A stretch of DNA of 32,676 nucleotides from a virus: positions 1 to 32,676 of IMG/VR virus record IMGVR_UViG_3300023443_001045; one strand, written 5' to 3'. The notes beneath the pieces were generated by a model. The model saw only the letters and a list, made by a program, of their open reading frames with translations, was not told where the DNA came from and ran no database searches. Both the position numbers and the translations under genes were made by a program. Positions 1-32,676 of the stretch are shown here, one piece after another; the first letter of the stretch is position 1, and each line of letters begins with the position of its first letter.

Positions 1-2
1 AG

Positions 3-587
3 GTAATAACACCACCAGCAGGATCTCCAATAACGCTTGCTGAGGCAAAATCTTTTATGAGGGTTGACTTTACTGATGACGATGTATTGATTCAGTCATT
101 GATTGATACAGCAGTTGAATGTGGCCAGAGGATTACAAGGCGTGTATTTATAGACACCAAGTTTCGAACGCTCCGAAATGGATTCGGCGAGGCACGAACC
201 TTTACATCCGGTGGTGAACTACCTTTGGTCTTGCGTAAAAGTCCATTTATATCGACGACATTATTCAACTTCAAAAAGACCGATGACACAGTAGTCGTGT
301 TAGTTAAAGATACAGATTATTTCGAGGAAATTGTCGCTGATTACAGTAAATTACGTCCCGAAGACTTATGGCCCTTTGATAATAAAAGACGGGTTCAATC
401 AATCACGATTGAGTTTACTGCAGGATTTGCCAATGCTGCCGCTGTCCCCCAGGATTTAAAAACAGCTTTATTACAACATGTGACGGCTTTATATGAAAAC
501 CGGGGGGATTGTGATGTTGCGGGCGAATCTTCAATACCGTCGATTGCTATGTCTATTTACCAGAAATTTAAAATCATGGAGCTATAA
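3..587 (+). CDS. Head-tail connector (gp6/phiE125 gp8-like), 5' end outside window
   Basis: Probable ring-forming connector that sits under the portal and joins capsid to tail. The frame is open from base 3: the residues before Met at base 57 read as VITPPAGSPITLAEAKSF, which is the usual N-terminal region of this family (PxxxPitLaeaK followed by an acidic patch and a helix). The Met at 57 is therefore internal and the true start lies left of the window. The rest is typical: DDDVLIQSLIDTA helix, then a beta-rich middle and a C-terminal helix with AVPQDLKTALLQHV. It overlaps the next gene by one base (TAATG). Its position before a head-closure and an HK97 gp10-like gene supports the call. Confidence 0.8.
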   Translation, partial: VITPPAGSPITLAEAKSFMRVDFTDDDVLIQSLIDTAVECGQRITRRVFIDTKFRTLRNGFGEARTFTSGGELPLVLRKSPFISTTLFNFKKTDDTVVVLVKDTDYFEEIVADYSKLRPEDLWPFDNKRRVQSITIEFTAGFANAAAVPQDLKTALLQHVTALYENRGDCDVAGESSIPSIAMSIYQKFKIMEL

Positions 588-859
588 TGATTGATCAAGT
601 TTTACATTGTGAGTTCCGTCAATCCCGCAAATTAGGGCGCATTAGAGTAACATTAACTCTGCTTGAACAGGGGGCTATGCTTAAAGAATTTATTACGGCG
701 GTTAGCATTATTGATAGAGATTATGACAAAAATAAAAATGAGATGATTTATCTATGTGAAGGGGAACAGTTTTCACCCGTTGATCCCGGTGACATCATTC
801 CTTTTTATAGCGCCCAAGTAAATTGGAGCTTTGATTTTATCAAGGTGGACAAAAATTAA
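587..859 (+). CDS. Hypothetical phage protein in the connector cluster
   Basis: A 90-residue protein that I do not recognise. It starts at the ATG that overlaps the previous stop (TAATG) and ends immediately before the next ATG, so it is translated within the head-tail connector block. It has alternating short strands, no membrane segment and no cysteine pair beyond isolated Cys residues. The position between a connector ring protein and a head-closure protein suggests a small virion or assembly factor, but nothing in the sequence shows a specific role. Confidence 0.6.
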   Translation: MIDQVLHCEFRQSRKLGRIRVTLTLLEQGAMLKEFITAVSIIDRDYDKNKNEMIYLCEGEQFSPVDPGDIIPFYSAQVNWSFDFIKVDKN

Positions 860-1243
860 ATGGCTGTTTGTCAAGTAATCCGGATTAAAAAAAGAAAATT
901 TTGCGTTGGCGATTTACGCGAAAGAATAACACTTCAGAACAGAGATATTCAGGCTCCAGGTGATATCAATTTCACTGAAAAGTTTAGTGGGCCATTAGTT
1001 GTTTCTGCGGCTGTAAAAACGCTTGCCGGCATCACAGTATTTGATAGTACCAACGTTGAACGGATCGCGACACATGATTTTATCATCAGATTTCAATCCG
1101 GAATTACGCAAGAAAAATGGATATTATGGAAAAGTGAACGATATGACATTTTGGTCGTAGAAAATCTTGAAGGCCGCAATCAATGGCTTAAGCTAAGGAG
1201 CGCGGTGAGAGGCACTGATACGCTTGTGGTAAATGACGCATGA
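860..1243 (+). CDS. Head closure / head-tail adaptor protein (SPP1 gp16-like)
   Basis: Likely stopper protein that closes the filled capsid and docks the tail. The family signature is visible: GDLRERITLQN near residue 20 (the G-x-L-R-x-R-I-t-l-q motif of the phage head-tail joining family), a conserved middle with VSAAVKTLAG, and a C-terminal RYDILVVENLEGRNQWLKL segment. Length (127 residues) is within the family range of about 105-130; the first ~15 basic residues are an unusual extension. It overlaps the next gene by four bases (ATGA), which fixes the downstream start and suggests translational coupling. Confidence 0.8.
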   Translation: MAVCQVIRIKKRKFCVGDLRERITLQNRDIQAPGDINFTEKFSGPLVVSAAVKTLAGITVFDSTNVERIATHDFIIRFQSGITQEKWILWKSERYDILVVENLEGRNQWLKLRSAVRGTDTLVVNDA

Positions 1244-1698
1244 GTTTTACATTTAAAGCAAATCCCAAGAACAACCAGATACTTTTTGATCTTAGTAAAA
1301 GTGCCCGAAACACAAAGCGTGGTATTCGTCAAGGCTTTTGGGCATTAGCTAGAGAATTACGTGCAGGTGTTCAACAAAAGATCAAAGAAGGTCCGAAAAC
1401 AGGACGCCTCTATCGGATTAAAGGACGTAAACGTAAGCATAGAGCATCAGCACCAGGCCAAGCACCAGCCAATAGAACGGGTGCCCTAAGAAAATCAGTA
1501 GGGTTTGAAATACGCGGAACGAGCGAATTAGAATTCGGGTATCGTGATAGTGTAAATTATGGTGAGTTTGTTGAGCTCGGTACAAAGAGAATGGACCCAA
1601 GACCAGCGCTGACGCCACAAGTGATTGAAAGCACTAAAAATGCACGAGGTCACTTTGAGCGTGAAATAAAAAAAGCACTATTGAATCCAAGGGGCTGA
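1240..1698 (+). CDS. HK97 gp10-like tail completion protein
   Basis: Predicted tail-completion protein. Hallmarks are the basic N-terminal half, the SAPGQAPANRTGALRKSV segment in which the family carries an APP-x-xTG-L-xxSI motif, and the C-terminal YGEFVELGTKRMDPRPALTP block (the Y-x-x-fvE-fGT-x-xm-x-a-xPFLxPA motif). The 152-residue length fits. It follows the head-closure gene with an ATGA overlap and precedes the tail terminator, the usual order head closure - gp10 - terminator. I infer action at the head-tail joint; no enzymatic motif is present. Confidence 0.8.
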   Translation: MSFTFKANPKNNQILFDLSKSARNTKRGIRQGFWALARELRAGVQQKIKEGPKTGRLYRIKGRKRKHRASAPGQAPANRTGALRKSVGFEIRGTSELEFGYRDSVNYGEFVELGTKRMDPRPALTPQVIESTKNARGHFEREIKKALLNPRG

Positions 1699-1701
1699 TT
1701 A

Positions 1702-2805
1702 ATGAATTATCGCGATATTGTAGCCCAACTTCAAACTGAATTGCCTAAGTTTGAAACTAGATTCAGTGATCAGATAAGCTTTTCAAGTTTGATAGCCGTA
1801 TCCACGACCGTAACAGCCACCACCACAGCGGCGCACGGAAAGATCACAGGCGACGCTATTACGATTACGGGTGTAAGGGTTGGAAATCCCGTTACCTTAT
1901 CTGTATTGGGCACCACAGTAACGGGAACGACATCGTTTGACCATGATCTGACAGAATTTGACGGATTTGGTAGTAATCCGGGATTTGCTACCGTAACTAT
2001 TAGCGGAACAAATGAAACTGAATACAATGGTACTTTTAATGTTGCGACAGTACCAAACAGACGAACATTCACATATGAGTTAAGCGCCACACCGTCAGGA
2101 CCGCCAACCGGAACTATCATTCTTGAGGAAGATTTGACCGATGGATATAACGGGCGGTTTATAATTACTGTCACCGGGGCCACCACATTTACTTATATTG
2201 TTGCGAATGCCCCGGCTGGCCTTGCTGTCATAACCGGGGCCGCGGCAACCCATACAAAAACACGTATATCGATTGCGATAAATGCGGATCGAATATTTGA
2301 GGTATATACCAAACAGCCGCCAGATGATCTTTGGTTATTCGTTATTCCCCGCGATACAGCGATCAGCAATGACAGGGATTTATTGAATGATGCTCAAGTA
2401 TCTTGGACAACAGGAACGCAGGAACGCAGATTAAAAACGATTATCAACTTTGATATTATGGTGATTTTCCCGGCGACAACAGAAATTGCCGCTGCAAATA
2501 GTCGTGATGATGCTGAAAAAATTGCCGTGTCGTTTTATCAGTCTTTAGCAGGCTTTAAACCTTCCACGACCTTGACTTGTCCCAGCGAATTTGTGGTGAC
2601 ACCGGTCGGTCATGGGTTTGGTCGATATAATGGTGCCGTTTATGCTCATTTATATAATTGGCAGTTAATTGAAGAAATCACTAATGCAGATACGTTCCGC
2701 ACAGGTGACCGCGCATTTAGGGATGCGCGTTTAATATTCACGAATGATTTTGATGAAAACATCATCGATACCAATGTTGATCTTGATGATCAGCCGCTTC
2801 CATAG
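1702..2805 (+). CDS. Tail terminator-like protein (Mu gp37 position) with inserted beta domains
   Basis: The outer parts look like a Mu-type tail terminator: N-terminal DIVAQLQTELPKFETRF and, from about residue 195, ADRIFEVYTKQPPDDLWLFV followed by an alpha/beta domain. Between them (about residues 35-190) lie at least two repeats of a beta module with the pattern YNGxFxV...TFTY. The same module occurs once in the baseplate J protein (10461-11777). At 367 residues it is roughly twice the usual terminator length because of this insertion. It directly precedes DUF2635-like, sheath and tube genes, the Mu gp37-gp38-L-M order. The fold of the insert (Ig-like) is inferred. Confidence 0.65.
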   Translation: MNYRDIVAQLQTELPKFETRFSDQISFSSLIAVSTTVTATTTAAHGKITGDAITITGVRVGNPVTLSVLGTTVTGTTSFDHDLTEFDGFGSNPGFATVTISGTNETEYNGTFNVATVPNRRTFTYELSATPSGPPTGTIILEEDLTDGYNGRFIITVTGATTFTYIVANAPAGLAVITGAAATHTKTRISIAINADRIFEVYTKQPPDDLWLFVIPRDTAISNDRDLLNDAQVSWTTGTQERRLKTIINFDIMVIFPATTEIAAANSRDDAEKIAVSFYQSLAGFKPSTTLTCPSEFVVTPVGHGFGRYNGAVYAHLYNWQLIEEITNADTFRTGDRAFRDARLIFTNDFDENIIDTNVDLDDQPLP

Positions 2806-2813
2806 GACTTAAC

Positions 2814-2987
2814 ATGAAAATAAAATTAAACGTAGATTTGGACGGTTTTATCGCCGGCCAAGAGATAAAGCTTGATGCTATAAACGGCATTCCTAAAGAC
2901 CCCTTTTGGCGCGCACGGATTAAAGATGCTGATCGCGACAATTGTATTACAATTTTAAAATCAAAGAGCAAAAAGGAGTCTAAATAG
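2814..2987 (+). CDS. Small DUF2635-like protein (Mu gp38 position)
   Basis: A 57-residue ORF beginning at ATG 2814, eight bases after the terminator stop, and ending directly at the sheath ATG. The central PKDPFWRARIKDAD segment matches the P-xx-x-(Y/F)W-x-RR-l-x-DGD pattern of DUF2635 proteins, which occupy exactly this slot before the sheath gene in Mu-like tail operons. An AAAAGGAG Shine-Dalgarno near its 3' end serves the sheath start. Biochemical role is not known for the family. Confidence 0.65.
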   Translation: MKIKLNVDLDGFIAGQEIKLDAINGIPKDPFWRARIKDADRDNCITILKSKSKKESK

Positions 2988-4544
2988 ATGACACGCTCAA
3001 TTCAAAGTAATCCAACAGTTAGCCTATCTATTATTGCGGCCCAAACGGCAATTGGAACATCGGCGCAACGTGTTTTATTTGTTGGTCAAAAAACTGCAGT
3101 CGGTACAGCAACGTCTGGGGCTCTTATTTCTGACATTCAGAATGATGCATCAGAGAATACACTTTTTGGTGCCAATTCTATGCTAGCGGGAATGATCAGA
3201 GCTTTCCGTGCAATCAACCTAGATGTTAATATTGATGCTATTCCGCTTGATGATGCCGGGGCAGGCGTTCCAGCCACAAGCACAGTGACTTTCGCAGGCA
3301 CACCGACTGAAGCCGGGACAATTACAATCACGGTAGGAAGCCGAGTAAATCATGCTTTCAAGATTGCAATCGCAACCACTGATACGGCCACCACAATTGC
3401 GGCAGCTCTTGTGACGGCTATTACTGCGGATACAGATGTTCCTGTGACTGCTGGAAATGTGGCCGGGGTAGTGACCTTGACAGCAGTTAATGACGGCACC
3501 GAAGGAAACTCTATTGGTATCGCCAAATCAGGCACTGTGGGCGGCGTTACGACAACTTTAGTAGGCATGGCCTCAGGCGCAACAAACCCTACCTTGACAG
3601 GCGTCTTTGACGTAGTGGGAGATATCAGATATCAGACAGTTGTTTGGCCTTTCACATTTACGCTAACGGAATTGAAATCATTTCTTGATCCACGGTTCAA
3701 TGTGGACAATAAAATTCAGGACGGTGTTGGGATAGTCCATTCATCTGATACATTTGCAAATCTTAAATCTGCTGGTGACGCTGAAAATAGTCAATCTATT
3801 GTTATCTTGGGTAATCGTGAAGTTACAGGCGGTGATGTCGAGGGTTCGGGGCTTTTAGAAATTGGCACTATTATTTCCAGTCAGTTTGCAGCCTTGCGAT
3901 CATTGCGACTTGAAGACGACACAAATATTGCACCCTTTGTCATTGCTACTAATGGTGCCAGAGATACAAGAGGGGGCGCGGCCATTGCATCACTTCCATA
4001 TCACAACACACCTTTTGTCAATTTGCCTGTTGTTACCCAGGGGGATGGATTTACCGCACAGGAATTAAGTGATTTGCTGGATGCTGGTGTGTCAAATATC
4101 GGATCAAATATTACCGCGACCATAGCTATCGCAGGACCAATTAAAACAACTTCCAAAACAGATGTTGCAGGCAATCCTGATCCATCCTTTGGGTTCCTCA
4201 ACTTTGTTGATACGATTTCAACTATTCGAGAAATTTACTTTAATCGTCTGAAGGCTCGTTATGCACAGAGTCGATTGACAACTGGAGCCTTGCAAAGTGG
4301 TCGGTCAATAGCGAATGAGGAATCTATCCGGGCTTTCCTGATAGGAATTTATCAAGATCTCGGAAGTGCTGATTTCGTACTTGTGGAAGCTGGTGAGACA
4401 TCCCTTAATTTCTTCAAAGATAATTTGTCGGTAGTTCTCGATCTTGTTACGGGAACGGCTACTATCACCATGAAAGTTCTGATCGTAACGCAATTGCGTA
4501 TTATCACGGGCTCAATTCAAATCGCATTTAGCACAGAGGAATAA
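2988..4544 (+). CDS. Contractile tail sheath protein (Mu gpL-like)
   Basis: Main subunit of the contractile sheath. Family features: N-terminal strand segment with VLFVGQKTAVGTA, a gpL-type inserted domain with TITITVGSRVNHAFKIAI and an EGNSIGIA loop (about residues 95-185), and a C-terminal core with FNRLKARYAQSRLTTGALQ and the final strand ITGSIQIAFSTE that would donate to the neighbouring sheath subunit. Length of 518 residues is normal for Mu-like sheaths. Start ATG abuts the preceding stop, with GGAG ten bases upstream. Followed within six bases by the tube gene, as expected. Confidence 0.9.
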   Translation: MTRSIQSNPTVSLSIIAAQTAIGTSAQRVLFVGQKTAVGTATSGALISDIQNDASENTLFGANSMLAGMIRAFRAINLDVNIDAIPLDDAGAGVPATSTVTFAGTPTEAGTITITVGSRVNHAFKIAIATTDTATTIAAALVTAITADTDVPVTAGNVAGVVTLTAVNDGTEGNSIGIAKSGTVGGVTTTLVGMASGATNPTLTGVFDVVGDIRYQTVVWPFTFTLTELKSFLDPRFNVDNKIQDGVGIVHSSDTFANLKSAGDAENSQSIVILGNREVTGGDVEGSGLLEIGTIISSQFAALRSLRLEDDTNIAPFVIATNGARDTRGGAAIASLPYHNTPFVNLPVVTQGDGFTAQELSDLLDAGVSNIGSNITATIAIAGPIKTTSKTDVAGNPDPSFGFLNFVDTISTIREIYFNRLKARYAQSRLTTGALQSGRSIANEESIRAFLIGIYQDLGSADFVLVEAGETSLNFFKDNLSVVLDLVTGTATITMKVLIVTQLRIITGSIQIAFSTEE

Positions 4545-4549
4545 AAACC

Positions 4550-4933
4550 ATGTCGAACGCTCTTAATAATGTCAATGTTATTGTGGATGGTGAGCCTATT
4601 GCCGTTCAACCCAATAGCGTTAAATACAATGACGGTGATGGTGAAGTAACCCTCCGTTCCCAAACTACAGGCTCGACGGTTGAAGTTGTCCGAAGCGTTA
4701 ATGCAGAAACAAAGATAGGCATGGCCGGTTTTATTTTATTGTCTACCGATGAGAATGCTGCATTACTTCGTAAATGGCGCCGGGATGAAAATGCTCATAC
4801 AGTTGAACTTAGTCAGGATGGAACAGATTTCCAACGCGCTTTTCGTAATATGCGAATTTCAAATAATCCTGATGTTGAAACCGGTCATGATTCAAGTTTT
4901 GACGTTGAATTTCAAGGCGAGAGGGCTGCATAA
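4550..4933 (+). CDS. Tail tube protein (Mu gpM-like)
   Basis: Predicted inner tube subunit. The 127-residue protein has the beta-rich composition of Mu/P2 tube proteins, with NVNVIVDGEPIAVQPNSVKY at the N-terminus and the conserved C-terminal HDSSFDVEFQGERA strand. Position directly after the sheath and before the tail-assembly chaperones is diagnostic in this operon type. Its stop codon overlaps the next start (TAATG). A second + frame in this span encodes only a shadow ORF. Confidence 0.85.
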   Translation: MSNALNNVNVIVDGEPIAVQPNSVKYNDGDGEVTLRSQTTGSTVEVVRSVNAETKIGMAGFILLSTDENAALLRKWRRDENAHTVELSQDGTDFQRAFRNMRISNNPDVETGHDSSFDVEFQGERAA

Positions 4934-5376
4934 TGCGGGAACTTGAATTTAAACTTTCTAAACCAATCAAGGTATCTGTTGGTGGAGATTTTGAAGAATC
5001 CGATGTAATTATTCTTTGTTGTCCTCCAGCAAAAGAAAAGAAAATCCCTCTTCGTTTGAGACGTGGATTTATGCAGGCCGTTAATAGTTTTGCTGATCAA
5101 CATAAAGCAGCACCGAAGCAGGTTGGAGAACAAGAAATTACTGGGCCTGAAGTGGAGCAGATGTTATTCATGGCCGATGCCATTGATATTGAGACGTTTA
5201 TGGATAATTTTCAAAAGTTAATGTTTGTACCGGGTGTTGCTAAGATGTGTGAGCAAAATTTACGTTTGGCAGAATGGGATCGTATCACTGCAGAAGATTC
5301 TCAAAGACTGATGGGTGAGTACCTAGCAACTTTTTTCGTACCTTCGTGGACAGTGACGCCGCCCACGAAAAATTAA
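4933..5376 (+). CDS. Tail assembly chaperone, short (unshifted) form
   Basis: A 147-residue protein located between tube and tape measure, the slot of Mu gp41-like chaperones that keep the tape measure soluble during tail assembly. N-terminal MRELEFKLSKPIKV and the helical FMADAIDIETFMDNFQKL region resemble this family. Its end overlaps a second open frame that is reached by a -1 slip at 5331-5337, giving a longer product. The last 12 residues (VPSWTVTPPTKN) are unique to the unshifted form. Confidence 0.75.
   Translation: MRELEFKLSKPIKVSVGGDFEESDVIILCCPPAKEKKIPLRLRRGFMQAVNSFADQHKAAPKQVGEQEITGPEVEQMLFMADAIDIETFMDNFQKLMFVPGVAKMCEQNLRLAEWDRITAEDSQRLMGEYLATFFVPSWTVTPPTKN
5331..5337 (+). promoter_or_regulatory. 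-1 ribosomal frameshift slippery heptamer T_TTT_TTC
   Basis: In the chaperone frame the codons read ACT TTT TTC at 5329-5337, giving the canonical X_XXY_YYZ heptamer. Slippage by -1 continues in the frame that stays open to 5519. Contractile and non-contractile tail phages normally make two chaperones this way between the tube and tape measure genes. Confidence 0.75.
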
Positions 5377-5519
5377 TTGATACAATACATTCTCTTGCTG
5401 TTTTTTATACAGGAACATCGATTTCTGAATTTAAAAACATGTCAATATTAGAACTTGAAGACGCCGTTAAAAATATGGAACGCATCGCTAAAATTCGCGA
5501 AAAAGCAATTAGGAAATAA
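5337..5519 (+). CDS. Frameshift extension of the tail assembly chaperone (long form)
   Basis: After a -1 shift on the slippery heptamer the reading continues RTFVDSDAAHEKLIDTIHSL and ends with LEDAVKNMERIAKIREKAI, adding about 60 residues to make a product of about 195 residues. No good start codon with a ribosome site opens this frame on its own, and it fills the otherwise unexplained 145 bases between the chaperone stop and the tape measure ATG at 5522. The extension is helical and charged, as in known chaperone C-terminal domains. Frameshift efficiency cannot be judged from sequence. Confidence 0.72.
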   Translation, partial: RTFVDSDAAHEKLIDTIHSLAVFYTGTSISEFKNMSILELEDAVKNMERIAKIREKAIRK

Positions 5520-5521
5520 TC

Positions 5522-7111
5522 ATGTCGTTTAATATATCCTATGTCTATATTGCTAAAGACCGTTTCTCAGCGGTGGCACGTCGAATTAATAATATCGCTA
5601 AAAAATTGGACTCGCGTTTGGTTAGCTTAGCGATTCAAGCTAAAAAAGCTGGCAAGGCTTTTAGTAAAATCGGGAAATCTGTATCTTTGAGATTATCCGC
5701 GCCTGTTGCTATCGCTGGAGGTATTGCGTTGAAAACAGCCGCCAATATGGAAACATTGCGAGTTTCTTTGGAGGTTATGCTTAAAAGCGCAGAAAAAGGC
5801 AAAAAAGCCTTTCAAGAACTTGCTGAATTTACTGCCAAAACACCATTTCAATTAGCAGAAGTTGCTTCATCAGCACGTCGATTATTGGCCGCGGGTGTTG
5901 ATATTGAAATGTTAAATTTAAGACTTACAACGCTTGGAAATATTGCTTCAGGTGCCAATGTACCTTTACAAGATTTAGCTAGTATTTTTTCAAAAATAAA
6001 AAGCAAAAATAAAGCTATGACAGAAGAAATTCTGCAATTGTCAGATAGGGGGATTCCAATTATTAGACAGCTTGCAGAATCTTTTAAAATTCCTGAAACT
6101 GCTGTATTTGATCTTGCTGCGGCAGGGAAAATAACATTCCCTGTGATAATTAAAGCATTTGAAGATATGACAACAGGTGCAGGAATTTTTGCTGGAGCGA
6201 TGGAACGACAAAGTAAAACTATTTCAGGTTCCGTATCGACATTGAAAGACAATATCAGCTTAGTTATTGGTGCAACAGGGGAATGGTTTTCTAAAACAAT
6301 TGGCCTTACTGGTGCAATAGCTAATTTAAATAATAATATAAATCCTGTTAAAGTTCAAAAATGGTTCGAGGAATTTTCAGAAGGCTCACCCATATTGTCA
6401 AAAGTAGTGGCTGGAACTGTGTTGTTTGCTACGGCACTTGGCCCTGTAATATTTGGGCTTGGTCAAGCAATATTCTCAATAGGTTTAACGGCCCAGGGAA
6501 TTACGATTCTTTCTGCTGCATTTCCTGGGTTGATTACAAGAATAAAAGCAACTGTTGTTGGTTTCTTTTCTCTTATAAAAGCCATTGGCCTAACAATTAT
6601 ATCTATGGTTAGACTTGCTGCGCGAGCCGCCATTTTTGTTATTGTGAAAACGGCAATACTTGCTTGGACGGCCGCACAATGGTTGCTTAATGCTGCATTG
6701 ACAGCTAATCCTATTGGCTTGATCATTGTGGGTATCGCAGCATTAATTGCTGGTGTTGTATTGTTGGTTAAAAAGATGGGGGGCATGACTGCCCTTATTG
6801 ACGTATTCAAAAAAATTGGAAATGGCATTATAGACTTTTTGGTTTTCCCACTTCGTTCGGTTTTACAAGCGGTGGATGCTATTGCCGGAACAAATCTGGC
6901 AGCTAAACTAGATACTATTGTCGCAGGAATAAAATTCGACATTGAACCGCCATCAGGAGCCGCAATTGCAGGGGCTACTCAAAGAACTGAAACAGAGGTA
7001 AATGTTAATTTGAATGCTCCTCCTGGAATAATTCAATCAGTTGAAAGCCGCACAAAAGGAGAGGCGCGCACAAATGTTGGTCAGAATCTCGTAATGGCGG
7101 GTGCTGGATAA
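5522..7111 (+). CDS. Tape measure protein
   Basis: Sets tail length and later exits through the tube at infection. N-terminal helical region (AKDRFSAVARRINNIAKKL), then the tape-measure domain with METLRVSLEVML and FTAKTPFQLAEVASSARRLL, and LSDRGIPIIRQLA with DLAAAGKITFPVIIKAFEDM, a signature of Mu/lambda-type tape measures. Residues about 290-425 hold several hydrophobic segments that may form the membrane-interacting part. At 529 residues it is short, predicting a short tail of roughly 80 nm by the usual 1.5 angstrom per residue rule. Stop and next ATG overlap (TAATG). Confidence 0.88.
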   Translation: MSFNISYVYIAKDRFSAVARRINNIAKKLDSRLVSLAIQAKKAGKAFSKIGKSVSLRLSAPVAIAGGIALKTAANMETLRVSLEVMLKSAEKGKKAFQELAEFTAKTPFQLAEVASSARRLLAAGVDIEMLNLRLTTLGNIASGANVPLQDLASIFSKIKSKNKAMTEEILQLSDRGIPIIRQLAESFKIPETAVFDLAAAGKITFPVIIKAFEDMTTGAGIFAGAMERQSKTISGSVSTLKDNISLVIGATGEWFSKTIGLTGAIANLNNNINPVKVQKWFEEFSEGSPILSKVVAGTVLFATALGPVIFGLGQAIFSIGLTAQGITILSAAFPGLITRIKATVVGFFSLIKAIGLTIISMVRLAARAAIFVIVKTAILAWTAAQWLLNAALTANPIGLIIVGIAALIAGVVLLVKKMGGMTALIDVFKKIGNGIIDFLVFPLRSVLQAVDAIAGTNLAAKLDTIVAGIKFDIEPPSGAAIAGATQRTETEVNVNLNAPPGIIQSVESRTKGEARTNVGQNLVMAGAG

Positions 7112-8301
7112 TGGCATTAGCTCAAGAACTTCAGCCGGCAAGTTATAAAGGATTTCGTTTTCTAACGCGTTCCATTCGCACAGAAGGCGGTCAAAAAACA
7201 ACTGTCCATGAATTCCCCGGCTCAAATCGACGAAATGTACAAGATCTTGGGCGATTACCTGATAGTTTTGTTGTCTCAGCCATTGTCACTGGTGACAACT
7301 ATATTGCTGATGTGGCACGCTTGACAGGTATCCTATCAGAGGGGGGATTTGGTGATTTTATTCATCCATCACGGGGTACATTTAATGTTAAAGTAAGTAC
7401 TTATACGCTTGTTGAGGAAGATGCAGATCAAGGCCGGGCAAGGTTTGAAATTAATTTTCTAACTTCATCAACACAAGTTCAACCAATAGCTCAATCTTCA
7501 AATGTTGGGGCAGTTTCAAGACGCACCGAATCAGTGAAGTCAGCACTTTCTGACAGGATTAAAACTGAATATAAAGTTAATTCAGGCTTTCGAGGAAATT
7601 TTACTGATGCAACAACTCAGATTAATGAAATATCGGATGAATTTTTAGTCAATGCCCAGCAATTTATACCCGCACCCATAGGGCTTGCAACATTTGAACG
7701 GTCAGTCGAGGCTTTTCGTGATAATGCAACCGTTTTGATTCAAAATCCAACATCGCTTGCAGCATCTCTTTTTGGTCTTTTTGATACATTTGATGCGATT
7801 CAAGTTACCGCAACAACATCATTTTTCCAGTTGCTTAGTTTTTTTGATTTTGGCGATGATGATATTCCTAATCGTAATGATACAGCGGGGCTTATTCAAC
7901 GCACCAATAATCGTAATATTCTCCGTCAATCCGTGCAAGTTGGAGCCCTCGCAGAAGCATATCGAGAAGCCAGTTTAATTGATTTTCAGACAGTACCTGA
8001 GATTAACGATGCAAACACCCGATTAGATACGCAGTACCAAAAAGTCAAAAATCAAGTGAATGAGCCTACCAAACAAGAATTGTCCCTATTACGGGATGAT
8101 ATAAGAAAATTATTTGACGATCAACGTTTAACAACATCAGAAGTGATTGAGCTGGATTTGCCGGTTCTCCCTGCTATTGTGCAAGCACAGAGTTTATATG
8201 GCGCTGATGCTCAGGCACAAGTTGATCAACTGATAGAGGTAAACAGCACGCGAGATACTGGAACCCTTGGTGGACGGGCGACAAAGGTATTAACAGAATG
8301 A
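7111..8301 (+). CDS. Baseplate/tail protein with DNA-circularisation N-terminal domain (Mu gpN, gp43-like)
   Basis: The first ~120 residues contain YKGFRFLTRSIRTEGGQKT and HEFPGSNRRNVQDLGR followed by FGDFIHPSRGTFNVKV, the hallmark of the DNA circulation N-terminal domain found in Mu gpN and relatives. In Mu this protein is a baseplate/tail component next to the hub. The remaining 270 residues are mostly helical and poorly recognisable. It overlaps the hub gene by four bases (ATGA). Confidence 0.82.
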   Translation: MALAQELQPASYKGFRFLTRSIRTEGGQKTTVHEFPGSNRRNVQDLGRLPDSFVVSAIVTGDNYIADVARLTGILSEGGFGDFIHPSRGTFNVKVSTYTLVEEDADQGRARFEINFLTSSTQVQPIAQSSNVGAVSRRTESVKSALSDRIKTEYKVNSGFRGNFTDATTQINEISDEFLVNAQQFIPAPIGLATFERSVEAFRDNATVLIQNPTSLAASLFGLFDTFDAIQVTATTSFFQLLSFFDFGDDDIPNRNDTAGLIQRTNNRNILRQSVQVGALAEAYREASLIDFQTVPEINDANTRLDTQYQKVKNQVNEPTKQELSLLRDDIRKLFDDQRLTTSEVIELDLPVLPAIVQAQSLYGADAQAQVDQLIEVNSTRDTGTLGGRATKVLTE

Positions 8302-9401
8302 CCCTGACCCTTGAAGTCAACGGCGTAGAATTTTCAAATTTCACTACTGCTTCTGCTACGATATCTATGTCACAATTTGTCAATATATTTTCTTTTGGTG
8401 CAGAATCTGATGAGCCCCAGGGTTTTCCTGTCCAGGTTGGTGACCAGGTTAGAGTTTTGGCAGATGAACAACCTATTGTTACGGGGTTTGTTGAATCAAT
8501 AAATGGTGAACATAGCGCAGACAGTCGAACTATTGATATCGAAGGATCATCGAAAACATCAGATGTGGTTGACACAACAATGCCACAAATAAATTTTGCA
8601 ACACCTATTTCATTTAATGCATTAATTTCAAACATTTTATTAGAAGCTGGTATATTTAATCAACTTATCGAAAACGAAGTTTCTGGACTTGAGGATTTTA
8701 AAGAAAGCGAAATTATTCAAGTCAAACAGAGCCAAAGTGTTTTTTCCGTTCTTGAACAATATGCTCGAAAACGTCAAGTCTTCCTAAGAACAGATGAGAA
8801 TGGAAATATTATTATAACCCGCAACAGTGGTATAGATGGTGGTTTGCAGTTGATTAGTCTGATTAAAGGAGATGATAACAACATTAAATCAGCACGAGTA
8901 ACGATTGATCATAAAGACAGATTTAATCGTTATATCGCTGTGTCTCAGAAAAATCCTGTAAGTTTCAATATTACCGGGGAAGATCCAGGAGCAGCCGATT
9001 CATCTAATCAACGTGGCGAAGTCACAGATAATGATATCAGAACAGGGCGAACATTAATTTTTACTGCTGAAAATTCAAGTGATAATGACGGGCTCGTGGA
9101 GCGGGCAACGTGGGAGGCCAATGTACGGCGTGCAAGATCATTGATTTATACAGCGGTTGTTACTGTGCATTCTGAAAGCATGAGTCAACCGTGGCAAGTA
9201 AATCAGTTGATACGGGTTGTTGATCAATTTGAAGGAATTAATGCCCTTATGTTAATAGACGAAATCACTTTTAACTTTTCAGTGACGGATGGCGAGACAA
9301 CAACCCTACGATGCGTTGCTCCGGATGCATATACATTGCAAGCATCCGAACCACAAAAACAAAAAAGTACAGATTTATTAGCAGGCTTTTTCGGTGGGTA
9401 A
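8298..9401 (+). CDS. Baseplate hub protein (Mu gpP, gp44-like)
   Basis: A 367-residue protein of the Mu gp44/T4 gp27-like hub family, which forms the trimeric ring between tube and spike. Supporting features: N-terminal beta barrel with VGDQVRVLADEQPIVTGFV, central SVFSVLEQYARKRQVFLRTD that matches the hub family pattern (s-v-w-e-xx-x-x-aa-r-x-r-g-l-l), NGNIIITR, then a second barrel with TWEANVRRARSL and QPWQVNQLIRV. Context gpN-hub-spike is in Mu order. It overlaps the spike gene by eight bases. Confidence 0.82.
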   Translation: MTLTLEVNGVEFSNFTTASATISMSQFVNIFSFGAESDEPQGFPVQVGDQVRVLADEQPIVTGFVESINGEHSADSRTIDIEGSSKTSDVVDTTMPQINFATPISFNALISNILLEAGIFNQLIENEVSGLEDFKESEIIQVKQSQSVFSVLEQYARKRQVFLRTDENGNIIITRNSGIDGGLQLISLIKGDDNNIKSARVTIDHKDRFNRYIAVSQKNPVSFNITGEDPGAADSSNQRGEVTDNDIRTGRTLIFTAENSSDNDGLVERATWEANVRRARSLIYTAVVTVHSESMSQPWQVNQLIRVVDQFEGINALMLIDEITFNFSVTDGETTTLRCVAPDAYTLQASEPQKQKSTDLLAGFFGG

Positions 9402-9993
9402 AAATCTAATACAATTGGGACAGGTAAGTCTTCCTGGTGATGATTCAGGGCCAATGCCAGTTACACAAGTTCAAAGTTATGGGCAAGCTTCGGACGTACT
9501 TGTGATTTGGCCATATGGGATGCATGGGAATATTCCTGTCGATTCCTATACAATTTCATGGTCTATAAATGGCCAACAAGAAAATAGGGCTGTCATTGGT
9601 TTCAAACCCGATATCAGACAAAAAAATCTTAAACCAGGCGAGGTGATTTTCGGTAACTTTCTCCGAAAATCTACAACATTTTATGATGATGATGGTAATA
9701 TTATTGTCAATTGTGAAAACGACGAAAAAGTTACGATTAAAGGTGCATCTGTTATAAATATAACCGGCGATGCGACAATTACGGTCGGTGGAAAAACAGA
9801 TATTACTGTTACTGGAAACACCAAAATCACAACACCATTATTGACTGTTGATGGTGACCTTACTGTCACAGGAGATACAACTTTGAGCGCAACAGTGACC
9901 AGTAACGGAAAAGATATCAGTGATACCCATACACATGTAGGATCACCAACCGCACCTACCGGGGTTCAAAGTAATACAGGAGCGGTTAACTAA
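9394..9993 (+). CDS. Baseplate spike (Mu gp45-like) with iron-binding HxH tip
   Basis: Membrane-piercing central spike. It begins at GTG 9394 inside the hub gene. An OB-like N-terminal region is followed by a beta-helix made of repeats such as GDATITVGGKTDITVTGNT and DGDLTVTGDTTL. The C-terminal DTHTHVG places His179 and His181 in the HxH motif that binds an iron ion at the tip of Mu gp45, P2 gpV and phi92 spikes. Length (199 residues) matches Mu gp45. The GTG start is preferred because no ATG lies near and the N-terminal residues align with the family. Confidence 0.86.
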   Translation: MGKNLIQLGQVSLPGDDSGPMPVTQVQSYGQASDVLVIWPYGMHGNIPVDSYTISWSINGQQENRAVIGFKPDIRQKNLKPGEVIFGNFLRKSTTFYDDDGNIIVNCENDEKVTIKGASVINITGDATITVGGKTDITVTGNTKITTPLLTVDGDLTVTGDTTLSATVTSNGKDISDTHTHVGSPTAPTGVQSNTGAVN

Positions 9994-10448
9994 TGGCTGA
10001 TGATATTGATATAGCAGTGTTTCAAGATACCTTTGGCGAATTTGATATTCGATTTGGGACAGATGGAGATTTTGAAAAAACACAGGGCTTTGATACAGCC
10101 ATCGCAATTTCTTTATTTGGCAAACGCCGGGCAACTCCCGCAGAGGTGCCGGTTGCAACAAGGCGCGAGGGTTGGTGGGGTAACTTGGCTTCCTTAGTGG
10201 AAGATTTTGAAAACGGATCAAAGCTCTGGCTTTTACAACAGGAGCGTCTTACTAACGAAACTGTAAATAAAGCCAAAGATTTTGTTAATAAATCACTGTC
10301 TTGGCTTACAGAACAAGGCTTTGCTGTAAACATTGAGACAGATGTCAGTGTTGTTGACGGCAGACTTTTAATTGATGTTCAGTTAGAACGGCCAAATGGA
10401 CAAATTGAAAAAACTGGTTTTGAGTTCTGGAACAACACTGGTGAATAA
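9993..10448 (+). CDS. Baseplate wedge protein (Mu gp46 / T4 gp25-like)
   Basis: A 151-residue protein with the GP46 family features: DGDFEKTQGFDTAIAISLF near residues 28-48, RREGWWGN near 58-65, and the helical KLWLLQQERLTNETVNKAKDF region. This protein joins the hub to the baseplate periphery and helps start sheath assembly, by homology with T4 gp25 and P2 gpW. It overlaps the spike stop by one base and precedes the J-like gene. Confidence 0.87.
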   Translation: MADDIDIAVFQDTFGEFDIRFGTDGDFEKTQGFDTAIAISLFGKRRATPAEVPVATRREGWWGNLASLVEDFENGSKLWLLQQERLTNETVNKAKDFVNKSLSWLTEQGFAVNIETDVSVVDGRLLIDVQLERPNGQIEKTGFEFWNNTGE

Positions 10449-10460
10449 GGTTTTTTAAAT

Positions 10461-11777
10461 ATGCCGTTAGCTAATATTCCTGCCAACGAACAAGAAGTTA
10501 TCGATCAGTTGCGGGCCGATGTTAAAGAATCGCTTCCGGAATCTAATCCGTATCTAATTAATAGCTTTATTGATGCTCTAATTGTTGGTACGGGAGGGAG
10601 GGTATTCGATTTTTATCGCAATCTTTCAGAACTTGAACGACAACTTTTTATTGACACGGCCACCGGGGAATTTTTAGAAAGATTGGCCTCGTTTAGGGGC
10701 GTGGTAAGAAATCCTGCTGCAGAGGCTGATGGAAATATTGTTTTCCAAGGTACGGCGGCATCTATTATTCCTATTTCAACGACTTTGCAATCAACCGACA
10801 GTCAAAGCTATACAACGACCTCAGAAACAACGATTGCCGTCAATGTGGTGTCACTAACCAGTCTCACACGAGTTGGCACTGTAGCAACCGCTACAACCGC
10901 TGCGGCGCATAATTTAGCCACCTCTGTCCCTGTGATAATATCCGGTGCTGATCAAACAGAATATAACGGAACCTTTGCGGTGACTGTTATATCCGCAACG
11001 ACTTTCACATATAATGTCGCGGGAAGTCCTGCCACACCAGCAACCGGAACCATTATTGGCACTTTTACTACTGCTTTAGCACCGGTTACCAGTGTGAACG
11101 AAGGCTCCGATACTAATCAAGCAAGTGGTGCGGGCTTGACCCTTGGTAGTCCCATTGTCGGGGTTAATAATATTGCATTAGTTGATTTCGATGGCTTAAC
11201 AGGGGGAACCGATGAAGAAAATGACACAGATTTCAGAGCCCGTGCGATTGATCGCTGGCAAAATCCTGTTGCATTGTTTAATCCTGCAGCAATCACGACC
11301 CAAGCACGTCTTGTACCTGGTGTAACGCGGGTTTTTATTCGGGAAATTACTCCTGATGTTGGACAGGTAACAATATTTTTTACACGTGATAATGATCCGG
11401 ATGGTCCAATTCCAAGTGCAGGAGAGGTGAACGATGTTAAGACATCAATTCTTCTCATTAAACCAGCACACACAGACAGTGCCGATGTTATTGTTCAAGC
11501 CCCTGTCGCGGTTAGTGTAAATTTTATTATAGATGGAATTTCTCCAAACACTACTACAATGCAAAATTCTATCACTGCAAACCTTACTCAACTTTTCAGT
11601 GAGAGTACGGATGTGGGGGTAGCTTTGAAAAAAAATGATTATGTTAGTGCAGTGAATAGAACGGTTGATACGGTTACCGGTGAAATATTAGATGATTTCA
11701 TAATAAATAATCCTGTTGGGGATATAATTGTGGCAACAAATGAGTTAGCCATTCTTGGAACGGTGAGTTTTACTTGA
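10461..11777 (+). CDS. Baseplate J-like protein (Mu gp47) with inserted beta module
   Basis: Wedge protein of the baseplate J family (T4 gp6-like). Recognisable parts: N-terminal ESNPYLINSFIDALIVGTG, LFIDTATGEFLERLASFRGV, central GTDEENDTDFRARAIDRWQN and the C-terminal helices. Residues about 133-195 carry an inserted module (RVGTVATATTAAAHNLAT ... YNGTFAV ... TTFTYNV ... ATGTI) that is related to the modules in the tail terminator-like protein at 1702-2805. Length of 438 residues is longer than Mu gp47 by about the size of the insert. RBS AAGG lies upstream of the ATG at 10461. Confidence 0.86.
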   Translation: MPLANIPANEQEVIDQLRADVKESLPESNPYLINSFIDALIVGTGGRVFDFYRNLSELERQLFIDTATGEFLERLASFRGVVRNPAAEADGNIVFQGTAASIIPISTTLQSTDSQSYTTTSETTIAVNVVSLTSLTRVGTVATATTAAAHNLATSVPVIISGADQTEYNGTFAVTVISATTFTYNVAGSPATPATGTIIGTFTTALAPVTSVNEGSDTNQASGAGLTLGSPIVGVNNIALVDFDGLTGGTDEENDTDFRARAIDRWQNPVALFNPAAITTQARLVPGVTRVFIREITPDVGQVTIFFTRDNDPDGPIPSAGEVNDVKTSILLIKPAHTDSADVIVQAPVAVSVNFIIDGISPNTTTMQNSITANLTQLFSESTDVGVALKKNDYVSAVNRTVDTVTGEILDDFIINNPVGDIIVATNELAILGTVSFT

Positions 11778-12382
11778 TGGCCGATCTTTTTACTATATTT
11801 GATCGCAATCAACAAACTGCGATTCTTGCCAATTATATGCCGAATGATGAAGTTTTTGCAGGAAAAATTAACGAGACAACAAAACTTCATAAATTTCTAT
11901 TTGGGTTTTCTGAAACAAATAGACGTATAAATGAATCTCTTGAGGTTACGTTTGATGAATATGATTTCAGAATTACAACTGATTTTCTCAATGAATGGGA
12001 ATCAATGTTAGGTATTCCTGATGATTGTTTTCTCGGCACAGGAACAATTGCTCAGAGAAGAACGGACGTAATTGCTAAATTTCTTGCCGATGGGACTCAA
12101 ACCTCTGATGATTTTAAAGCAATTGCAGTTCTTTATGGTATTATTATTGACATTAAAAGTGGGATTTCTGATATTGATATATTCACTTTTACTTTTCCTT
12201 TGGAATTCGCTGATGTTAAAACAGCACGATTTACCATGATAGTTGAATTTCTGGTAGAGGAATCATTGAAATTCCCTTTAATTTTCCCAATTCCGTTTGG
12301 TGATGATGATATTACTAAACTGGAATGTCTTTTCCGCAAACTAGCACCGGCAAATGTCGATGTGATATTCAGGCAGATATAA
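11777..12382 (+). CDS. Baseplate protein, DUF2313/YmfQ (Mu gp48-like)
   Basis: Closes the Mu-like baseplate block. I prefer ATG 11777, which overlaps the J-like stop (TGATG), over a TTG three bases earlier. The 201-residue protein contains FDEYDFRITTDFLNEWESML and a LGIPDDCFLGTGTIAQRR segment, matching the family pattern (l-xx-WE-xxLGLPd..). The C-terminal FRKLAPANVDVIF is also typical (fxk-x-kPAHt-v). It likely connects baseplate and fibre; the fibre gene starts two bases after its stop. Confidence 0.82.
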   Translation: MADLFTIFDRNQQTAILANYMPNDEVFAGKINETTKLHKFLFGFSETNRRINESLEVTFDEYDFRITTDFLNEWESMLGIPDDCFLGTGTIAQRRTDVIAKFLADGTQTSDDFKAIAVLYGIIIDIKSGISDIDIFTFTFPLEFADVKTARFTMIVEFLVEESLKFPLIFPIPFGDDDITKLECLFRKLAPANVDVIFRQI

Positions 12383-12383
12383 T

Positions 12384-14267
12384 ATGAGATCAGTACCGAC
12401 TAAAATAACAGGTAATACTTACACAGCCACTGAATTCAATGAATTAATGTCACAAGAATTACAAAATTCAGTGCTTACAAGTGGTCAGACTTTAAGTGCA
12501 TCTGATTTAGACCAACTTGGTAAGGCCATGTCAATTTATGGATCTGCCGGTGATTTTTATACTGATGGAGGATCTGCAAATACATATGTTTTGACTCCAA
12601 TTGGAGTTCCTGCTCGACAGGCACCCCCATCTTATATAGATGGTTTAAGAGTTCGTTTTGTTGCTGGAAATGACAATACGGGAGCATCCACAATTAATCT
12701 AAATAGTCTTGGTGTTAAATCTCTGAAAGAAAATGGAAGTGATGTTTCGGCGTCAAGAATTATAGCTAATTCTGTAATAGAAGCAGTATTTATTTCATCT
12801 CTTGATCAATTTGAATTAGTGAAAGTATCTGATCACTTGACAATCAGGATGTTTGGCGCTTCTCCAACTTTTACAGATGTTGTCAATAATGCTGCCATAA
12901 CATTAGCTATAGCGGCAACTCCTGAAGGTGGAACTTTATGGGTGCCTGCTGATGGGACATATCTATTCACCAATTTGCTTATCGATAGACCAATAACCAT
13001 CAAAGGTGAGGGATGGCACATGGATCAAAATTCAACTCCCTTTGGTGCTGCCAAATGGTTAACTGATCCAAAAGGTTCTATTCTTAGATCTACATCCACA
13101 GTAAGTACGGCTATTATAATTGGCAAACCAAATATCATTACTCTTCAATATCCTTTTAAGGATATTGCAATTGTTGGCCCAGGAACTGGAACATCTGCAG
13201 GATTTGTATTAGGAAATTCCGCAACAAACAGTGGATCATTGTCAACTATCTGGACAAATGTATTGATAGGCAATTTCAGCATACCAATTAAGGCAGATAA
13301 TATTGAACAATGTCTATTTACTCGTGTGGTTCACAGGGGTTGCAATATAGGAATTGATATTATTAATACAGCCTGTAATGCAAATTCATGGCGCGATTGT
13401 GAATGGCAAGCATGTGATGTTGCTGCTGTTAAATTTTCTGTTGCTGGTGGGGGGAATACATTTGATGGTGGGCTTTCTCAAGGCAATGGGGCTGATGGAT
13501 TTATCCTTACGGGTATCAAAAACCGCATTCATAATATCTGGATGGAACAACTAAATGCAACGGGCTTTGATGTTAAATTGCTTAATGGATCCATTGATTG
13601 TGAAGTTATTGGAAATAACAACCTCAAAAATGGAATCAAAATTGAAGGTGCCGCCACACAAAGAAATGTCATCAAACATAATGCGGCCAATGCTGCCACA
13701 TCCACAGTGATCACCATCGATGCCGCTGTTACGTTGCCCAATTATCTTGAATTTAATACTGAATTTACAGTGACTGATAACGGCGGCAAAGCAGTTATAT
13801 TAGATTTTGATAGCCAAACTTTATTATCTAAGACACGACCAGCCTTTAATGTATTTGATACTGTTGGTGCATTAAATGTAACAGGTTTTGGCACCATTCA
13901 CCCCGTGGTGTTTAATAGTGAAAAATTTGATCAAAGCGGTGACTTTAACAATACAACTGGCGTATTCACAGCGCCAACAAAAGGCTTATATAGATTTTCA
14001 GCAACTGTCCAATTAATAGGAATTGTTGCAGCAACAGACATTCGTATGGAAGTTAAAACAACTATTCGAAGTTATAAGGTGTGGGGAAGACAATATAGTA
14101 CTCAGAATCAAACAGAAATCGTTATGAATGGCACAGTTTTGGCGGATATGAATGTTGGAGATACAGCAATTATAGAGGTCTTTGCGGGCGGTGAGGCGGG
14201 TGATATTATTGACATTGCGGGTGGTGGTGATGGTCGCACATGTTTCCATGGTGAATTGGTAATGTAA
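12384..14267 (+). CDS. Tail spike/fibre: pectate-lyase-like beta-helix with C1q-like C-terminal domain
   Basis: Probable host-recognition or glycan-degrading protein. Residues 1-140 look like a fibre attachment domain (SYIDGLRVRFVAGNDNTGAS, NLNSLGVKSL). From about 155 the pattern GGTLWVPADGTYLFTNLLID followed by ITIKGEG is the start of a right-handed beta-helix of the pectate lyase superfamily, continuing to about 460. The last ~140 residues (VVFNSEKFDQSGDFNNTTG, then FTAPTKGLYRFSATVQL) match a C1q/TNF-like trimeric head, an uncommon tip for a spike. Catalytic residues cannot be assigned. It overlaps the endolysin start by one base (TAATG). Confidence 0.78.
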   Translation: MRSVPTKITGNTYTATEFNELMSQELQNSVLTSGQTLSASDLDQLGKAMSIYGSAGDFYTDGGSANTYVLTPIGVPARQAPPSYIDGLRVRFVAGNDNTGASTINLNSLGVKSLKENGSDVSASRIIANSVIEAVFISSLDQFELVKVSDHLTIRMFGASPTFTDVVNNAAITLAIAATPEGGTLWVPADGTYLFTNLLIDRPITIKGEGWHMDQNSTPFGAAKWLTDPKGSILRSTSTVSTAIIIGKPNIITLQYPFKDIAIVGPGTGTSAGFVLGNSATNSGSLSTIWTNVLIGNFSIPIKADNIEQCLFTRVVHRGCNIGIDIINTACNANSWRDCEWQACDVAAVKFSVAGGGNTFDGGLSQGNGADGFILTGIKNRIHNIWMEQLNATGFDVKLLNGSIDCEVIGNNNLKNGIKIEGAATQRNVIKHNAANAATSTVITIDAAVTLPNYLEFNTEFTVTDNGGKAVILDFDSQTLLSKTRPAFNVFDTVGALNVTGFGTIHPVVFNSEKFDQSGDFNNTTGVFTAPTKGLYRFSATVQLIGIVAATDIRMEVKTTIRSYKVWGRQYSTQNQTEIVMNGTVLADMNVGDTAIIEVFAGGEAGDIIDIAGGGDGRTCFHGELVM

Positions 14268-14668
14268 TGACAGATTATAAAACAACATTGATAGCAGACG
14301 AGGGCTTAGAGCTTTTCCCTTATAAATGTACGGGTGATAAATGGACTATTGGCGTTGGCAGGAACCTTGAAGCTAAGGGTATCTCAGAAACAGAAGCTAT
14401 GTTTATGCTAGAGAACGACATAAAAGATGCTAAAGACGCTGCACGGCGGTTAATACAGTCATTTGATCTGCTTTCTGATGACAGAAAAATTGTTCTAGTG
14501 TCGATGGTGTTCCAGATGGGGGCAAATGGTGTTTCAAAGTTCAGAAACATGATAAAAGCGATACACGTGAAAGCATATGATGTTGCAGCGGTGGAAATGC
14601 TTGATTCAAATTGGGCTAAACAAACCCCGAATAGGGCCAAACGGCTCTCTGAAATGATGAAAGGATAG
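14267..14668 (+). CDS. Endolysin, T4-type lysozyme (GH24)
   Basis: Muramidase that cleaves the glycan strands of peptidoglycan. The active-site region is clear: DEGLELFPYKCTGDKWTIGV places Glu12 as the general acid and Thr27 at the T4 Thr26 position. The position equal to T4 Asp20 is Cys21, a variant common in this family and compatible with activity. Length (133 residues) is short for GH24 (usually 140-165). There is no signal peptide, so release needs the holin. It starts at the ATG overlapping the spike stop. Confidence 0.88.
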   Translation: MTDYKTTLIADEGLELFPYKCTGDKWTIGVGRNLEAKGISETEAMFMLENDIKDAKDAARRLIQSFDLLSDDRKIVLVSMVFQMGANGVSKFRNMIKAIHVKAYDVAAVEMLDSNWAKQTPNRAKRLSEMMKG

Positions 14669-14671
14669 AAT

Positions 14672-14818
14672 ATGTTTGATTTAATATTAATCGGAATTAT
14701 CGTAGTACTGTTTTCAGAACGGATCGCTAAATTAATCCCTGATAGCAAAACCGGAATTGTTGGCGCAATTCGTAAAGGGTTTAAATTTATTTCCCTTTAT
14801 ACGCCTAATGTAAAATGA
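14672..14818 (+). CDS. Small single-span membrane protein in the lysis cassette
   Basis: A 48-residue ORF starting three bases after the endolysin stop. It has one N-terminal hydrophobic segment (LILIGIIVVLF, residues 4-14) followed by a basic amphipathic part with RIAKLIPDSKTG and RKGFKFISLY. Its stop overlaps the next start (ATGA). Small proteins of this type accompany endolysin genes in many proteobacterial phages, but I cannot say whether it is a holin, antiholin or unrelated. Confidence 0.6.
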   Translation: MFDLILIGIIVVLFSERIAKLIPDSKTGIVGAIRKGFKFISLYTPNVK

Positions 14819-14997
14819 CCGAGGACAAATACAAGCATAGCCGACTTGATGGCAGAGTTTTATACTTTGTCTGCACCTGCCTGATGATTGCTGAAATGTA
14901 TTTCATCAAGACAGCTGGATCACTTATGCTTGGTATTCCTGTTATGTTGGGTCATGCAGGTCATAGGAATCATGTTGTTAATGGGAAGTCTGAATAA
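14815..14997 (+). CDS. Small membrane protein in the lysis cassette
   Basis: A 60-residue protein whose ATG overlaps the previous stop by four bases and whose stop TAA overlaps the i-spanin ATG (TAATG). It has a charged N-terminus (TEDKYKHSRLDGR) and two short hydrophobic stretches, VLYFVCTCLMIAEMYFI and AGSLMLGIPVMLG, that could form one or two membrane spans. Location between endolysin and spanins suggests a lysis-control role such as a holin-like protein; this is inference only. Confidence 0.6.
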   Translation: MTEDKYKHSRLDGRVLYFVCTCLMIAEMYFIKTAGSLMLGIPVMLGHAGHRNHVVNGKSE

Positions 14998-15497
14998 TGT
15001 TGGATAAATTATTAGGACCATTTATGCCTTACATTCTCGGTTTCTCTATGGGTGGGGTTATTATCTTATCCGGTCTTCTTTGGCTGTCTAATAATAAATA
15101 TGATAAGCTTGTTGGCGAAGCAGCTACAAAAATAGAACGTGCGGAATCAAATGCTAATAAGTTCGAACAGATGACGATAGATCAAAAAAAAGAAATCACA
15201 AACTTATTGCTTGATCAAGCACGGGAAGAAGTCAGGACTGAACAGAGAAATCAACAATTGGCTTTGTCACAAAAAGAGCTAGATGAAGAAAGGCAAAGAA
15301 ATGAGAGTTACAAAACACGGTGGACAAACGTTGCGAATAAAAAACCTAAGTTGCTGGCTCGTCTTGCCAATCGGGCTACTTATAAGCGGGTGCAGTTCTT
15401 CGCCTCTGCCACCTGTAGAGCGGGTTGTGACAAAGATAGAAGTCAGGACCAAGGCAGTAAGGCCCCCGCAGAAACCGGCTCAAATACCAGCAATTAA
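14997..15497 (+). CDS. i-spanin (Rz-like)
   Basis: Inner-membrane half of the spanin complex that fuses inner and outer membranes at lysis. An N-terminal membrane anchor (YILGFSMGGVIILSGLLWL, residues 12-30) is followed by a long charged coiled-coil region, residues 35-110, rich in K, E, Q and R. The o-spanin gene starts inside this gene in another frame, which is the characteristic Rz/Rz1 overlap and the main reason for the call. The C-terminal 40 residues are of unusual composition because they are constrained by the overlapping lipoprotein frame. Confidence 0.8.
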   Translation: MLDKLLGPFMPYILGFSMGGVIILSGLLWLSNNKYDKLVGEAATKIERAESNANKFEQMTIDQKKEITNLLLDQAREEVRTEQRNQQLALSQKELDEERQRNESYKTRWTNVANKKPKLLARLANRATYKRVQFFASATCRAGCDKDRSQDQGSKAPAETGSNTSN

Positions 15498-15720
15498 TTT
15501 CAATAATTTTGAAGTCATAACACAGAATAATATAGAAAAGATTTTAAAAGGTGTAAATGATGGCGATAGAGAACCGATAAATCATATGGCATTGCCTTAT
15601 GTAGATTATTTGAATATGGCGACCTGGATGAAAACAGTAGAAAATTATATTATATCTGCCGAGCAATATTTTGAAGAAGTCGAAAGAGAATATCTACAAT
15701 TGAAACGACAACCCAAATAA
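15283..15720 (+). CDS. o-spanin lipoprotein (Rz1-like), overlapping
   Basis: Outer-membrane lipoprotein partner of the i-spanin. Signal peptide core WLVLPIGLLISGC ends in a lipobox, with lipidated Cys37 followed by SSSPLPPVER, a proline-containing linker as in Rz1. It begins in the +1 frame inside the i-spanin gene and runs about 220 bases past its end, so the arrangement is overlapped rather than fully embedded. An alternative start is ATG 15301, seven codons in, which has AAGG upstream. The mature part (about 108 residues) is longer than lambda Rz1, with a helical C-terminus. Confidence 0.78.
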   Translation: MKKGKEMRVTKHGGQTLRIKNLSCWLVLPIGLLISGCSSSPLPPVERVVTKIEVRTKAVRPPQKPAQIPAINFNNFEVITQNNIEKILKGVNDGDREPINHMALPYVDYLNMATWMKTVENYIISAEQYFEEVEREYLQLKRQPK

Positions 15721-15754
15721 TATAAATTATCATTTTAACAACAGGAGAAAGACA

Positions 15755-15811
15755 ATGGCACGAAGACCCCGACCAACAGATAAGAAACCAAAGCCAACCG
15801 AAGACAAATAA
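15755..15811 (+). CDS. Micro-ORF, 18 residues, basic and proline-rich
   Basis: The ORF encodes MARRPRPTDKKPKPTEDK, preceded by a strong AGGAGA site at good spacing, and its stop TAA overlaps the next start (TAATG). The strong ribosome site and stop-start overlap suggest it is translated and may couple translation to the following membrane protein gene. No function is recognisable; it could equally act mainly as a translational leader. Confidence 0.45.
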   Translation: MARRPRPTDKKPKPTEDK

Positions 15812-16344
15812 TGGAAGAAGTCTTAAATAAAACTGAGTGGGTATTGTTGGCATTCTTTTTAGTTTCTGCTTTCAACATCCCTCGCATTAGCCTTTTTATG
15901 GCAGTTAATATCGGTCTTGGTATAATCGGTTATGAATGGTTTTTAAGTATACCAGAAGTCGCGGCGGCAGCTGCTGTAACCTTAATTAATTACGCCACTA
16001 TTCATATGATAATAAAGTTTGGCGAAGACAGTATTCAAAAGACGATTCAATCAATCCTTTTACTATTATTTATTATTGTAGACGGACTCTTTTTTGTTAG
16101 GATAATTGACAGCAACCTAGAAATAATTCTTTTGTCCCTGTATGGGGGGATGTTATTAATGATTACATGGAGCGCAGGGCATGGAGCAAGAATCTTGGGC
16201 GGCAATCTTTATGCCTCCGCCAGAACTAGTTTTACCTTTATCAGTGGCTTTTATCGTAGCCGATTTAGGAGTAGTAATATTAATGCTTCCGCAGACCAAA
16301 GATTTAAAAGACAAAATAATATCATTATGGAAGAGGATCGTTAA
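15811..16344 (+). CDS. Multi-span membrane protein of unknown function
   Basis: A 177-residue protein with about four hydrophobic segments: WVLLAFFLVSAF, ISLFMAVNIGLGIIGY, a long SILLLLFIIVDGLFFV and IILLSLYGGMLLMITW. The last ~45 residues are soluble and basic (FYRSRFRSSN ... DQRFKRQNN). It lies between the spanins and the holin candidate. I do not recognise the family; a lysis accessory or superinfection-exclusion role is possible but not shown. Confidence 0.6.
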   Translation: MEEVLNKTEWVLLAFFLVSAFNIPRISLFMAVNIGLGIIGYEWFLSIPEVAAAAAVTLINYATIHMIIKFGEDSIQKTIQSILLLLFIIVDGLFFVRIIDSNLEIILLSLYGGMLLMITWSAGHGARILGGNLYASARTSFTFISGFYRSRFRSSNINASADQRFKRQNNIIMEEDR

Positions 16345-16347
16345 ATA

Positions 16348-16554
16348 ATGTTGACTAAGGCAAATGCAGGAAATGTTGCGCTATCGGCTACTGTAGGCGG
16401 CGGTGGTATACTGTTCTGGCTAGGTCAGAATGCGCCGGCCATTGGTGCTATTGCCGTTATCGTTGGCTTGTTAGCCGGTATATATTTCAAATGGTCTGTT
16501 CTTCGTGAGCAAAAACGCCATAACAGAGAAATTGAAAAAAAGAAGATTACCTAA
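16348..16554 (+). CDS. Putative holin, two membrane spans
   Basis: A 68-residue protein with two adjacent hydrophobic segments (residues 8-27 with LSATVGGGGILFWL and 30-48 with AIGAIAVIVGLLAGIYF) and a highly charged C-terminal tail (LREQKRHNREIEKKK). Size, topology and tail are those of class II holins, such as phage 21 or HP1 types, which form the membrane lesions that release a cytosolic endolysin. It closes the rightward late operon and overlaps the end of the convergent minus-strand gene by eight bases, with no obvious terminator between them. Confidence 0.62.
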   Translation: MLTKANAGNVALSATVGGGGILFWLGQNAPAIGAIAVIVGLLAGIYFKWSVLREQKRHNREIEKKKIT

Positions 16555-16813
16555 CCTGCCATTCAATAATCTTACTAATCCCATTCTTCCATTCCTCCCA
16601 ACAAACAATTTTATATCCATGAGACTTGGCCCATCTGGTAAGCAATTCAATAATAGATCTGTTCGGAAATTCACGCCCCAATTCAAACTTTATCTTATCT
16701 GATGAAAGTTCTTCTGCCAGGCAGGAAAACTGCCGATTAGCCATGAAGGGCGCAGTGAGAAGTCGTAACATAAATGCTTTACCGGTTATCGGTTTGCTGT
16801 CTAAACATTTCAT
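16547..16813 (-). CDS. Hypothetical protein, last gene of the leftward operon
   Basis: An 88-residue protein starting at ATG 16813 with GGAG upstream (CCTGGAGAATTAAG before the ATG). The 5' leader can form a small hairpin, CCAGG/CCTGG, that borders the ribosome site. The sequence has a helical middle (FPNRSIIELLTRWAKSHGYK) and ends with GISKIIEWQVR. No family recognised. The stop overlaps the convergent holin gene. Confidence 0.55.
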   Translation of the reverse strand: MKCLDSKPITGKAFMLRLLTAPFMANRQFSCLAEELSSDKIKFELGREFPNRSIIELLTRWAKSHGYKIVCWEEWKNGISKIIEWQVR

Positions 16814-16884
16814 CTTAATTCTCCAGGTTAATCCTCCCTGGTGTGTTGATTATAACATAGATTTAAAATATCATCACTTTAGTT

Positions 16885-17022
16885 TTATTCTTCATTAAAA
16901 AGCTCGTCGTGCTCAATCCACTTTTTACAGCATATGCATTCTGGCTCCACTTCACCACAGCGTTCACCCCATATTCGGCGGACATATAGCCAAGATATAA
17001 ATCTATCTATCAAATTTCTCAT
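16885..17022 (-). CDS. Small cysteine-containing protein, 45 residues
   Basis: Starts at ATG 17022 with GAGGAAAA upstream, one base past the stop of the gene before it. The sequence has a basic, aromatic N-terminus (FISWLYVRRIWGERC) and the cluster C22, C29, C31, C32 in ERCGEVEPECICCKKW, which may bind a metal ion. Too short for general gene prediction but supported by its ribosome site and tight packing. Function unknown. Confidence 0.5.
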   Translation of the reverse strand: MRNLIDRFISWLYVRRIWGERCGEVEPECICCKKWIEHDELFNEE

Positions 17023-17023
17023 C

Positions 17024-17266
17024 TTAATTTTCCTCTTCTATTTCGAAAATTGTTCCATCATCATTGTTTTCTTCATCAATCACATCCCAATGAAATTCTC
17101 CCTGATCCCAAAACCTCATCCATGAATCCCAATGCTTTACAGGAACAATAAATAACATTCGATGTGAAATAGAATATTTAAGAAAAGAAATATTGTCTTT
17201 TAACTTCTCCCAAACTGTTTTTTTAGCCGGGAGCGGCAGATCTACTCTGATCCATTTTCCGTCCAT
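17024..17266 (-). CDS. Hypothetical protein, 80 residues
   Basis: I choose ATG 17266 because an AAGGAG site lies 7 bases upstream; a longer frame opening at 17290 would start inside the HNH gene with no such site. The protein begins MDGKWIRVDLPLPAKKTVWE and ends with an acidic tail (DVIDEENNDDGTIFEIEEEN). Rich in aromatic residues (WDSWMRFWDQGEFHWD). It overlaps the 3' end of the HNH gene by 44 bases in another frame. Function unknown. Confidence 0.55.
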   Translation of the reverse strand: MDGKWIRVDLPLPAKKTVWEKLKDNISFLKYSISHRMLFIVPVKHWDSWMRFWDQGEFHWDVIDEENNDDGTIFEIEEEN

Positions 17267-17570
17267 CTCTAAACTCCTTCGCCTTCTCAAATAAATTTAT
17301 ATCATACATTTCAACAAACTTATCATGACTCCCCAACCCATGATAGCCCTTATCACCCTGATGATGTTCCCAACACAACGGCACAACAAGCCAGTGATCT
17401 TTAGTAAGCCGCTTATGGCCATCAGAGATTATATGGTGCAGGGAAGCGCTCTTACCGCACACCAGACACCCCAATAACCGTATATCGTCGTGATAGGCCT
17501 CCTGTGCGCTGTTTGGGGCTATGTTGCGCTTTGGCTTTATACGGTTATGCTTTGGTGCCTTATCTCTCAT
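17223..17570 (-). CDS. HNH-family nuclease-like protein (DUF968/YbcO/Ref type)
   Basis: Carries a zinc-dependent HNH-like core: Cys35-x-x-Cys38, then LHHIISDGHKR with His45-His46, and PLCWEHHQGDKGYHG with Cys66 and His69-His70. This arrangement with a GYHGLG loop matches small phage nucleases linked to recombination, such as YbcO or Ref-like proteins. Location in an operon with ERF, YqaJ and a NinB-like protein supports a recombination role, for example processing of branched or single-stranded DNA. Length 115 residues fits. Its ATG overlaps the stop of the upstream gene. Confidence 0.7.
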   Translation of the reverse strand: MRDKAPKHNRIKPKRNIAPNSAQEAYHDDIRLLGCLVCGKSASLHHIISDGHKRLTKDHWLVVPLCWEHHQGDKGYHGLGSHDKFVEMYDINLFEKAKEFRDGRKMDQSRSAAPG

Positions 17571-17926
17571 TTATTTATTTTAAAATCATTAATTTCAACA
17601 CCGTCTAGGGATGTGACTTTTACCATTGTTCCGATATGAATATTTTGACTATCAAAAAGGGTCGTAATTTCACCCAGTTGCCGAGCGTTAACAGCGTTTG
17701 ATTTGGCTATTTCTTGTATTGCCGTTGCCGCTTCGATGTTGGCCTGTGAATTTTTATGCAATGCCTCGGTGATCCAACTTATCGTTTCTGTTGCATCTGC
17801 ATCCCATTTTATGGCGTTAAATTCAGAATTTTCAATTGTCGCGCCAAAATGTTTTGATTGAATACCTTCGATAGCTTCTTTAACGGCCTTTTTAATATAC
17901 TTTTCTGTTGTTGTTTCTTTTTTCAT
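17567..17926 (-). CDS. Hypothetical protein, 119 residues
   Basis: Starts at ATG 17926 and overlaps the HNH gene start. The N-terminal half is helical and charged (TEKYIKKAVKEAIEGI), the middle has alanine-rich helices (ANIEAATAIQEIAKSNAV) and the C-terminus is beta-like. No cysteines or membrane segments. Family not recognised; it belongs to the leftward recombination operon by spacing. Confidence 0.55.
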   Translation of the reverse strand: MKKETTTEKYIKKAVKEAIEGIQSKHFGATIENSEFNAIKWDADATETISWITEALHKNSQANIEAATAIQEIAKSNAVNARQLGEITTLFDSQNIHIGTMVKVTSLDGVEINDFKINK

Positions 17927-17930
17927 AATT

Positions 17931-18095
17931 CTATTCCTTCATCATCTCATTTAATTCATTTTCAAAATCAGCCATCTTGAGTCCTGTCCATTTTTGTTGC
18001 TTAAAATCCCATTCTGTTTCCCACGCAACACTAGTATGTTGTGCTAAATATAAGATAGCTTTTGCTAATATTTTGATCTTTTCATCATTAGTCAT
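17931..18095 (-). CDS. Small hypothetical protein, 54 residues
   Basis: Starts at ATG 18095, which overlaps the stop of the upstream 45-residue gene, with AAGGATG as ribosome site. The sequence is MTNDEKIKILAKAILYLAQ followed by an acidic, tryptophan-containing helix and ends in FENELNEMMKE. Predicted to be a small helical soluble protein. No function recognised. Confidence 0.55.
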   Translation of the reverse strand: MTNDEKIKILAKAILYLAQHTSVAWETEWDFKQQKWTGLKMADFENELNEMMKE

Positions 18096-18229
18096 ATCAT
18101 CCTTCTCTTTCTAGTTTTCCAACCTTCAACACTCGCCCGAGAATATTTATCATGCCGTATAGCATTTAATCGGGTCGATATGCGGTCGTGTCGCCACCAG
18201 AATAACCAGTTTTTAAATCTCTTAATCAT
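18092..18229 (-). CDS. Small basic protein, 45 residues
   Basis: Starts at ATG 18229, overlapping the stop of the GHKL-like gene (TAATG), with GGAGGC about eight bases upstream. Very basic and aromatic: MIKRFKNWLFWWRHDRISTR and a KTRKRRMI end. It shares four bases with the start of the next gene. The composition suggests nucleic acid or membrane binding, but I do not recognise it. Confidence 0.5.
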   Translation of the reverse strand: MIKRFKNWLFWWRHDRISTRLNAIRHDKYSRASVEGWKTRKRRMI

Positions 18230-19410
18230 TATATAGCCTCCTTTAATGCATATTCTTCAATAGTTGTAAATATTATATCAAATAGAAAATTCTGCATTTC
18301 ATAAGTATTATCTTCCAACTTGTGGCGAAGATGTAAATACTCTTCAAATATTGTCGATGTAACCATTTTTGTACCCATGTGGAAACAACGCTTCGCAATA
18401 TAGATTGTATCATTTTTTGCCATCCCAAGGCACAAATTTCCCAAATCTTCGGCAACCACTAACGGATACTTTTGAACTTCATATCCCATGAAATTTAATA
18501 CGTGAAGTGCTTTTTTTAATTGAGCTTTTTGTACTGTGGATAATGTACACTTAACTGGAGAAAGCTTTTCGGATAGTGATTGACATTTCTTTAAGGCGGA
18601 AGCATTTACATTCGTTATTCCATCTAAGGCGATATCTTCAACAACAGATATAAATTCTGGAGTTGGAGCTTCTATAGAATCATTATAACCGAGTCTGCCT
18701 TCAAATGTATCCTTATTCGCAGTTAGCACTCTTTTCAATAAGGCTATATCAGCGCACCTTAACCATGCAGATGCTACTCTTTGCGAAACCTCCCATGACC
18801 ACCTAACCGTTCTATCCTCAGTTAAATCTAATTGCTGATTTATATTATAATCGAATAGAGTTGATTCTTCTTGCTGAACACGAATGCCTTTATAAAAAAT
18901 AGTACCTATGTCTTTATTGTGAATATTTACGTGTGATGTTTCACATAAGGGCTCTGAAGATAAAACTACCTGATTCCGATTAATAAACCAATTTTCAAAT
19001 CTTGGTCCTTCCACTGATATTACTGTATATCCTTCTTGGGCTTCTTGTTTGCCATCGCCGCGAAAAACTTCTCCCAACTCATCTTTGCAATTGCTATAAA
19101 GTTCCCGAAATGCTTGCCACATTTCCCAATTTTTACCAAGCTCAGTTGTATATCCCAAAACCTCATCATTCATAGTTATAAAATCAAATGATTTTCCACG
19201 TTTTATTTTTTCTACTGTGCCAAATTTATATAATTCATTGCCAACATAAATAGATATTTTCTGTTTATTTCTTAAAATGATTGCAATGGCATATTTCAAG
19301 CCAGTTCCAAAGAAGCCGATAGGATTATCACCTTCTTTTACAGACACGCCGAATGATTTAATAAAATCCAAATCTATAAGACCTTCATTTTTAAACAATA
19401 TACTTTTCAT
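18229..19410 (-). CDS. GHKL-like ATP-binding protein with C-terminal metallopeptidase-like region
   Basis: A 393-residue protein. Residues 30-44 (PIGFFGTGLKYAIAI) resemble the G2 loop of GHKL ATPases such as Hsp90 (IGxFGxGxxxA). However, only about 30 residues precede it, so the usual N-box helix and DxGxG loop are missing or highly diverged. The C-terminal region (about 310-390) has beta strands leading to TSTIFEEYLHLRHKLEDN, where EEYLH at 356-360 sits where zinc peptidases carry HExxH. Similar two-part proteins occur in other phages, to my recollection without a known role. It is the largest gene of the recombination operon. Confidence 0.55.
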   Translation of the reverse strand: MKSILFKNEGLIDLDFIKSFGVSVKEGDNPIGFFGTGLKYAIAIILRNKQKISIYVGNELYKFGTVEKIKRGKSFDFITMNDEVLGYTTELGKNWEMWQAFRELYSNCKDELGEVFRGDGKQEAQEGYTVISVEGPRFENWFINRNQVVLSSEPLCETSHVNIHNKDIGTIFYKGIRVQQEESTLFDYNINQQLDLTEDRTVRWSWEVSQRVASAWLRCADIALLKRVLTANKDTFEGRLGYNDSIEAPTPEFISVVEDIALDGITNVNASALKKCQSLSEKLSPVKCTLSTVQKAQLKKALHVLNFMGYEVQKYPLVVAEDLGNLCLGMAKNDTIYIAKRCFHMGTKMVTSTIFEEYLHLRHKLEDNTYEMQNFLFDIIFTTIEEYALKEAI

Positions 19411-19420
19411 CTTCTCTCTC

Positions 19421-19804
19421 TTATCTTCTTTGTTGATCTATCGGCATAGGCAGAAATATTCCCATTTCCGCATTGGCCCATAAACTGACTTTATCCATGT
19501 ATTCGGACATTTCCTTGGTTGATAAATTCTTGATTGATCTTACTTCGCGCTCTTCACCCCCAAACATAACAATCTTAGGCGTCATATGATCATCTTTTAA
19601 AAGCTCATGCATATCATCTTTGAAATATCCAAGTTGATTGCCGATGATTGTCACCCATTGCCAGTATAATGCATTTTGATTGAGAGTGCGTTTTTTCTTC
19701 TGGCGCTCAATTGTAATGCTCCAAGGTTTTTCAATATTCAACGTAGATATAAAATCTATTACTTCCTTCCTGGAATCTTCATCGGTTATTTTTATCTTGG
19801 ACAT
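19421..19804 (-). CDS. NinB/Orf-like recombination protein
   Basis: A 127-residue protein with the segment QKKKRTLNQNALYWQWVTII followed by a LGYFKDDMHELLKDD helix, reminiscent of NinB (lambda Orf), which helps recombinases load on SSB-coated single-stranded DNA. The adjacent exonuclease and annealing protein make this role likely. The start ATG 19804 directly abuts the exonuclease stop at 19805. Family assignment is moderate; it could be another small recombination mediator with the same QN-x-x-x-W motif. Confidence 0.62.
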   Translation of the reverse strand: MSKIKITDEDSRKEVIDFISTLNIEKPWSITIERQKKKRTLNQNALYWQWVTIIGNQLGYFKDDMHELLKDDHMTPKIVMFGGEEREVRSIKNLSTKEMSEYMDKVSLWANAEMGIFLPMPIDQQRR

Positions 19805-20428
19805 TTATCCACCTATTGAATTAAGTGTTCTCACAATCTCATCGCGCTTTTTTAAAACAACATCTATTTGTTTGCTTATCTCATGACACATTAGATCATC
19901 TTTTTTTTGATGAATAACCAGCAATGGTAGCTCAGGATGATAAAAAACCAAATCACACCATTCGCGCTCTGCAATCATCATCTGACCCTGAATTTGCTGA
20001 ATGTAAGTCGTGGGGCATTTGCTGTTTTTCTGATAATTTATGATAGCCTTGATATGATTTTCAGCTTTCAAACACTTAAACTCAACCATACCATCATCAC
20101 CAACCAAACCATCTGGCGAACACCCATATAACTTGTCATCATCTGTAATAAACCCAACTTGCTTAACCTCAACATCTTTGGAAAATTCGTATAAGGTTCG
20201 GGCCGCTTCTTCTAATTCTGTACCACGATCAGTCCATTTGTTACCATCCCATGCATCTAATTCTTTTCCGGCATATATTGCCCCCGCAAGCGTCAGGGCA
20301 TAGTCAGGAAGTGATTTAGATGGCGTCCCGGTACTTGTGACCAATTTACTAAACATTGAAGCTGTGGGCATTCCTGCTCGTAGCTGATGCCATTCTGGTG
20401 AACGCTGTTCAATATTATGAATAATCAT
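19805..20428 (-). CDS. YqaJ/lambda-type 5'-3' exonuclease
   Basis: Digests one strand at double-strand ends to feed the annealing protein. Catalytic motifs are visible: N-terminal RSPEWHQLRAGMPTAS (residues 9-24), RGTELEEAARTLYE (68-81), SPDGLV with Asp106, VEFKCL with Glu116 and Lys118, and QIQGQM at 145-150. The D...ExK set is that of the PD-(D/E)xK nucleases. Length of 207 residues matches the family. It overlaps the ERF gene by four bases, forming a two-component single-strand annealing system. Confidence 0.88.
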   Translation of the reverse strand: MIIHNIEQRSPEWHQLRAGMPTASMFSKLVTSTGTPSKSLPDYALTLAGAIYAGKELDAWDGNKWTDRGTELEEAARTLYEFSKDVEVKQVGFITDDDKLYGCSPDGLVGDDGMVEFKCLKAENHIKAIINYQKNSKCPTTYIQQIQGQMMIAEREWCDLVFYHPELPLLVIHQKKDDLMCHEISKQIDVVLKKRDEIVRTLNSIGG

Positions 20429-21117
20429 TTTTTCACCTTTGAATTAAGGGCCTGTTTGGCTTCATTAAAGCGCGACGATGGAAGATCGGCAAGAGAACGT
20501 ATCCTCATATGTTCACAAAATTTCTGTAGATTTGCACCCACATTATTTGCGATAGTCTGTAATACCTTCAATTCAGTATCATCGATATATTCAATTGGCT
20601 GTTCACCGTCCTTATCCATTTCTTTTGAAGCCAATCCCAAGATGGCATATAATGTATATCGCTCAAGATAAGATACGGTTGATGCTATCCCCTGGATGCC
20701 TTTAATGCTTCCAGAAGAATCAGGCTCAGAACTCAGAGGTGTCTCTTCACTATGACCCATAATATGAGTAACCACACAGGTTACAGTGATAATTTTACTA
20801 TCTTGTTTGATGCGCCATGAGTGAGATAATCCAGATTCCGCCAAAACCTTTTTGATTTGCTCAAGGGTTTCTGCAAGTCCAGCATAGTTAGAGTTATGAG
20901 CCCTTTTCGTTCTGTCAATAGAGGGGCAAGAAGCTCGAAACGTAGACATTGCAATTATATATGCTTTTTTGGCTTCCTTTGCCTCCCATCGCTCTTGAAG
21001 GTCCATTAACTGTTGCATCTTATCCAGATCAGCGCCAGAATCAGTAGCCTTTTTCAATAGATCCATAGGGGTTATCGGAACCAAATTCGATTGTTCAATT
21101 TGTGTTATTTCTTTCAT
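20425..21117 (-). CDS. ERF-family single-strand annealing recombinase
   Basis: Partner of the exonuclease. It has the ERF core: AYIIAMSTFRASCPSIDR, then NYAGLAETLEQIKKVLAESG with LSHSWRIK, and GIQGIASTVSYLERYTLYAIL followed by GLAS, a highly conserved block. Residues after 170 form a variable tail. Length 230 residues is normal. The start ATG overlaps the stop of the small gene upstream (TCATGA), with AAGGAGAG nearby. Confidence 0.88.
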   Translation of the reverse strand: MKEITQIEQSNLVPITPMDLLKKATDSGADLDKMQQLMDLQERWEAKEAKKAYIIAMSTFRASCPSIDRTKRAHNSNYAGLAETLEQIKKVLAESGLSHSWRIKQDSKIITVTCVVTHIMGHSEETPLSSEPDSSGSIKGIQGIASTVSYLERYTLYAILGLASKEMDKDGEQPIEYIDDTELKVLQTIANNVGANLQKFCEHMRIRSLADLPSSRFNEAKQALNSKVKK

Positions 21118-21284
21118 GATTCTCTCCTTGTTATATCGAGCAATAAGTTACACAGTTCTTCATTTAAATCAATTAGCTCATCAAGCTGTTTTGGCGTAAT
21201 AGTGCTTATATCGCGGGATAAATGGCGAATAACACACTGCATGGCCGATATGTTCCCGGTGTTGGTCGTATCTATATCGGTCAT
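21114..21284 (-). CDS. Small hypothetical protein, 56 residues
   Basis: Starts at ATG 21284 with AAGGA eight bases upstream and overlaps both neighbours by four bases. The N-terminus MTDIDTTNTGNISAMQCV is followed by a helical segment with TPKQLDELIDLNEELCNLLL. Likely soluble. No family recognised; coupled to the annealing protein gene by overlap. Confidence 0.55.
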   Translation of the reverse strand: MTDIDTTNTGNISAMQCVIRHLSRDISTITPKQLDELIDLNEELCNLLLDITRRES

Positions 21285-21403
21285 AATATTTCCTTGATGA
21301 AAAATTTAATGCCTTTTGCGATCTGGATCAGTCCATATACAATTACAACAGACATTCCAAAACCCAGGATAGCAACGGATATTGTTAATATTGTATCACT
21401 CAT
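21281..21403 (-). CDS. Small single-span membrane protein, 40 residues
   Basis: Starts at ATG 21403, which overlaps the stop of the upstream gene (TAATG) and has AAAGAG upstream. The sequence consists mainly of one hydrophobic span (ILTISVAILGFGMSVVIVYG) followed by a basic helix (IQIAKGIKFFIKEIL). Function unknown; the unbroken chain of overlaps makes translation likely. Confidence 0.5.
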   Translation of the reverse strand: MSDTILTISVAILGFGMSVVIVYGLIQIAKGIKFFIKEIL

Positions 21404-21609
21404 TATAATCTCTTTCCAATTTGAGTATTAAGCCAGATAGCAAGGGAAGTTATAATACCAACAGATAGAGGCAACCAATGATCATAAGTCGGCCCATTGT
21501 CAAATATATTTAAAATAATGGCAACGGCTAAATATAGTGGAATACCCAAACAGACACTGAAAAATAAGAGCATAATTTCATCTTTTGTTTTTTTTAATAT
21601 ATCGATCAT
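21403..21609 (-). CDS. Two-span membrane protein, 68 residues
   Basis: I choose ATG 21609, which overlaps the upstream stop (ATGA); a GTG four codons earlier is possible. Two hydrophobic spans, EIMLLFFSVCLGIPLYLAVA and the later WLPLSVGIITSLAIWL, flank a short loop with NIFDNGPTYDH. No family recognised. Confidence 0.52.
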   Translation of the reverse strand: MIDILKKTKDEIMLLFFSVCLGIPLYLAVAIILNIFDNGPTYDHWLPLSVGIITSLAIWLNTQIGKRL

Positions 21610-21860
21610 CTGTTTTCCCACTCTTCATGTGCTTTTTGATCTATCAGGCCCCGGATAGTATCGAACTTTGTGGGAAGACTGGCAAAACGTCGAACTAATA
21701 AATTATCGACATCAAAATCAGTATCAAATTCCGTTGCTTCAAGCTCAACTTCATCCGGCATCCTTCTTCCGAGTAGACTTTGATAAGTCAACACCCGAAA
21801 ATAAGCATCGACGCTGATATTCAAACCATAATCATTATATATAAATGAAACCGTCTCCAT
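21606..21860 (-). CDS. First gene of the leftward early operon, hypothetical
   Basis: An 84-residue acidic protein starting at ATG 21860 with a strong AAGGAG site ten bases upstream. It is the promoter-proximal gene of the leftward operon. The centre is acidic (DEVELEATEFDTDFDVDN) and the C-terminus helical (GLIDQKAHEEWENR). First genes of early operons often encode small host-interacting proteins, but nothing here shows a function. Confidence 0.58.
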   Translation of the reverse strand: METVSFIYNDYGLNISVDAYFRVLTYQSLLGRRMPDEVELEATEFDTDFDVDNLLVRRFASLPTKFDTIRGLIDQKAHEEWENR

Positions 21861-21883
21861 CTCTTTTCTCCTTATCTATGCCC

Positions 21884-21911
21884 AATATACACCCATGAAC
21901 CAACACGTCAA
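21884..21911 (-). promoter_or_regulatory. Leftward early promoter (sigma70-like)
   Basis: Reading the minus strand, TTGACG (21911-21906) and TATATT (21889-21884) are separated by 16 bases, close to sigma70 consensus. The -10 ends about 24 bases before the ATG at 21860. Upstream of the -35 lie the AT-rich direct repeats at 21920-21960, which could act as UP element or operator. Confidence 0.65.
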
Positions 21912-21919
21912 GTTAAAAG

Positions 21920-21960
21920 TATAAAATAAATTTACACAAAATATAAAATAAATATTTACA
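21920..21960. repeat. Direct repeats between divergent promoters
   Basis: TATAAAATAAAT occurs at 21920-21931 and 21942-21953, each followed by TTTACA (21931-21936 and 21955-21960). The 22-base period is about two helical turns, suitable for a dimeric regulator. The second TTTACA is also the -35 of the rightward promoter. Confidence 0.6.
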
Positions 21961-21983
21961 ACTCTTTTTGGTTTGTATATAAC
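21955..21983 (+). promoter_or_regulatory. Rightward early promoter (sigma70-like)
   Basis: TTTACA (21955-21960) and TATAAC (21978-21983) are separated by 17 bases. It would transcribe the structured RNA region, the tRNA-like gene, the HTH gene and possibly on to tRNA-Pro and RtcB. It lies about 45 bases from the leftward promoter, forming a divergent control region. Confidence 0.6.
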
Positions 21984-22014
21984 AGTAATTGCTAAGACGT
22001 TACATAGGACGCGA

Positions 22015-22104
22015 TTAACTCTAACATAGGAGGCTACTATGATAACATGCGGGGAAAGACCGCAGGATAAGATTGGAACTTGTTCGAGAAGATGAAAGAT
22101 CTTC
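22015..22104 (+). ncRNA. Repeated structured RNA element, copy A
   Basis: Begins with TTAACTCTAACATAGGAGG, a hairpin that pairs CTCTA with TAGGAG and so includes the SD-like AGGAGG. Next come ATGATAAC (22039-22046), a hairpin at 22048-22064 (TGCGG/CCGCA, loop GGAAAGA), the linker GATTGGAACTTGTTCGAG and a second hairpin at 22088-22104 (GAAGAT/ATCTTC, loop GAAAG). A homologous copy lies on the minus strand at 32262-32353 with the same order of parts. The ATG could instead start an 18-residue leader (MITCGERPQDKIGTCSRR). Function unknown. Confidence 0.6.
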
Positions 22105-22247
22105 GTCGCAGTAGAGTACAATAAGGCATTTATGGATAGCTTTGGCTATTTGGAAATTCAGATCCTTGACCATGGGATTATGCCGAATATATGGTAAACC
22201 GCAGTCAGGCGGGCCGAGGTGGGCGGTTAATCCCACCAACTAATTAT
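22105..22247 (+). other. Further structured non-coding stretch before the tRNA-like gene
   Basis: No convincing ORF. Several pairings are visible: GGCAT (from 22124) with ATGCC enclosing ATAGC/GCTAT, then AACCGC with GCGGTT, and GGTGGG with CCCACC just before the tRNA-like gene. It may be the 3' domain of the RNA beginning at 22015 or a precursor region processed at the tRNA-like 5' end. No homologous downstream part follows copy B. Confidence 0.4.
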
Positions 22248-22369
22248 GCCGCGTTAGCTCAATGGTAGAGCGTCAAGCCACTTCGTGCACGAATGCTTGA
22301 AGATGCAGAATAGAAATGGGTGCTCAGAGACTGTTTCTAATATCGGTTCAATCCCGGCACGCGGTCCCA
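22248..22369 (+). tRNA. tRNA-like gene with expanded central region, anticodon undetermined
   Basis: The outer parts are those of a tRNA: acceptor GCCGCGT pairs with ACGCGGT (seven pairs, one G-U), followed by C and encoded CCA. The D-arm GCTCAATGGTAGAGC is standard and the T-arm loop is TTCAATC. Between D- and T-arms there are about 70 bases instead of 23. They form an extended hairpin (TCAAGC/GCTTGA with inner TTCG/CGAA) and a second hairpin (TAGAAA/TTTCTA). No ordinary anticodon arm can be drawn, and no simple intron excision restores one. Confidence 0.55.
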
Positions 22370-22390
22370 GTTTTAACAATAAGGACTAAA

Positions 22391-22600
22391 ATGTTATTAA
22401 AAAAAGCAATCCAGGGCAGAGGACAAACAATGAAAGAATTCGCGGCGGAGATTGGAATTCATAGGTCTTATTTGTCAGGCATTAATACTGGCTTGCAAAG
22501 GCCAAGTTTCTTGCTCGCGCGGAAAATCGGCAAAGCATTAAATATAAGTCCAATAACGATAATTAAATTTAAAGATAGTTTAACAGATTCTGCTATGTAG
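22391..22600 (+). CDS. Small XRE/Cro-type HTH DNA-binding protein
   Basis: I choose ATG 22391, with AAGGA seven bases upstream; a longer frame would start inside the tRNA-like gene. The 69-residue protein is essentially one helix-turn-helix domain: TMKEFAAEIGIHRSYLSGIN for helices 2-3 and RPSFLLARKIGKALNIS for helices 4-5. Cro-like size and position beside divergent promoters suggest it regulates one or both, perhaps through the repeats at 21920-21960; this is inferred. A 60-nt hairpin follows the gene. Confidence 0.75.
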   Translation: MLLKKAIQGRGQTMKEFAAEIGIHRSYLSGINTGLQRPSFLLARKIGKALNISPITIIKFKDSLTDSAM

Positions 22601-22606
22601 CAGATA

Positions 22607-22666
22607 GGCGGTTCCCTGTATAGTAACACAAAGTTCCCTCCCCCTTCTTTGTGTTATGGAACCGCC
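22607..22666 (+). ncRNA. 60-nt two-part hairpin, copy 1
   Basis: Lower stem GGCGGTTCC (22607-22615) pairs with GGAACCGCC (22658-22666); upper stem TAACACAAAG (22624-22633) pairs with CTTTGTGTTA (22647-22656). An eight-base bulge on the left and one base on the right join the stems. No U-tract follows, so it is not a classical terminator. It lies 30 bases before the gene at 22696. A second element of exactly the same length is at 24916-24975. Confidence 0.65.
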
Positions 22667-22695
22667 AACAAATTTAACGCCCGAAAGGACATACA

Positions 22696-23100
22696 ATGAC
22701 AGAAGAAATTAAATGGGAAGAATGGGATGTTGCCAAAAGTCTAAAGACCTTTATTGGCAGAACATTTGATAAAATTGAAAATACCGGCGATGAACTCAAG
22801 ATGACTTCGGGAGAAATAGCATATACTTTTTTCCATAGCCAAGATTGTTGCGAAAATGTAACCATCGAAGATGTTTGCGGGGACCTCACGGATCTTATTG
22901 GCACGCCATTGCTTGTTGCTGAGGAAATAACTAGCGATAAAAATCCTGAAGGCATAGAAAAAGAATATCAAGATGATAGTTTTACTTGGACATTTTATAA
23001 ATTTTCAACGATTAAAGGTTCCGTTACTATTAGGTGGTACGGTGAAAGCAATGGATATTATTCTGAAGGGGTTGATCTTAAAAGAGAATTTATAACTTAA
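22696..23100 (+). CDS. Conserved phage hypothetical (DUF7448-like)
   Basis: A 134-residue protein preceded by AAAGGA. The sequence contains FFHSQDCCENVTIEDVCGDL with DLIGTPLLVAEE, then SFTWTFYKFSTIKGSVTIRW and GESNGYYSEGVDLKRE. This combination (HxQDCCE, aEe, TWTFYKfxTxKGxVxxRW, SNGYYSExV) is what I recall for a widespread phage family of unknown function, DUF7448. It sits between the hairpin and tRNA-Pro. The Cys-Cys and His could bind metal, but no role is established. Confidence 0.65.
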   Translation: MTEEIKWEEWDVAKSLKTFIGRTFDKIENTGDELKMTSGEIAYTFFHSQDCCENVTIEDVCGDLTDLIGTPLLVAEEITSDKNPEGIEKEYQDDSFTWTFYKFSTIKGSVTIRWYGESNGYYSEGVDLKREFIT

Positions 23101-23127
23101 CAAACATGCGTTAATACGGGCAATATA

Positions 23128-23205
23128 CAGGGTGTAGCTTAGTCTGGTTAAAGTGCCGCACTTGGAATGCGGAGATCGTAGGTTCAAATCCTCCCACCCT
23201 GACCA
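23128..23205 (+). tRNA. tRNA-Pro(UGG)
   Basis: A complete tRNA: acceptor CAGGGTG/CACCCTG pairs over seven bases, with C1 as expected for proline tRNAs; the D-arm is GCTTAGTCTGGTTAAAGTGC. The anticodon arm CCGCA-CTTGGAA-TGCGG gives anticodon TGG. The variable loop is short, the T-loop is TTCAAAT, and discriminator A is followed by an encoded CCA. It ends 12 bases before the RtcB start codon. Confidence 0.93.
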
Positions 23206-23216
23206 AAGGAAAAAAG

Positions 23217-24443
23217 ATGACAAAACAAAAATATAGTTATCATAAAACAGATGGCGTACCATTAAAATTATGGGATAGTCACGGTGCTTTTGAAGAGGGG
23301 GCCATGGATCAACTCCGCAATGTTGCAAGCCTTCCTTTCATCCATAATCACATAGCCGGTATGCCCGATGTTCATTGGGGTATGGGCGCGACAATAGGCT
23401 CCGTGATCGCCACTAAAGGCGTTATCATTCCTGCTGCTGTTGGCGTTGATATTGGCTGTGGCATGATGGCTGTTAAATTAAGTTTAAAAGCGTCTGATCT
23501 TCCTGATAACTTGCATCAAATACGTTGCGATATTGAGGCTGCAGTCCCTCACGGACGTACAGATAATGGCGGTGCAAATGATAAAGGCGGCTGGGGCGAC
23601 ACAATATCAGCTGACGCATCTAATCGCTGGAATGGTCTTGTAGAACGCTATAATCAAATAATTTTCAAGCACCCAAAAGCTAAAGCATATAATGATTTCA
23701 GGCACATGGGCACACTGGGCACCGGCAACCATTTTATCGAAATTTGTCTAGATGAAAATGACTATGTTTGGGTAATGCTTCACTCTGGTTCCCGTGGGGC
23801 AGGTAACAAAATTGGGATGTATTTCATCAACGCTGCTAAAAAGGAAATGGAGCGTTACCATATCGATAAGTTTTTGCCTGACCGAAATCTTTCCTATATC
23901 GTTGAACACACAGAATTGTTTGATGATTACGTTAATGCAGTTAATTGGGCGCAGGACTTTGCTTTAGAAAATAGAAAATCTATGATGACGGCAATTTTGG
24001 GCGTTTTACACAAGCATTTTGAATTTACAGTTGATGACCATGCGGTGAATTGTCATCATAATTATATCGACCGTGAAAACCATTTTGGCTCTAACGTCTG
24101 GATCACTCGTAAAGGTGCCGTTCGCGCCCGCAAAGGTGATTTGGGCATCATCCCTGGGTCAATGGGAACAGGCTCTTTTATCGTTAGAGGTTTAGGCAAT
24201 AAGGAAAGTTTTTGTTCATGTTCTCATGGTGCTGGTCGCGTCATGTCTCGCAATCAAGCCAAAAAAGAAATTAGCTTGGAACAGCATGCGAAAGCAATGA
24301 TTGGAATTGAGGCAAGATTGGATAAAGATGTTTTGGACGAAAGCCCCGCCGCCTACAAGGATATTGGTGAGGTTATGAAGGCCCAAGATGACCTTGTTGA
24401 AATTGTCACAAGATTAACACAAATTATAAATGTTAAGGGCTAA
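23217..24443 (+). CDS. rtcB: RtcB RNA ligase (GTP-dependent, 3'-phosphate to 5'-OH)
   Basis: Joins RNA 2',3'-cyclic phosphate or 3'-phosphate ends to 5'-OH ends via a guanylylated histidine and Mn ions. The 408 residues have the length of E. coli RtcB and all key motifs: MPDVHWGMGATIGS (49-62), AAVGVDIGCGM with Asp78 and Cys81, GTLGTGNHFIEI (165-176), LHSGSRG with His189, CHHNY at 279-283, IIPGSMGTGSFIV (311-323) and SCSHGAGRVMSR, whose His337 is the guanylylation site. It directly follows tRNA-Pro, with AAAGGAAAA as ribosome site. I infer repair of cleaved tRNA or rRNA during infection. Confidence 0.95.
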   Translation: MTKQKYSYHKTDGVPLKLWDSHGAFEEGAMDQLRNVASLPFIHNHIAGMPDVHWGMGATIGSVIATKGVIIPAAVGVDIGCGMMAVKLSLKASDLPDNLHQIRCDIEAAVPHGRTDNGGANDKGGWGDTISADASNRWNGLVERYNQIIFKHPKAKAYNDFRHMGTLGTGNHFIEICLDENDYVWVMLHSGSRGAGNKIGMYFINAAKKEMERYHIDKFLPDRNLSYIVEHTELFDDYVNAVNWAQDFALENRKSMMTAILGVLHKHFEFTVDDHAVNCHHNYIDRENHFGSNVWITRKGAVRARKGDLGIIPGSMGTGSFIVRGLGNKESFCSCSHGAGRVMSRNQAKKEISLEQHAKAMIGIEARLDKDVLDESPAAYKDIGEVMKAQDDLVEIVTRLTQIINVKG

Positions 24444-24461
24444 AAAGGTTCTTACACAACC

Positions 24462-24610
24462 GCCCGATTGGGCACAGGAAATAGTGACAGGTGAGGGTAC
24501 AGGACGGGTGAGATATTGATTCCCGCGAGATTGCCCAAGAGCGACCGATTTTCATGAGTAACGCCTAGCCTGTCGCTTTCTGAACGATATTGATTTAAAT
24601 GCCCGAGGGC
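24462..24610 (+). ncRNA. Structured intergenic region after rtcB
   Basis: Opens with the hairpin GCCCGATTGGGC (24462-24473), the same unit that recurs in the right-hand genes. A nine-pair stem AGTGACAGG (24483-24491) with CCTGTCGCT (24569-24577) encloses CGGG/CCCG (24505-24508/24522-24525) and a GCCCAA that could alternatively pair with TTGGGC of the first hairpin. A second short hairpin, GCCCGAGGGC (24601-24610), precedes the AAAGGAGA site of the next gene. No ORF over 20 codons is convincing. Confidence 0.5.
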
Positions 24611-24624
24611 AAAGGAGACAGAAG

Positions 24625-24879
24625 ATGATTAAATATAAAACGGACGGATGGAATTCCCTCATAGAGAGGATTGAGGTTGAGAGAGAAACCGACTCCAGTG
24701 TATGGATTAAGGGGCGGAGATGTGCAAAGGCGTCATCATATAATAACTATTTTGATAAGTGGGATCAGGCAAAAGATTACCTCTTAAAAGGAGCCCTACG
24801 AAACCGTGACAATAAAAGACACCAGCTAGATCGAGCTGATAAAGAATTAAAAAAGATCAAAGCACTCACCAAACTTTAA
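24625..24879 (+). CDS. Hypothetical protein, 84 residues
   Basis: Starts at ATG 24625 with AAAGGAGA upstream. Basic protein (MIKYKTDGWNSLIERIEVER), a SSVWIKGRRCAKASSY strand region and a helical, lysine/arginine-rich C-terminus (HQLDRADKELKKIKAL). May bind nucleic acid by charge. It lies between two structured non-coding elements. Family not recognised. Confidence 0.58.
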   Translation: MIKYKTDGWNSLIERIEVERETDSSVWIKGRRCAKASSYNNYFDKWDQAKDYLLKGALRNRDNKRHQLDRADKELKKIKALTKL

Positions 24880-24915
24880 TCAACTTTAACGCCTATTGAA
24901 GAAAGAAGGTGAACT

Positions 24916-24983
24916 GGCGGCTCCGTAAGTTAATATAAAAGGATTAGATAAGAGCTTTATATTGCTGGAGCCGTCTTTTTTTT
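24916..24983 (+). ncRNA. 60-nt two-part hairpin, copy 2, with U-tract
   Basis: Lower stem GGCGGCTCC (24916-24924) pairs with GGAGCCGTC (24967-24975); upper stem TAATATAAA (24931-24939) pairs with TTTATATTG (24956-24964). Compared with the copy at 22607-22666, one lower-stem pair is C-G instead of T-A, a compensatory change, and another is G-T. Eight T residues follow (24976-24983), so this copy could work as a terminator or attenuator. The GGAG site of the next ORF comes directly after the T-tract. Confidence 0.65.
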
Positions 24984-24994
24984 GGAGATCAAAG

Positions 24995-25075
24995 ATGAAT
25001 TTTTTTAAAGGTCTGATGATATGGTTGCCAATTTGTTTGGCGTTATGGGCTTTATTTTTCTGGATGATCCTATGA
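24995..25075 (+). CDS. Very small membrane peptide, 26 residues
   Basis: Starts at ATG 24995 with GGAGATCAAAG upstream and ends by overlapping the VRR-NUC start (ATGA). The peptide is almost entirely one hydrophobic span (GLMIWLPICLALWALFFWMI). It may be a membrane peptide or serve to couple translation of the nuclease to the hairpin upstream. Supported by ribosome site and overlap only. Confidence 0.45.
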   Translation: MNFFKGLMIWLPICLALWALFFWMIL

Positions 25076-25461
25076 AAGAATCAGATGTACAGAAAGCCAT
25101 TATTCAGTGGTGCGGATTTAGATTAAAAAAAGATGTTACCTATTGGTCAATCCCGAATGAAAGAAATCCCATTCACAATATGGGAGGACTTAAGGCCACG
25201 GGATTGCAAACAGGTGTATCTGATTTAATGTTCGTCTGGAATGACGGGGTCCTAAAAAATCTCTATATTGAAGTGAAGCGTCCCACGACTTACAAAATAG
25301 GCAAGCATGGTAAAAAGATAATTGACCAGCGCGGCGGCATTCAGTCCGACAGTCAAAAAGAATTCCAGGAACGTGTCGAGGCTCTAAAATGCCCATATCA
25401 TATAATCGATAATTTAACGGATTTTATAAATCTTATGAAAAATTACGGATTGGAAAAATGA
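25072..25461 (+). CDS. VRR-NUC domain nuclease
   Basis: I choose ATG 25072, giving MKESDVQKAIIQW, the usual start of this family; a longer frame from 25021 would overlap the small membrane peptide. The 129 residues carry the PD-(D/E)xK core: Glu3 and Gln7 in the first helix, GVSDLMFVW with Asp51, LYIEVKRP with Glu67 and Lys69, and QSDSQKEFQERVEALKC. In phages such nucleases are linked to Holliday-junction or flap processing in replication. A HTH gene follows one base after the stop. Confidence 0.83.
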   Translation: MKESDVQKAIIQWCGFRLKKDVTYWSIPNERNPIHNMGGLKATGLQTGVSDLMFVWNDGVLKNLYIEVKRPTTYKIGKHGKKIIDQRGGIQSDSQKEFQERVEALKCPYHIIDNLTDFINLMKNYGLEK

Positions 25462-25462
25462 G

Positions 25463-25963
25463 ATGGCGAATATAGAAAAAATTAAAAGCTTGGCCAAGCA
25501 CGGTTATAATGCAATTGAAATAATGGCAATGTTAAATGTTGGTGGTCGCATTGAAACATTCCGAAAGTTTCTTAGAGAAAACGGCATTAAAGCGAAGCGC
25601 CGCATAGTTAAGGATTGTCATGACCAAATAGTTGAACTTTCAAATAACGGACTTTCAACATTTAAAGTCGCGAAAGAATTACAATTTTCTTATATCACTA
25701 TTAAAAATTATAAATCAAAAAATTCAATTGTGACCGCCATTAGAAAATCTACTCTAAAATTACCAAAACCAGACTATCGATCAAAACAGCTGGTTGAAAA
25801 TGCTATTTTAAAATTAAGACGTACGGGGCGTATCGTTTATGATTACAGCGTCTTGGCAAATGGCGGATCGACGCCCAGGGATTATACTGGATATACAGTT
25901 GTTAATGATGTGAATAATGTCTTGAATGACCGTCAATTATGTCGGCTGGCAAGAAAGATATAA
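25463..25963 (+). CDS. HTH DNA-binding protein
   Basis: A 166-residue basic protein containing two possible helix-turn-helix units: SLAKHGYNAIEIMAMLNVGG (residues 9-28) and the later VELSNNGLSTFKVAKELQFS with YITIKNYKSK (residues about 56-85), the latter similar to recombinase or transposase-type HTHs. C-terminal part (RIVYDYSVLANGGS) unrecognised. Spacing places it in the rightward early operon after the nuclease. It could be a late regulator or a small-terminase-like DNA-binding protein; neither is proven. Confidence 0.6.
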   Translation: MANIEKIKSLAKHGYNAIEIMAMLNVGGRIETFRKFLRENGIKAKRRIVKDCHDQIVELSNNGLSTFKVAKELQFSYITIKNYKSKNSIVTAIRKSTLKLPKPDYRSKQLVENAILKLRRTGRIVYDYSVLANGGSTPRDYTGYTVVNDVNNVLNDRQLCRLARKI

Positions 25964-25965
25964 TA

Positions 25966-26127
25966 ATGGAAATATTCAAAATAGGGTTTGTCATAGCCAT
26001 CTCTATTGCGCCAGGTGTGTATTTGGGTTTATTGCTTTGCAAATATAGTCAGAGATTTTCTGTTGCAATGGCTCTGATATATTGCGCCGGATTTTTATTG
26101 GGATGGAACATTGTAGTGATGAATTAG
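25966..26127 (+). CDS. Small two-span membrane protein, 53 residues
   Basis: I choose ATG 25966, immediately after the HTH gene stop, rather than an upstream in-frame ATG inside that gene. Two hydrophobic segments, IGFVIAISIAPGVYLGLLLC and ALIYCAGFLLGWNIVV, separated by KYSQRFSVAM. No family recognised. Confidence 0.52.
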   Translation: MEIFKIGFVIAISIAPGVYLGLLLCKYSQRFSVAMALIYCAGFLLGWNIVVMN

Positions 26128-26131
26128 GAGT

Positions 26132-26174
26132 GAGCGCCCACCGGGAGAGAATGAGGAAGGATCAGCGGGCGCTC
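26132..26174 (+). repeat. Intergenic GC-rich hairpin
   Basis: GAGCGCCC (26132-26139) pairs perfectly with GGGCGCTC (26167-26174) around 27 bases that include GGGAGAG and an ATG. GC-rich in an AT-rich setting and related in placement to the recurring intergenic hairpins. No T-tract follows, so a terminator role is doubtful. Confidence 0.5.
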
Positions 26175-26238
26175 GAGATGAATAAACCCATTATATCATA
26201 GTGAAGTATTTACTCAAGGAAAAACTTTAGGAGAAAGG

Positions 26239-26418
26239 ATGTATGTGATGTGTGAATGGACAAGAGACGAAATAGATTATTTCTGCCGTTGGTATCCGAC
26301 TTTGCCAACAAAGAGACTTGCGCTACGAATGCATTGGATATGGGGAACTTTAAGACCTGTTTGGTATCTAGGATTATGTGCGGGTAGGTGGCATGTGAAG
26401 AAGGAGAAGAGACAATGA
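26239..26418 (+). CDS. Small HTH-like protein, 59 residues
   Basis: Starts at ATG 26239 with AGGAG six bases upstream. The sequence MYVMCEWTRDEIDYFCRWYP followed by TLPTKRLALRM resembles the WT-x-x-E(I/E)-xx-L-x-x-xYP...LA-xxl pattern of small SANT/Myb-like or HTH proteins found in phages. C-terminus basic (RWHVKKEKRQ). Its stop overlaps the next start (ATGA). Confidence 0.5.
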   Translation: MYVMCEWTRDEIDYFCRWYPTLPTKRLALRMHWIWGTLRPVWYLGLCAGRWHVKKEKRQ

Positions 26419-26585
26419 TAGTCCAAATACCCACCATATATAACATAGATCATCTTAGGGATATTATGGCAGACGATCTCAAGATTTATGATAAAACTGA
26501 GGAGATTACTCCCAAGCTCGAACATTCCGTGGGAAATTATTGTTATGCAGCGGCGCGTTGGACAAAAATGAAAGAAAAGGAATAG
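26415..26585 (+). CDS. Small hypothetical protein, 56 residues
   Basis: ATG 26415 overlaps the previous stop and has GAGAAGAGA upstream; an upstream in-frame ATG at 26388 lies within the previous gene. Acidic helical protein (NIDHLRDIMADDLKIYDKTE) with a C-terminal YCYAAARWTKMKEKE. Not recognised. Confidence 0.5.
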   Translation: MIVQIPTIYNIDHLRDIMADDLKIYDKTEEITPKLEHSVGNYCYAAARWTKMKEKE

Positions 26586-26588
26586 AGG

Positions 26589-26849
26589 ATGTTTAAAAAG
26601 CTACGCATATGGCTCATTACGTTCATTTGCCCAAAAGACATAACAATTGTGGTTAATGCCAGGGACAAACATTTAAACAGGACCATTCATATATGGGCAA
26701 AATATCCAGTTTATTTTATAAAGTGTTCAATGTCTGCTCCAATAGTTGTTCATCCGCCAAAAGTTAAATCTGGCTTTAAAGAATACATTGCAGCAGAGAG
26801 GTTTTATGAGCAAAGACGGTGGTTAAAAGAAAGATTAAAAATTATTTGA
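26589..26849 (+). CDS. Hypothetical protein, 86 residues
   Basis: Starts at ATG 26589 with AAAGGAATAGAGG upstream. Basic protein with an N-terminal hydrophobic stretch (RIWLITFICP) and a C-terminal helical FKEYIAAERFYEQRRWLKER. The middle contains a PPKVKSG loop. No family recognised. A strong promoter begins at its 3' end. Confidence 0.52.
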   Translation: MFKKLRIWLITFICPKDITIVVNARDKHLNRTIHIWAKYPVYFIKCSMSAPIVVHPPKVKSGFKEYIAAERFYEQRRWLKERLKII

Positions 26850-26874
26850 GTATTTGTTTACACAAGTGTATAAT
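26846..26874 (+). promoter_or_regulatory. Promoter with internal palindrome before the replication genes
   Basis: TTGAGT (26846-26851) and TATAAT (26869-26874) are 17 bases apart. The perfect inverted repeat TACAC-AA-GTGTA (26859-26870) sits in the spacer and touches the -10, a position where a bound repressor would block RNA polymerase. The nine bases TTTACACAA here also occur at 21931-21939 in the divergent control region. Confidence 0.65.
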
Positions 26875-26974
26875 CTTACCGTGGTGAAAAAATGATTTTG
26901 GTTGCTCTTAATCAGGTTTTTGCTTACCAACCCGCCACATCCCCTTTTTTTGGTAAGTAAGTTTTGGTAGGTAA

Positions 26975-27766
26975 ATGAAAATAAACAAACTCCCCTTTAT
27001 AAGATGGTATGCATCGGATTTCCTGGCCGGAACACGCGGTATGAAGGCTTCTGAGGTTGGAATATATACTATATTGTTAAATCTAATGTATGAGCAATGC
27101 GAACCGTTGCCATTGGATATAGATTATTTATCAAGCCAGTGTGGTTGCAGAAAACCAGCCTTTTTAAAATCTTTAGAAAAATTGAAATCAAGAAACAAAA
27201 TAATACTTGTGGATGGATGCCTTTGGAATGAAAGAGTCCAAAAAGAGTTCACTTTTCGTGCAAAAAAGAGTCAGATAGCTACACAAAATATTAATGAACG
27301 ATGGAAAAAACACAATAAAATCAATGGCGATGAGATACAAACGTATAATTCTGGTAATACGGAAAAAATACTATATCAGAAGCCAGAAACCATAAATCAT
27401 AAAGATATAAAAGATATAGATAAATCTATATCCAAAAAACCACTAGCAAAAAAAGGATGTCGAATCGATGAAAAGTTTAAAGATGGCGACCAAATCCCTG
27501 ATGACTACCTTGCAGCAGCAACAAAAAAAGGGCTCGGCAGGGAAAGGGCTTGTTCTGAATTTGAAAGATTCATTAACTACTGGACAGCAGCAAGCGGTAG
27601 TTACGCAATCAAACGGGATTGGCTGGCCACATGGCGCAATAGGGTGTCTATCGTTGTCGAACGGGATGGAAATAAAAACACCAATCGCAACGGGCAATCA
27701 AAACCAGCCAACGCATCCCCAATTGACGCAGCAACAGAAATCATTGATGAGGGACTTAGTCTATGA
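26975..27766 (+). CDS. DUF1376-type replication initiation protein
   Basis: A 263-residue protein. The N-terminus PFIRWYASDFLAGTRGMKAS and EVGIYTILLNLMYEQCEPLP form the DUF1376 domain (a winged-helix-like fold found in phage replication proteins such as YdaU). The C-terminal part (CSEFERFINYWTAASGSYAI, KRDWLATWRNRV) matches a module often fused to phage initiators (F-xxFxxyW.aksg..a.k.DW..tWrnW). It probably opens or marks the phage replication origin. The stop is overlapped by the next gene. Its promoter is about 100 bases upstream. Confidence 0.75.
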   Translation: MKINKLPFIRWYASDFLAGTRGMKASEVGIYTILLNLMYEQCEPLPLDIDYLSSQCGCRKPAFLKSLEKLKSRNKIILVDGCLWNERVQKEFTFRAKKSQIATQNINERWKKHNKINGDEIQTYNSGNTEKILYQKPETINHKDIKDIDKSISKKPLAKKGCRIDEKFKDGDQIPDDYLAAATKKGLGRERACSEFERFINYWTAASGSYAIKRDWLATWRNRVSIVVERDGNKNTNRNGQSKPANASPIDAATEIIDEGLSL

Positions 27767-28220
27767 TCAAGAGCGACTGCGAGGGATGAATGCGAAATTA
27801 CCAATACCAAGAATACAACCGGATGATATGGCGGGATTGTGCAAAGTTTATATCCAGGGTATGGCCGCATTAGAACCCACGCCAAAAAATAACATCGTGA
27901 AGGTGACCAGCATTTTGAAGGTTCTTTTCCCCGGCGCAAAGACCGATGCAACATCATTGAAAATATTATTGTTGAAATATGCCCAAGTTTTATCAGATGA
28001 AGGATACAGCTTTCATGCAATTGACAAGGGGATAGACGCCTGTTTGCTCAATCACAAGAGCGACTTCATGCCAACCATTGAGACATTGAACAGCTATATC
28101 AAACCTATTCAATTAAAGCTGAAACAGGAAATGAGTTTGTTGGGCCAGGTTCTCGAACGCAACGCTGAGCATTTAGCCCTGCCGGCACCACAGAAACAAA
28201 CAGGGCAGGATCAGTCATGA
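27747..28220 (+). CDS. Hypothetical protein following the replication initiator
   Basis: The frame is open further left, but that part only mirrors the initiator gene in another frame. I place the start at ATG 27747 (157 residues), with ATG 27786 (144 residues) as alternative; neither has a strong ribosome site. The protein is helical (LPIPRIQPDDMAGLCKVYIQ, SLKILLLKYAQVLSDEGYSF) and ends with a basic/glutamine tail. By position it could be a helicase loader or replication accessory factor, but no Walker motif is present. It overlaps the methyltransferase gene by four bases. Confidence 0.6.
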   Translation: MRDLVYDQERLRGMNAKLPIPRIQPDDMAGLCKVYIQGMAALEPTPKNNIVKVTSILKVLFPGAKTDATSLKILLLKYAQVLSDEGYSFHAIDKGIDACLLNHKSDFMPTIETLNSYIKPIQLKLKQEMSLLGQVLERNAEHLALPAPQKQTGQDQS

Positions 28221-28966
28221 AGAAAGTTACGATCGGCAATGCAACGCTATACCATGGCGATTGTCTTGAGATTATGCCAACTTTGGACAAGGTTGATTGT
28301 GTGGTGACAGATCCACCATATGAATTTGATGCTTCGGGTGCTGGAATATTTCGTAGTAATCGTATTTGTATGGACAAGATACAGGAAAAAAATCTCGATC
28401 AGGGTTTTGATATTTATATTTTGGATTTGTCACTAGATCTTGGTGCAATATCGATCGCAGTTTTTTTTCATTGGGATCAACAACGAGTAATTTCTGATTT
28501 CTTTGAAAGGTCAGATCTTAAAAAATCCGCCTTATGTGTCTGGCAGAAAACGAATCCTATGCCAGTAGCAAATAAACATTATCAGCCGGAACTAGAATAT
28601 TGGTGGCATTCATGGAAAAAACCGTTTGGAGTGTGTGGAAACGGATTGCTTGAAAAGAAGCGTGTTTACACCGGACCTGTAGGTCAGTGTGATATTGATC
28701 ATCCTACAGTTAAACCGCTCCCCTTGATGGAAAAGATTATCAGAAATGCGAGTCAAGCCGATTTTATAGTTCTCGATCCATACATGGGTAGCGGCACAAC
28801 GGGCGTGGCATGTGCAAAGCTAAACCGAAAATTCATCGGTATTGAACGGGACGAAACATATTTCAACATAGCCTGTGAACGGATACAGGCAGCATATGAT
28901 CAACCAGATTTATTTATTGAACAGCCAGAAAAAATCGAGCAAATTGTTATGGAAGACATAAAATGA
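28217..28966 (+). CDS. Site-specific DNA methyltransferase (beta class)
   Basis: Transfers methyl groups from S-adenosylmethionine to adenine N6 or cytosine N4. DPPY (catalytic) lies at residues 32-35, before the SAM-binding DPYMGSGTTGVAC at about 187-199, which is the beta-class order. The HPTVKPLPLMEKII block (x-H-P-t-x-KP-l) just upstream of it is typical. The 249 residues fit phage solitary methyltransferases. No restriction gene is adjacent, so it probably protects phage DNA from host restriction or marks replication. Target sequence cannot be predicted. Confidence 0.88.
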   Translation: MKKVTIGNATLYHGDCLEIMPTLDKVDCVVTDPPYEFDASGAGIFRSNRICMDKIQEKNLDQGFDIYILDLSLDLGAISIAVFFHWDQQRVISDFFERSDLKKSALCVWQKTNPMPVANKHYQPELEYWWHSWKKPFGVCGNGLLEKKRVYTGPVGQCDIDHPTVKPLPLMEKIIRNASQADFIVLDPYMGSGTTGVACAKLNRKFIGIERDETYFNIACERIQAAYDQPDLFIEQPEKIEQIVMEDIK

Positions 28967-29238
28967 ATAGCATAAAAGAGCAATGCCGCAGGATATGCAC
29001 TGGCCAGGAGCCCCCAATAGATCCTGATAGGCTCGCCGCGCCGGGAAAGTTCAATCCTCGCGGAAATTTTACAAACTGGCAAGTATATGAATATATGGGT
29101 ATGGGGATTCCCCTTCCAGAATTAAGTAAACCCCATGATCCAGAAAAGAAGGAACGACAAGCCTACATCACCAGAATGATAGAAGAGAGTAATCCAGGAC
29201 AAGATCCAAGATATAAATACCATACACAAAAACATTGA
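28963..29238 (+). CDS. Hypothetical protein, last gene of the rightward operon
   Basis: A 91-residue protein starting in an ATGA overlap with the methyltransferase. N-terminal Cys pair (EQCRRICTGQEPP), a proline-rich middle and a GKFNPRGNFTNWQVYEYMGM motif, then a charged helical end. I do not recognise a family. A strong terminator follows 13 bases after the stop. Confidence 0.58.
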   Translation: MNSIKEQCRRICTGQEPPIDPDRLAAPGKFNPRGNFTNWQVYEYMGMGIPLPELSKPHDPEKKERQAYITRMIEESNPGQDPRYKYHTQKH

Positions 29239-29251
29239 CGACAAACAAACT

Positions 29252-29279
29252 AGCCCCCGGCAAAAACCGAGGGCTTTTT
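29252..29279 (+). terminator. Rho-independent terminator
   Basis: AGCCCCCGG (29252-29260) pairs with CCGAGGGCT (29267-29275), with one mismatch, around the loop CAAAAA, followed by TTTTTA. It ends the rightward operon at the convergent junction with the minus-strand genes. On the minus strand the A-run before the stem gives a weaker terminator. Confidence 0.85.
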
Positions 29280-29300
29280 ATTGTCTGTGATAGTGGGCGT

Positions 29301-29465
29301 TTAAGTTGATATCATAAACAAGGCTGCAAAAAACAAAACCATCTGTACTGCCAAGACTACATAATCCATTCCACCAGATGAACAAGGCGACATAACGTTT
29401 TTATAGCTCAGGACCGCCCCAAATCCGGATATTATTAGAGTAGAATACCATATGAAAATTACCAT
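29301..29465 (-). CDS. Two-span membrane protein, 54 residues
   Basis: I choose ATG 29465, which has AGGAGA upstream directly after the intergenic hairpin; a longer frame to 29573 would run through that hairpin and into the previous gene. Two hydrophobic spans: IWYSTLIISGFGAVLS and DYVVLAVQMVLFFAALFMI, with a short loop containing CSSGG. Last gene of the leftward accessory block. Function unknown. Confidence 0.58.
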   Translation of the reverse strand: MVIFIWYSTLIISGFGAVLSYKNVMSPCSSGGMDYVVLAVQMVLFFAALFMIST

Positions 29466-29482
29466 TTTATTTCTCCTGTTAT

Positions 29483-29494
29483 GCCCAAGCGGGC
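29483..29494 (-). repeat. Intergenic hairpin GCCCGCTTGGGC
   Basis: Complete copy of the recurring unit, preceded by GAC and followed by ATAACAGGAGA, the ribosome site of the gene starting at 29465. Confidence 0.7.
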
Positions 29495-29505
29495 GTCTTC
29501 GTTGA

Positions 29506-29853
29506 TTAATTTGTGGTTTGTTTTCTGTGTTGATTTTCATGTTCCATAACGAACGGCTCAAACCATTGATCAATCAAATATCCTGCCGCTGCTATTTTGT
29601 GTTCATGCTTAGGCTCAAATGATCCCATGAATGCGTTTAAAGCTCGCATTGCCCCACTAAGATCAACTCCGTCTCTTGGTGATAGACCATGATCAGCAAG
29701 GTTGCCTCCATTAAAGAATAGTTTTGATGCAATTTTACAGAATTTATTCCTATGATAATCCTGAAATTCTTCAGGTAAGTCATTCATCTTTGGCGCAAAA
29801 TCTATACGCCCAAATGCCACATCTGCATCTGTAATTTCTGGTATCTTATGCAT
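29506..29853 (-). CDS. Conserved phage hypothetical protein, 115 residues
   Basis: Begins MHKIPEITDADVAFGRIDF and has PEEFQDYHRNKFCKIASKLF, then RDGVDLSGAMRALNAFMGSF and EPKHEHKIAAAGYLIDQWFE. I recall this pattern (IPEITDAD-xAFG ... KHEHK-x-A-x-xaYLxxxWF) from many phages of Gram-negative hosts, without a known function. Ribosome site AAAGGAAAG follows an intergenic hairpin. Soluble and probably a small helical accessory protein. Confidence 0.68.
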   Translation of the reverse strand: MHKIPEITDADVAFGRIDFAPKMNDLPEEFQDYHRNKFCKIASKLFFNGGNLADHGLSPRDGVDLSGAMRALNAFMGSFEPKHEHKIAAAGYLIDQWFEPFVMEHENQHRKQTTN

Positions 29854-29869
29854 AGTCTTTCCTTTCGTT

Positions 29870-29881
29870 GCCCAAGCGGGC
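29870..29881 (-). repeat. Intergenic hairpin GCCCGCTTGGGC
   Basis: Complete copy. On the minus strand it is preceded by AATTTAAACACAAAC and followed by AACGAAAGGA, the ribosome site for the gene starting at 29853. Confidence 0.7.
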
Positions 29882-29894
29882 GTTTGTGTTTAAA

Positions 29895-30056
29895 TTAATC
29901 GTAAGCGTTTCCGTGCGTCCTAAGTGCACTCGAATTTTTGGTCACGATGCATTTAGAAAGCTTCTGCGTTGAGTCAGATGTTTTTCTTAATTCAATCAGA
30001 ATTTCCTCTAACAATTGAGTTGTTCTGTCTGGTTTCTTTTTAAAGAAATTTAACAT
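29895..30056 (-). CDS. Small hypothetical protein, 53 residues
   Basis: Starts at ATG 30056 with GGAG seven bases upstream. MLNFFKKKPDRTTQLLEEIL is followed by a helical and basic region ending in ALRTHGNAYD. One Cys. Too short to classify. It sits between two copies of the intergenic repeat, like its neighbours, which supports a real gene. Confidence 0.5.
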   Translation of the reverse strand: MLNFFKKKPDRTTQLLEEILIELRKTSDSTQKLSKCIVTKNSSALRTHGNAYD

Positions 30057-30067
30057 GTCGTATCTCC

Positions 30068-30081
30068 GGGCGTTTAAGTTG
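30068..30081 (-). repeat. Partial intergenic repeat
   Basis: On the minus strand AACTTAAACGCCC is followed by GGAG instead of the loop and GGGC arm, so the ribosome site of the gene at 30056 replaces the hairpin's second arm. Confidence 0.5.
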
Positions 30082-30088
30082 AAATTAA

Positions 30089-30670
30089 TTACAGTCCATC
30101 AGACCCGTTCTCTGATTTATAAACAGCCTCTTCTTTTTCACACTGCTTATAATATTTGTCCATCATTTTCATGGTGCATTTTTTCCAATTAGGAAATGTT
30201 TTTTTGCTGGTATATTTGTTGAATTGATGGCGGACCCTAACGCCTAGCGTAACGGTATCGTCTTCGCCAAAGATGGGATGAATAGGTAATACGATATATG
30301 CATCATTCTGCTTATAACAAACCTTCATCCATCTCTTTTTAAACGCAAATTGTTTATCGTTCCATTTCCAGGTTTGATTTTCCAATACCTTTTTTCTACT
30401 ATAGATATTAAAAGCAACGTTAGACCACCAACATAACGACCCATCATCAATGCTTTTCAATAAGTATCTAGTGCAAAATGAACTATCTGCTACCTCTATT
30501 TCCATAACCCAAGATAGATACCATTTTGAAGGCGGTGCCGAGCATAGAGACACTAGGTCACCAACGATAGGCGCATTGTCGATATAACATGTTTCCCAGT
30601 CTTTTTGATTAATTGTTGGGAAAGCAAGTAAGCTGCTTAAAATATCAATTTTGGCTCTTTCGAATGTCAT
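30089..30670 (-). CDS. Hypothetical protein, 193 residues
   Basis: The longest gene of the right block, starting at ATG 30670 with AGGAGAG upstream. Rich in aromatic and cysteine residues (SKWYLSWVMEIEVADSSFCT, DGSLCWWSNVAFN), with a basic C-terminal half (FPNWKKCTMKMMDKYYKQC). Probably soluble. No family recognised. It follows directly on the rRNA-like element at 30699-30849, and its leader could be part of the same transcript. Confidence 0.58.
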   Translation of the reverse strand: MTFERAKIDILSSLLAFPTINQKDWETCYIDNAPIVGDLVSLCSAPPSKWYLSWVMEIEVADSSFCTRYLLKSIDDGSLCWWSNVAFNIYSRKKVLENQTWKWNDKQFAFKKRWMKVCYKQNDAYIVLPIHPIFGEDDTVTLGVRVRHQFNKYTSKKTFPNWKKCTMKMMDKYYKQCEKEEAVYKSENGSDGL

Positions 30671-30698
30671 ATTCTCTCCTATAGGTGTTAAAAATTAA

Positions 30699-30849
30699 TT
30701 TAATAAGTGGGCAGGAAACTATTTTCCTTGGCCTTCGTACTCATAGACGCAAATCCTGTATTTTCGTGTGTGGGACTATCACCCTTTCAGTTAAACTTTC
30801 CAGCTTATTCCACTACTTGCTATCATGTCTGGCCTGCCCACTCATTAAA
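30699..30849 (-). ncRNA. 23S rRNA domain I-like RNA closed by a 17-bp stem
   Basis: On the minus strand the interior reads AGTGGAA (30814-30808), CTGGAAAG, AGGGTGATAGTCCC (to 30772), ACACGAAAAT (30769-30760) and GAGTACG (30742-30736). The order and near-identical spacing match 23S rRNA domain I, about positions 255-390 in E. coli numbering recalled from memory. The arms 30699-30715 and 30833-30849 form a 17-pair helix in the minus-strand transcript, with one G-U. In the plus-strand transcript that pair would be A-C, so the minus strand is the functional sense. A plus-strand ORF here is a shadow. Confidence 0.72.
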
Positions 30850-30868
30850 TCGGGCATCTGTGTTTAAA

Positions 30869-31099
30869 TTAACAGCGCATTAAAATATCGTTCGGGTTCT
30901 TTTCCGGCCAAGTGTTATGTGCTTCATTTAATTCTTCTTTGGTTGCCACGGTTTCGCTTTCCCGTAAAGGATCTATCTCATGTTTAAAAACAAGATTAAG
31001 ATGATTTTTAATTAACTCGGTTTGTTCTGCCGGAATTGCGCTTGGGTTTGCAACTTCAAAATATCCCTGTAACCAATAACAAAAATCTATGCTGTTCAT
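30869..31099 (-). CDS. Conserved phage hypothetical protein, 76 residues
   Basis: Starts MNSIDFCYWLQGYFEVANPS, followed by EQTELIKNHLNLVFKHEIDP. I recall this N-terminal pattern (DFcYWLQGyFE ... ixxHLxLVfxHEIDP) from a small protein common in phages of proteobacteria, of unknown function. RBS AGGAGAAAG follows an intergenic hairpin. Soluble and helical. Confidence 0.68.
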   Translation of the reverse strand: MNSIDFCYWLQGYFEVANPSAIPAEQTELIKNHLNLVFKHEIDPLRESETVATKEELNEAHNTWPEKNPNDILMRC

Positions 31100-31115
31100 T
31101 TTCTTTCTCCTATTT

Positions 31116-31127
31116 GCCCAATCGGGC
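31116..31127 (-). repeat. Intergenic hairpin GCCCGATTGGGC
   Basis: Complete copy, preceded on the minus strand by TTTTTAAAC and followed by AAATAGGAGA, the ribosome site for the gene starting at 31099. The loop GATT is shared with the plus-strand copy at 24462. Confidence 0.7.
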
Positions 31128-31139
31128 GTTTAAAAAGTT

Positions 31140-31436
31140 TTATGTTACCGCAACAATAATTTGTTTTTCGGCTGGTATCATGTTGATAATTTCTTCGAGT
31201 GTTGATGCATGTCCTTCACCGCACAGTTCATCAAGAAGGCCTTCTCTGTTCAAACCAAACTCATGTGTATAAACAGGCCGTTCAAGGGTGGCCTCAATTG
31301 CCTCATGGAAAACTGAAAACGGCATACAAAGCCTATCCTGGAGTAATTGAAATTCTGCTTTCTTACGATCAGTCATTGCGGTATATAATTTGTTTTTTGC
31401 GAATGCCATTGCTTGTTCTTTAGATAATTGTTCCAT
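31140..31436 (-). CDS. Hypothetical phage protein, 98 residues
   Basis: Starts MEQLSKEQAMAFAKNKLYTA and contains RLCMPFSVFHEAIEATLERP and VYTHEFGLNREGLLDELCGE. This CMPF-xx-xHE ... THEf pattern seems familiar from phage accessory proteins, but I cannot name it. AAAAGGAT ribosome site after an intergenic hairpin. Predicted soluble and helical. Confidence 0.6.
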   Translation of the reverse strand: MEQLSKEQAMAFAKNKLYTAMTDRKKAEFQLLQDRLCMPFSVFHEAIEATLERPVYTHEFGLNREGLLDELCGEGHASTLEEIINMIPAEKQIIVAVT

Positions 31437-31458
31437 AGTCTTATCCTTTTGTTGCTAT

Positions 31459-31470
31459 GCCCAAGCGGGC
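31459..31470 (-). repeat. Intergenic hairpin GCCCGCTTGGGC
   Basis: Complete copy between the stop at 31480 and the ATG at 31436; preceded on the minus strand by TTTTTAAAC and followed by ATAGCAACAAAAGGA. Confidence 0.7.
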
Positions 31471-31479
31471 GTTTAAAAA

Positions 31480-31734
31480 CTATTTGACAGGGGCGCAATC
31501 CATACGCGGGCCGCCTGTAGGACGGGTGTTAATTTTCAATGGTTTTTCGTCAACAACTTCTATCTGTTCAACATCAAACCAAACACCATCTTTCAATTCG
31601 CCGTCTTTGCCTAGTTTCTGAGGCTTAAGACAATACTGATCGCATCCAGTAAGATATTTAGCATGTGCAGTGATGATTCCAGTGAAACCGGTTATCAGAC
31701 ATTTAGCTTTTACACCCAATGTAATACTTTTCAT
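31480..31734 (-). CDS. Conserved phage hypothetical protein, 84 residues
   Basis: The N-terminus MKSITLGVKAKCLITGFTGI is followed by AKYLTGCDQYCLKPQKLGKD and VWFDVEQIEVVDE. This is a recognisable phage family pattern (LG-x-x-x-x-D-x-i-TGf-x-Gi-x-t-x-x-x-YLtGC-xqyxvxP ... WFDexxxev) of unknown function, probably a small beta-barrel. It starts at ATG 31734 with AGAAGGAT upstream. Confidence 0.72.
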   Translation of the reverse strand: MKSITLGVKAKCLITGFTGIITAHAKYLTGCDQYCLKPQKLGKDGELKDGVWFDVEQIEVVDEKPLKINTRPTGGPRMDCAPVK

Positions 31735-31756
31735 TTTATAATCCTTCTGTTGTTAT

Positions 31757-31768
31757 GCCCATCCGGGC
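31757..31768 (-). repeat. Intergenic hairpin GCCCGGATGGGC
   Basis: Complete copy with a different loop. On the minus strand it is preceded by AATTTAAACACAGAC, the longer of the two leader variants, and followed by ATAACAACAGAAGGA. Confidence 0.7.
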
Positions 31769-31781
31769 GTCTGTGTTTAAA

Positions 31782-31973
31782 TTAATTCAAGCAAATAATA
31801 TTAAATCCATTTATCAAAATGTTTGCAGTTTTGATCAAGTCGTCATCTTCAAAGCGTGAGTTATTTTGTTCTGATAAAGCCTTATCTGTACAGCACTCTA
31901 AAGCCAGCTTAAGGGTGTGAGCCTCTTTTTCAGTAAGAATAAGATGTATCATAACTCTTTTATCAATTTCCAT
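31782..31973 (-). CDS. Small hypothetical protein, 63 residues
   Basis: Starts at ATG 31973 with GGAGGC upstream. Sequence MEIDKRVMIHLILTEKEAHT, then LKLALECCTDKALSEQN and a helical end with IKTANILINGFNIICLN. The LTEKEAxxLxxAL helix is common in small phage proteins. Function unknown. Confidence 0.58.
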   Translation of the reverse strand: MEIDKRVMIHLILTEKEAHTLKLALECCTDKALSEQNNSRFEDDDLIKTANILINGFNIICLN

Positions 31974-31977
31974 AATT

Positions 31978-31987
31978 GCCTCCGGGC
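31978..31987 (-). repeat. Short variant of the intergenic repeat
   Basis: On the minus strand TTTAAAC leads into GCCCGGAGGC, where the ribosome site GGAGG of the next gene forms part of the second arm. Confidence 0.5.
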
Positions 31988-31995
31988 GTTTAAAA

Positions 31996-32229
31996 TTATT
32001 CTGTATCTAATGATACTGGCGGGTGGACTAGTGAGAAAATTGTTAACCGAACCGGTTTTCCAAAAAGGATTTTGATCCTATTTTTCCAATCAATTTTCCA
32101 CCATGAGAAAAACACTTCACCATTACAATGCACGGGAAGACCTATACATTCTCCATCCTTTTCGCTGTCCCAATTTTTAGGGGCACCCAGAACCTTATCT
32201 GTATATTCGTTATTTATGGGTTTGAACAT
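31996..32229 (-). CDS. Conserved phage hypothetical protein, 77 residues
   Basis: MFKPINNEYTDKVLGAPKNW, then GECIGLPVHCNGEVFFSWWK, IKILFGKPVRL and HPPVSLDTE. This order (N-x-xLgaP-xxWD ... CxxLPVxxxxxxxxSxWxPt ... R-xxxLxGxpvxLxvxgxxHPPVxLxxxx) is one I recall from many phages, without an assigned function. It follows RNA element copy B by about 33 bases and the start ATG has only a weak GAAAGA site. Confidence 0.7.
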   Translation of the reverse strand: MFKPINNEYTDKVLGAPKNWDSEKDGECIGLPVHCNGEVFFSWWKIDWKNRIKILFGKPVRLTIFSLVHPPVSLDTE

Positions 32230-32261
32230 ATTTTGTCTTTCATTGTGTGTTTAAATTAGGT

Positions 32262-32353
32262 GTGGGCCTTTCACCCACTCGACTAAGTTACCACTCAAAG
32301 TCTACAGGCTTTCCCTGTCCGTTATCATTTTATCCTCCTTATGTAGGGGTTAA
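32262..32353 (-). ncRNA. Repeated structured RNA element, copy B
   Basis: Minus-strand order: TTAACCCCTACATAAGGAGG (CCCCT pairs with AGG-GG around the SD-like site), ATGATAAC, hairpin ACAGG-GAAAG-CCTGT (32318-32304), linker GAGTGGTAACTTAGTCGAG, and hairpin GTGGG-TGAAAGG-CCCAC (32278-32262). Stems differ in sequence from copy A at 22015-22104 but keep pairing, and both loops keep GAAAG. The only ORF from the ATG is eight codons. It lies in the leader of the gene starting at 32229. Confidence 0.6.
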
Positions 32354-32374
32354 ATAATCCTCATACTGGATAAA

Positions 32375-32406
32375 GGGGCTATGCCCCGCACCCCGAAAGC
32401 CCCGCC
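32375..32406 (-). other. G-rich palindromic stretch, possible quadruplex
   Basis: On the minus strand GGCGGGGC, TTTC, GGGG, TGC, GGGG and CATAGCCCC follow each other. GGGGC-ATA-GCCCC is a tight hairpin and the four G-runs could alternatively form a quadruplex. Composition is unlike the surrounding AT-rich sequence. The rest of 32354-32451 holds a short ATCC/GGAT hairpin and no convincing gene. Confidence 0.4.
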
Positions 32407-32451
32407 ATCTTTTCAGACCGGGACAATGGGCGATGTGTCGCAAGGTGGGCG

Positions 32452-32541
32452 TTAGTATAAATTAAATGAGCAGTTTGAGTTGACATACTCAGGTCTCAAG
32501 TGGCTTAAGGCCATCCACCATACCTTTAGGGCTGATATCAT
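32452..32541 (-). CDS. Possible micro-ORF, 29 residues
   Basis: ATG 32541 opens a frame reading MISALKVWWMALSHLRPEYV and ending at TAA 32452, which leads into ACGCCC, the start of the intergenic repeat, as real genes here do. The ribosome site is weak (GGA) and the span may simply be non-coding. Listed because of the stop-repeat junction. Confidence 0.28.
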   Translation of the reverse strand: MISALKVWWMALSHLRPEYVNSNCSFNLY

Positions 32542-32556
32542 TCCAAATCCAGGTAT

Positions 32557-32676
32557 TTAAAAGTTTTCTTTCTGCCACGCATCAAGCGCATCGAATATGT
32601 TTTTCTCAGTGAGGCACATTCCCTCACCATCTTCCGTTGCTAGCCAAAAAGGAAAATCAGGTATATCAGATGTGCT
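32557..32676 (-). CDS. C-terminal part of an unknown protein, cut by window edge
   Basis: The minus-strand frame is open from the window edge for 39 codons, with residues such as SDIPDFPFWLATEDGEGMCL and NIFDALDAWQKENF before the stop at 32557. Its start lies to the right of the window. No family recognised from this fragment. Confidence 0.5.
   Translation of the reverse strand, partial: STSDIPDFPFWLATEDGEGMCLTEKNIFDALDAWQKENF

Follow-up and report, generated by a model that had tools for sequence, protein, structure and literature searches.

Two similar stretches of about 90 nt lie on opposite strands of this phage DNA, and the question that they raise is whether they are related structured RNAs and, if so, what they do at the places where they are found. 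The window, that is, the whole stretch that was analysed, is an incomplete virus record of 32.7 kb from a contractile-tailed, temperate-type phage whose tail protein resembles SfV-like and Bordetella phage proteins (23-27% identity). The two copies, here called A and B, were located as follows.

22012..22106, + strand: copy A, whole element (alignment; covariance-model self-match of 104 bits; local alignment significance)
22015-22098, + strand: homologous core of copy A; the last paired base is at 22104
32260..32356, - strand: copy B, whole element (alignment; covariance-model self-match of 113 bits)

When A was compared with the rest of the window, the top local match was B (22015-22098 against 32353-32268 on the minus strand, 71% identity) with a score of 28, whereas in 300 dinucleotide-shuffled windows the mean score was 13.3 (sd 1.2) and the maximum was 19. 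In the MAFFT alignment, which has two 1-nt indels, A and B were identical in 63 of the 95 columns in which both have a base. This homology is discrete, covering about 90 nt, and since the similarity ends at the edges of the element a longer duplication is not its source. The two structured RNAs are thus genuinely homologous, and they lie on opposite strands at the positions that the first-pass annotation had given for them.

Both copies are predicted to fold, alone or with their flanks, into three adjacent hairpins, P1, P2 and P3, with at most two bases between them.

22048..22064, + strand: P1 of A, TGCGG/CCGCA around GGAAAGA; folds, compensatory pairs
22065..22085, + strand: P2 of A, GGATAAG/CTTGTTC around ATTGGAA; folds, one compensatory pair
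22088..22104, + strand: P3 of A, GAAGAT/ATCTTC around GAAAG; folds, three compensatory pairs
32304..32318, - strand: P1 of B, ACAGG/CCTGT around GAAAG; folds, compensatory pairs
32281..32302, - strand: P2 of B, GACT/AGTC and GAGT/ACTT with a 2-nt bulge and the loop GGTA; folds
32262..32278, - strand: P3 of B, GTGGGT/GCCCAC around GAAAG; folds, compensatory pairs

P1 and P3 of both copies carry GAAAG pentaloops on stems of 5-6 bp. What had been taken for a linker between the two GAAAG hairpins is itself the third hairpin, P2, in both minimum-energy folds; its outer four pairs are common to A and B, the register of its inner half differs in each copy, and two pairs of P2 of A are broken in the register of B. 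The fold z-scores were -4.3 (A) and -2.3 (B) for the whole element and -3.75 (A) and -3.3 (B) for the three-hairpin core, which is more stable than its shuffles. The identity between A and B was 14/30 in paired columns compared to 29/35 in unpaired columns (Fisher p 0.003), which shows that the divergence is concentrated in the stems. These stems nevertheless stay paired, as had been claimed for the GAAAG stems: there are six compensatory pairs, five in P1 and P3 and one in P2, against 3.0 in shuffles and 0-3 when the partners were slid, and B retains all 15 of the 15 pairs of P1, outer P2 and P3. When the same 16 stem positions were substituted at random, a mean of 9.3 pairs was left and 15 were reached in 41 of 200,000 trials (P ~2e-4), although this evidence for compensation comes from one sequence pair and is no substitute for a family-wide covariation test. 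All four GAAAG hairpins with at least five pairs in the window come from A and B, but 10 of 300 shuffled windows also reached four and the loop by itself is therefore weak evidence. Judged from the sequence, constant loops and linkers together with divergent but paired stems would be the pattern of an RNA that is recognised through its loops and its shape.

The position of the two copies in the phage is best seen from its transcription units.

16.5-21.9 kb, - strand: recombination unit with an Erf annealing protein and an exonuclease
22391..29238, + strand: unit downstream of A with a Cro-type HTH protein, tRNA-Pro, RtcB, an endonuclease-like protein, a primosomal protein and a DNA methylase-like protein (the last assigned by sequence motifs only)
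29506..32229, - strand: unit downstream of B with seven small proteins of unknown function

A sits between the divergent leftward recombination unit and the rightward unit, in the leader of the latter, and B sits in the leader of the leftward small-gene unit. The units of A and B run towards each other and meet at a strong terminator-like hairpin (29252-29275). Among the three functions that had been guessed at, a cis-regulator, a trans-acting RNA and a leader-peptide switch, the cis-regulator fits this position best, as each copy precedes the first genes of a separate unit.

How might such an element act? The put sites of phage HK022 bring about read-through of terminators without a phage protein, via the zinc-binding domain of beta'. 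putL and putR, the diverged pair that this phage carries in its two early operons, downstream of the promoters, are RNAs of about 70 nt with two hairpins, and each folds into two long stem-loops with a triplex (PMC9378689). In the lambdoid phages, boxB hairpins have GNRA-like pentaloops that serve as binding sites for N peptides, and in P22 boxB a looped-out base contacts the protein (PMC12550061). A and B resemble put in being compact adjacent hairpins in two diverged copies, one per operon, and they resemble nut in having a pentaloop hairpin in early leaders with one site per operon. As to siting, each copy heads a transcription unit, but the promoters are consensus guesses and the Erf unit carries no copy. 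This deployment, a diverged pair on opposite strands, one per operon and close to the 5' end, in which the loops are invariant and the stems vary but stay paired, matches that of put and nut sites, and for this reason we tentatively favour, by analogy, a cis-acting leader RNA that may modify transcription elongation in a put/nut-like manner. Its starting points, namely, the homology, the three-hairpin fold, the compensatory change and the position ahead of two units, are observed; transcription, the binding partner and antitermination we infer. Transcripts of each early-type unit would carry the copy at their 5' end or close to it, folded into P1-P2-P3, with the two identical GAAAG pentaloops probably forming a recognition surface. 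While it is being made, this RNA would stay with RNA polymerase, either unaided or together with a protein that binds its loops, and the polymerase-bound RNA would then lead to read-through of terminators and pauses in the long operon, that is, to processive antitermination.

Several observations set A and B apart from put and nut or do not fit antitermination well. Unlike put, A and B have three short hairpins with GAAAG loops and not two long ones with a triplex, and a ribosome-binding site precedes the hairpins; unlike at HK022 P_L, the leader of the leftward recombination (Erf) unit has no copy of the element. When the covariance model R2 was run unfiltered on positions 20000-40751 of HK022 (NC_002166), the best match was 9.5 bits (E 0.76) and it lay in the late region. 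Unlike nut, each copy has a middle hairpin flanked by two pentaloop hairpins, no boxA is shared by A and B (the aligned segments are CTCTAACA and CCCCTACA, neither with the boxA core), and on this incomplete contig no N-like gene adjoins either copy, as judged by small arginine-rich ORFs preceded by a ribosome-binding site. Elsewhere, at 18092-18229 on the minus strand, an ORF that has a ribosome-binding site encodes a basic, arginine-rich protein of 45 aa, MIKRFKNWLFWWRHDR..., the sole and vague candidate for an RNA-binding antiterminator protein. A and B were assigned to neither put nor nut: they are unlike put in both sequence and fold, and for nut there is neither a boxA nor an adjoining N gene. 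It also counts against antitermination that no third copy was found in the searches made, that inside unit B no strong intrinsic terminator was found on its own strand, and that the conserved ribosome-binding site and ATG are left unexplained. In favour of the elongation reading, no obvious terminator or alternative-pairing expression platform was seen beside the hairpins of A or B.

The features of the 5' half bear directly on the alternatives.

22028..22033, + strand: Shine-Dalgarno-like AGGAGG of A (read directly; identical in B)
32334..32339, - strand: Shine-Dalgarno-like AGGAGG of B (read directly)
22039..22095, + strand: short ORF of A, MITCGERPQDKIGTCSRR, 18 codons (read directly)
32302..32328, - strand: short ORF of B, MITDRESL, 8 codons (read directly)
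21955..21983, + strand: promoter-like TTTACA-17-TATAAC (10/12) upstream of A (consensus match only)

AGGAGG, a spacer of five bases and ATGATAAC are identical in motif and spacing in A and B, and the 5' part as a whole agrees in 26 of 33 columns. The AGGAGG-N5-ATG may serve the short leader ORF, or the flanking TTAAC...ATGAT may be a promoter that starts the RNA at P1. The main rival to the elongation reading is coordinate control of translation or stability, which we consider somewhat unlikely: an RNA-binding protein of phage or host, or else a ligand, would attach to the hairpins and so jointly set the translation or stability of both mRNAs, and the conserved ribosome-binding site and short ORF would be the part that is switched. 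The strict conservation just described argues for it, as do certain predicted folds of A in which either the Shine-Dalgarno or the start codon is base-paired. However, the first recognisable gene is far from A (at 22391, behind the tRNA-like gene) and about 100 nt from the ATG of B. The leader peptides diverge after Met-Ile-Thr (18 versus 8 codons) and end at non-equivalent points of the folded structure, which makes a conserved leader peptide unlikely and leaves the suggested leader-peptide switch poorly supported. The Shine-Dalgarno had also been placed in a small bulged hairpin, which is not supported: no compensatory change was seen there, one pair is mismatched, and the predicted 5' fold around AGGAGG differs between the copies and when the flank is included.

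If TTAAC-N17/18-[TA]ATGAT were a promoter, the element would be a promoter joined to a 5' RNA module, the RNA would start at P1 and AGGAGG would be incidental or an operator, which is improbable. In A the match is TTAACT-17-TATGAT (9/12), and in B the distance from a preceding hairpin, GGGGC-ATA-GCCCC with its short T run, is only about 20 nt, which leaves little room there for another promoter. B, however, reaches only 8/12 at its spacing (TTAACC-18-AATGAT), sites of this type do not exceed their frequency in shuffled sequence, and conservation of the spacer together with an exact ribosome-binding-site spacing would not be expected of a promoter. A better site, the 10/12 site listed above, ends 28 nt upstream of A with a start expected near 21990, although sites of that quality are equally common in shuffled sequence.

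That A and B are small RNAs acting in trans, binding targets via the GAAAG loops or the linker, is quite improbable. The exposed loops are identical in all four hairpins, but no terminator is close behind either copy, the loops are not mutually complementary and each copy lies in an operon leader. No positive evidence was found for the trans-acting RNA that had been proposed. A duplicated site in the DNA (operator, recombination or replication) is very improbable indeed: the copies are inverted and 10 kb apart and their hairpins are also DNA palindromes, but the arms differ and yet remain able to pair, and it is the asymmetric GAAAG spacer that is kept constant, which is the opposite of an operator, and the operator and recombination-site readings were dropped because the stem changes are compensated. 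A CsrA-type reading was dropped because GGA is in only some of the loops.

Further copies were then looked for. The element had been said to be outside the known families, and this agrees with the comparison with Rfam release 15, where nothing reached the gathering score and the lowest E-value for A was a chance 2.8, with none for B. In IMG/VR, exact-pattern scans of six designs (5' half, 3' half and both loops) gave no further copy among the matches listed; those examined fell in coding sequence or at the ribosome-binding sites of ordinary genes, and of the listed matches scored with the covariance model none passed. A pattern scan of 85,000 GTDB species genomes gave 73 matches and no further copy, the best of them, in Vibrio, being inside an aldehyde dehydrogenase gene. 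The covariance-model search of three partly overlapping draws of genomes, 369, 385 and 399 in number, from gammaproteobacteria, alphaproteobacteria and proteobacteria in general, gave no further copy. Its three weak matches of 23-25 bits were rejected: two fall within long coding ORFs, one of them in antisense, and the third is next to an integrase of the integron type. The same search of ten partly related phage records chosen by Erf or sheath, several of them fragments, found no copy; the sheath-based relatives are about 52% identical. BLASTN of A in phages (INPHARED) gave nothing, and BLASTN of B gave only chance matches of 19-28 nt in phages (INPHARED) and nothing in plasmids (PLSDB). Relatives of the neighbouring proteins in Lebethron and Achromobacter phage 2-1 lie within gene runs and not behind leaders. 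Given the scope of these databases, the absence of relatives means that none were detected here. Of the things that had been named as counting against the element, a lack of further copies is what these searches returned, but the covariation between the copies within this genome stands.

At present, A and B are a well-supported structured RNA with a putative function and with relatives not detected in the searches made. In kind they are ordinary, being a phage leader element, and in sequence and fold they are new as far as the searches reach. It is rather unlikely that they found a class of their own among phage leader RNAs, in which a compact module of three hairpins and two GAAAG pentaloops with a built-in ribosome-binding site, used once per operon, controls two convergent operons through one partner. 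RNAs that control phage operons and need no protein, or only small ones, are few; a second independent solution to the put/nut problem would show how readily phages evolve RNAs that modify polymerase or ribosome, and it would provide a compact two-copy system for testing.

Some smaller features of the surrounding DNA were also recorded. Ahead of A there is an imperfect tandem repeat (22000-22033, + strand), TTACATAGGACG followed about 22 nt on by TAACATAGGAGG. The hairpin upstream of B (32373-32385, - strand), which is followed by TTTAT, is terminator- or attenuator-like, and a second GGGGC precedes it that could compete for the same partner. In the unit of A, the RtcB RNA ligase gene (23217-24443, + strand; about 65% identity to Mesorhizobium and Erythrobacter phage RtcB) lies directly behind tRNA-Pro (23128-23205), and the 166-aa protein encoded at 25463-25963 (+ strand) weakly matches families of DNA invertases and homing endonucleases, possibly via an HTH only. 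Finally, 0.9 kb upstream of the RtcB gene, at 22248-22366 (+ strand), there is a tRNA-like cloverleaf that scored 33.1 bits with the Rfam tRNA model and was not called by ARAGORN; its D and acceptor arms are normal, its anticodon loop is 16 nt with the palindrome TTCGTGCACGAA and its variable arm is about 40 nt, and it is possibly an intron-bearing, decoy or decayed tRNA.
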